Shown one piece after another: positions 1 to 50,397 of a DNA stretch of 50,397 nt (positions within the stretch are counted from its first letter, which is position 1; every line of letters begins with the position of its first letter). The notes beneath the pieces were generated by a model that made no database searches, was not told the origin of the DNA, and saw only the letters and a program-made list of their open reading frames with translations. Origin of the DNA: Methanocaldococcus sp. (GTDB lineage Archaea; AGJL01; Methanococci; Methanococcales; Methanocaldococcaceae); NCBI RefSeq assembly GCF_024490875.1, contig NZ_JACCLX010000024.1:1-50397 (forward strand), in the 5' to 3' direction. Position numbers and translations under genes: made by a program.

Positions 1-250
1 CAGAATCTTCAATTTTTAAATCTTCTGATAGCCCAAATTTATCAACAAATAACTCTTTAATATCCTCAAAACTCATATTTTCTTTTAATATTCCCTCATC
101 TTTCAGAAAATTAACCATTTCCTTAGATGTTCTTCTACCTAAAACCATTCCACCAGAGCCCATTACATCTCCAATAGATTTATTTATTCCATAATATAAT
201 GCTGATAAAAATAAATTAACATCGTCTTTTTTTAAATATTCTTTGGACAT
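1..250 (-). CDS. Hypothetical protein, C-terminus beyond the left edge
   Basis: Only the first 83 residues are visible; the frame stays open to the left edge. The start (MSKEYLKKDD) is set by a GGTGA ribosome site at 256-260, four bases before the ATG. The sequence is mixed and soluble-looking, with a glycine-rich patch (VMGSGGMVLGRR) and an acidic helix after it, and no membrane segment or cysteine motif. It lies 12 bases downstream of the TusA-DsrE gene on the same strand, so the two are probably cotranscribed and it may take part in the same sulfur-related process. I do not recognise the family and give no function. Confidence 0.75.
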   Translation of the reverse strand, partial: MSKEYLKKDDVNLFLSALYYGINKSIGDVMGSGGMVLGRRTSKEMVNFLKDEGILKENMSFEDIKELFVDKFGLSEDLKIEDS

Positions 251-262
251 ATTTATCACCAC

Positions 263-1084
263 TTATAACCATACAGGTCTAACATTTGGTTTTGATAGAT
301 AGTTTAAGAATGTTGGAGCTCCTGCAATTTCAAAGCCTTCCTCTAAATTACTCTCATTAATTCCCCTAAACTCTGCACTTAATTCACAAACATATATTTT
401 TACCCCTTTTTTCAATATATCTCTAACCAGATCTCCTAATTTTGGAAATGCTGGATGCTTAACTTTGTCACATTCTCCTTTTAAACCTAAACTTGCACCA
501 TCCATCATTAAAAATATTGTTGGCTTTAAATTCATTTTTAAGGCCACATCAGCCAGCATAAATGTTGCATACGCCTTTTCAGCGTTTCCAGTTCCAGTAG
601 TATTGATTATAAATAATTCATCAATTTTTGTAATTGCCTTTTCTTCTTTTTCTTTCTTTTCACCTTTCTTAACTAATATCCTATATGTCCCATCCCCTCT
701 ATCTTCAACTTTTAATATCTCATTACCCATTCCTTTTAATCCTTCTGTTAAATCTGTTAATGCATTTTTTCCACAGATAATTTCTAAAATTTCACCATTC
801 TTCATTTTTGATAACATGTCAGAAACCATCATTATAGGTCCTGGACAAGTAGCACCTACAACATTGATAGTTTTATCTGCCTTTATTTCTCCAACATAAA
901 TTTTAACTATATTTCCATCGACTTCATATTTTAAGTTGTATTTTTTTAATAAGTTTTCAATATCTTTTATTTGTTCTTCTCCATCAGTTTCTACTATTAA
1001 AATCCCTTCTTTTGTGTCACTTAATATCATATCAATTAACAAAGAGGGACTTCTTAAACCTTTAACTTTAAATTTTCTTATCAT
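263..1084 (-). CDS. TusA (SirA-like)-DsrE fusion protein, putative sulfur relay
   Basis: A 273-residue protein with three parts. Residues about 72-138 form a TusA/SirA-type sulfur-carrier domain whose CPGP motif places the persulfide cysteine at Cys80. Residues about 152-273 resemble DsrE/DsrF-like proteins, with a cysteine in the segment VCELSAEFRG. Residues 4-64 look like a second TusA fold in which the CPxP motif is replaced by RSPS, so it lacks the reactive cysteine. The linker (140-150) is lysine/glutamate rich. Start at 1084 is chosen because GAGGGA at 1091-1096 lies six bases upstream; an in-frame TTG at 1090 is less likely. In the TusA and DsrE families such domains pass sulfane sulfur in cofactor or tRNA thiolation. 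The target here is unknown. The gene heads a short operon with the partial gene at the left edge. Confidence 0.8.
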   Translation of the reverse strand: MIRKFKVKGLRSPSLLIDMILSDTKEGILIVETDGEEQIKDIENLLKKYNLKYEVDGNIVKIYVGEIKADKTINVVGATCPGPIMMVSDMLSKMKNGEILEIICGKNALTDLTEGLKGMGNEILKVEDRGDGTYRILVKKGEKKEKEEKAITKIDELFIINTTGTGNAEKAYATFMLADVALKMNLKPTIFLMMDGASLGLKGECDKVKHPAFPKLGDLVRDILKKGVKIYVCELSAEFRGINESNLEEGFEIAGAPTFLNYLSKPNVRPVWL

Positions 1085-1204
1085 ATACAATCCCTCATTA
1101 TAGTTTTCATAGTTATTATTTATTATACAATTAGTATATATTATGTTATACTTTAATATACTTTTATATTAAATATTTAATATAAAATCATACGTGTGGT
1201 TTTT

Positions 1205-1954
1205 ATGATAAAAGAAAAAAGGAAAATAGAAGTTATTGGCTTAGAATTACCAATATTTAAAGGTAATGAAAATGTGAATATAGCAGAATTAATCTCTCAA
1301 TATCCTATTAAAGATGGGGATATTATTGTAATTGCAGAAACATTAATCTCAAAATTGGAAGGAAATGTAATTGATAGAAACAAAATAATTCCTTCAAAAA
1401 AAGCAATTGAATTAGCAAAAAAAACTGGTAAAGATCCAAAAGTTGTTCAAGTTATATTAGATGAGGCCAAAGAGATCGTTAAGGTTGGAAAGAATTTTAT
1501 TATTACGGAAACTAAGCATGGTTTTGTTTGTGCAAATAGTGGAGTTGATGAGAGCAATGTATCAAATGGAATAAAAACTCTACCAAAAGATCCTGATAAA
1601 AGTGCTGAAAAAATTAGAAAAGAGATTGAAAAATTAACAGGAAAAAAAGTTGGGGTTATAATATCAGACAGTGTTGGAAGACCTTTTAGAAAAGGTTCAG
1701 TTGGTATAGCAATAGGTGTTAGTGGAATTATTGCATTGTGGGATAGAAAAGGAGAAAAAGATTTATTTGGAAGAGAATTAAAAACTACTGAAGTTGCCAT
1801 TGCAGATGAGTTGGCAAGTATGGCTAATGTTGTTATGGGAGAGGCTAATGAAGGAATCCCAGTTGTAATAATTAGAGGGGCTAAAGTTCCTTTTGGTGAA
1901 GGAAAAGGAAAAGATTTAATTAGACCAAAAGAAGAAGATATTTTTAGAACATAA
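1205..1954 (+). CDS. cofE: Coenzyme F420-0:L-glutamate ligase
   Basis: A 249-residue CofE-family ligase that adds L-glutamate residues to F420-0, using GTP, in the last steps of coenzyme F420 synthesis in the cytoplasm. Recognisable parts are the N-terminal VIGLELPIFKGNENV, the central segment HGFVCANSGVDESN, the metal-binding ISDSVGRPFRKGSVGIAIG block and the C-terminal EANEGIPVVIIRG. Length matches the family (about 250 residues). A GTG at 1196 is in frame, but the ATG at 1205 fits the GTGGT-like ribosome site better. It stands 17 bases before cbiL on the same strand, so two cofactor genes are probably cotranscribed. F420 is the electron carrier used by Mdh-type, Hmd-linked and FprA enzymes, and FprA is also encoded in this window. 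Confidence 0.93.
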   Translation: MIKEKRKIEVIGLELPIFKGNENVNIAELISQYPIKDGDIIVIAETLISKLEGNVIDRNKIIPSKKAIELAKKTGKDPKVVQVILDEAKEIVKVGKNFIITETKHGFVCANSGVDESNVSNGIKTLPKDPDKSAEKIRKEIEKLTGKKVGVIISDSVGRPFRKGSVGIAIGVSGIIALWDRKGEKDLFGRELKTTEVAIADELASMANVVMGEANEGIPVVIIRGAKVPFGEGKGKDLIRPKEEDIFRT

Positions 1955-1971
1955 TTTTTTGGTGAATATAA

Positions 1972-2655
1972 ATGGTAGAAAAAGTTTATGGGGTTGGAGT
2001 AGGTGTTGGTGATAAAAAATTACTAACCTTAAAGGCATTAGAAGTTTTAAAAAAAGTTAATAAAGTATTTATTCCAATATCTAAACAAGGAAAAAAATCT
2101 ATCGCTTATGAAATTGTAAAGGACTACATTAAAGATAAAGATATAGAAGAATTACTATTTCCAATGATTAAAGATAAAGAAAAATTACAAAAATATTGGA
2201 ACGATGCACTAAAAAAAATTTTAAATGAAGATGGTGAAGTGGCGATAATTACTATAGGAGATCCAACTTTATATAGCACATTCTCATATATATGGAAACT
2301 TTTAAAAGAAAATGGTGTTAAAGTGGAAATAATTAACGGAATATCTTCAATATTTGCCTCAGCCTCTGCTTTAAACATTCCATTAGTCGAAGGAGACGAA
2401 AAACTTTGTATTCTTCCACAAGGAAAAGACTTAGAAAAATATATTGATGAATTTGATACTATTATTGTAATGAAAACAAAAAATTTAAAAGAGGCATTAA
2501 AGAAGATAAAAAATAAGGATGATTACATCATAGGCTTAGTAAAAAGAGTTACATTTGATGATGAAAAAGTGGCTATTGGAAAATTTGAAGAGTTAAATTT
2601 TGATGAATTTAATGATTATCTATCCTTAGCAATAATAAAAAAGGTTAAAAAATGA
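1972..2655 (+). CDS. cbiL: Precorrin-2/cobalt-factor II C20-methyltransferase
   Basis: A 227-residue tetrapyrrole methylase. It carries the family glycine motif GVGVGDKKLLTLKALEVL at the N-terminus and the internal GDPTLYSTFSYIWKLL segment that lines the SAM site. The best fit is CbiL, which methylates C20 of cobalt-factor II or precorrin-2 in anaerobic cobalamin synthesis; methanogens need corrinoids for the membrane methyltransferase Mtr. GGTGA at 1960-1964 sets the ATG at 1972. Its TGA stop overlaps the ATG of the next gene (ATGA at 2652-2655), so that gene is likely translationally coupled. Assignment among CbiL and sister methylases rests on recalled motifs, not a search. Confidence 0.87.
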   Translation: MVEKVYGVGVGVGDKKLLTLKALEVLKKVNKVFIPISKQGKKSIAYEIVKDYIKDKDIEELLFPMIKDKEKLQKYWNDALKKILNEDGEVAIITIGDPTLYSTFSYIWKLLKENGVKVEIINGISSIFASASALNIPLVEGDEKLCILPQGKDLEKYIDEFDTIIVMKTKNLKEALKKIKNKDDYIIGLVKRVTFDDEKVAIGKFEELNFDEFNDYLSLAIIKKVKK

Positions 2656-3713
2656 AAATTGTAAAAGCAGTTCCTGAGGAATTTTTAAATGGATTGTATT
2701 TAATTCCAACTGATAGATACAACTTACTAAATTTGGATGAAAATGGAAAATTTATAGTATCTAAGAATATACCCATAATTAGAATTTTAGCCACTCCTAA
2801 CTTAAAAAAAACAATATCTAAACTAATTTACCAAATTAAAGCTAAATACTATCTATTTAGGAATTATAAGAATGCTCATTGGCTAAAAAATCTTTTAGAA
2901 TATATTGATGAAAAAATAAAATTTGATAAATATTATAGGGCAAAAAAGGCGTGGTATAGAGGAATAGGTGATCTATTTAAAAATATAAGGAAATGGGAAT
3001 TTGAAAAGGTAATAGGAAAAGTAATTTCTTTATTAAGAGCTTTAAATCCAATATTAGTTTTAGAAATACACGACATAAGAATGTGGCACTATAAAAAGAG
3101 TTTTATAAACTTTGTTAAAGTATTGAGAAAAAACAATATAACTGTTGTTTTAAGGTATCCTATAGACTGCCATAAAATAATTAAAAGGATTTTCCCAGAA
3201 GGTATTTTAAATACTGAGGCAACAATAAAATACTTTGCACATGTTCATGGTTATTATATAAGTAAAAAAGTGGCGTCATACTTATTAAAAATAACTAACG
3301 GAAACTTAGACATGATTTACATTATATTAAAGCATTCAAAAAGAAATATAAAAACACTTAGAGAATTAAAAATACCTTGGCTTAAAATTTTACCATATAT
3401 AGTTGATTCGAAATATAAAAAATTAGTTGAAGTTATTGTTGAACTAAGAAAGTTTAAAATTGAAGATATAATATATAAAGTTAATTATAAATTATCAACT
3501 CTATATAAATATTTAGATGATTTGGTCGAATTGGGAATTCTAACAAAGATAAAATATAAAGGAAAATTAAGATTTAGATTAAAATTAAATCGAAGAACTC
3601 TTTTAAATTTAATCCAAAAATATAAAGAATATTACAAATCTTGGTTTTCCATTTACCTATTAGATAGCATATCTTGGAATATACGGATTTTCGAATTTTC
3701 GAGTAAAATATAA
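2652..3713 (+). CDS. Winged-helix protein with a P-loop-less ATPase-like domain, origin-adjacent
   Basis: A 353-residue basic protein. The middle contains a hydrophobic strand followed by acidic residues (NPILVLEIHDIRMW, about 132-145), which looks like a Walker B/sensor layout. No GxxxxGK[ST] P-loop is present, so ATP binding is doubtful. Residues about 265-335 read as a winged helix: a recognition-helix stretch KLSTLYKYLDDLVELGIL followed by a KYKGKLRFRLK wing. The overall plan (ATPase-like core plus C-terminal wHTH) resembles Orc1/Cdc6 and archaeal STAND-type ATPases. It overlaps cbiL by four bases. Its last codons run through a copy of the repeat found in the adjoining intergenic region, so the true C-terminal tail may be short. 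A DNA-binding role is inferred; no named family is recognised. Confidence 0.7.
   Translation: MKIVKAVPEEFLNGLYLIPTDRYNLLNLDENGKFIVSKNIPIIRILATPNLKKTISKLIYQIKAKYYLFRNYKNAHWLKNLLEYIDEKIKFDKYYRAKKAWYRGIGDLFKNIRKWEFEKVIGKVISLLRALNPILVLEIHDIRMWHYKKSFINFVKVLRKNNITVVLRYPIDCHKIIKRIFPEGILNTEATIKYFAHVHGYYISKKVASYLLKITNGNLDMIYIILKHSKRNIKTLRELKIPWLKILPYIVDSKYKKLVEVIVELRKFKIEDIIYKVNYKLSTLYKYLDDLVELGILTKIKYKGKLRFRLKLNRRTLLNLIQKYKEYYKSWFSIYLLDSISWNIRIFEFSSKI
3686..3704 (+). repeat. Third copy of the origin-region repeat core, inside a gene end
   Basis: GATTTTCGAATTTTCGAGT differs by one base from 3854-3872 (the start of the left repeat arm). It covers codons for IFEFSS, ending nine bases before the stop of the upstream gene. 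It is a direct repeat of the left arm and inverted relative to the right arm. Confidence 0.85.
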
Positions 3714-3856
3714 CAAAATTTTACAATCATACGAAATAGTTATATTTTATTATTTCATATGTGTTGTGCATAAATATGACACTTCCTAATTTTTCTTATT
3801 TGAATTAAATTTTATACTTTAAGGAATTTAATTTAAATAGCATTTTCTTATAAGAT

Positions 3857-3887
3857 TTTCAAATTTTCGAGTCGCATGTATGTATAT
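3857..3887 (+). repeat. Left arm of 31-bp inverted repeat
   Basis: The arm pairs with 4205-4235 on the other strand with one mismatch (A at 3861 against C at 4231). Its core reads AATTTTCGAGTCGCATGTAT at 3862-3881, followed by GTATAT. The CG-containing core stands out in otherwise AT-only sequence, which suggests a protein recognition site. Confidence 0.92.
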
Positions 3888-3896
3888 AATTCCAGA

Positions 3897-3906
3897 GGGT
3901 ATACCC
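3897..3906. repeat. 10-bp perfect palindrome GGGTATACCC beside the left arm
   Basis: GGGTATACCC is ten bases past the end of the left arm and is the only G/C-rich patch in the region. It has no counterpart at the right arm, so it breaks the symmetry. It could be a protein-binding site or chance. Confidence 0.7.
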
Positions 3907-3922
3907 AATCAATTTTTAGTTT

Positions 3923-3934
3923 AATTATCACAAA
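3923..3934 (+). repeat. Left arm of inner 12-bp inverted repeat
   Basis: AATTATCACAAA is the exact reverse complement of TTTGTGATAATT at 4159-4170. The distance from the outer arm (35 bases, 3888-3922) nearly equals that on the right (34 bases, 4171-4204), so the two repeats share one centre. Confidence 0.85.
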
Positions 3935-4046
3935 GTTAGAGATTATAGGATTATATTATATTACACTATATATATGTCAAAAACAAAAAATAACCAAAAA
4001 TAAGATTAATTAAAAAATAATATTAAAATATTTAATAAAAATATTG

Positions 4047-4058
4047 TCAAAATTTTGA
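4047..4058. repeat. Central palindrome TCAAAATTTTGA
   Basis: A perfect 12-bp palindrome within six bases of the common midpoint of the two inverted repeats. It is embedded in nearly pure A/T sequence that would melt easily. Confidence 0.8.
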
Positions 4059-4158
4059 TATTTATAAAAAATGGAAACAATATACTGTTTATTTTAATAA
4101 AAAGTCCAGTTAATACTATTTATTTTTAAAAATAAGGCATAATTATCAATATTTTAAT

Positions 4159-4170
4159 TTTGTGATAATT
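4159..4170 (-). repeat. Right arm of inner 12-bp inverted repeat
   Basis: TTTGTGATAATT pairs exactly with 3923-3934. Its TGATAATT half also pairs with AATTATCA at 4141-4148, giving a small local hairpin possibility with a 14-base loop. Confidence 0.85.
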
Positions 4171-4204
4171 CTCAATTCATAAAATTTTTTCAAATTCAGT
4201 GACC

Positions 4205-4235
4205 ATATACATACATGCGACTCGAAAATTCGAAA
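4205..4235 (-). repeat. Right arm of 31-bp inverted repeat
   Basis: The arm is the reverse complement of 3857-3887 with one mismatch. It ends one base short of the stop codon of the minus-strand gene at 4237, so this arm directly abuts the end of that gene, much as the 3686-3704 copy marks the end of the opposing gene. Confidence 0.92.
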
Positions 4236-4236
4236 T

Positions 4237-4767
4237 TTATTCATTTTGATCTTCCAATATTTTATAGAGTTTTTTCAGATATTCAATATGTTTACAGTTA
4301 TTACACTGGCAGATGACACACCACCATTGCCCAGTATTGCTTCTAAAAACATCACCTAAATGCTCTCCATTAGAATCAAAGAAGGAAAATATATATCCAC
4401 CAAGTTTATCCTTCTTCCATTTGATTTCAAACCCTATCTTACTTAGTGGGTAATACTTAGTAGCAATTTTCTTTTTATGTAAATGTTCGAAAACATTCGA
4501 AAAACTCAAATCGAATATTTCTGGGGCTAATCTTTTTAATATGGCCAATCCTTTGGTTGTAAATGAATATAATACTTTATGTCCAGCCCTTTCCCTTTTC
4601 ATTACATTTAACGCTGAGCACAGCCTTAAAAAAGAACATGCAAGACCTTTCGATATATTTAAATTTTTTGAGAGTGATTGAGGATAGGTTGTGCCACATA
4701 TTATCACATAATGTAAAATAGCCTTTCTGAATATAGTTGATACTAATTCGTATGGAAGTCTTTCCAT
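4237..4767 (-). CDS. Winged-helix protein with C-terminal SWIM-like zinc motif
   Basis: A 176-residue protein. Residues about 12-78 form a winged helix (SLSKNLNISKGLACSFLRLC helix-turn-helix, then a wing GHKVLYSFT). The C-terminal part has beta-rich sequence ending in WWCVICQCNNCKHIEYL. There Cys153-x-Cys155-x2-Cys158-x-His160 follows the SWIM pattern CxC...CxH with a very short spacer, and Cys150 is an extra possible ligand. SWIM fingers bind DNA or proteins. GGTG at 4774-4777 places the start at ATG 4767; a GTG at 4776 is in frame. The gene lies between the repeat region and the 640-bp intergenic region shared with the divergent Orc1/Cdc6-like gene. I believe it corresponds to M. jannaschii MJ0773. 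A role in origin recognition or regulation is inferred. Confidence 0.75.
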   Translation of the reverse strand: MERLPYELVSTIFRKAILHYVIICGTTYPQSLSKNLNISKGLACSFLRLCSALNVMKRERAGHKVLYSFTTKGLAILKRLAPEIFDLSFSNVFEHLHKKKIATKYYPLSKIGFEIKWKKDKLGGYIFSFFDSNGEHLGDVFRSNTGQWWCVICQCNNCKHIEYLKKLYKILEDQNE

Positions 4768-4880
4768 TTCTGACACCTTTTTTTATTATTTTGTAAAATT
4801 TCTGATCAAAATTTTATATTTACTCAATTATTTTTAAGCTAATTATTTATAAAGTTTTTGATTCATGACTTTAATTTTCT

Positions 4881-4908
4881 TCAGTATTACGCAGTATAGT
4901 ATTACTGA
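4881..4908. repeat. Imperfect dyad TCAGTATTAC/GTATTACTGA
   Basis: Two 10-bp arms with one mismatch are separated by eight bases. They also contain AGTATTAC as a direct repeat. The dyad is located 114 bases upstream of the start of the minus-strand winged-helix gene and may be an operator. Confidence 0.6.
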
Positions 4909-5015
4909 CATTTTGGGAATTTTTAAGTTGTATAATCATTTTATCTCAAATATTTATTCCTTATTTATGTGATATCTAAAATATTTTTTAATATACTTCT
5001 ATATCAAATTTTTTA

Positions 5016-5030
5016 AGTATTGTTAATACT
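5016..5030. repeat. Perfect dyad AGTATTGTTAATACT
   Basis: Six-base arms surround GTT. The right half (GTTAATACTAT) recurs at 4109-4119 in the convergent repeat region, linking the two intergenic regions. Confidence 0.6.
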
Positions 5031-5070
5031 ATATATACTTTTTGATTCATAGTTATTTTGTCTAAAAATT

Positions 5071-5082
5071 TTAGATTCACAA
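5071..5082 (+). repeat. Iteron copy 1, TTAGATTCACAA
   Basis: First of three identical 12-mers in the region upstream of the Orc1/Cdc6-like gene. Spacing to copy 2 is 156 bases start to start. Confidence 0.8.
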
Positions 5083-5226
5083 TTTTTTAAATTTCTAGTT
5101 TTTATTTTATTTCTATGAGAAAAATTCAAAAAATCTTTATTTCATAATAATAGTATATATATAATTTAGAATTTTATTCAAGTTTAATTCTGAGAATGTT
5201 CGATTGTGATTTTACATAAGTTAAAG

Positions 5227-5238
5227 TTAGATTCACAA
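5227..5238 (+). repeat. Iteron copy 2, TTAGATTCACAA
   Basis: Identical to copies 1 and 3 and in the same orientation. With the preceding G it reads GTTAGATTCACAA, also matched at copy 3. Confidence 0.8.
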
Positions 5239-5257
5239 TATTTCCTATATTTTATTG

Positions 5258-5269
5258 TTAGATTCACAA
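5258..5269 (+). repeat. Iteron copy 3, TTAGATTCACAA
   Basis: It starts 31 bases after copy 2, about three helical turns, so both copies would face the same side of the DNA. Confidence 0.8.
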
Positions 5270-5339
5270 GTAATTTAAAATTATCTATACTCATAGTTAA
5301 TTCATATATAAAAATTAATTAAAATTTGAAGATTCTAAC

Positions 5340-5360
5340 TTTCGAAATATATATAAAATA
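5340..5360 (+). promoter_or_regulatory. BRE/TATA promoter of the Orc1/Cdc6-like gene
   Basis: TTTCGAAAT followed by ATATATATAAAA (5347-5358) matches an archaeal BRE plus TATA box. Transcription would begin near 5380, about 28 bases before the ATG, which agrees with the chosen start. Confidence 0.6.
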
Positions 5361-5407
5361 GTCAAAACAAAAATTCGAAAAACATACGTTATTTTGGTGA
5401 GAGGGAT

Positions 5408-6637
5408 ATGGACCCAATAGAGTTTATACAAATGTCTGCGAGTTCAATAGCGAGTACTATGCACAAGTTAAAATTAAAATATAATCCATTTTCTGAAAAG
5501 CCCATAAGAGGAAACACTAAGTTTTTTGTAGGGAGAGTTAGTGAGTTGAGAGAAATTGGGGAGATTTTAGGATCAGCCTTACATGGAAGTGTGGCAAATG
5601 CGGCAATAGTTGGAACTAAGGGTATAGGAAAGAGTTCAATGCTTAACATTATATACTATGCAACAAAAAAGCAGGGACATTGGGTAGTAGAGATGACTGC
5701 ATCTCAAGTAACTCCAAGACAGTTTTTGATACAACTATTATACAATATCTTAACTGAAAACATTATTACGATGAGTGGAACTATAAAAACTGACTATATG
5801 GAACATTCTAATAGAATCTTAGATATGTATAGAAAATTAAACAACTACGGAGATAAAGTTCCAATACATTATCCAAGAGAAAGAATAGAGAGAGATTTAG
5901 AATATTTAATAAACGAAGTTAAAAGTCCAGATAGATTATGTATAATATTAATTGATGAGGCAGACCAATTTGCAAAAAAGAGTTGTTTGTCATTATTACA
6001 ATTTTTCCATTCATTTTTATATGAAGAGGGAATATTGACATTTATGGCGGGATCTCCAACATTAATGGATGATTTAACAAAAATATCTCCCCCAATAAAA
6101 GATAGAATTCCAAAAATAATAAACATGCCTCCATTATCTAAAGATGAATCTTACGATTTAATTATAAGAAGATTAGAAGATGCCCATGTTGAAGGATCTG
6201 ATGAATTAGATCCATTTACTGAAAATGCTATACATAGGATAGTTGAAGAATGTGATGGGATCCCAAGAAAGATAATAATGACATGTTCAGAATCAATTTC
6301 CATAGCAATAAAACATGGCTTAACAAAAATTGATGAAGATGTAGTAAAAAAGGCAATACATTCTCTTGGAATTAGTGTAGGGCATCAGATTTTAAATCAC
6401 TTAACTCCTGCACAGTCTGAAATTGTCAAGGTCATGGCAAAACTTGGAGGGTCTGCAACAGTAACTCAACTTTCTGAGTATCTAAAAAAATCTCCAAGCA
6501 CTATTGGGACTCACTTATCTGACATTTATGAGATGGGATATATTTATAAAGAACGGGATGGAAACAATGTTTATTATATACTATCTAAAGAACTTAGGGA
6601 TGTTTTAATAGGTGAAGATGATGAATTGGAAATATGA
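5408..6637 (+). CDS. Diverged Orc1/Cdc6-like AAA+ ATPase, candidate replication initiator
   Basis: A 409-residue AAA+ protein with a C-terminal winged helix. FVGRVSELREI (40-50) resembles the start of the Orc1/Cdc6 fold. Walker A is GTKGIGKS (69-76), Walker B is IILIDEADQF (179-188, Asp183-Glu184), sensor 1 is near 210-217 (LTFMAGSP), and a sensor-2-like GIPRKII has Arg287. Residues about 332-392 form the wHTH (STIGTHLSDIYEMGYIYKERDG). The order and length match Orc1/Cdc6. Methanococcales were long said to lack a clear member of that family, and I recall MJ0774 of M. jannaschii proposed as a distant one. GGTGAGAGG at 5396-5404 sets the start. It overlaps mptA and lies beside the repeat-rich regions, which supports a replication role. 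A STAND-type regulator is the alternative. Confidence 0.75.
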   Translation: MDPIEFIQMSASSIASTMHKLKLKYNPFSEKPIRGNTKFFVGRVSELREIGEILGSALHGSVANAAIVGTKGIGKSSMLNIIYYATKKQGHWVVEMTASQVTPRQFLIQLLYNILTENIITMSGTIKTDYMEHSNRILDMYRKLNNYGDKVPIHYPRERIERDLEYLINEVKSPDRLCIILIDEADQFAKKSCLSLLQFFHSFLYEEGILTFMAGSPTLMDDLTKISPPIKDRIPKIINMPPLSKDESYDLIIRRLEDAHVEGSDELDPFTENAIHRIVEECDGIPRKIIMTCSESISIAIKHGLTKIDEDVVKKAIHSLGISVGHQILNHLTPAQSEIVKVMAKLGGSATVTQLSEYLKKSPSTIGTHLSDIYEMGYIYKERDGNNVYYILSKELRDVLIGEDDELEI

Positions 6638-7559
6638 TATACAAAATTTTGAGCCAGATGTTAAAATATCATTGACAAGAGTAGGAATTACAAACTTAAA
6701 AAAACTCGTTAGATTGAAAAGAAAAAATAAAAGACCTATAATTTTGCTATCAACTTTTGAAGTTTTTGTTAATCTTCCAAGTTCTCAGAAAGGAATACAT
6801 ATGTCAAGAAATCCAGAAGTTATAGAAAGAATTATTGATGAGGCCTTAGAAATAGATAGTTATGAGATGGAAACTATTTGTGAAGAGATTGTTAAAGGAT
6901 TATTTAAAAAACACGAATATGCTACAGAGGCAGAGGTTTTTATGGTTAGTGACTTTATGACAAAAGAAAAGAGTCCTATATCTGGAAAATATTCTCAAGA
7001 AATTCATAAAATTATGGGAGGAGCAAGAGGAATAAAAAAAGAGGATAGAATTGAATTAACAAAAATTGTTGGAGCAGAGGTTGTTGGAATCACAGCCTGC
7101 CCATGTGCGCAAAATTTAATAAAAGAAATATCTATTAAAAGATTGAAGGAAAAAGGATTTTCAGATGAAGATATAGAAAAAATCATTGATTCTGTTATTT
7201 TTGCTACACATAATCAGAGAGGAATTGGAAGAATTATATTGGAAATTCCTACTGGTTACGACATAGAAATTATGGAAATTATAGATATAATCAAAAAATC
7301 AATGAGTGCAGAAATTTGTGGGATTTTAAAAAGAAGTGATGAGGCTTATGTAGTAGAGCAGAGTCATAAAAATCCTAAATTTGTTGAAGACTGCGTTAGA
7401 GAGATGGCTAAAAGAATTGTGGAAAAGTTTAAACATCTACCTGATGAAACAAAAGTCTTAATTAGACAGATTAACATGGAAAGTATTCACAGGCATGATG
7501 CCTATGCTGAAAAAGTATCTACACTTGGAGAGTTAAGAAAAGAAATAGAAAATGAATAA
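6621..7559 (+). CDS. mptA: GTP cyclohydrolase MptA (type IB, iron-dependent)
   Basis: A 312-residue member of the MptA/FolE2 family, which opens GTP to 7,8-dihydro-D-neopterin 2',3'-cyclic phosphate, the first step of methanopterin synthesis. Characteristic segments are FVNLPSSQKGIHMSRNPEVI near the N-terminus, AEVVGITACPCAQ with the metal-site cysteine, and ATHNQRGIGRIILEIP; a conserved MESIHRHDAY lies near the end. Start at ATG 6621 follows GGTGA at 6611-6615 by five bases. In-frame ATG 6618 and GTG 6612 overlap or adjoin that site. The gene overlaps the end of the Orc1/Cdc6-like gene by 17 bases, so both are probably on one transcript. Methanopterin is the C1 carrier whose methenyl form is reduced by Hmd, also encoded here. 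Confidence 0.93.
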   Translation: MNWKYDIQNFEPDVKISLTRVGITNLKKLVRLKRKNKRPIILLSTFEVFVNLPSSQKGIHMSRNPEVIERIIDEALEIDSYEMETICEEIVKGLFKKHEYATEAEVFMVSDFMTKEKSPISGKYSQEIHKIMGGARGIKKEDRIELTKIVGAEVVGITACPCAQNLIKEISIKRLKEKGFSDEDIEKIIDSVIFATHNQRGIGRIILEIPTGYDIEIMEIIDIIKKSMSAEICGILKRSDEAYVVEQSHKNPKFVEDCVREMAKRIVEKFKHLPDETKVLIRQINMESIHRHDAYAEKVSTLGELRKEIENE

Positions 7560-7627
7560 AGATAAATTTTTATTTTTATAATAAGATAAGAAATAAGAAA
7601 ACAATTTATGAATTTATGAGTGATAAT

Positions 7628-8725
7628 TTGAAAGCCTTAATTGTTGGAATAAATACAAGACCAGTGGTTAATTCTTTAAAAAAATTAGGATTTTTTTTAT
7701 ATTCAGTATCATACTACTCTCCAGAAGATTTAAATGCAGATGTAAAATATTATTTTATAGATCCTTACAATCATGGAAAATTAAGAGAAAACTATGATGA
7801 GAATAAATTAATTGAAAAGGCTGATGAATTAATTGATAATGTTGATTATGTTTTTATAACATCAGGTGTTTTTGAATCTGAAAATTCGAAAATACCAAAA
7901 TGGGATAAGGTTGTGGGAAACGAGCCAAAAAAGATAAAAGAGATATCTAACAAGTTCAAAACATACAAAAAATTAGAAAAATTAGGATACAATATTCCAA
8001 TAACTAAAAAAATCAATAATAAAAATCAATTATATAAATTTTTAGAAGAATTTAACTGTTGTATATTAAAACCAATTTATGGGAGTGGAGGATATTTATT
8101 AAAACTAAATTTAAATGATTTCAAAAAAGAAATAATTAATAAAATTAAATTTCCAGTTATTGCTCAGGAATTTATTGAAGGAAAAAGTTTTAGTGCCAAC
8201 TTCATAGACAATAAATTTATAACCTTTAACAAACAAATTATTATTAATGGAATGTATGCTGGAAATTTAACACCATATTTAAAATTATCCCATAATTATA
8301 TTAATATATTTAAAGATATTATAGAAGTTTTTGAATTAAAAGGTATGAATGGCATCGATTTTTTAATTAGAGATAATGAGCCATATATCGTTGATATAAA
8401 TCCTCGAATTTTAGGAACTTATGAGATTATAGAGATGAGTTCATCAAAAAATTTAGCAAGAGTTTTATTAGACTATAAATATCTTAGTGAGATTAGATTA
8501 AAAGAGATATATATAAAGAGAATACTGTTTGCTAAAGAAAAAATTATTGCTAATATATCAAAAAGAAACTTTGTTTATGATATTCCAAAAAAAAATGCAA
8601 TTATCGAAAAAGGGGAACCAATAGTTACAGTAATTGCAAAAGAAAATATTAAATCAATAATAAACAGAGTTTATAAGGAGTGTGTAGAGTATGAAAAAAG
8701 AGAAGAAGATAAAAAAAATATATGA
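7628..8725 (+). CDS. ATP-grasp family protein
   Basis: About 365 residues. The N-terminal third has a pre-ATP-grasp Rossmann-like region (LKALIVGINTRPVVNSLKKLG). The ATP-grasp fold follows, with CCILKPIYGSGGYLLKL as the nucleotide-binding lysine/glycine loop, VIAQEFIEGKSFSANF, and the metal-site motif GIDFLIRDNEPYIVDINPRI. This fits carboxylate-amine or thiol ligases such as those making methanogen cofactors, but the substrate is not evident. GAGTGAT at 7618-7624 favours a TTG start at 7628. An ATG at 7616 is in frame but lacks a ribosome site. The gene overlaps tfe by 35 bases. Confidence 0.78.
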   Translation: MKALIVGINTRPVVNSLKKLGFFLYSVSYYSPEDLNADVKYYFIDPYNHGKLRENYDENKLIEKADELIDNVDYVFITSGVFESENSKIPKWDKVVGNEPKKIKEISNKFKTYKKLEKLGYNIPITKKINNKNQLYKFLEEFNCCILKPIYGSGGYLLKLNLNDFKKEIINKIKFPVIAQEFIEGKSFSANFIDNKFITFNKQIIINGMYAGNLTPYLKLSHNYINIFKDIIEVFELKGMNGIDFLIRDNEPYIVDINPRILGTYEIIEMSSSKNLARVLLDYKYLSEIRLKEIYIKRILFAKEKIIANISKRNFVYDIPKKNAIIEKGEPIVTVIAKENIKSIINRVYKECVEYEKREEDKKNI

Positions 8726-9269
8726 AATGCTAAATGATCCATTAATACAGGAAGTTCTATTTAACATATTTGAAGGAGATGAGAGAGGATTTGATATTAT
8801 CTATATTTTATTAGAAAAGAATGAAACAACAGAGGAGGAAATAGCAAAAGAATTAGGAGTAAAACTTAATGTAGTTAGGAAGTTACTTTATAAGTTGTAT
8901 GATGCAAGATTAGTTGATTATAAAAGATGGAAGGATGAGGATACTAATTGGTATTCCTATACTTGGCTACCAACACTTGAAAAACTTCCTTATGTAGTTA
9001 GAAAAAAAATAACTGAATTAATAAATGATCTTGAAAAAAAGTTGGAGTTTGAAAAAAATAACATATTTTTTTACTGTCCAAAGTGCAATATTAGATTTAC
9101 ATTTGATGAAGCTATGGATTATAACTTTGAATGTCCAAGTTGTGGAAATATGCTACAACAATTTGATAATAGTAAAATAATTAAAGATTTAGAAGAACAA
9201 ATAAAATTTTTAAAAGATGAATTAAAAAATAATCCTTATTTAAAAACATCATCATATAATAAAAAATAA
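8691..9269 (+). CDS. tfe: Transcription factor E, alpha subunit
   Basis: A 192-residue TFE/TFIIE-alpha homologue. Residues about 8-100 form the extended winged helix (TTEEEIAKELGVKLNVVRKL; LVDYKRWKDEDTNWYSYTW). Residues about 125-155 form a zinc ribbon with CPKC and CPSC pairs, and an acidic coiled tail follows. The protein binds the RNA polymerase clamp and helps promoter opening. GGAGTG just upstream sets the start. It begins 35 bases inside the ATP-grasp gene, so the two are coexpressed. With tfb at 13.4-15.5 kb, two general transcription factors lie within 7 kb. Confidence 0.95.
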   Translation: MKKEKKIKKIYEMLNDPLIQEVLFNIFEGDERGFDIIYILLEKNETTEEEIAKELGVKLNVVRKLLYKLYDARLVDYKRWKDEDTNWYSYTWLPTLEKLPYVVRKKITELINDLEKKLEFEKNNIFFYCPKCNIRFTFDEAMDYNFECPSCGNMLQQFDNSKIIKDLEEQIKFLKDELKNNPYLKTSSYNKK

Positions 9270-9283
9270 AACTACGGGAGATT

Positions 9284-9793
9284 ATGAATTTTGAAAAAGC
9301 ATTGTCTATTTTAAAAAATCTATGTCCTAAGAATGTTGTAGAGCATTGTTTGGCTGTTTCTGAATATTCCTATGAAATAGCCTTGTCTATAAAAAACAAT
9401 GGATATAGTGTTGATGTGGAACTTGTTAGATTAGGGGGTTTATTACATGATATTGGAAGGAGTATAACTCATGGAATAGAGCATGGAGTTGTTGGGGCTA
9501 ATATTTTAAGAATGTATGGATTTGATGAAAGAATAGCGTTAATAGCTGAGAGACATATAGGGGCTGGAATTACTAAAGAAGAGGCTGTAAAACTTGGATT
9601 ACCCCCTAAAAATTATTTGCCAATAACATTGGAGGAGAAAATAGTAGCTCACGCAGATAACTTAATATTTGAAACCAAGAGAGTAGAAATTGATGATGTT
9701 ATAAAAAAATTTGAAAAAAGACTTGGAAAAAATCATCCATCACTTATTAGAATAATTAAACTAAATGATGAAATAAATAGTTATTTAAAATAA
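9284..9793 (+). CDS. HD-domain protein
   Basis: A 169-residue HD phosphohydrolase-fold protein. Metal-binding residues visible are His21 (VVEHCLAVS), the His55-Asp56 pair in GLLHDIGRS, His64/His67 in THGIEHGVVG and His91 in AERHIGAG. Related archaeal HD proteins (the TIGR00295 type, by recall) are small stand-alone phosphohydrolases, and some are fused to the tRNA methyltransferase Trm56. A GGGAG ribosome site precedes ATG 9284. It follows tfe by 14 bases and probably shares its transcript. Substrate unknown. Confidence 0.83.
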   Translation: MNFEKALSILKNLCPKNVVEHCLAVSEYSYEIALSIKNNGYSVDVELVRLGGLLHDIGRSITHGIEHGVVGANILRMYGFDERIALIAERHIGAGITKEEAVKLGLPPKNYLPITLEEKIVAHADNLIFETKRVEIDDVIKKFEKRLGKNHPSLIRIIKLNDEINSYLK

Positions 9794-9797
9794 TATA

Positions 9798-10697
9798 TTA
9801 GGAGAATAATCTTGGAGCAAAAGTTAGAATTACATGATATGCTAAAATACCAGAAGTCATAGTTATAGAGGATATTAAAAACATCCTTTCAATTTTTAGT
9901 CCATATATTGGTATGGCAAATAGCATACCTATTATTGTAGTACCCATTTGTATAATTTCTAAACCTCTTGAAATGTCTTTAGGCGTAACTGGGGGTATAT
10001 TACCCATACCACCAACCATCTTTGATGTGACTATTAAATAAGCTCCCAATACTGCGGCAATTGTTGGGACAATACCACATAATATAATGAAACCTAATGC
10101 TAACCCAGTAGCTGTTACACTTAATAACTGCCTTTTATAAAGTTTTAGATCTTCAAGAGTTTTTGCTAAAATTTTTAATGGTTCTGCTAAATTTCCTCCA
10201 TATTTTCTATTCTCAATTAAAATTTTAGCTAACATTTTTAAAACTTTTGAACCGTATAATGTGGAGACAACTGTTACAGCATCTTCAAAGCTTAGTTTTT
10301 GTTTTTCCATTAAATATAGGATTCTTCTAAAAACGGTGCTAACCTCTTTTATATTACTCTTTACTACTTCCTCTATAGCTTCGTTTATAGATCTTCCAGA
10401 TTCAAGAGCCAATATCATAACATACAATGCGTTTGGAATGTTATTTTCTAATGTCTCTATTTTATTTTCATATAAAATAGTTGGTAATGATAATGCTGCC
10501 CCAGTATATATAAATGCTAAAATTGCAATTCCTTTTAATGATAGATGAAAATATAAACCAATTATTATTGAAATTATAAAAATTAAAATTATATAGCTTA
10601 TAAATATTTTTTCATCAATATATCTACCAAGCCTTCGTAAAAGTATCGTATTCTTTTTAATAGTTTTATAATAAATAAGATCAAAATATCTATTCAT
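9798..10697 (-). CDS. TadC-like membrane platform protein of a type IV pilus/type II secretion system
   Basis: About 299 residues with a T2SS_F domain. Hydrophobic segments fall at about 38-75, then the cytoplasmic F domain containing ALESGRSINEAIEEV and QKLSFEDAVT, then membrane segments at about 195-290. The GGATAG ribosome site favours ATG 10697; an in-frame TTG lies at 10718. Its 5' end is 13 bases from the preceding platform gene. In this family such proteins anchor the filament-assembly motor. M. maripaludis has a similar set (I recall epdJ, epdK and epdL near tfb) needed for pili. No pilin gene lies next to it here. Confidence 0.82.
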   Translation of the reverse strand: MNRYFDLIYYKTIKKNTILLRRLGRYIDEKIFISYIILIFIISIIIGLYFHLSLKGIAILAFIYTGAALSLPTILYENKIETLENNIPNALYVMILALESGRSINEAIEEVVKSNIKEVSTVFRRILYLMEKQKLSFEDAVTVVSTLYGSKVLKMLAKILIENRKYGGNLAEPLKILAKTLEDLKLYKRQLLSVTATGLALGFIILCGIVPTIAAVLGAYLIVTSKMVGGMGNIPPVTPKDISRGLEIIQMGTTIIGMLFAIPIYGLKIERMFLISSITMTSGILAYHVILTFAPRLFS

Positions 10698-10710
10698 AAC
10701 TATCCCTATT

Positions 10711-11748
10711 TTATTCAATCTTTAACTTGACAAATATTCCAAATATTAAGGTTAATAATGGACCAATTTTTGTGAGTAAAAGATCTATAGTATTTAATAT
10801 TCCATTAAATCCTTGATTAGACATTACAGTAGATATTATCATTCCACTAAATGGAAGTATTAATCCTACTCCAAAGGTTAGATTTCCTAAATTTTGTATT
10901 AAAAACTTTGATGTGTCTAATTTAGATAAAGACGTTCTCACAATATCTTCATATAGTTTTTCCAATAATAAATCTAGGTTACCTTTGTTATATCCAATAA
11001 TTAGTTGATCATATAGTTTTTTTAATATTGGAACTTCTGTTCTTAATTTAGCTCTTTCTAAAGCTTCTACTAAACTATAACCAGAAATTGTAATATCTTT
11101 GATTATATTTCTAGCTTCGAAAGAAACTATACCATATTCATAACTTTTTGAAAGAACATCAAGAACCTCTGGAAGGGATGCTCCGGATCTTAATAATGAT
11201 ATCATATAAATTAAAGCAAATAATACTTGAATTTTTATTTCTCCTCTAAATAATATTAATCTAAGTTTTGGATAAAATAATGAAAGTATCAAAACACCTA
11301 TGGCTCCAATAAATCCGTTTATTAATCCCTCAAAAATATTATTATTTAAAATTCCTAATATTAGTAATCCCATAAATACTATTATTATATATACAACAAC
11401 TCTTTTAAAATATTCTATCTCATTTTCGTAACCCATATACCTTAATAAATTTTTTGAAAAAAACTTTAAATTTTTTGAAATATTAGATAAATATTCCGCA
11501 GGTTTTTTAATAAACTCTTCTTCATAAAATAAATATTCATATTCTTTATATTTCTCAGCTAATAATATGTCATCAGGTTCAACATAAACATCATGAAATG
11601 TGGGTATTTCTACTAATTCACCCTGTTTTTTTAATTCATTTATAAGAGAAGCGTCAAGTGGTTTAAGTCCCCATTTATATAGCAATATATCAATCTTTAT
11701 TTTAAGTTTTTTAAGTTTTTCTTTTATACTTTTTATATTTTTAGCCAT
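10711..11748 (-). CDS. TadB-like membrane platform protein of a type IV pilus/type II secretion system
   Basis: About 345 residues, with a basic N-terminal region (KNIKSIKEKLKKLKIKID), paired membrane segments at about 125-160, a cytoplasmic T2SS_F-type region (LRSGASLPEVLDVLSKSYEYG) and C-terminal membrane segments. GGGGATC just upstream of ATG 11748 resembles the anti-16S site, so the TTG at 11760 is rejected. It pairs with the TadC-like gene downstream and the ATPase upstream, forming the minimal archaeal motor of one ATPase and two platform proteins. Confidence 0.8.
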   Translation of the reverse strand: MAKNIKSIKEKLKKLKIKIDILLYKWGLKPLDASLINELKKQGELVEIPTFHDVYVEPDDILLAEKYKEYEYLFYEEEFIKKPAEYLSNISKNLKFFSKNLLRYMGYENEIEYFKRVVVYIIIVFMGLLILGILNNNIFEGLINGFIGAIGVLILSLFYPKLRLILFRGEIKIQVLFALIYMISLLRSGASLPEVLDVLSKSYEYGIVSFEARNIIKDITISGYSLVEALERAKLRTEVPILKKLYDQLIIGYNKGNLDLLLEKLYEDIVRTSLSKLDTSKFLIQNLGNLTFGVGLILPFSGMIISTVMSNQGFNGILNTIDLLLTKIGPLLTLIFGIFVKLKIE

Positions 11749-11777
11749 TAGGATCCCCAATAATAAAAATTTATTAT

Positions 11778-13355
11778 TTACACTAATTTTAACACTGAAT
11801 TAGGATCTATTTGATATTTCATAATATATTTTGCAACATCTTCTAACTGTCTAATTTTTTTATTATATAAATATTTTAAAACTTTCTTTCGATTTTCTCT
11901 ATCTCTATATAATTCTTCTCTTGATATTCCTGCAATTTCACAAACTTCTTCTTCCCACATACATATTCCTTTTCTTTCTAAGGTATCTTTCAAACCGTTA
12001 TATTCATAAAGTTTAGTTTTAGCTATTTCATTATTTTCTCCACCACCTTTAACAATTTCGACTATTTCTAAAATTCTTCTTACAGTTTTTCCAGCTCTTC
12101 TAATTCTTTGCTGGTGAATAATAAAGTCCAAAGCTGTTAGCATTATTTTTGGAACATTCATTGGAGGACTAGTTAATCTTAAAATAGCCTCTTCGGCACT
12201 ATTTGCATGTAATGTTCCAGAACAACCGTCATGTCCTGTATTCATAGCAACGAGTAGTGAATGGGCTTCTTTTCCTCTAACTTCTCCAACATATATTCTA
12301 TCTGGTCTCATTCTTAGAGCATTTTTAATTAAATCATCCATAGTAATTTCATACTCTTGCATACCAGGTCTTGCAGGTCTTGTAACCATCTTTATAACGT
12401 GTTTATGAGGAATTTGCAATTCAGGAGTATCTTCTATTGTTATGATTCTTTCGTTATACATTGAAAATAAAGATAGAACATTTAATAATGTTGTTTTCCC
12501 AGAACCCGTACCTCCAACAATTAATGTGTTTGCTGGTTTAGCTCCAAAGTGTCCTTCAACAGCTTGCCATAAAAATGCGGCTGTATCTATATCTAAAGTT
12601 CCAAAGTTTATCAAGTCAATAACTGTTAGTGGATCTTTTAAGAACTTCCTTATGGTTATAGTAGCTCCATTCATTGTTATATCAGCAGTTGTAGCATTAA
12701 CTCTACTACCATCTGGTAAAAATGCATCAAGCATAGGATATCTTGAATCAATAGGTCTATTTACTAAATTTGCAATACTTTCAATAATTCTATCTACTTC
12801 GTTTCTATCTAAAATAATGTTTGTTTCACACATTTGATGTTTTCTATGAAAAACATAGACAGGGAGATTATATCCATTAACCATAATATCTTCTAATCTA
12901 TCATCATTTATTGGAATTTCTAATAATCCTAACCTTCCTGATATTAAATAGAAATATTTAGCCAAAGAATGAATATGTGGTATATGTACATTGTACTTTA
13001 TTGAAAAATTTGAGAGAAAATTACTTATTTGTTCATAAGTACTTAAACCTAAGTCTCCAATCTGCATTTTTATTAAATTTATATAATCTTTTGTAAGAGA
13101 TGATAGAGCAGAGGACATTTTCTCAATTTCTGGGACTATATAATATATAAACCCTTCTTTTTTTTGTATTATAATATCAAAAGTAATTTCATCAACCGTA
13201 ACTGTATAGTGATCTATAACATCCTCCTGAGATATCCTACTTTTTTTTAATTTCTTTTCGCCTGATATATCTTTTTTTAATAAAGTATCTTCTTTAAAAA
13301 TCTCTGGTCTTTTACCAATCTCATTTTTTTTTTGTAATTTATCTAATAATCCCAT
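11778..13355 (-). CDS. TadA/GspE-family secretion ATPase for pilus assembly
   Basis: A 525-residue type II/IV secretion ATPase. A charged N-terminus is followed by the NTD with LEDIMVNGYNLPVYVFHRKH. Walker A is GGTGSGKTT (281-289), then the Asp box ITIEDTPELQIPH, the Walker B region DRIYVGEVRGKEA, the His box TGHDGCSGTLHANSAEEA, and a C-terminal winged tail. Such hexamers drive filament assembly at the inner face of the membrane. GAGGTGGT sets the start. It begins 30 bases after tfb on the same strand and precedes both platform genes, so the three form one operon, possibly read through from gar1-tfb. Confidence 0.9.
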   Translation of the reverse strand: MGLLDKLQKKNEIGKRPEIFKEDTLLKKDISGEKKLKKSRISQEDVIDHYTVTVDEITFDIIIQKKEGFIYYIVPEIEKMSSALSSLTKDYINLIKMQIGDLGLSTYEQISNFLSNFSIKYNVHIPHIHSLAKYFYLISGRLGLLEIPINDDRLEDIMVNGYNLPVYVFHRKHQMCETNIILDRNEVDRIIESIANLVNRPIDSRYPMLDAFLPDGSRVNATTADITMNGATITIRKFLKDPLTVIDLINFGTLDIDTAAFLWQAVEGHFGAKPANTLIVGGTGSGKTTLLNVLSLFSMYNERIITIEDTPELQIPHKHVIKMVTRPARPGMQEYEITMDDLIKNALRMRPDRIYVGEVRGKEAHSLLVAMNTGHDGCSGTLHANSAEEAILRLTSPPMNVPKIMLTALDFIIHQQRIRRAGKTVRRILEIVEIVKGGGENNEIAKTKLYEYNGLKDTLERKGICMWEEEVCEIAGISREELYRDRENRKKVLKYLYNKKIRQLEDVAKYIMKYQIDPNSVLKLV

Positions 13356-13385
13356 AATACCACCTCTTAAATGAAATATAAAATT

Positions 13386-15488
13386 TTATAGTGTCACATC
13401 AATATCTAAGTGTTCAGTTAGTTCTTTATATCTATTTCTTATTGTAACTTCTGTTACTCCTGCAACTTCTGCAACTTCTCTTTGAGTTCTTCTACATCCA
13501 AGAAGGACACTTGCTATATATATTGCCGCAGCAGCTACACCTGTAGGCCCTCTACCACTTGTTAATCCCTTTTCAGCGGCTTTTTGTAATATCTGTATAG
13601 CTTTAGATTCTACTTCTCCTGGCAATCCAAGTTCAGAAGCAAATCTTGGAACATAATCGATTGGATTAGTAGGAGTTAATTTTATTCCCAATTCTCTTGC
13701 TAAAAATCTATATGTTCTACCAATTTCTTTTCTATCGACTCTTGAAGCTTCAGCAATCTCATCTAATGTTCTCGGAACTCTACACTTTCTACATGCGGCA
13801 TATATAGCAGCAGCGACTACTCCTTCTATACTTCTACCTCTTATTAATCCTTTTTCAACTGCTTCTCTATATATTATAGCAGCATTTTCTCTTACATGCC
13901 TTGGTAATCCAAGTTTTGATGTAATTCTATCCAATTCAGACAAAGCAAATGCCAAGTTTCTTTCTGAGGCATCACTAACTCTTATTCTTCTCTGCCATTT
14001 TCTTAATCTATACAACTGAGCCCTTTTATTTGCAGATAAATCTTTTCCATAACTATCTTTATTTCTCCAATCTATAACTGTTGATAATCCTTTATCGTGT
14101 ATAGTGTTGTGTAATACAAACCCTCCAAATCCAGCAACGAAGTTTTCAGCATTAGGCACTGTTAAATCATAAGCATAGTTGTTAGTTGGGTGAACTTTTT
14201 TAATTTCTTTAATCTTTAAGAATATGAAATCAGAGTTGATGAGTTTTTCGAGTTTTCTATCGTTGTATTTTTTAGTAATATTATTTATTTTCTGATAGTT
14301 TAATTTCTCTAAATCTTTTGGATTAATTATTATCTTATATACTTTAATTCCTCTAATAAATTCCTCTCCATAGTTTGCATTAATTCCTAACTGCAATAGT
14401 AAGAATGCTAAATCTTCAATAAGTTCTTTTGATGTAGAGATGGATTTTAAATTGGAGTATCCTATAAAGAATGCCCTTTTTAAGTTTTCTGGGAATTTAA
14501 ATACAATTGGAGGAACCCTTTTATTCTTTGCCCCACTTTTTATATTTAATTTTTTGAATAACTCAACTAATATTTTGCTGTTGATCTCAATTTTTACATT
14601 TAAGTTTTTATCATAAACGATTGGATTTAAGTTTAAGGATTTGAAGTAATCAACAACTTCCTTTATATACTTTTTCTCATTAGGGTTAAAGGAGAATACT
14701 ATTTTTTTATCATCATAATATCCTTCGGCAATGAAATATCCTAATATTTTAGCAAATTTTTCATCTACTTTTATTTTTATATTATTTAAGTTAAGTTCAA
14801 TTTCTTCTTCAACATTTGGCAATTTTTTTGCTAAAACTAAAATATCTCCAACTTTTAGGTCATCAACTCTTATTGGAACTACCTCATTATTTTTTATGGT
14901 AAAGACACTATGACTTCCAGTAACTCTAACTTTTTTATTTCCTTCAACAACAATTTCAAACATCTCATTAACTCGATGTCTTGAAACCTCTGAAACAGGC
15001 ATGAATTTAAGTTTATAGTTACTATCAAAGGCAATAACTTCAATATCTTTACATTTGGCAATCTCTAAAATTCCATCTCTTTTAACATTTTCAGAGTTTT
15101 CAATAATTTTGTCTATAAGTTCTCCAATTTTAACAACTTTTATTTCTCCATTTTCTCTAATTATAATAGGTTCGTTATAATCTACACTGTAAGTCATTGG
15201 AGCTCCAACTCTACATCTCTTAATCTTCTGTTCATGGTCAAATGCTCTCCACTCTGGTCCAATATCAAATAACTTCTCTTTAATAACACATCCACACTGA
15301 GCACAGACGATTTCTGCCCTTTCATAATCTTTAATAGCTTTAGTACTACCACAGATAGGACAGACAATTTCCTCTTTATTAATATTTTCTTTATTATCAT
15401 CTTTTTTTTCAGATTTTTGTACAATCTTTTTTTCTTCATTTGAATTTTCTTTATTTTCGATTTTTTCGGTAGTTTTTAAAGTTTCCAT
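13386..15488 (-). CDS. tfb: Transcription initiation factor TFB, interrupted by an intein
   Basis: A 700-residue precursor. Removing the intein (residues 101-461) leaves a 339-residue TFB. The first 40 residues are an unusual lysine/glutamate-rich extension. A zinc ribbon follows (CPIC at 43-46, CAQC at 62-65), then the B-finger region ([20 protein letters not shown]). Two cyclin repeats come after the intein (about 515-600 and 610-695) with a C-terminal helix-turn-helix ([18 protein letters not shown]). TFB bridges TBP-bound promoter and RNA polymerase. GGTGTAGGG precedes the ATG at 15488. gar1 lies just upstream on the same strand, an arrangement common in euryarchaea. Splicing is essential for function, since the intein splits the core. 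Confidence 0.96.
14106..15188 (-). mobile_element. Intein in TFB with LAGLIDADG-type domain
   Basis: A 361-residue insert. The N-extein ends in GAPMTY, the intein starts at Ser101, and it ends at His460-Asn461 followed by Thr462 as the +1 nucleophile (TIHDKGLS). Block B is GSHSVFT, block F is [15 protein letters not shown] and block G is GFVLHN. The middle has a block C motif [11 protein letters not shown] and a weaker block E-like [10 protein letters not shown] lacking the second acidic residue, so endonuclease activity may be reduced or lost. M. jannaschii TFB also has an intein, by recall at this site. Confidence 0.92.
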
Positions 15489-15507
15489 AACCCTACACCA
15501 TTAATTT

Positions 15508-15750
15508 TTAGTTTTTTCTATAATTTTTATATTTAAATTTATAATTGTTAATATATACAATATCTGGAACTTCGATATCTTTATTAATAGGGCGTATTTT
15601 TATGTAAGGATTAGTAATTGGTCCAAAAATATCAATAACTTTCCCAATTTTTTTATTTTTGTAAGTAACAACTGAATTAATTTTAACTTCTCTATTCCCT
15701 CTTCCTATCAAAAAACCTTTAGGAGTTTTATGAAGGATTTTTATTTTCAA
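15508..15750 (-). CDS. gar1: H/ACA ribonucleoprotein subunit Gar1
   Basis: An 80-residue protein with the Gar1 beta-barrel signature KIGKVIDIFGPITNPYIKIRP and a lysine-rich tail. Gar1 binds Cbf5 in H/ACA particles that convert uridine to pseudouridine in rRNA. The length fits archaeal Gar1, which lacks the eukaryotic glycine/arginine tails. The start is TTG 15750, chosen because GGGAG lies just upstream and no ATG fits. It is 19 bases ahead of tfb on the same strand. Confidence 0.9.
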   Translation of the reverse strand: MKIKILHKTPKGFLIGRGNREVKINSVVTYKNKKIGKVIDIFGPITNPYIKIRPINKDIEVPDIVYINNYKFKYKNYRKN

Positions 15751-15903
15751 ATTGCTCCCTCTATATATTTTGATACATTATAATTCTTCTATCCTTATAT
15801 ATCTTTCGAAAACTTTATATATTAGTATATCGAAGGACTATTTATATTTAACTGATATTTATCTAAATATAAAAATATTAGAATAAAATAGTAGTGTGGA
15901 AAT

Positions 15904-16473
15904 ATGAAAATCTTAGATTTAACTCAGCCATTAATTAACTTCCCATATCCAGGAGATCCTGAATTAAAAATCACTGAAAAAAAGGTAGGAAATTTTATAA
16001 TATCTGAGATTATTATAGGTTCTCACTTAGGAACTCATATTGATTATCCTAAGCATATAGGTTTAGAAAATAAAATTTGTTTTGAAGATGGAATTATTAA
16101 AGGAAGATGCAAATGTGTATCATTAAAGAGTTTACAAAAAAATAACTTAGATAATTTTTTAGATTGTGAAATATTATTGATATATTCTGGATTTAGTAAA
16201 TACTGGGCAAGAAAGGAATATTTCGAGAAAATTCCAAATATACCTTTTTTGGATAATATAATTGATAGTTTTATAAGGTGCGTTGGAATAGATGCATGTA
16301 CTATAGGTGGTTATGAAGAACATAAAAAACTGTTATCAAATAATATTCTAATTATTGAAAATCTAAATGAAAATTTAAAATTTTTGATTAATAAGGAGTT
16401 TTATTTTTTAGGGTTACCTTTAAAAATCTATAATATCGACGCTTCACCTATAAGATGTATAGCTTTTTTATAG
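15904..16473 (+). CDS. Cyclase family protein (kynurenine formamidase-like)
   Basis: A 189-residue protein with the metal-binding motif HLGTHIDYPKH (family pattern HxGTHxDxPxH) and the start ILDLTQPLINFPYPGDP typical of the cyclase/KynB fold. Family members hydrolyse formamides or isatin, but some archaeal members have no known substrate. No tryptophan-degradation genes are adjacent, so the kynurenine role is unlikely. ATG 15904 follows GTGTGG. It stands alone between divergent gar1 and the downstream gene. Confidence 0.82.
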   Translation: MKILDLTQPLINFPYPGDPELKITEKKVGNFIISEIIIGSHLGTHIDYPKHIGLENKICFEDGIIKGRCKCVSLKSLQKNNLDNFLDCEILLIYSGFSKYWARKEYFEKIPNIPFLDNIIDSFIRCVGIDACTIGGYEEHKKLLSNNILIIENLNENLKFLINKEFYFLGLPLKIYNIDASPIRCIAFL

Positions 16474-16546
16474 ACAATGAAGAATAAATATTAAAAAATA
16501 TAAAATTAAAATATGAATAATAAACTGATGTTATATTGGTGGAATA

Positions 16547-17014
16547 ATGAAAAAAACAAAGGTTATTGTTTTGGCTGAAAATGCCTTAACAACTCCTGGA
16601 AAATTGGTAAGATACATAAATTCGTTAAATTTACCAATTCTGGTAAAAGAAACTTGCTTTGGAGCCTATATTGAAGGAGAAGAAGATTTAGTAGATAAAG
16701 TATCTCAAGAAATTAGAAGTTTTGAAAAAAATAGAATATTTTGTAAGGATAGAGGGTATCCTATTTGGGATAAAAGAAGATGTAGAGCTTTTAGAGGAGG
16801 AGGTCCAAGAGAAGGATTTCATCAGTTAGAGGCTGAACAGGCAGTTTTAGATAAAATTGGCTTAGCATTAGATAAAATTGAAAAAGAGGGATTAAAGTCA
16901 ATGGAGGAAATATTAGAGAAAGAAAATATATTAATAGAGAAAAACTCAAAACTACCTGTTGAAAAGTTTAAGGAAGTTATTGATAAGGTATTAGGGATTA
17001 AAAATGAAGCATAA
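16547..17014 (+). CDS. Probable methanogenesis marker protein 6
   Basis: A 155-residue protein starting [23 protein letters not shown], with a conserved-looking centre [20 protein letters not shown]. These features match my memory of the methanogen-restricted marker 6 family, whose function is unknown. There are three cysteines: one in KETCFG, one in [10 protein letters not shown] and one in RRCRAF. GGTGGA precedes ATG 16547. Its last four codons overlap the hjc start (11 bases), so the two are translationally coupled. Confidence 0.6.
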
Positions 17015-17387
17015 ATATAGAAAAGGTAGTTCTTTTGAAAGAGAATTAAAAAAACTTTTAGAAAAGGAAGGATTTGCAGTTGTTAGAAGTGCTGGAAGTA
17101 AAGGAGTTGATTTAATAGCGGGAAAAAATGGAAAAATTTTAATATTTGAGTGTAAATCTTCATCGAAAGAGAAATTATATGTAAGTAAAGAGGATATAGA
17201 TAAACTTATTAATTTTTCAAAAACTTTTGGTGGAACTCCTTTTTTAGCAATAAAATTTAATAGAGAAATTTTATTTATAAATCCTTATCATTTATCTACC
17301 AACGGAAAAAACTATCTAATTGATAAAAAAATAAAAATTATTGCAGTAGATTTTTATGAAGTCATTGGATTTAACCCCACTTTCTAA
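17004..17387 (+). CDS. hjc: Holliday junction resolvase Hjc
   Basis: A 127-residue archaeal resolvase. The signature is [16 protein letters not shown] with the catalytic Glu in the first helix, then [15 protein letters not shown] with the metal Asp, then [15 protein letters not shown] with the Glu-x-Lys pair. It cuts four-way junctions symmetrically during recombination and restart. It overlaps the preceding gene by 11 bases and converges on selB with a 17-base overlap at the 3' ends. Confidence 0.92.
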
Positions 17388-18777
17388 CTCTTTTTAAAAT
17401 TACTCTCTCCCCTCCTTCTACATTTCCATCAAATTCAGCAATTAAGTAACCCTTAGTTCCAAAGGTTCCTTTTATAACTCCCCAAATTTTTTTTTCTGGA
17501 ACATAAACTTTTTCTCCAATAAGTTTTTCTCCTGAAAATTTAGATTTTGCCAAACCCTCAATATAAATTTTATCTTTCTTTTTAACAATTTTTCCTTCTT
17601 TTACAACTAATTTTTTAACTTCAACATCTTCAAAACTAACAACTTCACCAAATCCACAAATTCTTAAAGTGTTTGGAGGTAAATCTAACCTCATTATTAA
17701 AACCTTATCTCCTTCCTCAACAACTATCTTTTTATCTAACTTAAATATGCAATAGCAAGAATCTCCTCCTACAATTTCATTTAAAACTATTGGCTCATCT
17801 TTATCGTTAATTTTTTCTATTTTGTATGGGATTATTGTTGCAGGAACTGTTAATAAACCAACATTTATATGAACCTTCATTTTTGGAGTTAAATTATATT
17901 TAAATAAATTTAAAATCTTTACTTTTGCCACAAACTTATCAATAACTTTTAATTTTGTATTTTCATCTGTCAATATACAACCTCTAAACAAACTCTCTGG
18001 CTCTATATTCATCAAAGATATTCCTACCCTATCTCCAGCATAAGCCTCATCAACATCCTCTTTAAAACACTGTATGCTTTTAACTTTAACCTCGTGATTT
18101 ATTGGCAAAACTCTTAAAGTATCTCCAACCTTTACCTTTCCTTTGTGAATTGTTCCAGCGACGACTGTTCCAACTCCTTTTATTTTAAAAGCGTGATCGA
18201 TAGGCATTTTTAAATAACTGTCTATGTCTCTTTTAATATTTATACTATCTAACAAATTTTTAAGTTCTTTTTTTAATATATCAATATTTTTTCCAGCTTT
18301 TGCAGATATTTTAACTATCTTAGAATCCTTTAAATTTGTCGTAGAGTTTAATATTTGTCTCATAAATGTTTCAGTTCTTTTAATTTCCTCTCCTGAGGCA
18401 ATATCTATTTTATTTATAACAACTATCGTTGGAATATTCAACAAATCCAAAACTAAAAGATGCTCTCCTGTCTGTGTCTTTGGCCCTTCTTTAGCATCTA
18501 CCACCAATAAGGCAACATCTATAATATTTCCAGCCCCAACTGCTGTTCTTATTAATTCAGAATGTCCTGGAGCATCTACAAGAGTTATTCTATAATTATC
18601 CAATATGAAAGAGGAAAATCCTAAGTCAATAGTAATCCCTCTTTTTTGAGATTCTTTTGGCTTATCTAATGCAGATGTTGATATAATCTCAGTTAATTGT
18701 CTCGCTAATTCAGTTTTTCCGTGGTCTATATGTCCAAACAAACCAACATTTACGTTTATCATTTTTTTATCTCCCAT
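17371..18777 (-). CDS. selB: Selenocysteine-specific elongation factor SelB
   Basis: A 468-residue translational GTPase. G1 is GHIDHGKT (15-22), G2 is [11 protein letters not shown]3 is DAPGH and G4 is NKID. These are followed by the EF-Tu-like domains 2 and 3 and a short C-terminal domain IV typical of archaeal SelB. It delivers Sec-tRNA to UGA codons, so the host makes selenoproteins. GTGGT favours ATG 18777; a TTG at 18790 is in frame. It follows the RNase P gene by 15 bases on the same strand. No selenoprotein or SECIS element was recognised in the window. Confidence 0.93.
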
Positions 18778-18792
18778 ATTACCACGCCCCAA

Positions 18793-19194
18793 TTACGATT
18801 TATTTTGTTTTTTAAATTTTAATTTCTCCCTTTTAAATATAAACCACCTCTTTGGATTTTTTATTCCTAAAAATTTAATTTTTGCCTTTCTTATAGTTCC
18901 AGAAACTCCTAAACAAATAATATTTATTGGTTTATCTTTAAATTCTCTAACTAAAATTAAAGAACTCTTTACATAATCAACATTATCTCTCTGACATCTC
19001 AAAATTCCATATGGAAATTCATAATATACGAGCCAAGGATTTGCCTTAGATGTTCCCCAAACTCCATAATAATCTAAAACAGATTTTCTAATTAAATTAA
19101 CTACCTCTCCTTCTTTTAACTCTTCATCATATATTATTTTAAATGCAATGTATCTTTTTTTCTCTCTTAAAGTTGGTGGTAGTGTTTTAAGCAT
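18793..19194 (-). CDS. rnp2: Ribonuclease P protein component 2 (Pop5)
   Basis: A 133-residue Pop5/Rpp14-family subunit, recognised from the start LPPTLREKKRYIAFKI and the central ALFDYYG-like LDYYGVWGTSKANPWLVYY and GILRCQRDNVDYVKSSLILV. With Rpp30 it activates the RNase P RNA that trims pre-tRNA 5' leaders. GTGATAAT precedes the ATG. It is the first gene of a pair with selB, an association of two tRNA-linked functions. Confidence 0.92.
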   Translation of the reverse strand: MLKTLPPTLREKKRYIAFKIIYDEELKEGEVVNLIRKSVLDYYGVWGTSKANPWLVYYEFPYGILRCQRDNVDYVKSSLILVREFKDKPINIICLGVSGTIRKAKIKFLGIKNPKRWFIFKREKLKFKKQNKS

Positions 19195-19300
19195 ATTATC
19201 ACTAACTAAATTAATTAAATAAAATTAATTAAAGTTTAATATTAAGAATTAAATAACTAAAAATATTAAAATATTTCTAAAATTCTTTGAGGGATAAGTT

Positions 19301-20167
19301 ATGCTTAAAGATTATGCTCTAAAAATTTTAAAAAAATCTTTGGAATACGATGTAGGTTTTGGAGATATTACAACAAACAGTGTAATTTTAGAAGATGTAA
19401 ATGTTAAAGGAGTTATTAAAGCAAAGGAAGAGTGTATTTTATGTGGAATTGATTTCATTGTTGAATTTTTTAAAGAATATAATATAAAATGCAAAAAATT
19501 ATATAACGATGGAGATAAAGTTTTTGGAGTTATATTAGAGTTTGAAGGAGATGCAAAAACAATATTAACATTGGAAAGAACTGCCTTAAATTTATTGATG
19601 CATCTATCTGGGATAGCTACAAATACTTATAATATAGTTAAAAAAGTTAGAAGTATTAATAAGAATGTTAAAATTGCCTGCACAAGAAAAACTTTACCTT
19701 TGTTATCTCCTTTACAAAAGTATGCCGTATATGTTGGAGGGGGTGATACTCATAGATTTAGGTTAGATGACTGCGTTTTAATTAAAGATAATCACATAGC
19801 TATTGTAGGAATAAAAGAATCTATTAGAAGAGCAAAAAAAAATGTAAGTTTTACAAAAAGGATAGAAGTTGAAGTAAGTAACTTAGAAGAGTTAAAAGAA
19901 GTTTTGGAAGAAAAACCAGATATAATAATGCTTGACAACTTTAAACCGGAAGATATTGAAAAATCTTTAAAGATAATTGATGATTTTAAGAAAAAAACCA
20001 ATTTTAGACCAATTATTGAAGTTAGTGGAGGTATAAACGAAAATAATATCTTAGAATATGCAAAATATAATATAGATGTTATCTCATTAGGTATATTGAC
20101 ACATTCATCTAAAAGTGTTGATATGAGTTTAGATATACTTGAAGTAAAAAGCATTAAAAAACATTAA
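19301..20167 (+). CDS. nadC: Nicotinate-nucleotide pyrophosphorylase (carboxylating)
   Basis: A 288-residue quinolinate phosphoribosyltransferase. Markers are DVGFGDITTNS, ERTALNLLMHLSGIATNT, ACTRKTLPLLSPLQKYAV, the GGGDTHRFRLDDCVLIKDNHI active-site block (split by the family's Gly-rich loop) and IIEVSGGINENNI. It makes NaMN from quinolinate in NAD synthesis. GAGGGAT precedes ATG 19301. The gene is divergent from the rnp2-selB pair across 106 bases. Confidence 0.95.
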   Translation: MLKDYALKILKKSLEYDVGFGDITTNSVILEDVNVKGVIKAKEECILCGIDFIVEFFKEYNIKCKKLYNDGDKVFGVILEFEGDAKTILTLERTALNLLMHLSGIATNTYNIVKKVRSINKNVKIACTRKTLPLLSPLQKYAVYVGGGDTHRFRLDDCVLIKDNHIAIVGIKESIRRAKKNVSFTKRIEVEVSNLEELKEVLEEKPDIIMLDNFKPEDIEKSLKIIDDFKKKTNFRPIIEVSGGINENNILEYAKYNIDVISLGILTHSSKSVDMSLDILEVKSIKKH

Positions 20168-20232
20168 ATATTTTTATTTCAAATAATCTAATATTATTAG
20201 AACTATAAAAATAACGAATAATGGGTAGTATT

Positions 20233-20538
20233 ATGACTGGAACTACTCTTATGATTATACTTGGAATTAGTGGGCTTATTTCTGTCATTTTTATTGCAAA
20301 ATTATTTTTATTAAATAAAGATAAAAGTAAAACAATAAATACGTATAATAAACTACAACAAGAAAAAATAGAACAAGAACAAGAAGTCATAAAAAGATTA
20401 AAAAGTATGAAATTTGAAGTTACTGATGACTTTATTGAAAGCATTATGAACAGTGAAAATGATCTCTTAGAAGAGGCTTTGGATGATTTAGATGATGAGC
20501 TTTTAAAAAAATTAAATTTTGGGAAAAAGAACTCCTAA
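20233..20538 (+). CDS. Small single-pass membrane protein, unknown
   Basis: About 101 residues. One hydrophobic segment (residues about 5-24, LMIILGISGLISVIFIAKLF) is followed by a charged coiled-coil-like stretch (NKLQQEKIEQEQEVIKRLK) and an acidic C-terminus (EEALDDLDDELLKKL). GGGTAGT favours ATG 20233 over ATG 20221. The 3' end overlaps the convergent gene by 27 bases. The layout suggests an N-out membrane anchor with a cytoplasmic helix. No family recognised. Confidence 0.6.
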   Translation: MTGTTLMIILGISGLISVIFIAKLFLLNKDKSKTINTYNKLQQEKIEQEQEVIKRLKSMKFEVTDDFIESIMNSENDLLEEALDDLDDELLKKLNFGKKNS

Positions 20539-20943
20539 AACTTCAACAAATTTAGGATTTTTTCTTTTTTTATCAAAATACATGCAAACTCCAACCATAA
20601 TGTTTCTTTTTTTGGCAATAATATAATCGCATTCACATCCAATCATTTCAAAACTTTTCTTCATTTTTTCAAAGCCAAATGTATCCAAATATGCAGGATT
20701 TTCTTTAAATATGTCATTTATTTTACTTATGAACTTATCAATTTCTTCAACATCCTCTACAATCTCAAAATTTTCTTTTTTTAATTTATCTCTTAAATAA
20801 TCTTTTATACTTTCATAATTATCAAATTCTTCATCTCTACAAACTCCTTTGACAATTAACATATCATCAGTTTCAAACAATGGCTTAGAACCTTTAAATG
20901 CCTTTAAACTATGCATTAATTTACCTATTTGAGATTTCCACAT
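20512..20943 (-). CDS. Conserved-looking hypothetical protein
   Basis: A 143-residue soluble protein with alternating strands and acidic helices. It has a C-terminal CECDYIIAKKRNIMVGVCMYFD segment with three cysteines but no clear metal motif. GGTGTAAAG places the start at ATG 20943. It is 22 bases downstream of mdh on the same strand and probably cotranscribed. No function is assigned. Confidence 0.65.
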   Translation of the reverse strand: MWKSQIGKLMHSLKAFKGSKPLFETDDMLIVKGVCRDEEFDNYESIKDYLRDKLKKENFEIVEDVEEIDKFISKINDIFKENPAYLDTFGFEKMKKSFEMIGCECDYIIAKKRNIMVGVCMYFDKKRKNPKFVEVLGVLFPKI

Positions 20944-20965
20944 GTCTTTACACCAAAATTAACTT

Positions 20966-21907
20966 TTATAAGTTTTTAACTTCTTCACAATACTTTTTAA
21001 TAATTTCAGCAGATTTTTTAAAGGCAGTTAACTCATCTTCGCTTAATTCAATTGCTACAACTTCCTCAACTCCATTCTTTCCAATTTTTACTGGAATTCC
21101 TATACATAAATCTTTAATTCCATCAAATTCACCATCAACATATGCAGATAGAGTTAATAATCTCTTTTCATTATTTACGATGCATCTAACTACATTTAAA
21201 ATAGCGGCGGCAGGACCAAACTCTGAGCCTCCCTTTAATCTGATAATTTGCTCTCCCTTAGTTTTAACATCTTCAATAATTTTGTCTATTGGCAACTCTT
21301 TAAATCTTTCAAATTTGTCAATAGGAATTCCCCCTACAGATGTAGCACTCAATAAAGGAACCATACTGTCTCCGTGTTCTCCTATAATTCTCGTTCTTAC
21401 TTCATCTATATGCACTCCAAAGAATTTGGCTATAGCTACTTTAAATCTTAAAGAATCTAAGTGTGTTCCCAAACCAAAAACTTGACTTCTGTCAAACTTT
21501 GAATCTATTAATGCCTTGTATGTCATTACATCTACGGGATTCGTTATAACGAATATCTTTGTGTCACATATTTCAGATATTTTTTTAGCATATTTTCCAA
21601 CAATTTTTGCATTTACTTTTGTTAAATCTATTCTACTCATTCCCTCTTTTCGAGGGACACCACTCGTTATTATAACAATGTCACTTTCATCAATAATTTT
21701 TAAGTCATTATCACTTCCAACATATATATTTGCATCACTTCTTGTTCCAGCTAATGCATCGTAAATGTCTCTTTTCAAACCTTCTAATTTATTTAATGAA
21801 TGTTCCCTACCAATTAAAACTAAATCTTTCATAAATGGTTCTTTAGCTAACAGCAATGCAGTAGCACTTCCTACTCTACCAGAAGCTCCTATAATTGTAG
21901 CTTTCAT
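20966..21907 (-). CDS. mdh: Malate/L-2-hydroxycarboxylate dehydrogenase (LDH/MDH family)
   Basis: A 313-residue NAD(P)-dependent dehydrogenase. The nucleotide motif is GASGRVGS, the substrate loop region is SGVPRKEGMSR, and the catalytic His is in GEHGDSMVPL with ITNPVDVMTY before it. The M. jannaschii homologue (MJ0490 by recall) oxidises malate and other 2-hydroxy acids and can use both cofactors. It probably serves the reductive partial TCA path. GAGGGAT precedes the ATG. It may be the last part of the pheS-hcgB-hcgC transcript, 115 bases downstream of hcgC. Confidence 0.92.
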   Translation of the reverse strand: MKATIIGASGRVGSATALLLAKEPFMKDLVLIGREHSLNKLEGLKRDIYDALAGTRSDANIYVGSDNDLKIIDESDIVIITSGVPRKEGMSRIDLTKVNAKIVGKYAKKISEICDTKIFVITNPVDVMTYKALIDSKFDRSQVFGLGTHLDSLRFKVAIAKFFGVHIDEVRTRIIGEHGDSMVPLLSATSVGGIPIDKFERFKELPIDKIIEDVKTKGEQIIRLKGGSEFGPAAAILNVVRCIVNNEKRLLTLSAYVDGEFDGIKDLCIGIPVKIGKNGVEEVVAIELSEDELTAFKKSAEIIKKYCEEVKNL

Positions 21908-22022
21908 AGTTATCCCTCATTATAATTTTTTACAAAAATTAATTAATAGAAAACCTAATAAAAATAGAACCAAAAGATTAAGAAAATAGAAATTAAAAAC
22001 TTAAAAATTAAAATTATTTATA

Positions 22023-22811
22023 TTACAGTTCTTCAACAAATGAATGTATTAAATTAATATTATTTGAAAGTATTTTTTCAGATTCTTCCAACACATCATT
22101 TAATGTGCTAATTGTAATAGCAGGCTGAGAAATTTCTGATAAAAATTTATAACTATCTTTTTCGTGGAATAATATCCCTTCATAGTATCTTAAATTAGGT
22201 ATAGCATAAAGAACGCCATCTAACGAAATTATTTCCTTTGCGGCATCTACTATTGTATCTATCGTTAATGTCATAGTTCCAGATGTTTTTGAAACTCTTG
22301 CCTTTCTATATGTTTTTAAAACTCCAACTTTTGCCTTTTCAACGAATATATTTGCCTTTTCATAAGTGTTGTCTGTTTCATAAATATCTTCATCAAAAAC
22401 CCCTTTTGGATCCTCAACAATGAAAACCTCTGGGTCAAATTTACTTAAAAATTCTGGCTCAATTCCACCTAACCCAGTTAAATCAATAATTAAATCAGGA
22501 TTTATCTCATTTCTCATCAACTTTAATTTAAATTCATTTAAATGTAAAAATTTTATATTTCCATTTGAAACGAAATTCTTCATAAACTCGTGTATATCCA
22601 CTAAATAAACTTTATCTGAATATTCTAATAAATTATGAGCTACATAGTTTCCCCACAAATAAACTCCAATAATTACAGTTTCTTTGAATTCCTCTCCTTC
22701 TAAGAAGTTTCTAATTGCATTAAATTTCTTCTTAGCAATTTCATTTATTACATCAATAACTTTTGTCCTTGTATAAATTGTTTTTACTGTTTCAGTTATG
22801 CCATACTGCAT
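22023..22811 (-). CDS. hcgC: Pyridinol C-methyltransferase HcgC, Fe-guanylylpyridinol cofactor synthesis
   Basis: A 262-residue protein of the HcgC family (DUF1188). A Rossmann-like part has VIIGVYLWGNYVAHNLLEYSDKVYLVD and DLIIDLTGLGGIEPEFL; an effector part follows with KTSGTMTLTIDTIVDAAKEI. HcgC methylates the pyridinol ring of the [Fe]-hydrogenase cofactor using SAM. GAGGTGTTA selects ATG 22811 over the upstream TTG at 22820. It follows hcgB by 11 bases in an operon headed by pheS. The hydrogenase gene hmd is about 11 kb away in the same window. Confidence 0.88.
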   Translation of the reverse strand: MQYGITETVKTIYTRTKVIDVINEIAKKKFNAIRNFLEGEEFKETVIIGVYLWGNYVAHNLLEYSDKVYLVDIHEFMKNFVSNGNIKFLHLNEFKLKLMRNEINPDLIIDLTGLGGIEPEFLSKFDPEVFIVEDPKGVFDEDIYETDNTYEKANIFVEKAKVGVLKTYRKARVSKTSGTMTLTIDTIVDAAKEIISLDGVLYAIPNLRYYEGILFHEKDSYKFLSEISQPAITISTLNDVLEESEKILSNNINLIHSFVEEL

Positions 22812-22822
22812 AAGTAACACCT

Positions 22823-23293
22823 CTAATTTATAGAAATTCCTATTCTTTTTAACGCATCAATTAACTCATCTTTAATTCTTTTTTCTATATTTTCCTTATG
22901 GATTACTGAAGAAGGAGATAAAGAGGCAGTTAAAATCCTACCTTTCTCATCCAATATAATGAGCATAGAGCCAGAGCCTGGAACTCCCAACCTTCCTCTT
23001 GAAATGTATATATCTCCTTTTTCAGTATCTAAAGCTAATAAACCCTTATACAAAGCTGGCATTCTTGTTAAATCAGCAAATTTTGTATCAATATCAATCA
23101 TCTTTATTTGTGCATTACAAACTTTTAACATAATATCTTTTATTACTTTAAATTTCTTTTCATTGTTTGTAGCCACGATGATTTTTTTTGCCTTTTTTAT
23201 TTTCTCTTGGATTTTTTTTACCTCTTCCTCTTTATCTCCCTTCCTAATATTTTTAATTGATTCAATGTATGCATCTTTAATAATATCTTCCAT
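22823..23293 (-). CDS. hcgB: Guanylyltransferase HcgB, Fe-guanylylpyridinol cofactor synthesis
   Basis: A 156-residue protein of the HcgB family (DUF3236). The sequence shows VATNNEKKFKVIKDIM and a basic/glycine segment ISRGRLGVPGSGSMLIIL typical of the family's nucleotide-binding fold. HcgB joins GTP to the pyridinol to give the guanylylpyridinol cofactor of Hmd. GGATGATT places the start at ATG 23293. It is 12 bases downstream of pheS, so both are on one transcript. Confidence 0.88.
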   Translation of the reverse strand: MEDIIKDAYIESIKNIRKGDKEEEVKKIQEKIKKAKKIIVATNNEKKFKVIKDIMLKVCNAQIKMIDIDTKFADLTRMPALYKGLLALDTEKGDIYISRGRLGVPGSGSMLIILDEKGRILTASLSPSSVIHKENIEKRIKDELIDALKRIGISIN

Positions 23294-23305
23294 TATAATC
23301 ATCCT

Positions 23306-24748
23306 TTAAATTCTCCTTAGCCAATTTAGGTCATTTTTATGTAATTCTCTAATATCTGTTAAGTTGTATTTTAGCATTGCCAATCTACTAAATCCAATAC
23401 CCCACGCTAAGACAGGTTTTTTTATTCCTATTGGCTCTAATACTTCTGGTCTAAATATTCCAGCCCCTAATATTTCCAGCCAACCTTTTCCTTCTAAATA
23501 AACCTCCGCCTCTAAGGATGGCTCGGTAAATGGGAAGTATGCTGGTCTAAATCTAACTTTTTCAAATCCTAATCTATTCAAAAACTCTTTTAAAATTCCT
23601 ATTAAGTTGTTGAAATTAACATTGTCGTCCATTACTATACCTTCACATTGATAGAATTCTGGCAGGTGTTTATAATCTATTGCTTCATTTCTAAATACTC
23701 TATCTATACAGAACACTTTATGTGGCTTATTTTTCTCCTCCTCTGATAGAGATGCGAGGTATCTTATTGATGATGCCGTTGTGTGAGTTCTTAAAATTAA
23801 TCTTTTGGATACATTTTCATCAAATTTGTATTTCCAACATCTCTCATGGACTTCCTTAACTTTATCAATTAAATTAGTTGGAATTTCTCCAACATTAGGA
23901 TACTTTAAAAAGAATGTATCTTGCATTTCCCTCGCTGGATGGTCTTGTGGTTCAAAGAGCATATCAAAGTTCCAGAATTCCGTCTCAACAATAGGACTTT
24001 TAATCTCTTTAAAACCCATTGCCAATAAAATTTCTTTAACTTCCCTTATAATTCTCGTTAATGGATGAACCTTAGCAGGATATACAACTTTAGTAGGAAC
24101 TTTTACATCATAAGGCCTTATATAAGCCTTTTTCCACTTTCCACTTATTATAATCTCTCTTGTTAGTTGAGTAATCTCTTCTTCAATTTCTATTGGTTTT
24201 TTAATAAATTCTTTACCTTTTTCAGTTAATTTTATCTTTACTTCTTTCTCTTCGTCAAAATCTACATATCCTCTCTTTTTTAAAATTTCAATAATTTTCC
24301 TTTCCTCTTCACTAAAGTTATCTAAGTATTTATTTTCTTTAATCTTTTTTAATATCTCTTCCTCAGCATCTTTATAATCTAAATTGTCAAATATAATTTT
24401 CCCTTTTTCGATTTTAGCAATTTTTTTTCTTTTTATGGCTCCTAATGCGGCATTTATTTCTTCTTTTGGTAAAATGTCTTTTAATTTTTTAATTTCAATT
24501 TCCTTTATATTGTTTTCTTTTAAATATTTCGCAATCTTTCTCTCTGGGAAATCGTCTTCATTAACTACATTAACAATTTTTTTAACCTTCTCATCAATAT
24601 CTACCAATCCCTTACCTTTTAACCATAAAGAAACTCTCAATATTTTTTCTTTTTGCATATATTTTTCTAATTCCTCTAAACTAAATTCATCTCTATTTTT
24701 TTCTTGAAAAATTTTTAATAACCTTTTTTCATCTATATGTAAATTCAT
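23306..24748 (-). CDS. pheS: Phenylalanine-tRNA ligase alpha subunit
   Basis: A 480-residue archaeal-type PheS. An N-terminal region of winged-helix-like repeats (1-180) precedes the class II catalytic core: motif 2 is in [20 protein letters not shown] and motif 3 in [12 protein letters not shown], and [12 protein letters not shown] is the adenylate region. It charges tRNA-Phe together with PheT, which is not in this window. GGTGA at the right distance chooses ATG 24748. The first gene of the pheS-hcgB-hcgC operon, it links a housekeeping promoter to hydrogenase cofactor synthesis. Confidence 0.95.
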
Positions 24749-24878
24749 AACTCTCACCATTCTTATAATAGGACAATATCTTTATATTGATTACCTAACA
24801 ACATTAACATTAAACTATATTTTGTTATATTTTTTATTTTTTAGTTAAATCAAAATTCTTTAATATAGAGGGAGTTTT

Positions 24879-25829
24879 ATGTTGAACGATATTAAGATTA
24901 TAGATGAGATTTATAAAGAAGGTTATTTATTTGCACAATATGGAATCTACTTAAAGAAAAAATTTAAAGAGAAAATTTTTAAGATTCCAGTAGATATTGG
25001 TCTTGGATGTCCTCACAAAAAAAATGGTGGCTGTATATTTTGTTCAGAAATGGGAAGACCTATATCAGTTAAATACTGTGATGTAAAAATTCCATTAAAA
25101 GAGCAGATTGAAAAACAGATGATAAATCAAAGTAAAAAAGGTTTTGAAAAGTTTTATATTTATTTTTATCCAGGAACTAACACCTATGCCCCTATTGAAA
25201 AATTAAAAGAAATTTGGGACTTTTGTTTATCCTATAATAATGTTATTGGATTGTCAATAGGAACAAGACCAGATTGTTTAGAGAAGGAAAAACTTGATAT
25301 TTTGGCAGAATATGTTGAAAATGGCTATGACATTTGGATAGACTTAGGAATACAAAGTGTTCATCAAAAAACACTTGATATATTAAATAGAGGACATAAA
25401 GTTTCAGATATTATAAAAGCAATAAAAGAATGCCACAAAAGAAAAATAAAAGTTTGTGGGCATATTATTTTAGGACTTCCAAATGAGACATGGAATGAAA
25501 TGATGGAGACAGCAAAAATTCTCTCTTTATTAGAGATTGATGCAGTTAAAATATATCCATTAGTAGTTGTTAAAGGAACAAAATTAGAGGAAATTTATTG
25601 GAGAGGAGAATATAGAACTTTAGATGAAAAACAGTATGTAAATTTAGTTTGTGACTTTTTAGAACATCTATCCCCTTATGTGCTAATTCAAAGATTATCA
25701 AAGGACAAAGTTCCAGATAATCTTAAAGTTTCCCCAGAGTGGAGTTTAAATAGATTTAAAATTATGAATAAAGTCATTGAAGAGTTAAAAAAGAGAGGTA
25801 GTAGGCAGGGATTAAAATATGGACAATAA
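24879..25829 (+). CDS. Radical SAM protein, YhcC/TIGR01212-like
   Basis: A 316-residue protein. The Fe-S motif is CPHKKNGGCIFC (CX7CX2C), longer than the usual CX3CX2C, as in the YhcC/YtqA group. Other parts are YFYPGTNTYAPIEKLK, GLSIGTRPDC, DLGIQSVHQKTLDILNRGH and GHIILGLPNETWNEM. The fold is shared with Elp3-type and HemN-type enzymes; the reaction is unknown. GAGGGAG precedes ATG 24879. The gene is divergent from the pheS operon. Confidence 0.85.
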   Translation: MLNDIKIIDEIYKEGYLFAQYGIYLKKKFKEKIFKIPVDIGLGCPHKKNGGCIFCSEMGRPISVKYCDVKIPLKEQIEKQMINQSKKGFEKFYIYFYPGTNTYAPIEKLKEIWDFCLSYNNVIGLSIGTRPDCLEKEKLDILAEYVENGYDIWIDLGIQSVHQKTLDILNRGHKVSDIIKAIKECHKRKIKVCGHIILGLPNETWNEMMETAKILSLLEIDAVKIYPLVVVKGTKLEEIYWRGEYRTLDEKQYVNLVCDFLEHLSPYVLIQRLSKDKVPDNLKVSPEWSLNRFKIMNKVIEELKKRGSRQGLKYGQ

Positions 25830-25918
25830 TTATATTTTTATGTGTTTAGAGTAATATTCTTTTATAGTTAACCATAAATTTATCTATAATTCGAATTTTG
25901 AACTATTAAAAATATAAT

Positions 25919-25952
25919 CGAACGAAATGCGAACCGTTAAGTTATTATATAA
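25919..25952 (+). promoter_or_regulatory. fprA promoter with CGAAC-type element and TATA box
   Basis: CGAAC occurs at 25919-25923 and 25930-25934, the second extended to CGAACCG, just before the TATA-like TTATTATATAATG (25942-25954). A similar CGAACCG element precedes the rubrerythrin TATA box. Transcription near 25975 supports the ATG at 26009 rather than the in-frame codon at 25952. Confidence 0.6.
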
Positions 25953-26008
25953 TGATGATTGAAATAATAATTGATACTAATATTAAAAATAAATTCTTAG
26001 GTGATACT

Positions 26009-27250
26009 ATGAAAGCAGATGCAGTAAAAATAGCAGATGGAGTATATTGGGTGGGGGTTTTAGATTGGGATATAAGAATGTATCATGGTTACACATTAAA
26101 AGGAACTACATACAACGCATATTTAGTATTTGGAGATGAGAAAGTTGCTTTAATAGACAACACATATCCAGGAACCTCTGCTCAAATGTGGGGTAGAATA
26201 AAGGATGCATTTGAAAAAGAAGGAAGAGAATTTAAAATTGATGTAATTGTTCAAAACCACGTTGAAAAAGACCACAGTGGGGCTTTACCAGAAATTCACA
26301 AAAAGTTCCCAGAAGCACCAATATACTGTACTGAAGTTGCAGTTGAAGGTCTTAAAAAGCATTACCCATCATTAAAAAATGCTCCTTTCAAAGTAGTTAA
26401 ATCATTAGATACTGTTGATTTAGGAGGAAAAACTTTAACATTCTTAGAGGCTCCTTTATTACACTGGCCAGACAGTATGTTCACCTTCTATAACGAGGGA
26501 GGAATATTATTCTCAAACGATGCATTTGGACAGCACTTATGCTTCCCAGCACATAAGAGATTTGATAAGGATATTCCAGAATATGTGTTAATGGATGCTA
26601 ATCAAAAGTTCTACGCAAACTTAATAACCCCATTATCAAAACTCGTATTGAAGAAATTTGAAGAAGTTATCAACTTAGGATTGTTAGATAAAATAAAGAT
26701 GATTGCTCCATCACATGGACAAATATGGACTGACCCAATGAAGGTTATTAAAGCATATCAAGACTTTGCTACTGGTAAAGCCGCTAAGGATAAGGCAGTT
26801 ATTGTCTATGACACAATGCACTACTCAACCCAAAAGATGGCTCACGCATTTGCAGAAGGATTAATGAGTGAAGGTATTGATGTAGTAATGTATTACTTGC
26901 ACTACGATGAAAGAAGTGAGATAGTTAAAGATATATTAGACGCTAAGGCAGTCCTCTTTGGAATTCCAACAATCTACGATGAGCCATATCCATCAATTGG
27001 AGATATTATATACTACTTAAAAGGTCTCAAATTTAATAGAACTGGATTTAAGAGATTGGCTATAACCTTTGGTTCAATGGGTGGAGAAGGAGGGGCAGTT
27101 AAGAAGATTGCTGAAGAGTTGGCAAACTGTGGATTTAATGTTATCGACCAGTATGAATTATACTATGTTCCAACAGAAGATGAATTAACTAACTGCTACA
27201 ATATGGGTAAAGAATTAGCTAAGAAGATTAAGGAATTGAAAATTGAATAA
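26009..27250 (+). CDS. fprA: F420H2 oxidase FprA (di-iron flavoprotein)
   Basis: A 413-residue two-domain protein. Residues about 1-250 form a metallo-beta-lactamase di-iron domain with [14 protein letters not shown] as the HxExDH motif and the later HWPDSMFTF and PSHGQIW ligands. Residues about 260-410 form a flavodoxin domain ([35 protein letters not shown]) that binds FMN. It reduces O2 to water with F420H2, protecting this strict anaerobe. GGTGAT at 26000-26005 chooses ATG 26009. The hemerythrin and rubrerythrin genes follow. Confidence 0.95.
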
Positions 27251-27270
27251 TTTTTAACTTTTTCTTTTTA
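27251..27270 (+). terminator. T-rich terminator after fprA
   Basis: Runs TTTTT, CTTTTT and CTTTTT directly after the fprA stop match the simple oligo-T termination signals of archaea. No hairpin is seen or needed. Confidence 0.5.
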
Positions 27271-27432
27271 ACTATTTAATTTTTACCTTATGCATTTATA
27301 TATTTAAATATAATATATTAAGATATTAAATGGCAATTATTACAGACTTTAAATAGTAATTAAAATATTTGAAAACTGATATTACATTTAAAAATTACAC
27401 AAATGCGTAAAAATAAAAAGTGGGTGATATAT

Positions 27433-27873
27433 ATGGCAGAAATAATTAAGTGGAGCAAAGATCTCGAAACAGGAATTAAAGCGTTTGACGATGAGCATAA
27501 ATTTTTAGTAAAAACACTAAATGAAATTTATACATTATTAATGGAAGGAAAAAAAGATGAAGCAAAAGAATTGTTAAAGAGGAGAGTTGTAAATTATGCT
27601 GCAAAACACTTCAAACACGAAGAGGAGGTTATGGAAAAATATGGTTATCCTGACTTAGAAAGACATAGAAAAACACATGAGATTTTCGTTAAAACAGTTA
27701 TTGAAAAACTTCTTCCAAAAATTGAAAATGGTTCAGATGAAGATTTTAGAACTGCTTTATCCTTTTTAGTGGGTTGGCTATCTATGCATATAGCAAAACC
27801 AGATAAAAAATATGGAGAGTGGTTTAAAGCGAATGGTATTGTTATAAATGACGAAATGGTGAATATTGACTAA
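27433..27873 (+). CDS. Bacteriohemerythrin
   Basis: A 146-residue hemerythrin-domain protein. The iron ligands are visible in [36 protein letters not shown] and [13 protein letters not shown], matching the H...HxxxE...HxxxH...HxxxxD pattern. It binds O2 at a di-iron centre and may carry or scavenge oxygen. GGTGAT at 27423-27428 selects ATG 27433; the longer in-frame reading from 27403 is not used. It lies between fprA and the rubrerythrin gene, consistent with a shared oxygen-stress role. Its own promoter is not clearly seen in the AT-rich leader. Confidence 0.92.
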
Positions 27874-27900
27874 AATTTAAATTATTCATTAAATATTTTA

Positions 27901-27930
27901 CGAACTTCGAACCGATAGTGTTATATATCG
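27901..27930 (+). promoter_or_regulatory. Rubrerythrin promoter with CGAA-C-TTCG dyad, CGAACCG element and TATA box
   Basis: CGAACTTCG (27901-27909) is a dyad around one base. CGAACCG (27908-27914) overlaps it, and the TATA box TTATATAT is at 27921-27928. The element sits at the BRE position. Confidence 0.6.
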
Positions 27931-27995
27931 TGATTATGTAGTATAATTATTAGATATTCAATAAAAAGTTAATAAAAATAATATAAGGTGAGATG

Positions 27996-28421
27996 ATGGA
28001 GTTAGAGTTAATAAATGAACACAAAATTGGAGTAACAAAAGGAACAGAGTTAGAGAAAGAAGTTCAAGCAAACTTTGAAGGAGAGTGTAAAGAAGTTGGT
28101 TTATATTTAGCTATGGCAAGACAAGCACAAAGAGAAGGATTACCAGAAGTTGCAGAAGTTTTAATAAGAATTGCGATGGAAGAAGCTCAGCACGCAGCAC
28201 ACTTTGCAGAAATGAATGGATTGATTTCAGAAAACTTAAAGGAGAATATTGAAATGATGTTAAAAGGAGAATGTATGGCTAATAAAGAGAAGAAAGCAGC
28301 AGCAACAAAAGCAAAAGAATTAGGAATTGACCCAGCTCACGACTTCTTTGATGAATCAAGTAGAGATGAAGCAAGACATGCAAAAATGTTAAAAGGGATA
28401 TTAGAAAGATACTTTAAATAA
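27996..28421 (+). CDS. Rubrerythrin-like di-iron protein without rubredoxin domain
   Basis: A 141-residue ferritin-like protein. The two di-iron ligand sets are in [12 protein letters not shown] plus EEAQHAAH and in [10 protein letters not shown] plus DEARHAKML. The C-terminal rubredoxin domain of classical rubrerythrins is absent, so electrons must come from a separate rubredoxin or ferredoxin. The expected role is peroxide reduction. GGTGA at 27987-27991 fits ATG 27996 better than ATG 27993. Neighbours are hemerythrin, FprA and Ptr2. Confidence 0.9.
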
Positions 28422-28432
28422 CCGAATATAAT

Positions 28433-28855
28433 TTATTTTATTTGCTCTAAAATAATGGCTGGACAAATCTTTTTTATTCCATCAATTTTTCCAATCTTAT
28501 TAAAAATTAAATCAGAAAATTCTTTTCCATTTTTAGCCCAAATCTCCGCCATTATCATATGGTCTCCCGTAGATGTAAAGACTTTTTTAACCTCCTCAAA
28601 TTTGCAGAGTTCATGTGCTACACTTAAAAATTTATCTGGCTCAGTGTCAAAACCTGTTAATGCTACAACATTGTATCCTATTTTTGAAGGGTCAATTATG
28701 GCCGTGTATCCTTTAATAACCCCCTCCTCTTCCAATTTTTTTACCCTCTTTCTTATGGAACTTTCACTTGTTCCTAACTCTCTCGCTATATCAGTATATG
28801 ATTTTCTTCCGTCTTTCATAAGAATTTCAATAATTTTTAAATCTTTTACATCCAT
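28433..28855 (-). CDS. ptr2: Lrp/AsnC-family transcription activator Ptr2
   Basis: A 140-residue regulator. An N-terminal helix-turn-helix ([20 protein letters not shown]) is followed by a RAM/AsnC effector domain ([37 protein letters not shown]). It matches my memory of M. jannaschii Ptr2 (MJ0723), an activator that recruits TBP, and the divergent ferredoxin gene is the same neighbour. GGTGATACT sets the ATG at 28855. The frame is open upstream to 29074, but that part is hydrophobic and untranslated in this model. A dyad at 28863-28873 lies in the shared intergenic region and overlaps its ribosome site, so autoregulation is possible. Confidence 0.88.
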
Positions 28856-28862
28856 AGTATCA

Positions 28863-28873
28863 CCGAATTTCGG
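28863..28873. promoter_or_regulatory. Predicted Ptr2-type operator CCGAATTTCGG
   Basis: A perfect dyad around one base between ptr2 and the ferredoxin gene. Its CGAA-N-TTCG core resembles published Ptr2 sites, which I recall as containing CGATTTTCG. It sits upstream of the ferredoxin TATA-like TTTATTAATA (28887-28896), the position used for activation. Confidence 0.6.
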
Positions 28874-28936
28874 ATAATAATAAACTTTATTAATAACATA
28901 AACATACCAAATATATAAAAATTTTGGAGGATGAAA

Positions 28937-29146
28937 ATGGCTGTTGAAATTATAGTAGATAAAGAAAAATGTATAGGATGTGGAAGATGTTATGATGTTT
29001 GTCCAAAGGGGCCATTGATTTGGAAAAAAGATGAAAATGGAAAATATTACGCTTATGATGTTGAATACTGTCACAACTGCAAATTTTGTGCTGGTAGGTG
29101 TCCCACAAACGCTATATTAGTTAAAGTGGTAAATTCAAAAAAATAA
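28937..29146 (+). CDS. 2[4Fe-4S] ferredoxin
   Basis: A 69-residue ferredoxin with two cluster motifs, [12 protein letters not shown] and [12 protein letters not shown]. It carries electrons in the cytoplasm for methanogen oxidoreductases. GGAGG at 28926-28930 is six bases before ATG 28937; the ATG at 28931 touches that site and is rejected. The gene is divergent from ptr2, which in M. jannaschii activates the equivalent gene, by recall MJ0722. Confidence 0.93.
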
Positions 29147-29168
29147 TAAAATAATTTAGATTAATATT

Positions 29169-30365
29169 TTATTTTTGCTCTATTTTGGAAAATACATCGT
29201 CTAATGTATCAATTAGACTATCAATATGCTCTTTTTCTACTATTAATGGTGGTAAAGATCTTAAAACTACATCAGATGTACAATTAATTAAAAATCCTCT
29301 TTCGAGCATTTTTTTAACGATTTCAGAACCGTTAAATTCAAGTTCAGTACCAATCATTAAACCTAAACCTCTAACCTCCTTTATAAAATCATATTTCTCT
29401 TTAAGATTTTTGAGTTTTTGAATGAAATAATCTCCTTTTTCTATAACTTTATTGTCCTTAATTAACTCCTCTATAACCTCTACTGAAGCCAATGCCGCTG
29501 AGCACGCTAAAGGGTTCCCCCCAAAAGTTGTTCCGTGGTCTCCATAGTTTAAAGATTTTGCTATTTCTTCTTTTAAAATTACAGCCCCAATAGGAACTCC
29601 TCCTCCAAGGGCCTTAGCCAAAGTTACTATATCTGGTTTAACTCCATAGTGCTCGTAGGCAAACATTTTTCCAGTTCTACCCATACCGCACTGAACCTCA
29701 TCAAAAATTAAAACAATATTTTTATCATCGCATAAATCCCTAACTCCTCTTAAATAATCTTTATCAGCTACATTAATCCCTCCTTCTCCTTGAACTGGCT
29801 CTACTATTATGGCACAAGTTTTATTTGATATACTTTCTTTTAACGCTTCTAAGTCATTGAAAGGCACATACTTAAATCCTTGAGGAAGTGGATAAAATCC
29901 TTCTTGATACTTAGGTTTTGGAGTAGCCGCCAATGTCGTTAAAGTTCTACCGTGAAATGCATTATACATACTAATTATTTCTCCTCCAGCCTTCCCTAAA
30001 ACCTTTGATGCATACTTTCTCGCAAACTTTATAGCCCCTTCATTTGCCTCTGCCCCACTGTTGCAGAAAAATGCTTTATCTAATCCACTTAACTCTACTA
30101 ATTTTTTAGCAAGTTTTATTTGTGGAATTGTGTAATATATGTTAGATGTATGAATTAATGTTTCTGCCTGCTTTTTTATTGCTTCAACTACTTTTGGATG
30201 ACAGTGTCCAACATTATTAACTCCAATTCCAGCTAAAAAGTCATAATATTTTCTTCCTTCAATATCATAAACTTCCATCCCTCTACCTTCAACTAAAACA
30301 ACAGGCAACCTTCTATAAATTTGAAGATGATACTTTTTTTCCAATTCTATCCAGTTCTCATTCAT
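29169..30365 (-). CDS. argD: Acetylornithine aminotransferase
   Basis: A 398-residue class III aminotransferase. Segments are FLAGIGVNNVGHCHPKVVEAI, FCNSGAEANEGAIKFAR, NAFHGRTLTTLAATPKPKYQ, IIVEPVQGEGGI, FDEVQCGMGRTG, the PLP lysine in TLAKALGGGVPIGA, and GTTFGGNPLA. It transfers the amino group to N-acetylglutamate semialdehyde in arginine synthesis and in archaea may also serve lysine synthesis. GGTGAT precedes ATG 30365. It converges with the ferredoxin gene and is divergent from leuB. Confidence 0.94.
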   Translation of the reverse strand: MNENWIELEKKYHLQIYRRLPVVLVEGRGMEVYDIEGRKYYDFLAGIGVNNVGHCHPKVVEAIKKQAETLIHTSNIYYTIPQIKLAKKLVELSGLDKAFFCNSGAEANEGAIKFARKYASKVLGKAGGEIISMYNAFHGRTLTTLAATPKPKYQEGFYPLPQGFKYVPFNDLEALKESISNKTCAIIVEPVQGEGGINVADKDYLRGVRDLCDDKNIVLIFDEVQCGMGRTGKMFAYEHYGVKPDIVTLAKALGGGVPIGAVILKEEIAKSLNYGDHGTTFGGNPLACSAALASVEVIEELIKDNKVIEKGDYFIQKLKNLKEKYDFIKEVRGLGLMIGTELEFNGSEIVKKMLERGFLINCTSDVVLRSLPPLIVEKEHIDSLIDTLDDVFSKIEQK

Positions 30366-30475
30366 TTAATCACCATAAAATTTATTGGTAAATTTTTATA
30401 TTAGGTAGGGTATTTATCATTATTGTGCTATATAATAATTAATATCCCAACACAAAAATAAATTTGGTGAGAGTT

Positions 30476-31477
30476 ATGCATAAAATATGCGTTATAGAAG
30501 GAGACGGAATAGGTAAGGAGGTAATTCCTGCTACAATAAAAGTTTTAGAAGCTACAGGATTACCATTTGAGTTTGTTTATGCAGAAGCAGGAGATGAAGT
30601 TTATAAAAGAACTGGAAAAGCATTACCAGAAGAAACTATTGAAACTGCCTTAGATTGTGATGCTGTTTTATTTGGGGCTGCTGGAGAGACTGCGGCAGAT
30701 GTTATTGTAAAATTAAGGCATATCTTAGATACATATGCCAATGTAAGACCAGTAAAAGCATACAAAGGAGTTAAATGCCTAAGGCCAGATATTGACTATG
30801 TTATTGTTAGAGAAAATACTGAAGGGCTTTATAAGGGAGTTGAAGCAGAGATAGATGAAGGAATAACAACTGCTACAAGAGTTATAACTGAAAAGGCTTG
30901 CGAGAGAATATTTAGATTTGCCTTTAATTTAGCAAGGGAAAGAAAAAAAATGGGTAAAGAAGGAAAAGTAACCTGTGCCCATAAAGCAAATGTTTTAAAA
31001 ATAACTGATGGTTTATTTAAGAGAGTATTTTACAAAGTATCTGAGGAATATAAAGATATAAAAGCAGAAGATTATTATATAGACGCAATGAACATGTATA
31101 TAATTACTAAACCACAGACCTTTGATGTTGTAGTAACATCCAATTTATTTGGAGATATTCTCTCAGATGGAGCGGCTGGAACTGTTGGAGGTTTAGGTTT
31201 AGCCCCTTCTGCTAATATTGGAGATGAACACGGATTATTTGAGCCAGTTCATGGTTCAGCCCCAGATATAGCTGGAAAAAAAATAGCAAATCCTACTGCT
31301 ACAATATTAAGTGCTGTGTTGATGCTTAGATATTTAGGAGAGTATGAAGCGGCTGATAGGATAGAGAGAGCATTAGAAGAAGTTCTGGCATTAGGTTTAA
31401 CAACTCCTGACTTAGGAGGGAATTTAAACACTTTTGAAATGGCAGAAGAAGTAGCTAAGAGAGTTAGAGAAGAATAA
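30476..31477 (+). CDS. leuB: 3-isopropylmalate dehydrogenase (isocitrate/isopropylmalate family)
   Basis: A 333-residue decarboxylating dehydrogenase. Segments are VIEGDGIGKEVIPATIKVL, the substrate loop RHILDTYANVRPVK, IVRENTEGLYKGVE, CAHKANVLKITDGLF, VTSNLFGDILSDGA and PVHGSAPDIAGKKIANP. It matches M. jannaschii MJ0720 by recall, which acts on 3-isopropylmalate and 3-methylmalate. The homoisocitrate enzyme AksF is the alternative paralogue. GGTGA at 30466-30470 chooses ATG 30476. Confidence 0.88.
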   Translation: MHKICVIEGDGIGKEVIPATIKVLEATGLPFEFVYAEAGDEVYKRTGKALPEETIETALDCDAVLFGAAGETAADVIVKLRHILDTYANVRPVKAYKGVKCLRPDIDYVIVRENTEGLYKGVEAEIDEGITTATRVITEKACERIFRFAFNLARERKKMGKEGKVTCAHKANVLKITDGLFKRVFYKVSEEYKDIKAEDYYIDAMNMYIITKPQTFDVVVTSNLFGDILSDGAAGTVGGLGLAPSANIGDEHGLFEPVHGSAPDIAGKKIANPTATILSAVLMLRYLGEYEAADRIERALEEVLALGLTTPDLGGNLNTFEMAEEVAKRVREE

Positions 31478-31593
31478 TACTCTATTTTGTTTTTATATTC
31501 TATTTTTTCTATCATTAAATTTTAAAATAAACAAAATATGAAATTTAAAATCTATTTAAATTTAGATTAAAATTATTTCTTGGAGGTGGTTTT

Positions 31594-33360
31594 ATGAGAT
31601 TGGCTATTATTGACTATGATAGATGTCAGCCAAAAAAATGCTCTATGGAGTGTATTAAATACTGCCCAGGAGTTAGAATGGGAGAGAAAACAATAGTTAT
31701 TGATGAAAATACTGGAAAGCCAATTATATCAGAAGTTTTATGTTCTGGTTGTGGAATATGCGTTAAGAGATGTCCATTTAAAGCAATATCTATCATAGGA
31801 TTACCAGAAGAGTTGAGTGAGGATAAAATAGTTCATTCCTATGGGCAAAATAGATTTAAGTTGTTTGGTTTAGTTATACCAAGAGATGGAGTAGTTGGAA
31901 TTATTGGTCAAAATGGAATTGGTAAATCGACAGTTTTAAGGATATTAGCAGGAGAATTAATTCCAAACTTAGGAAAACACGACAAAGAGCCGAATTATGA
32001 TGATGTTATCAAGTATTTTAGAGGTTCTGAATTACAAGAATATTTTGTAAAGTTGAAAAATAAAGAAATAAAAGCAATACATAAAGTTCAATATGTTGAT
32101 ATTTTACCAAAAGTTATTAAAGGAAAAGTTGGAGAATTGTTAAAGAAAATAGATGAAAGAGGAAAATATAATGAAGTTGTTGAGAAGTTAGAATTAAAAA
32201 ATATCTTAGATAGGGAATTACATCAATTATCAGGGGGAGAATTGCAAAGAGTTGCTATAGCCGCTGCATATTTAAGAAAGGGAGATATATATTTCTTTGA
32301 CGAACCATCTTCTTGGTTAGATATTAGGCAGAGATTCAATGCTGCGAGATTAATAAGGGAGTTAAATAAGGTTGTTGTAGTTGAACACGATTTAATAGTT
32401 TTAGATTACTTATCTGACTACATTCATATAATGTATGGAGTTCCTTCGGCATATGGTATCGTTTCACAACCTAAGAGCGTTAGAGTAGGAATAAATGAAT
32501 ATTTATATGGTGAATTAAGAGAGGAAAATATAAAGTTTAGAAAGGAGCCAATAATATTTGAAAAAAGACCAGTTATCGATTATAAAAATAGACCAGTATT
32601 ATTAACATATTCCCCAATGAAAAAAACCTTAGGTAGTTTTAAATTAGAAGTTAGTAGTGGAACTATATACAAAGGAGAAGTTATTGGGATCTTAGGCCCT
32701 AATGGAATTGGAAAGACAACATTTATTAAGTTGTTGGCAGGAGTCATTAAACCAGATGAGGGAGATGTTATTAAAGAAAGTGAAATTAAAGTATCTTACA
32801 AGCCACAGTATATAAGTCCAGATTATGATGGAACAGTTGAAGATTTATTAAGTTCAATAACTAATATTCACACTTCCTACTATAAATCAGAGATTATTAA
32901 TCCTTTACAATTAGAAAAATTATTGGATAGGAATGTTAAAGAGTTATCTGGTGGAGAGTTACAGAGAGTGGCAATAGCGGCATGTTTAAGTAGAGAGGCA
33001 GATATTTATCTATTAGATGAGCCTTCAGCATTTTTAGATGTTGAGCAGAGGTTAGTAGTTTCAAAGGTTATTAGAAGAATGGCAGATGAGAAAGAGGCAG
33101 GAATGTTTATTGTCGATCACGATATGTTATTCCAAGATTATATTTCAGATAGGTTTATCGTATTTAGTGGTGAGCCAGGGAAGTTTGGAATTGGAAGTAG
33201 TCCAATGAATAAGAGGGAGGGTGCAAATAAATTCTTAAAAGAAATGCAAATTACATTTAGAAGAGACCCAGAAACTGGAAGACCAAGAGTTAATAAAGAG
33301 GGTAGTCAAAGAGATATTTTACAAAAAGAAAAAGGAGAGTATTATTATTTAGATGAATAA
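31594..33360 (+). CDS. Ribosome recycling ATPase ABCE1/Rli1
   Basis: A 588-residue protein with the ABCE1 layout. N-terminal 2[4Fe-4S] clusters come first (DRCQPKKCSMECIKYCP and CSGCGICVKRCP). NBD1 has Walker A GQNGIGKST, signature LSGGELQRVAIAAA and Walker B IYFFDEPSSWLD. A hinge and NBD2 follow, with GPNGIGKTT, LSGGELQRVAIAAC and IYLLDEPSAFLD. It splits ribosomes after termination and uses Fe-S clusters, which ties its activity to redox state. GGAGGTGG precedes ATG 31594. Confidence 0.97.
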   Translation: MRLAIIDYDRCQPKKCSMECIKYCPGVRMGEKTIVIDENTGKPIISEVLCSGCGICVKRCPFKAISIIGLPEELSEDKIVHSYGQNRFKLFGLVIPRDGVVGIIGQNGIGKSTVLRILAGELIPNLGKHDKEPNYDDVIKYFRGSELQEYFVKLKNKEIKAIHKVQYVDILPKVIKGKVGELLKKIDERGKYNEVVEKLELKNILDRELHQLSGGELQRVAIAAAYLRKGDIYFFDEPSSWLDIRQRFNAARLIRELNKVVVVEHDLIVLDYLSDYIHIMYGVPSAYGIVSQPKSVRVGINEYLYGELREENIKFRKEPIIFEKRPVIDYKNRPVLLTYSPMKKTLGSFKLEVSSGTIYKGEVIGILGPNGIGKTTFIKLLAGVIKPDEGDVIKESEIKVSYKPQYISPDYDGTVEDLLSSITNIHTSYYKSEIINPLQLEKLLDRNVKELSGGELQRVAIAACLSREADIYLLDEPSAFLDVEQRLVVSKVIRRMADEKEAGMFIVDHDMLFQDYISDRFIVFSGEPGKFGIGSSPMNKREGANKFLKEMQITFRRDPETGRPRVNKEGSQRDILQKEKGEYYYLDE

Positions 33361-33433
33361 AATATATTTTTATTCACTTCGTTATTAGAAATACCAATAT
33401 AGACAATTAAATTTTTTATGGTTATAAAAAAAA

Positions 33434-33450
33434 TCGTTAATTTTATATAT
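33434..33450 (+). promoter_or_regulatory. TATA box upstream of hmd
   Basis: CGTTAATTTTATATAT with the TATA part at 33441-33450 lies 70-80 bases before the hmd start, leaving a leader of about 45 bases. It is a plausible main promoter for hmd. Confidence 0.45.
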
Positions 33451-33520
33451 CATACAAGATAAAATTATTATCATAACATGAGTAAATTAATAAAAGTTAA
33501 AAGTCAAATTAGGTGATAAA

Positions 33521-34552
33521 ATGAAAATAGCAATACTTGGGGCAGGATGTTACAGAACTCACGCAGCAGCAGGAATTACAAACTTTATGAGAGCCTGTCA
33601 AGTAGCTAAGGAAGTAGGCAAGCCAGAGATTGCATTAACTCACTCATCAATAACTTATGGAGCAGAATTATTACACTTAGTCCCAGAAGTTGATGAGGTT
33701 ATCGTTTCAGATCCATGCTTTGCAGAAGAGCCGGGATTAGTAATTATTGATGAATTTGATCCTAAAGAAGTTATGGAAGCTCACTTAAATGGTAATCCAG
33801 AAAGTATAATGCCAAAAATTAGAGAAGTCGTTAAGGCAAAAGCAAAAGAGTTACCAAAACCACCAAAGGCATGTATTCATTTTGTCCATCCAGAAGATGT
33901 TGGATTAAAAGTAACAGCAGATGATAGAGAGGCAGTATCAGATGCAGACATAGTTATAACTTGGTTACCAAAAGGAAACAAACAGCCAGAAATTATTAAA
34001 AAATTTGCTGATGCAATTCCAGAGGGAGCAATTGTAACTCATGCATGTACAATTCCTACAACAAAATTCGCAAAAATATTCAAAGACTTAGGAAGAGATG
34101 ACTTAAACATAACTTCATACCACCCAGGATGTGTTCCAGAAATGAAAGGTCAAGTTTATATCGCTGAAGGTTATGCAAGTGAAGAGGCTGTTAATAAATT
34201 ATATGAAATAGGTAAAAAAGCAAGAGGACAAGCATTTAAAATGCCAGCAAACTTGATAGGACCAGTATGTGATATGTGTTCAGCAGTTACAGCAATTGTC
34301 TATGCTGGACTATTGGCATATAGAGACGCTGTTACAAAAATCTTAGGAGCTCCAGCTGACTTCGCTCAAATGATGGCAGATGAAGCATTAACCCAAATAC
34401 ACAACTTAATGAAAGAGAAAGGTATAACTAATATGGAAGAAGCATTAGATCCAGCAGCATTATTAGGTACTGCTGACAGTATGTGTTTCGGTCCATTAGC
34501 AGATATTTTACCAACTGCATTGAAAGTATTGGAGAAATACAAAAAAGAGTAA
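33521..34552 (+). CDS. hmd: [Fe]-hydrogenase Hmd (H2-forming methylenetetrahydromethanopterin dehydrogenase)
   Basis: A 343-residue Hmd. The N-terminal Rossmann fold starts KIAILGAGCYRTH, with His14, the catalytic base in known structures. Cys176 in THACTIPTT is the known ligand of the iron-guanylylpyridinol cofactor. The C-terminal helical dimer domain includes GPVCDMCSAVTAIVYAG. It reversibly converts H2 and methenyl-H4MPT to methylene-H4MPT. GGTGAT precedes the ATG. hcgA and hcgG follow on the same strand after a T-rich terminator, and hcgB and hcgC lie about 10 kb upstream. Confidence 0.97.
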   Translation: MKIAILGAGCYRTHAAAGITNFMRACQVAKEVGKPEIALTHSSITYGAELLHLVPEVDEVIVSDPCFAEEPGLVIIDEFDPKEVMEAHLNGNPESIMPKIREVVKAKAKELPKPPKACIHFVHPEDVGLKVTADDREAVSDADIVITWLPKGNKQPEIIKKFADAIPEGAIVTHACTIPTTKFAKIFKDLGRDDLNITSYHPGCVPEMKGQVYIAEGYASEEAVNKLYEIGKKARGQAFKMPANLIGPVCDMCSAVTAIVYAGLLAYRDAVTKILGAPADFAQMMADEALTQIHNLMKEKGITNMEEALDPAALLGTADSMCFGPLADILPTALKVLEKYKKE

Positions 34553-34560
34553 TTTATTTT

Positions 34561-34580
34561 AATTTATTTTTTTATTTTGT
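34561..34580 (+). terminator. T-rich terminator after hmd
   Basis: AATTTATTTTTTTATTTTGT shortly after the hmd stop is an archaeal oligo-T signal. It suggests high hmd expression is separated from the hcg genes downstream. Confidence 0.5.
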
Positions 34581-34688
34581 GTGAAATATTTATTAATTTA
34601 AAGATATATTTAAAAAGATATTTTGTGAGAAAATATATTAATAATTTTTTACTAACTTGGATATTATTTTTCTGAAAATGGTGATTTA

Positions 34689-35777
34689 ATGATATTTGAA
34701 AAGATTTATGAGAATTTTAAAGAATTAAAAGAAGGTAATAAGAAATTAATTAAAGAGGGTTTAATTGACAAAGATGAAGCATTGGAATTATATAAAATAG
34801 ATAAATGGAGGGATTATTTAAAATTATTTGACATTGCCTCACGAGTTAGAGATTATTTTAAAAAAGAGATTGAGATTACATCAACAATTCACATAACTAA
34901 CATTTGTAAAGTTAATCCAAAATGTCTATACTGTGGATTTGCCGCTGGAACATCAAAAGAGGGATATTATAAACCATTTAGGTTGAGTGATGAAGAAATT
35001 AAAAAATCGGCAATAGCTATTGAGGAAAGTGGAATAAAAAGAGTTAGTTGCTCTTCTGCACATGGTTATGAAGGGAAAGAAGTTTTAAGAGCTTTAAAAA
35101 TAGTTAAGGAAAATACCAACTTGGAAGTTTTAGTAAATGCAGGGGCAGATTTAACTGAAAAATCTATAAAGGAACTTAAAAAATATGGCATTGATACAAT
35201 ATGTTGCAATTTAGAAACTATAAATGAAAATCTCTTTAAAAAAGTAAAACCAGGAGAGGAATTGGAGGATAGAATAAGAGTTTGTAAATTGGTTAATAAA
35301 TATAATATAGAGTTATCGTCTGGTTTATTAATAGGGATTGGAGAGAGTTATGAGGACAGAGTAGAGCATTTATTTTATTTAAAAAATGAGTTAGTTGTTG
35401 GAGAAATTCCAATAATGGGCTTCAATCCTTACAAAGGAACTCCAATGGAAAATCATCCAAAGTGCTCTGCATTAGAACAGGCAAAAACTATAGCAATAAC
35501 AAGATTGTTATTTCCAAATATAAGAATAACTTCACCAACACCAACAATTGGATCTGAATTAGTTCAATTTGCTTTATTGGGAGGAGCGAGTAATGTGGCA
35601 ACAGTAATTCCAAGAAATCATCCTATAAACATTAAAGGTGTTGGAAATCCAAAAACTGGGAATTTAGAAGATGTAGTTAAAATGATTGTAGATTTAGGGT
35701 TAAAACCAAAATTGGATTGGAAGAAATATGAGGAATATTTAGAAAAATATGGAAATAAAATGATAGTGGAAATATGA
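34689..35777 (+). CDS. hcgA: Radical SAM protein HcgA, Fe-guanylylpyridinol cofactor synthesis
   Basis: A 362-residue radical SAM enzyme of the BioB/HydE/ThiH class. The cluster motif CKVNPKCLYC is CX5CX2C, the unusual spacing reported for HcgA. Other parts are SGIKRVSCSSAHGYEG, VNAGADLTEKSIKELKKYG, the GIGESYEDRVEHLFYL segment and ITSPTPTIGSELVQFALLGGA. It is thought to make the pyridinol precursor. GGTGATTTA precedes ATG 34689. Its stop overlaps the next start (ATGA at 35774-35777). Confidence 0.93.
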   Translation: MIFEKIYENFKELKEGNKKLIKEGLIDKDEALELYKIDKWRDYLKLFDIASRVRDYFKKEIEITSTIHITNICKVNPKCLYCGFAAGTSKEGYYKPFRLSDEEIKKSAIAIEESGIKRVSCSSAHGYEGKEVLRALKIVKENTNLEVLVNAGADLTEKSIKELKKYGIDTICCNLETINENLFKKVKPGEELEDRIRVCKLVNKYNIELSSGLLIGIGESYEDRVEHLFYLKNELVVGEIPIMGFNPYKGTPMENHPKCSALEQAKTIAITRLLFPNIRITSPTPTIGSELVQFALLGGASNVATVIPRNHPINIKGVGNPKTGNLEDVVKMIVDLGLKPKLDWKKYEEYLEKYGNKMIVEI

Positions 35778-36370
35778 AAGTAGGAATAACTAAAATGTAT
35801 GAAGAAATATCTGAATTGATTGACTTAAAAGATTACAAAATTGTTAATCCTTACAATGAGAAAGTAGATTGCGACTTATTAATTATATCTAAGGGATACA
35901 AAGAGAAAGTTAAAAGATTAAATCCTAATTCAGAAATTTTTGAAGTTAAGTCAGCAACTTTTAGAGATTTGATTGAAACCCTTGAGGATATAAAAAAATT
36001 AAAAATTGGTGATGAGGATAAAATAAATGATTCTATTAAACTTCTAAAATACAAAGAAAAGAAAATAAAAGAATTAGCAAAGAATTTATTAAAAGATTTA
36101 AATGTGGAGGTTAATCCAATAACAGAGTTCGTTAAAAAAATTGTAGAAGATTTAAATTTGAAAATATCTGAAAATGGAGTTTTCATAGTTCCAGATTACT
36201 ATTTATCAAATCAAAATTATAAGAATAATAAAAATAATGCAAAATTCATAATTTTAAAAACTCATAATTATAACTTGGGATTAATTGAAAGAATTGAAGA
36301 TAGATATTTGCAGATTATAGAAAAGTTGAGGGATTTTCATGAGAGAACTTATCAAAGAAGCAGTAAATGA
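35774..36370 (+). CDS. Unknown protein in the hmd-hcg operon
   Basis: A 198-residue protein between hcgA and hcgG, overlapping both (4 bases and 32 bases), so it is tightly coupled to cofactor synthesis. It reads as an alpha/beta N-terminus (MKVGITKMYEEISELID, DCDLLIISKGYKEKV) followed by lysine-rich helices. The only cysteine is Cys33. HcgF uses a Cys9 by recall, and residue 9 here is Tyr, so I do not call it HcgF. It may be a cofactor-specific accessory or scaffold; no family is recognised. Confidence 0.75.
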   Translation: MKVGITKMYEEISELIDLKDYKIVNPYNEKVDCDLLIISKGYKEKVKRLNPNSEIFEVKSATFRDLIETLEDIKKLKIGDEDKINDSIKLLKYKEKKIKELAKNLLKDLNVEVNPITEFVKKIVEDLNLKISENGVFIVPDYYLSNQNYKNNKNNAKFIILKTHNYNLGLIERIEDRYLQIIEKLRDFHERTYQRSSK

Positions 36371-37862
36371 TTTAAATTCAGCATTAGAGTTAAGAAAATT
36401 AGTTATAAAAAAATTGATAAAAAATAAATTGAAAGAAAGCGATATAATTGAGATTGTTGATGCAGTTGATGATTTATCTTTAAATGAGATTCAAAAATTG
36501 GGAAGTAATTTAAGAAAATTTCCTATGGGTTGTGATTTGATTGAAGTATCTGTAGGGCCATGTGCATCATCTCTAACATTAACTCAATTCTTAGAGAACT
36601 GTATCTTAACTGATTATATGGGATTAACTCTACATGTTTGTGCTTATGCGTTGGCTGATATTGGAGAAAAAGAAGGATTAACACCATTAGAGGTTTTAAA
36701 AAAGGTTTATAAAATTGTTAATGTTCCATTAGATTTGGATCACTTTGGTAAATATGGACCTATGAGATTTCCAAAGGAGATAACGCACTGTATGGGAGAG
36801 TGTTACTATAATGGCCCACCATATAAAGGATGTCCAAGAGGAAGGATCCACAAGAGGTTAATTGATAAAGAGAAAGAATATGCTTATGAATTTGAAGATT
36901 GGATAAAGTTAGTTTCAACTGTATGTATAAATGTGGTTGAAGAGCAAGGAGGAGAAGAGCATGCAGCCCCATTAGAGGAGATGGCTATCGTTGCAGAGGC
37001 GGCAAAAAAATATGGAAAAGGGTTGGAGGGAATTTTTCATGTTGGAGATGGGTATGATGATTTAATATCCGGATTAAAAGCATGCATTAACTTAGATGTA
37101 GATGTTTTGGTTGTTGAAGGAGCTCCATTTAATAGGGCTAAGGATAGATTAAAGGCATTTGCTAAGGCGATAGCAGTTTCGAGGATTTTAGTTAAGGGAG
37201 GAGTTGTTGCCACTAATGGGGCTTATGAGGACGAATGTAGAATTGGTTTAAGAAGTGGGCTTAATGTGATTATAAGTGGATTTAGTGGAAACCATCATGG
37301 TTATATGTGTGGCTATTCTCCTAAAACAGCGAAGAGGGGTAATTTTGGTTTGCCAAGAGTTATGAGAATAATTAAAGAAGAATTAAAAAACATAAATGAT
37401 GTGAATTTAATAAATAAAAATGACTTAATTGCCATAGCAAGGAGTAGCAAGTTTTTAGGCAATGTTATATATCCAGAAATGTTTGGGGAAATGTTTATTG
37501 GAGATGCTCATTGGGTTGCAGTTAAAAACAGCAAACTGCATGATAAAGTTAAAATAAGAAAAAATTTGGAAGATGTTGAAAAAGAGTATAATGGAGAAAA
37601 GTTGGGATTATTGGGTGGAAGATACATAGCATGGGGTATTGTAAAAAGAACGATGCCAGAGGAAGTTTATGTTAGCGATGCAAATAAGTGGGTTGAGGAG
37701 GCAACAGTTAAAATATTCAATGAATTTGGAATAAATGCCTACAAATGCAATGGGAATGATAATGAAGTTGTTAAAAATGCAGATAAAACATATATATGCT
37801 CAATGATTCCTGAGATAATTTTGAAGATAAAGAATAAAGTTAATGCAGAGAGCTTTATTTAA
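36339..37862 (+). CDS. hcgG: HcgG-like protein (DUF2193), [Fe]-hydrogenase cofactor synthesis
   Basis: A 507-residue soluble protein. Cysteine-rich segments such as EVSVGPCASSLTLTQF, HCMGECYYNGPPYKGCP and NHHGYMCGYSPKTAKRGNFG suggest metal or cluster binding. The second half has a HVGDGYDDLISGLKACI Rossmann-like stretch. It matches my memory of HcgG in the Hmd-linked gene set, whose reaction is not established. The start is ATG 36339 after GAGGGA, 32 bases inside the preceding gene. It converges with the DUF166 gene 11 bases away. Confidence 0.78.
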   Translation: MRELIKEAVNDLNSALELRKLVIKKLIKNKLKESDIIEIVDAVDDLSLNEIQKLGSNLRKFPMGCDLIEVSVGPCASSLTLTQFLENCILTDYMGLTLHVCAYALADIGEKEGLTPLEVLKKVYKIVNVPLDLDHFGKYGPMRFPKEITHCMGECYYNGPPYKGCPRGRIHKRLIDKEKEYAYEFEDWIKLVSTVCINVVEEQGGEEHAAPLEEMAIVAEAAKKYGKGLEGIFHVGDGYDDLISGLKACINLDVDVLVVEGAPFNRAKDRLKAFAKAIAVSRILVKGGVVATNGAYEDECRIGLRSGLNVIISGFSGNHHGYMCGYSPKTAKRGNFGLPRVMRIIKEELKNINDVNLINKNDLIAIARSSKFLGNVIYPEMFGEMFIGDAHWVAVKNSKLHDKVKIRKNLEDVEKEYNGEKLGLLGGRYIAWGIVKRTMPEEVYVSDANKWVEEATVKIFNEFGINAYKCNGNDNEVVKNADKTYICSMIPEIILKIKNKVNAESFI

Positions 37863-37873
37863 ATCTTTATTAT

Positions 37874-38563
37874 TTAAATTATTTTAATCCCATTTAAAAT
37901 TGCCTTTCTATGAATATCCAAAGCCTTCTGTTTTTTACACTCTTTTTTAAATAATTTTATTTTTCCAGCAACGCAAGGGTATCTTTGTATAAACATTGCA
38001 GATTTTTTGCTAAACTCTTCAATATCATTTACTTCAAGTCCTTTCATCAATTTAGCCATAAATAAAGTTGAGCCACATATAGATGTTCTAATAACTTTAA
38101 CTTCTTCAACTTTATTATTTTTTATATATACTTCAACCTTTGGAGAGCCAAATTCTTCTAAAAATTCTTTTAATTTTGGATATTTATTTATCAAACCTCC
38201 AACAGTATTTTCATCCAATAAGCACATCTCTTCTGGACATATAGCGTCAAATTTGCTTAATTCTTTTTTCTGTCCCTCCCCAATACAGGTAGCAACAATT
38301 ATAGCAATATTAGGATTCTTTTCTCTTGCATTTCTGCAAACTTCATAAGTATTGTCAGGATGTTGAGTATAAACAAGTAAAATATCTGCTTCTTTGAATT
38401 TTTCTATTAACTCTTCAGGAAGTTCTATTTCATCTACTATTATATCTTGTGGTTTTTCTATTTTATATATTCCTATAAATTTATTTTTCTTCCCAAATGA
38501 ATTTACAGTTCCTTGGATTCTATATCCATACACTCCGTCAGTTACTACCAATATCTTTGCCAT
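37874..38563 (-). CDS. DUF166 family protein
   Basis: A 229-residue protein. The N-terminus [15 protein letters not shown] and the cysteine-bearing segments [10 protein letters not shown]-like ([10 protein letters not shown]), [11 protein letters not shown] and [25 protein letters not shown] match DUF166, an archaeal family with no proven role. The cysteines could hold an Fe-S cluster. It converges on hcgG and is divergent from nmd3. Proximity to hmd may be chance. Confidence 0.75.
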
Positions 38564-38656
38564 ATTTTTACCTTCTTTTATTTAATAATGAATTGATTAT
38601 ATATTGATTATATATATTTTTTTCATTAATATATATTATATAATTGAGGTGAGATT

Positions 38657-39769
38657 ATGAAAATTAGAGGAATATGTTACAGATGTGGTGCTGAGGATGA
38701 ACTTATAGATGGACTCTGTCCAATTTGCTATGCTCAAGAGCATCCACTAATTGAAGTGCCTGAAAGAGTGGAGATTGAAGTTTGTCATATGTGTGGTTCC
38801 TACAAGAGAAAGATATGGCAAACTCCAAAGAGTGAAGATGCTTATGAAATATTGTATGAAATTGCATACTATGCTACAAAAGATGCTATTAAAAAGAAAA
38901 GTGTTATGGTTGATTTTGAAATATATCCTAAAATTACCCAACTTCCTGGAGGTAAGAGAAGTAAGTTAATAATTTCTGTTCATATTGTGGCAAAGGGTAG
39001 ATTACCCGGAGAGAAAGAAGATAGAACTTATGAAAAAGATATAGAAGTTCATTTACAAATGGTTCAGTGTCCAAGATGTTCGAGATTTATGTCTAATTAT
39101 TACGAGGCTACATTGCAAGTTAGGGCTATGAATAGGTATCTTACAGAAGAAGAAAGAGAAAAATTGGATAATTTTGTTAGGGAAGAATTATCTAAAAGAT
39201 TAAAAAAAGACAGAATGGCTTTTATAGCAAAATTTATTCCACAGAAAGAGGGTTTAGACTATCAACTTGGTTCAGTAGGGGCGGCAAGAAATGTAGCACA
39301 AAAAATTAAAGAGAGATTTGGAGGAAAAATTACAGAAACCGCTACATTGGTAGGAGTGGATAGAAACACTGGAAAGGATTTATATAGAGTTACAGTCTCT
39401 GTGAGGATTCCTGAATACAAAGTAGGAGATGTCGTTGAATATAGAGATAGATACTATCAGGTAACAAGTATAACAGAAGATAAAGTATATATGAAATCTA
39501 TTGATTACAAAAGAGAAAAAATTGGCTTATCTTGGCATGTGGCAGAAAAAGAAACTAAAATGGTTAAGAAAAATGAAGAGTTAGATACTGCAACTGTTAT
39601 AGCCACTACGCCAAATATTATGGTTATGGACGATAAAAATTATGAAGTTTATGAGTTTGACAACATTGGAGATATTGAAGTAAAAGAGGGTGATAAAGTT
39701 AAAATACTTAAAAAAGAGGAAATTCCTTATTTAGTAAATAAAGTTAAGGAAGATAAAAACAAAAAGTAA
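38657..39769 (+). CDS. Nmd3-like ribosomal large-subunit factor
   Basis: A 370-residue archaeal Nmd3. Zinc motifs are [18 protein letters not shown] at the N-terminus, then CHMC and CPRC further on. Sections [19 protein letters not shown] and [34 protein letters not shown] (given in part) follow the eukaryotic order, and the C-terminus has OB-like strands. In eukaryotes Nmd3 escorts the 60S subunit; in archaea, without a nucleus, it probably acts as a late assembly or anti-association factor. GAGGTGAG precedes the ATG. Confidence 0.9.
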
Positions 39770-39787
39770 GATAATAAGGTGAATTAA

Positions 39788-40942
39788 ATGATTAAATTAG
39801 AAATTGACAAAAGGGCATACAACTCTATAACAAAAAATTTTTCAAAATTGGTATATACTAAGGCAATAAAAAATTTGGAAGATTTGCCTAAAAAGGAAGA
39901 AATTGTTACTCTAACATATAATGGGAAATTTGTTGCCAAGGCATTGTATAATCCAAAATCAGTAATATTAAAAATTTTAACTACTGAAAATGAAGATATT
40001 GATTACAATTTTTTTTATAAAAGAATATTAAAGGCAAAAATTTATAGAGAGGAAATTTTAAATTACAAAGATACTTACAGATGGATTTATGCTGAAGGAG
40101 ATAATTTACCAACGATAATATTTGACAAATATAATAATATAGGGGCTATGCAGTTAATGTCAAAACTTATTGAGAAGGAGTATTTAAAGGATATTATTGA
40201 CATTTTATTTGAATTATCTGACTTAGAAACAGTATATGTGAAAAGAGGTAAAAAAGGAGAAAAAATTAAAGATAAAATTTTTGGAGAAAAGAAAAAATAT
40301 GAAACTATTATTAAGGAAGGGAAGGCAAAATTTAAAGTGAATTTAAAAGGGCACAAAACAGGCTTTTTTTTAGATCAAAGAGAAAATAGGTTGGCAATAG
40401 AGAAATTTGTAAAAGAGGGAGATAGAGTTTTAGATATTTGCTGTTATACAGGAGGATTTTCAGTCCATTGTGCAATTAAAGGGGCAGAAGTTGTAGGAGT
40501 AGATTTATCAAAAAAGGCGTTAAAAGTTGCTGAGGAAAATATGGAATTAAATAATATTCCAAAAGATAAATACACTTTTATAGAAGGGAATGCATTTAAA
40601 GTTATGGAAGAGTTTATAGAAAATGGAGAAAAATTTGATATTGTTATTTTAGACCCTCCCGCATTTACACAAACTGAAAAAGATATAAAAAATGCTTTAA
40701 GGGCTTATTCAACATTAAACTACTTAGGAATAAATCTGTGTAAAAGAATATTTGTTACTTGTTCCTGCTCTCATCACATAGACAGAGAGTTGTTTAAAAG
40801 AACAGTTATATCATCTGCATTTAGAGCAAAAAAGGAATTAATAATGATTGATTATAAAGGACAATCTCCAGATCATCCAATATCAATAGGAAACAAAAAT
40901 CTTGAATATTTAAAATGTATATTTTTTTATGTTAAACCATAG
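39788..40942 (+). CDS. RlmI-like class I SAM-dependent rRNA methyltransferase
   Basis: A 384-residue protein. The N-terminal PUA-like domain is about 1-75 (EIVTLTYNGKFVAKALYNPKS). The linker has GHKTGFFLDQRENR, and the methyltransferase core has motif I VLDICCYTGGFSVHCA, motif IV VILDPPAFTQTEKD and a cysteine loop VTCSCSHH. It resembles RlmI/RlmK-type 23S rRNA cytosine-C5 methyltransferases. The target base is not provable here. It follows the nmd3 gene by 18 bases, so two ribosome-assembly genes are coexpressed. Confidence 0.88.
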   Translation: MIKLEIDKRAYNSITKNFSKLVYTKAIKNLEDLPKKEEIVTLTYNGKFVAKALYNPKSVILKILTTENEDIDYNFFYKRILKAKIYREEILNYKDTYRWIYAEGDNLPTIIFDKYNNIGAMQLMSKLIEKEYLKDIIDILFELSDLETVYVKRGKKGEKIKDKIFGEKKKYETIIKEGKAKFKVNLKGHKTGFFLDQRENRLAIEKFVKEGDRVLDICCYTGGFSVHCAIKGAEVVGVDLSKKALKVAEENMELNNIPKDKYTFIEGNAFKVMEEFIENGEKFDIVILDPPAFTQTEKDIKNALRAYSTLNYLGINLCKRIFVTCSCSHHIDRELFKRTVISSAFRAKKELIMIDYKGQSPDHPISIGNKNLEYLKCIFFYVKP

Positions 40943-41008
40943 AATACTATATTTTCCTTATAACTGTATAAAGTTTTTTAATGAAATAGAATTTAAAAAG
41001 GTGATAAA

Positions 41009-42271
41009 TTGGCATTAGTTGAGAAAATATTATCAAAAAAAGTAGGTTATAATGTTTATGAAGGAGATAGTATTGAAATTAAAGTAGATTTAGCAATGAC
41101 TCATGATGGTACTACTCCATTAACATACAAGGCTTTAAAAGAAATGAGCGATAGTGTTTGGGATCCAGATAAAATAGTTGTTGCCTTCGATCACAATGTT
41201 CCAGCAAATACTGTTAAAGCTGCTGAAATGCAAAAATTGGCGTTAGAGTTTGTTAAAAGATTTAAGATTAAAAATTTTCATAAAGGAGGAGAAGGTATTT
41301 GCCATCAAATATTGGCTGAAAATTATGTTTTACCAAACATGTTTGTAGCTGGTGGAGACAGCCATACATGCACACATGGAGCTTTTGGAGCTTTTGCAAC
41401 TGGATTTGGAGCAACGGACATGGCTTATATTTATGCAACAGGAGAAACATGGATTAAAGTTCCTAAAACTATTAGAGTAGATATTGTTGGAGAAAATAAA
41501 AATATATCAGCTAAGGATATAGTTTTAAGAGTTTGTAAAGAGATAGGAAGAAGAGGGGCAACATATATGGCTATTGAATATGGAGGAGAAGTTGTAAAAA
41601 AGATGGATATGGATGGAAGATTAACATTATGTAATATGGCAATAGAAATGGGAGGAAAAACTGGAATTATAGAGGCAGACGAAATAACATACAATTATTT
41701 AAAAAAAGAGAGAAAGTTATCAGATGAAGAAATTGCAAAATTAAAAAAAGAGAGAATAAAAGTAGATAAAAATGAGGAATGCTACTACAAAGAGATTAAA
41801 ATTGATATCACAGATATGGAGGAACAGATTTCTGTTCCGCATCATCCAGACAATGTAAAGCCTGTAAGTGAGGTTGAAGGTACGGAAATAGATCAAGTTT
41901 TTATAGGTTCATGTACAAATGGAAGGCTAAGTGATTTAAGAGAGGCAGCTAAGTATTTAAAAGGTAGGGAAATTCATAAAGATGTTAGATTAATAGTAAT
42001 TCCTGCATCAAAAAAAGTTTTTTTAAATGCATTAAGAGAAGGATTAATTGATATATTTGTAAAATCTGGGGCAATGATTTGCACACCAGGTTGTGGTCCA
42101 TGTTTGGGGGCGCATCAAGGAGTTTTGGCTGAGGGAGAGGTTTGTTTATCAACAACAAATAGGAATTTTAGGGGAAGAATGGGACATATAAATAGCTATA
42201 TTTATTTATCCTCCCCAAAAATTGCTGCAATAAGTGCTATTAAGGGATATATAACAAACAAGTTAGATTAA
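41009..42271 (+). CDS. hacA: Homoaconitase large subunit (methanogen HACN) or isopropylmalate dehydratase large subunit
   Basis: A 420-residue [4Fe-4S] aconitase-family enzyme. Parts are DLAMTHDGTTPL, FDHNVPANTV, AGGDSHTCTHGAFGAFATGFGATD (given in part), the cluster cysteine in FIGSCTNGR, and CTPGCGPCLGAHQG. The length and the downstream CBS gene fit M. jannaschii HacA (MJ1003-MJ1004 by recall), used in 2-oxosuberate synthesis for coenzyme B. LeuC is a close alternative. The start is TTG 41009 following GGTGATAAA. The small subunit is not in the window. Confidence 0.82.
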   Translation: MALVEKILSKKVGYNVYEGDSIEIKVDLAMTHDGTTPLTYKALKEMSDSVWDPDKIVVAFDHNVPANTVKAAEMQKLALEFVKRFKIKNFHKGGEGICHQILAENYVLPNMFVAGGDSHTCTHGAFGAFATGFGATDMAYIYATGETWIKVPKTIRVDIVGENKNISAKDIVLRVCKEIGRRGATYMAIEYGGEVVKKMDMDGRLTLCNMAIEMGGKTGIIEADEITYNYLKKERKLSDEEIAKLKKERIKVDKNEECYYKEIKIDITDMEEQISVPHHPDNVKPVSEVEGTEIDQVFIGSCTNGRLSDLREAAKYLKGREIHKDVRLIVIPASKKVFLNALREGLIDIFVKSGAMICTPGCGPCLGAHQGVLAEGEVCLSTTNRNFRGRMGHINSYIYLSSPKIAAISAIKGYITNKLD

Positions 42272-42331
42272 ACATAATTAATAAAAATTTAAAAGATAAA
42301 GATTTTAAATACAAATTTATTAAGTGAGAGT

Positions 42332-42976
42332 ATGAAAGTTAAAGATTTAATGGATAGAAATTTTGCTAAGATATATGAAGATAATACTGTTGAAGAGGCT
42401 ATAAACATATTAAAAAAGAAAAAAAGATTTTCTGCTCCTATAGTTAATAAAGAAGATAAATTAGTTGGATGGATAACTTCCTTAGATTTGTTAGGAATTC
42501 CGGAAAAGGAATTTAAAAAACCAATAACTAAATATATGAGACCTGTTGAAGAAGTAATAGTTGCCTATGAAGATGAAGAAGCTAGGGAAGTCGTATTAAA
42601 GTTTGTTAAATACAAAGTTGTTAATATCCCGGTCTTGTCGAAAGATGGTAGAGTCGTAGGAATGGTTAGACATTGTGATATAGTTAAAACATTGGCTAAA
42701 TTATATGAAATACCTGTTTATAAAATATTTAAAGAGTTACATAATTATATAGGAGACATTACTTGGGATGAATTAATGGAAGCTGCAGCAGTAGTAACAA
42801 AAAAGAAAACTGGAGAAGATATAACTCCAAAAGAATATGAAGAAAGGATAAAAAAAACTACTTTTGGAAAAGCTATATGGGCTTGTGGAGGTTTAGAAAA
42901 GTTCTTTGTAGGTCTTATTGAAATAGGAATGGTTGCATTAGCAAGAAGATTGGCAAAAATTAGGGGAAACAAATGA
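42332..42976 (+). CDS. Two-CBS-domain protein with C-terminal extension
   Basis: A 214-residue protein with two CBS domains (about 1-60 and 66-125: VKDLMDRNFAKIYEDNTVEEAI; ITKYMRPVEEVIVAYEDEEAREV). An 85-residue helical domain with TWDELMEAAAVVTKKKTGEDIT and GKAIWACGGLEKFFVGLIEIG follows. CBS pairs usually bind adenosyl nucleotides as energy or ligand sensors. It shares ATGA with the following wHTH gene and follows the aconitase gene, so regulation of 2-oxoacid synthesis is possible but not shown. Confidence 0.85.
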   Translation: MKVKDLMDRNFAKIYEDNTVEEAINILKKKKRFSAPIVNKEDKLVGWITSLDLLGIPEKEFKKPITKYMRPVEEVIVAYEDEEAREVVLKFVKYKVVNIPVLSKDGRVVGMVRHCDIVKTLAKLYEIPVYKIFKELHNYIGDITWDELMEAAAVVTKKKTGEDITPKEYEERIKKTTFGKAIWACGGLEKFFVGLIEIGMVALARRLAKIRGNK

Positions 42977-43380
42977 ATATAGAAGAAGAGTTAAAAAAAA
43001 TTGCAAATAGAAAAAATTATGACTTTTGGGAATTTTTAAAAAAGGCTTATGAAAATAATATAAAGTTAGATATTGGACATTTTATTCTTTTAAATATTCT
43101 TATGGGTGTAAATGAAATATATGAAAACTTATCTAAAAAATATGGTGTAGAAGAGGCTAAAAAAATATTAGAAAAAAATAGAATATTCGCTAAAAACTCA
43201 GATTTTGTATCTGGTGAATTTTTAAAAAACTACATTGATAGAAAGAGCAGAGTGGCCGTCCATAACAGAATAAAAGATTTAAAATCACTTGGCTTTAAAA
43301 TAGAGAGTAAATCAGGACCCTTTGGAGGTTATAAGATAGTTGAATATCCTAAATGGTTTAAAAACCATAAAAAGTCATAA
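42973..43380 (+). CDS. Small winged-helix protein, unknown
   Basis: A 135-residue protein. A helical N-terminus (1-85) precedes a helix-turn-helix and wing at about 80-128 (SGEFLKNYIDRKSRVAVHNR, then a GGYKIVEYP wing), similar to the BirA/HTH_11 type. It starts within the stop of the CBS gene (ATGA), so a CBS sensor and a DNA-binding partner may work as one unit. Target unknown. Confidence 0.65.
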   Translation: MNIEEELKKIANRKNYDFWEFLKKAYENNIKLDIGHFILLNILMGVNEIYENLSKKYGVEEAKKILEKNRIFAKNSDFVSGEFLKNYIDRKSRVAVHNRIKDLKSLGFKIESKSGPFGGYKIVEYPKWFKNHKKS

Positions 43381-43406
43381 ATTAATAATTTTTATTTGAA
43401 TACAAA

Positions 43407-43423
43407 TCGAAAATTATATATAC
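43407..43423 (+). promoter_or_regulatory. BRE/TATA promoter of the DUF169 gene
   Basis: ATCGAAAATTATATATA contains a CGAAA BRE-like start and the TATA box ATTATATATA at 43413-43422. The predicted start of transcription near 43445 leaves a 30-base leader before ATG 43479. Confidence 0.5.
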
Positions 43424-43478
43424 TCATAAATAAAAAATATAGTGCGTAAATTATACACAACTATTCACAGGTGGAACA

Positions 43479-44180
43479 ATGGATGTAAATGAAATCAGAG
43501 AATATGGGAAAAAGTTAATGGAATTAATGATGTTAGATAAGCCATTTGTTGCAGTAAAATTGGCTAAATCAAAAGAAGAAATACCTGAAGGATATGAAGA
43601 ATTACCAGAAGAAAAAAGACACTGTGAAATGATTCAACTTGCAAGATTAGAAAGAAAGAAATTATATGCAACAGTTGATAAACATTTATGTAAGGGAGGG
43701 GCTTATGCTATTGGTATTTTTAAAAATCCACCAGAACCATTAGCAACAGGAAAATTGTATGTTAAGTTAGGAAACTTCAAAGATGAAGAAGCGGCTAAAA
43801 AAACAGTTGATGCTATTCCAAAAGTTGAAGAAGAGATATATGCCTCAATATATGCTCCTTTAGATGAAACTGACTTTGTTCCAGATTCAATAATATTCAT
43901 TGGAGAGCCACTCTATGCTTTAAGATTAGTTCAGGCAATGCTCTACCATAAAGGAGGAAGGTTCCAAGCAGATTTTTCAGGAATTCAATCATTGTGTGCT
44001 GATGGTGTAGCAGCAGTTTATACAAGAAAAGCACCAAATATGACCTTAGGATGTAACGGTTCAAGAAAATACGCTGGAATTAAGCCAGAGGAAGTTGTTG
44101 TTGCCTTTCCACCAGAAAAATTAAAAGACATTGTTGAGGCAATTGAACACTTTAGACAAGTATGGACTTGTGGTCATTAA
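43479..44180 (+). CDS. DUF169 family protein
   Basis: A 233-residue protein. Family-type segments are PFVAVKLAKSKEEIPEGYEEL, RHCEMIQLARLERKKLYAT, CKGGAYAIGIF and DFSGIQSLCADGVAAVYTRK; later NMTLGCNGSRKYAGI. Five cysteines are spread through conserved-looking positions. The function of DUF169 is unknown. AGGTGG precedes ATG 43479. The thioredoxin gene lies 92 bases downstream, which suggests a redox context. Confidence 0.8.
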   Translation: MDVNEIREYGKKLMELMMLDKPFVAVKLAKSKEEIPEGYEELPEEKRHCEMIQLARLERKKLYATVDKHLCKGGAYAIGIFKNPPEPLATGKLYVKLGNFKDEEAAKKTVDAIPKVEEEIYASIYAPLDETDFVPDSIIFIGEPLYALRLVQAMLYHKGGRFQADFSGIQSLCADGVAAVYTRKAPNMTLGCNGSRKYAGIKPEEVVVAFPPEKLKDIVEAIEHFRQVWTCGH

Positions 44181-44272
44181 ATAAATAAGTTTATAAAGCA
44201 ATAAAAAGTAATATAATTTTTATTATTAGTAATATAGTTTATTTTCATTTTTAGATCGGAGGTAGATAACCT

Positions 44273-44530
44273 ATGTCAAAAGTGAAAATTGAACTCTTTA
44301 CATCACCTATGTGTCCTCATTGTCCAGCGGCTAAGAGAGTTGTTGAAGAAGTTGCAAATGAAATGCCAGATGTCGTTGAAGTAGAGTATATAAATGTTAT
44401 GGAAAATCCACAAAAGGCTATGGAATATGGAATAATGGCGGTTCCTACAATTGTAATTAATGGAGAGGTTGAATTTGTGGGGGCTCCAACAAAAGAGGCA
44501 TTAGTTGAAGCAATTAAGAAAAGATTATAA
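44273..44530 (+). CDS. Archaeal thioredoxin/glutaredoxin-like protein
   Basis: An 85-residue minimal thioredoxin fold with the active site CPHC (Cys14-Cys17) in FTSPMCPHCPAAKR and the cis-proline region MAVPTIVINGE. The shortness and CPHC motif fit the M. jannaschii thioredoxin MJ0307 by recall, which reduces many methanogenesis enzymes. A near-perfect ribosome site GATCGGAGGT lies before the ATG at unusually good match, suggesting strong translation. Confidence 0.92.
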   Translation: MSKVKIELFTSPMCPHCPAAKRVVEEVANEMPDVVEVEYINVMENPQKAMEYGIMAVPTIVINGEVEFVGAPTKEALVEAIKKRL

Positions 44531-44543
44531 AAAGTGAAAAACT

Positions 44544-44735
44544 ATGAAGTTAAGAATTGTTTGTAAAGATGAAAATATTTCTAACAGTGATGAACTTTCC
44601 ATAAAATGTGAGGTTTGTAGAGGAAAAGATATAGTAATAATGATAAAAATGCTAAAAGAAGAATATGATATTGATGAAGTAATTATACCAAACTGCGAAA
44701 TTCTTAAACGTAGATATGAAGATTTAATTCAATAA
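44544..44735 (+). CDS. 63-residue protein with CxxC, downstream of thioredoxin
   Basis: A 63-residue protein with Cys7, a Cys22-x2-Cys25 pair (CEVC) and Cys51. It is 13 bases downstream of the thioredoxin gene, with GTGAAAAA before the ATG. The CxxC and position suggest a thioredoxin client, partner or small metal-binding protein. No family is recognised. Confidence 0.65.
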   Translation: MKLRIVCKDENISNSDELSIKCEVCRGKDIVIMIKMLKEEYDIDEVIIPNCEILKRRYEDLIQ

Positions 44736-44763
44736 TATCTTTATTTTTTATTCTAAAATTAAT

Positions 44764-45954
44764 TTAAAATCTTATATATTTGAATATTGTGTCAAATCTT
44801 GTTGTTTGATATCCTATAACTGCCCCGATTGATGAAGGAACTGCAAAATCAAAGCCAAAAATCTCTGTGCATAAAACAGCTCCTCCCAAAGGAGCATTAG
44901 TTGATGCAGATAACGATGTGGCTATTCCTAAAACAATATATGGGGCAGGATTTGCTCCAATAATACTACTAAATATTGCCCCAGAAAGGGCTCCAATACA
45001 CATGGATGGTATCATTAAACCACCAGGAACTCCAGAACCTACTGTAAAGGATGTAGCAAATATTTTTCCTATGAGTATTAAAATTAACAAAATTAAAGAA
45101 AATTTTATGAAAAATAGATTTTTTATAAGTTCTAATCCTAAACCAAAAACTTCTGGAGTATAGTATCCAATTATTGCAACTAGAATTCCTCCAATTAATG
45201 TTTTAATACAGTAGGGTAATTTAATCTTATCAAAGGTTGAAGATATTTTTCTATATGTTTTTATATAGATATATGCAACAAAAGAACAAAAAAACGCCCC
45301 AATTATAAACCAAATAAAGTCCAGAGGATGTAAAGTATAAGTAAAATATAAATTAAATAAATGCCTTTTTCCAGTAGTAAAATAATAAATTATATATCCT
45401 ACAACACTTGCAATAATTGGGGGTAAAATATTAACATAACTAAAGTTTTCATGCTCTATAATTTCACATGCTAATATAGCAGGTCCTAAAGGAGCGGCAA
45501 ATGCTCCACTTAATCCACCCGCAATTCCAGTAATTATAACTAATTCTCTATTTCTTAATTTTAATAATCTATATAGTTCATCAGCAAAGGATGCACTTGA
45601 TTGAACAGAAGGTCCTTCTTTTCCAGCACTACCCCCAACTGCTATAGCCACTCCTGCCAATAAAACTTTTAAAAGTCCAGTAATCCATGTCATTGGTATA
45701 TTGTTATTTAACGCTCTTAAAACTCTATCAATCCCAGAACCTTTTAATCCAATATTATAATCTACAAATAAACCACAGATAAAAAATACTATTGGAATTA
45801 ATAGAATGTTATTTTTTTCTGGAAAGTGTTCTATCATTAGTGATAAAATAATAGAACTCACTCCTCCCACTAACCCTATTAATGAAGCAATACCTATCCA
45901 TTTTAACATTTTTATTAATCTATTTATTTTTTTACTAACAATATTCATAATCAT
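44764..45954 (-). CDS. ClC-family chloride channel or Cl-/H+ exchanger
   Basis: A 396-residue membrane protein with about ten hydrophobic helices. Filter-region motifs are GLKGSGIDRVLRAL (GSGID where GSGIP is usual), GSAGKEGPSVQ (GKEGP in place of GREGP, gating Glu kept) and GSGVPGGLMIPSM. A second Glu in LACEIIEHENF may be the inner proton site, so an exchanger is plausible. No CBS domains follow. GGAGG precedes ATG 45954. It converges on the thioredoxin cluster. Confidence 0.9.
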   Translation of the reverse strand: MIMNIVSKKINRLIKMLKWIGIASLIGLVGGVSSIILSLMIEHFPEKNNILLIPIVFFICGLFVDYNIGLKGSGIDRVLRALNNNIPMTWITGLLKVLLAGVAIAVGGSAGKEGPSVQSSASFADELYRLLKLRNRELVIITGIAGGLSGAFAAPLGPAILACEIIEHENFSYVNILPPIIASVVGYIIYYFTTGKRHLFNLYFTYTLHPLDFIWFIIGAFFCSFVAYIYIKTYRKISSTFDKIKLPYCIKTLIGGILVAIIGYYTPEVFGLGLELIKNLFFIKFSLILLILILIGKIFATSFTVGSGVPGGLMIPSMCIGALSGAIFSSIIGANPAPYIVLGIATSLSASTNAPLGGAVLCTEIFGFDFAVPSSIGAVIGYQTTRFDTIFKYIRF

Positions 45955-46041
45955 AATATTCCTCCATAATAAAATAATAAAATAATTACACTCATTATAT
46001 AATATTTTTTGAAAATTTATTTTAAAGTTTCTGGTGAAAAT

Positions 46042-46512
46042 ATGATTTCAAAGACAGCAAAAATAGCAAAAACTGCTGTAATCGTCGGAGATGTAACCAT
46101 TGGAGAGTATTCCTCAGTTTGGTACAACGCTGTAATTAGAGGAGATTTAGAAAAAATAATAATTGGTAATTATTCCAATATCCAAGATTGTTGTGTAATT
46201 CATTGCTCTAAGGGATTTCCAGTAAGAATTGAAGATTATGTTTCAATAGGGCATGGAGCAGTAGTTCATGGTTGTATTATAGAGGATAATGTCTTAGTTG
46301 GAATGAATGCTACAATATTAAATGGAGCAAAAATTGGAGAAAATTGTATAATTGGGGCCAATGCATTAGTTACTCAAAATAAGGAGATTCCACCAAACAG
46401 TTTAGTTTTAGGAGTTCCTGGTAGAGTGGTTAGAACTTTAACAGATGAAGAAATTAAAAGTATAAAGGAAAATGCTTTAAGGTATGTTGAACTATCTAAA
46501 AATCTTAAATAA
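46042..46512 (+). CDS. Gamma-carbonic anhydrase/ferripyochelin-binding-like hexapeptide protein
   Basis: A 156-residue left-handed beta-helix protein with hexapeptide repeats (IVGDVTIGEYSSVWYNAVIRGD, given in part) and the three zinc histidines expected in CVIHCSKG and GHGAVVHGC. A C-terminal helix closes it. It may hydrate CO2, useful for a CO2-reducing methanogen, but many such homologues have uncertain activity. GGTGA at 46033-46037 chooses ATG 46042 over the longer frame. Confidence 0.85.
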   Translation: MISKTAKIAKTAVIVGDVTIGEYSSVWYNAVIRGDLEKIIIGNYSNIQDCCVIHCSKGFPVRIEDYVSIGHGAVVHGCIIEDNVLVGMNATILNGAKIGENCIIGANALVTQNKEIPPNSLVLGVPGRVVRTLTDEEIKSIKENALRYVELSKNLK

Positions 46513-46585
46513 ATAACCATAGAGCATAAATAATAAATAATAGGTATTTAAAATTTTAAATAAAAATAAATTGTAGGTGGTATTT

Positions 46586-47002
46586 GTGGTAAATTTAGGA
46601 TTTGTTATTGCCGAATTTAATAGAGACATAACATATATGATGGAAAAAGTTGCCGAAGAACACGCTGAATTTTTAGGGGCTACTGTAAAATATAAAATTA
46701 TAGTTCCAGGAGTTTTTGATATCCCCTTAGCTGTAAAAAAATTGTTAGAAAAAGACGATGTCGATGCTGTTGTGACAATTGGATGCGTTATTGAAGGAGA
46801 AACAGAGCACGATGAAATTGTTGTCCATAATGCCGCAAGAAAAATAGCAGATTTAGCACTACAATATGATAAACCAGTAACTCTTGGAATTTCAGGACCA
46901 GGAATGACAAGATTACAGGCACAGGAGAGAGTAGATTATGGTAAAAGGGCTGTAGAGGCGGCTGTTAAAATGGTTAAAAGATTAAAAGCCTTAGAAAAAT
47001 AA
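46586..47002 (+). CDS. ribH: 6,7-dimethyl-8-ribityllumazine synthase
   Basis: A 138-residue lumazine synthase. Segments are [50 protein letters not shown] (active-site region with His) and [16 protein letters not shown]. It condenses ArPP with dihydroxybutanone phosphate in riboflavin synthesis, feeding FMN and F420 routes. GGTGG at 46576-46580 selects GTG 46586. It precedes hisE by 16 bases. Confidence 0.94.
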
Positions 47003-47018
47003 AATTTTTGGGATATTT

Positions 47019-47309
47019 ATGATTTTAGAGGAAGTTTATGAAATTATTAAAAAAAGAATAGAGGAAAAGCCAGAAAATTCTTATGTGGCAAAATTAACAA
47101 CTGATGATGAAAAAAAATCTGCAATAAATAAAATATGTGAAAAAATTGGAGAAGAATCTACGGAGTTAATTTTAGCCGCTAAAGATGACAAAAAAGATGA
47201 AATCATTTATGAGGCAGCAGATTTAATATTTCATACAATGGTTTTGTTAGCATACAAGAATATAGAGTTTAAAGAATTATTACAAGAATTTGAAAGAAGA
47301 AGAAAATAA
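47019..47309 (+). CDS. hisE: Phosphoribosyl-ATP pyrophosphohydrolase
   Basis: A 96-residue all-helical MazG-fold enzyme. The metal site is seen in [37 protein letters not shown] (acidic EExxE...ExxD pattern), given here as short pieces: GEESTELIL and YEAADLIFH. It catalyses the second step of histidine synthesis. The size matches stand-alone HisE. It is probably cotranscribed with ribH. Confidence 0.93.
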
Positions 47310-47350
47310 AAAGAAATAAAAAACAAATTATATTTTAAAAATCTTTCCAC

Positions 47351-48241
47351 TTATATATTTGTAACAAACTCCCAGAATGACTTAACTGCACTTGGGTTTT
47401 TAGGTCTTCTACTTTTAACTAAATATAGGTATCTTACAATGTCCAAATCTTCCACAGGAACTATTTTAACTAAACCAGCATCTTCTGCCTTTTTTGCTGG
47501 AATTTCAGAAACTATACTAACTCCATAACCCTCAGATACTGCTGTAATTACTGCTGAATGACTACCTACTCTCATCACTACATTTAAATCCATTATCGAA
47601 TAACCTTTCTCATTTAATGCTTTTATAAATGCCTCTCTTGTACCTGAACCTACTTCTCTATCTATGTAATCCTCTTTTAAAATATCCTCTAATTTAGCAA
47701 CTCCTTTTTTAGCAAGTGGGTGATTAGGAGGAACGATTAAAACTAATCTATCTTTACCAATAATTGTATATTCATAATTTTTGTTTTTTAAGTAGCCTAC
47801 TGCTGCTATGTCAGCCAATCCTTCATCTAACGCTTTGAAACATTTTTCAGAGTCAGATATAGTCATTTCAAAATCTACATTTTTGTATGAATTCTTATAT
47901 TCTTTAATTATTGAAGGGAGTATATGTTCTCCAGGAGTTGTAGAGGCATAAATTCTAATAATCCCCTCGGGATTCTCATGTATTGCTCTCATAAGCATTT
48001 TAGATTCATTTAACAAATCTAAAATTTTCTCAGCTCTTTCATATAAAATTTTTCCTTCCGGAGTTAAATCTACACCTTCTGGTGTTCTTAAAAATAGTTG
48101 AGCATCAAAAAATTTCTCTAATGCTGATATATGATTACTTACAGTACCCTGTGTAATTCCTAATCGTTTAGCAGCCTTAGAAAAACTTTTTGTTTTACTT
48201 GCCACTATAAATGTTTGAAAATAACTTATTTTTGGGTCCAT
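47351..48241 (-). CDS. LysR-family transcriptional regulator
   Basis: A 296-residue LysR protein. An N-terminal wHTH (FSKAAKRLGITQGTVSNHIS) and linker helix are followed by a two-lobe effector domain (IRIYASTTPGEHILPSIIKEY; GSHSAVITAVSEGYGVSIVSE). LysR regulators are rare in archaea and usually bacterial-derived. GGTGAATTAT chooses ATG 48241; a GTG at 48250 is in frame. It is divergent from the FBP aldolase/phosphatase gene across 190 bases, its most likely target by location. Confidence 0.92.
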   Translation of the reverse strand: MDPKISYFQTFIVASKTKSFSKAAKRLGITQGTVSNHISALEKFFDAQLFLRTPEGVDLTPEGKILYERAEKILDLLNESKMLMRAIHENPEGIIRIYASTTPGEHILPSIIKEYKNSYKNVDFEMTISDSEKCFKALDEGLADIAAVGYLKNKNYEYTIIGKDRLVLIVPPNHPLAKKGVAKLEDILKEDYIDREVGSGTREAFIKALNEKGYSIMDLNVVMRVGSHSAVITAVSEGYGVSIVSEIPAKKAEDAGLVKIVPVEDLDIVRYLYLVKSRRPKNPSAVKSFWEFVTNI

Positions 48242-48432
48242 ATAATTCACCTTATTCTTTGTATTTTATTAATCCCTATTAAGATAACTAATAATAGATA
48301 TATATAAAGTTAATGTATCTGTAATAAGAAGATTTAATTAGGTTATGATGCTAAGTTAAATTTATATACTATTTGTGAATAAATATCTAAAAATATCTAA
48401 TTAATAATACAAAAAAAGCAAAAGGTGGTTTT

Positions 48433-49593
48433 ATGGAGAACAATAAAGTAACTGTAAGTGTTATAAAGGCAGATGTTGGAGGGTTGTGTGGACATACATT
48501 AGCACCAGATGAGTTATTAGAAACTTGTGAAGGTGTTTTAGAAGAGGCTGTTGATGAAATAATTTTAGATTATTATGTTACAAGATGTGGAGATGACATT
48601 GATTTAATTATGACTCACAGATTAGGTTGTGACAATGAAAAAGTTCATGGATTGGCTTGGAAGGCATTTGAAGAAGCTACAAAAGTTGCTAAGGAGATAA
48701 AACTTTATGGTGCTGGGCAAGATTTATTATCTGACAGTTTTTCAGGGAATGTTAGAGGTATGGGTCCAGGATGTGCTGAAATGGAATTTGTTGAAAGAAA
48801 GAGCGAGCCAATAGTAGTTTTCTGCTGTGACAAAACAGATCCAACAGCATTTAACTATCCATTATTTAAAATGTTTGCTGATCCATTCAATACCGCTGGT
48901 TTAGTCTTTGATCCTTCAATGATTTCAGGATTTAGATTTGAGGTTCATGATGTTGTAGGACATAAAAAAGTGTTCTTAGAAACCCCAGAAGAAATGTATA
49001 TGCTCTTAGCATTAATTGGAGATTATGAAAAATATGCTATTAAGAGAATTTATAGAAGAAAAGATAATGAAATTGCAGCAGTTGTTAGTACTGAAAAATT
49101 AAACTATATAGCAGGAGAGTATGTTGGTAAAGACGATCCAGTAGCAATTGTTAGAGCCCAAAGTGGATTTCCAGCAGTAGGGGAGGTTTTGGAGCCATTT
49201 GCCAATCCACACTTTGTTCCAGGATGGATGAGAGGTAGCCATTGGGGTCCATTAATGCCAGTTGGAGAAGAAGATGCCACTCCAACAAGATTTGACGGAC
49301 CTGCAAGAATTATTGCATTAGGGTTCCAAATATGCGATGGAATGTTAATTGGACCAAATGATTTATTCGCAGATAAAGGATTTGATAAGGCAAGAGAAAA
49401 AGCCTTAGAAATGGCAGATATAATAAGAAGAATGGGGCCATTCCAACCACATAGATTACCAGCAACTATGATGGAATACACAACAGTTCCAAAAGTTTTA
49501 GAGGCATTAAAAGATAGATTTATACCATTAGAAGGTTTAGAGTTAATTGAAGAAGGAGGAGTTAAAAGAAAAGATAGAGGAGATGTAGAATAA
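48433..49593 (+). CDS. Bifunctional fructose-1,6-bisphosphate aldolase/phosphatase (class V)
   Basis: A 386-residue archaeal FBPA/P. Characteristic segments are SVIKADVGGLCGHTLAP, DYYVTRCGDDIDLIMTH, GAGQDLLSDSFSGNVRGMGPG, the phosphatase/aldolase switch region RRKDNEIAAVVSTEKLNYIAG with a lysine placed for the Schiff base, and GWMRGSHWGPLMP. It makes fructose-6-phosphate from triose phosphates in gluconeogenesis. GGTGG precedes ATG 48433. The divergent LysR gene may control it. Confidence 0.95.
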   Translation: MENNKVTVSVIKADVGGLCGHTLAPDELLETCEGVLEEAVDEIILDYYVTRCGDDIDLIMTHRLGCDNEKVHGLAWKAFEEATKVAKEIKLYGAGQDLLSDSFSGNVRGMGPGCAEMEFVERKSEPIVVFCCDKTDPTAFNYPLFKMFADPFNTAGLVFDPSMISGFRFEVHDVVGHKKVFLETPEEMYMLLALIGDYEKYAIKRIYRRKDNEIAAVVSTEKLNYIAGEYVGKDDPVAIVRAQSGFPAVGEVLEPFANPHFVPGWMRGSHWGPLMPVGEEDATPTRFDGPARIIALGFQICDGMLIGPNDLFADKGFDKAREKALEMADIIRRMGPFQPHRLPATMMEYTTVPKVLEALKDRFIPLEGLELIEEGGVKRKDRGDVE

Positions 49594-49595
49594 AT

Positions 49596-50153
49596 TTAAA
49601 TTATCTCTTCCTTATATACAATTCCTTCGTGTCCAGTAATTACATTTTTTTTCAAACTTCTAATATATTTTAAAGTTTTTAGGGCTAATTTTTCATCTAC
49701 ATTTAACCTTGGTGGAATTAATTTTATCACATTATTTTTTAAAGGAGAGGCATCTCCAACAACGATATAATCTTTATAAATAACTGAAATACTACCATAA
49801 GTGTGCCCTGGAGTTTCAACTATCTCAATATCTTTATCTTTAAATTTTTTAAAATCTTCAAAATATTCATTAAATCCAAATTCTTTTGGAGAGGCATAAA
49901 ATGTGGCATTTGTAAATATTGAATTGTTCTCAATGTGGTCGTAATGTAAATGAGTATTTATAGTAATCTCAATATCTTTTGGAGAAAAATTTAATTTTTC
50001 CAATTCTTTAATAATTATTTCTCTCTTATCCTTTGTTGAAGTATCTACAATTATATTGTGGTTTTTTGTTTGGATTAAAGTTACTGATGAAGATGCTTTT
50101 TTTATTATTCCATTTTCTCTTATAAGTTCTCCATCATATAGGAGTTTTATCAT
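49596..50153 (-). CDS. Metallo-beta-lactamase-fold hydrolase
   Basis: A 185-residue MBL protein with the metal motif THLHYDHIENN (HxHxDH), a later TPGHTYGSISV with a His ligand, and GDASPLK with the bridging Asp. No extra domains are present, so it is a small single-domain hydrolase of the glyoxalase II type, substrate unknown. GGGGAAAG precedes ATG 50153. It converges on the FBP aldolase/phosphatase gene with a two-base gap. Confidence 0.87.
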   Translation of the reverse strand: MIKLLYDGELIRENGIIKKASSSVTLIQTKNHNIIVDTSTKDKREIIIKELEKLNFSPKDIEITINTHLHYDHIENNSIFTNATFYASPKEFGFNEYFEDFKKFKDKDIEIVETPGHTYGSISVIYKDYIVVGDASPLKNNVIKLIPPRLNVDEKLALKTLKYIRSLKKNVITGHEGIVYKEEII

Positions 50154-50270
50154 GTTCTTTCCCCATTTTATGAATTTAAAAGAAAAATTTATTATAAAAA
50201 AAATAAAATTTAATCTTTATACTTAAAATAATACTTAATAAAAAATATGAGATTGTCAAGATAAGGATAA

Positions 50271-50397
50271 GAGGTAGTTATAGATGGAGGCGAAAGAATT
50301 AAGCCAGGAGATAATGGTAATAAATTTGGAATTATTAGGGAATCTATTATAGAAGGACTTAGTTTTTCGTTTAAGGAGGGAGAAGAAGCTTTCTACA
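50271..50397 (+). CDS. Right-edge partial reading frame lacking a standard start
   Basis: From 50271 the frame reads [18 protein letters not shown] and continues to the edge with protein-like composition. It contains no ATG, GTG or TTG, and a TAA at 50268-50270 closes it upstream. An in-frame ATG at 50247 is cut off by two TAA codons. AGAGGTAG at 50270-50277 looks like a ribosome site, but the ATG it serves (50284) is in another frame and gives only 22 codons. A non-standard start, a frameshift or a sequence error would explain it. No family is recognised. Confidence 0.4.

Follow-up and report, generated by a model that had tools for sequence, protein, structure and literature searches.

The window analysed here, a 50,397-nucleotide stretch of DNA from Methanocaldococcus, a heat-loving methanogen, contains a locus in which the order is orf353, an inverted repeat, wHTH179, a 631-bp gap, a Cdc6-like gene and mptA. 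The genes and the second gap are as follows.

2652–3713, + strand: orf353, a protein confined to the Methanococcales with a C-terminal winged helix and a predicted fold weakly like that of Orc/Cdc6
4237–4776, − strand: wHTH179, an N-terminal ArsR-like winged helix with a C-terminal WWCxxCxxxxCxH zinc-finger-like motif
4777–5407, no strand: second intergenic region, the equivalent of the predicted M. jannaschii oriC, where the 200 bp of lowest stability in the window lie
5408–6637, + strand: divergent Orc1/Cdc6-like AAA+ ATPase with a winged helix (MJ0774 orthologue)

The start codon of wHTH179 is probably the ATG at 4767. This gene (−) and orf353 (+) converge on the gap that carries the inverted repeat, and a promoter role of the repeat for its flanking genes is therefore unlikely. 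Its elements are listed below.

3689–3704, + strand: incomplete third arm copy comprising the outer 16 bp, in direct orientation about 168 bp to the left of the arm
3857–3887, + strand: left arm, the outer element of the TTTCGARTTTTCGARTTGCATGTATGTATATG module, kept in 13/13 Methanocaldococcus genomes with the locus
3888–4204, no strand: AT-rich spacer, 17% GC, conserved in length but not in central sequence; proposed melting region
3923–3934, + strand: left inner element ATTATCACAA, at a fixed 66-bp offset from the arm start
4159–4170, − strand: right inner element, the mirror copy and counterpart of the left one
4205–4235, − strand: right arm, the inverted copy, ending one base before the wHTH179 stop codon

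The arms are each 31 nt long, 97% complementary with a single mismatch and separated by 317 nt, which reproduces the coordinates and the mismatch given in a preliminary description of this DNA. They form the top inverted repeat within 450 bp anywhere in the 50-kb window, scoring 28, whereas none of 30 dinucleotide shuffles of the window gave a score above 16. The inner repeat is likewise reproduced; it can be extended to 3923–3938/4155–4170 at 94% complementarity and is centred at 4046.5, half a base from the centre of the arms at 4046. The preliminary description had taken this for two independent repeats sharing a centre, an argument that fails once related genomes are compared: in each of the 13 Methanocaldococcus genomes, ATTATCACAA starts 66–67 bp in from the outer end of its arm, and the offset on the right side matches except for one diverged right copy that was missed by the pattern. 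Each half of the structure is a single rigid two-element module (~78 bp, TTTCGARTTTTCGARTTGCATGTATGTATATG plus ATTATCACAA) which occurs twice in opposite orientation, and it is because arm and inner element belong to one rigid module that the arms and inner repeats share a centre.

The module pair lies between orf353 and wHTH179 in every Methanocaldococcus genome with the locus (the window and 12/12 others), spanning 376–379 bp in 12 of the 13 and 367 bp in the remaining one. It recurs across the Methanococcaceae in a weaker form, where the left arm is present in 13/13 loci read and a right arm faces it in 11 of them over a span of ~360–389 bp; the two exceptions (G017 and G015) have no recognisable right arm at that spacing, and the inner element ATTATCACAA was not found in several Methanococcaceae. 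Comparison with related genomes, proposed in the preliminary description, thus finds the pair kept throughout the genus and more weakly across the order, at the same place beside the Cdc6-like gene. Full arms occur as only one pair per genome, the closest other matches carrying three mismatches, while the shorter core TTTCGARTTTTCGAR has a few further copies, several of which lie near this locus. A short non-coding AT-rich sequence bounded by terminal inverted repeats could also mark a mobile element of the MITE type, but such an element would not be expected as a single copy per genome, flanked by the same genes in the 13 Methanocaldococcus genomes as well as, in more diverged form, in the Methanococcaceae. 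We found neither dispersed copies nor variable insertion sites and rejected this possibility, the probability of which we regard as negligible.

The preliminary description also noted that the space between the repeats is nearly all A/T, and the spacer indeed has a GC content of 17% compared with 29% for the window. Across Methanocaldococcus the value ranges from 15 to 22%, and the sequence of the middle is not conserved. The two 200-bp stretches of lowest stability in the 50 kb are the one in the second gap, which is the least stable of all, and positions 3936–4135. The palindrome described near the centre exists, as a 12-bp sequence at 4047–4058, but is not conserved in other species. Scans for sigma-70-type promoters and terminators, which are unsuited to archaea, gave no signal. 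The two arms of one genome differ less from each other than arms of different genomes (0.77 as against 1.95 differences, in a permutation that ignores relatedness), as would be demanded by pairing of the ends of a non-coding RNA through the 31-bp arms. Concerted arms are, however, also expected from gene conversion or from a binding protein common to both arms, and the spacer, at 17% GC, is not conserved in sequence; moreover, an Rfam search returned no match and the predicted fold of the spacer as RNA is no better than that of shuffled sequences (z −1.06). An RNA gene is on these grounds very improbable.

The third arm copy had been overlooked in the preliminary description. It is present in 10 of the 13 Methanocaldococcus genomes, 164–168 bp to the left of the arm where measured and 130 bp in G009. 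In the window it overlaps the coding end of orf353 (3689–3713), and the C-terminal residues FEFSS are therefore partly dictated by the DNA site.

wHTH179 has an ArsR-like winged helix (profile E-value 2e-5 to CzrA-type repressors) and its C-x2-C-x4-C-x-H end is invariant. For orf353, a good structure model (pLDDT 83) was compared with known structures using Foldseek, in which the second-best match was Sulfolobus Orc1/Cdc6 bound to origin DNA (E-value 7.6e-4), followed by human and Aeropyrum Orc1. The similarity to these Orc proteins is weak, with global TM-scores of 0.14–0.24, and a profile comparison with the Cdc6-like protein supported the winged helix alone (19% probability). A degenerate Orc-like partner is accordingly what the model of orf353 may represent, as a lead rather than a finding.

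The second gap, 4777–5407, carries an array of its own, with five GATTCA repeats in a single orientation.

4857–4866, + strand: GATTCA repeat 1
5041–5050, + strand: GATTCA repeat 2
5071–5080, + strand: GATTCA repeat 3, 30 bp after repeat 2
5227–5236, + strand: GATTCA repeat 4
5258–5267, + strand: GATTCA repeat 5, 31 bp after repeat 4

The steps between them are 184, 30, 156 and 31 bp, the background expectation is 0.12–0.19 copies per 650 bp, and their positions are nearly unchanged across Methanocaldococcus and most of the Methanococcaceae. Just weaker TATTCACA-type copies take their place in those Methanococcus species that have diverged most. This drift from GATTCA to TATTCACA is seen in three genomes (G018–G020, loci L081–L083) in which wHTH179 is most diverged, at 22–25% identity; the Cdc6-like protein of the same genomes is still 68–69% identical. 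The parallel drift hints that wHTH179 may be the reader of the GATTCA array.

A Z-curve analysis by Zhang and Zhang in 2004 reportedly placed the M. jannaschii oriC at 694,540–695,226, in the gap adjoining Cdc6 only. In G004 the GATTCA gap occupies 694,540–695,226, presumably this same interval, and the Cdc6-like gene begins at 695,227, which fits what we take to be M. jannaschii MJ0774. The Z-curve prediction is cited in PMC5333045 and PMC2643942, and reviews treat it as unvalidated (PMC5333045). The core of the Methanococcaceae ORB motif of Ori-Finder 2 and DoriC, TT[TA][GT]ATTCA[TC][GA]AT[AT]T[AT]T[AT] (PMC4164010), is matched by the five repeats of this gap, whereas the inverted arms carry another motif, TTTCGARTTTTCGAR. 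Indeed, the gap combines motif copies, an intergenic position and proximity to a replication gene, the features by which Ori-Finder 2 assigns an oriC, and the inverted repeat does not. Since the predicted oriC is the neighbouring gap with GATTCA repeats of its own, the inverted repeat can be at most half of an origin.

A link between the arms and the Cdc6-like gene is found in the promoter of the latter.

5340–5382, no strand: TTTCGAAA ... TTCGAAA on both sides of the Cdc6-like gene's TATA-like box, an arm-like core at the promoter

TTCGAAA elements flank this box in most of the genomes aligned, and in G004 and G007 the arm motif itself is present at the same place with one mismatch. Because of this arm-like core, the Cdc6-like protein is the first candidate for reading the arms, and the position of the core suggests that the gene may be autoregulated by whichever protein reads them. 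The recurrence of the TTCGA core at this promoter would also fit if the repeats were sites for a local regulator, sensing initiation or controlling transcription of cdc6, wHTH179 and orf353 from outside the melted origin. We consider this improbable, however, as the repeats lie downstream of both convergent genes and ~1.2 kb from the start of cdc6, and as they persist in a genome from which cdc6 has departed.

The genome in question, G003, which we take to be M. infernus, has its Cdc6-like gene, mptA and an ATP-grasp gene at 297 kb, ~192 kb from a block at 104–107 kb in which cbiL, orf353, wHTH179, a GATTCA-type array and all three copies of the arm remain together. The cis block therefore holds together without the initiator gene. 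Beside the GATTCA array of G003, where the Cdc6-like gene set would sit, there is a distant cofE-like gene (L070, 7359–10014; L028). That Cdc6 relocated and left the repeat together with wHTH179 and orf353 would also fit a site adjoining the origin with a centromere-like or chromosome-organising role, in which case the modules would be bound by wHTH179 and the GATTCA gap alone would be the origin. The many winged helices similar to the wHTH179 model include AspA, which binds the centromere of the archaeal plasmid pNOB8. AspA is, however, one among dozens of comparable ArsR/MarR matches, no ParA-type gene was noticed among the neighbours, and the locus has two full sites only, with an AT-rich middle, so that we think this arrangement unlikely, if less so than the regulatory one.

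The three proteins share their distribution with the repeat. orf353 and wHTH179 are found in an identical set of 26 of the 36 Methanococcales genomes, and the Cdc6-like protein in the same 26 together with G029, a contig-edge case. Single-sequence searches detected none of the three in G021, G024, G025, G027, G028 and G032; in these same genomes profiles of the Cdc6-like protein and orf353 also found nothing, and paired arms were not found (e.g. L211, L212). The six form one Methanococcaceae clade on the mptA tree (support 100/99). Several are 96–99% complete, with G021, G025 and G028 at 99% and G028 in one contig. The clade keeps mptA, which in G028 and G021 is adjoined by a 617-aa ORF, taken by eye as a Lon-like protease. 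A further genome, G026 (81% complete), is also without the three proteins; it was left out of the clade because it groups weakly with G030, which has them. Genomes without the whole module survive, and it is therefore not universally needed. The loss is an absence by sequence search, and a replacement initiator may operate in the clade.

The preliminary description proposed that a skew turning point should be sought at the locus. In G003 and G004, skew was sampled in interlaced stretches of 20 kb, covering approximately half of each genome. In G004 there is a sharp local flip in GC skew at the locus, from −0.238 to +0.227, which agrees locally with an origin but largely tracks gene orientation; the latter also flips across the locus, and the sampled skew has several other turning points.

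On the basis of the sequence, we think it reasonably probable that the Methanococcales have a bipartite chromosomal replication origin, with the inverted repeat as one half and the GATTCA gap as the other. Two near-identical, putatively protein-binding modules, each of two elements, would lie face to face, separated by just over 300 bp of AT-rich DNA, and a DNA-binding protein encoded at the locus would bind both in opposite orientation and help to open the AT-rich stretch. The most likely reader of the modules would be the Cdc6-like ATPase, with orf353 or wHTH179 as alternatives, and the second half would be the GATTCA array across wHTH179, which has been predicted before as oriC. Origin function, the pairing of proteins with motifs, and melting and its start site are all inferred here. 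The preliminary description of this locus as a candidate origin is borne out as regards a conserved repeat pair beside a Cdc6-like gene; its arguments from independent repeats and from the palindrome fall away, and the predicted oriC is the neighbouring gap. More tentatively, and with rather more doubt than belief on our part, the bipartite origin could be read by a divergent Cdc6 together with a degenerate Orc-like orf353 and wHTH179, unlike the initiation module of other archaea, with one clade of Methanococcaceae having discarded all of these and replicating without a recognisable Orc1/Cdc6 or this origin.

Methanococcus maripaludis is genetically tractable, and the origin reading is therefore directly testable. 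The approximate location of the origin is already known. The locus contributes exact candidate sites and two candidate partner proteins to a long-standing gap in our picture of Methanococcales initiation, as well as two natural comparisons: a genome whose initiator gene has been relocated far from the sites, and a clade without the whole set. According to reviews, how the Methanococcales initiate replication is still unsolved, as no origin has been demonstrated experimentally and the initiator can hardly be recognised (PMC3984812, PMC5333045). In the literature searched, with subscription papers and supplements mostly outside its scope, we saw neither the inverted module pair nor its two partner genes described, and the same holds for the M. 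infernus split and for the co-loss.

The present locus has its position and its Cdc6-like gene in common with the predicted oriC of M. jannaschii, although the module pair sits one gap further, beyond wHTH179, than the interval reported for that species. Its two site clusters split by a gene are reminiscent of the bipartite oriC of bacteria such as Helicobacter and Bacillus, which has two clusters of sites with a gene between them and is DnaA-based; here the intervening gene encodes a winged-helix/zinc protein and not the initiator. In classical archaeal origins, ORBs in inverted orientation flank an unwinding element rich in A/T (PMC7776575, PMC4010727), and in layout alone the Methanococcales locus is similar: its sites, also inverted, enclose AT-rich DNA and lie next to an orc1/cdc6-type gene, albeit one that is highly divergent and no longer adjacent in G003. 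As the preliminary description had stated, the repeats do not match the usual ORB consensus, the canonical form of which, with its G-string, gave no match at up to three mismatches. The locus differs from classical ORB origins also in that its sites are composed of two elements and that a second array lies across a gene.
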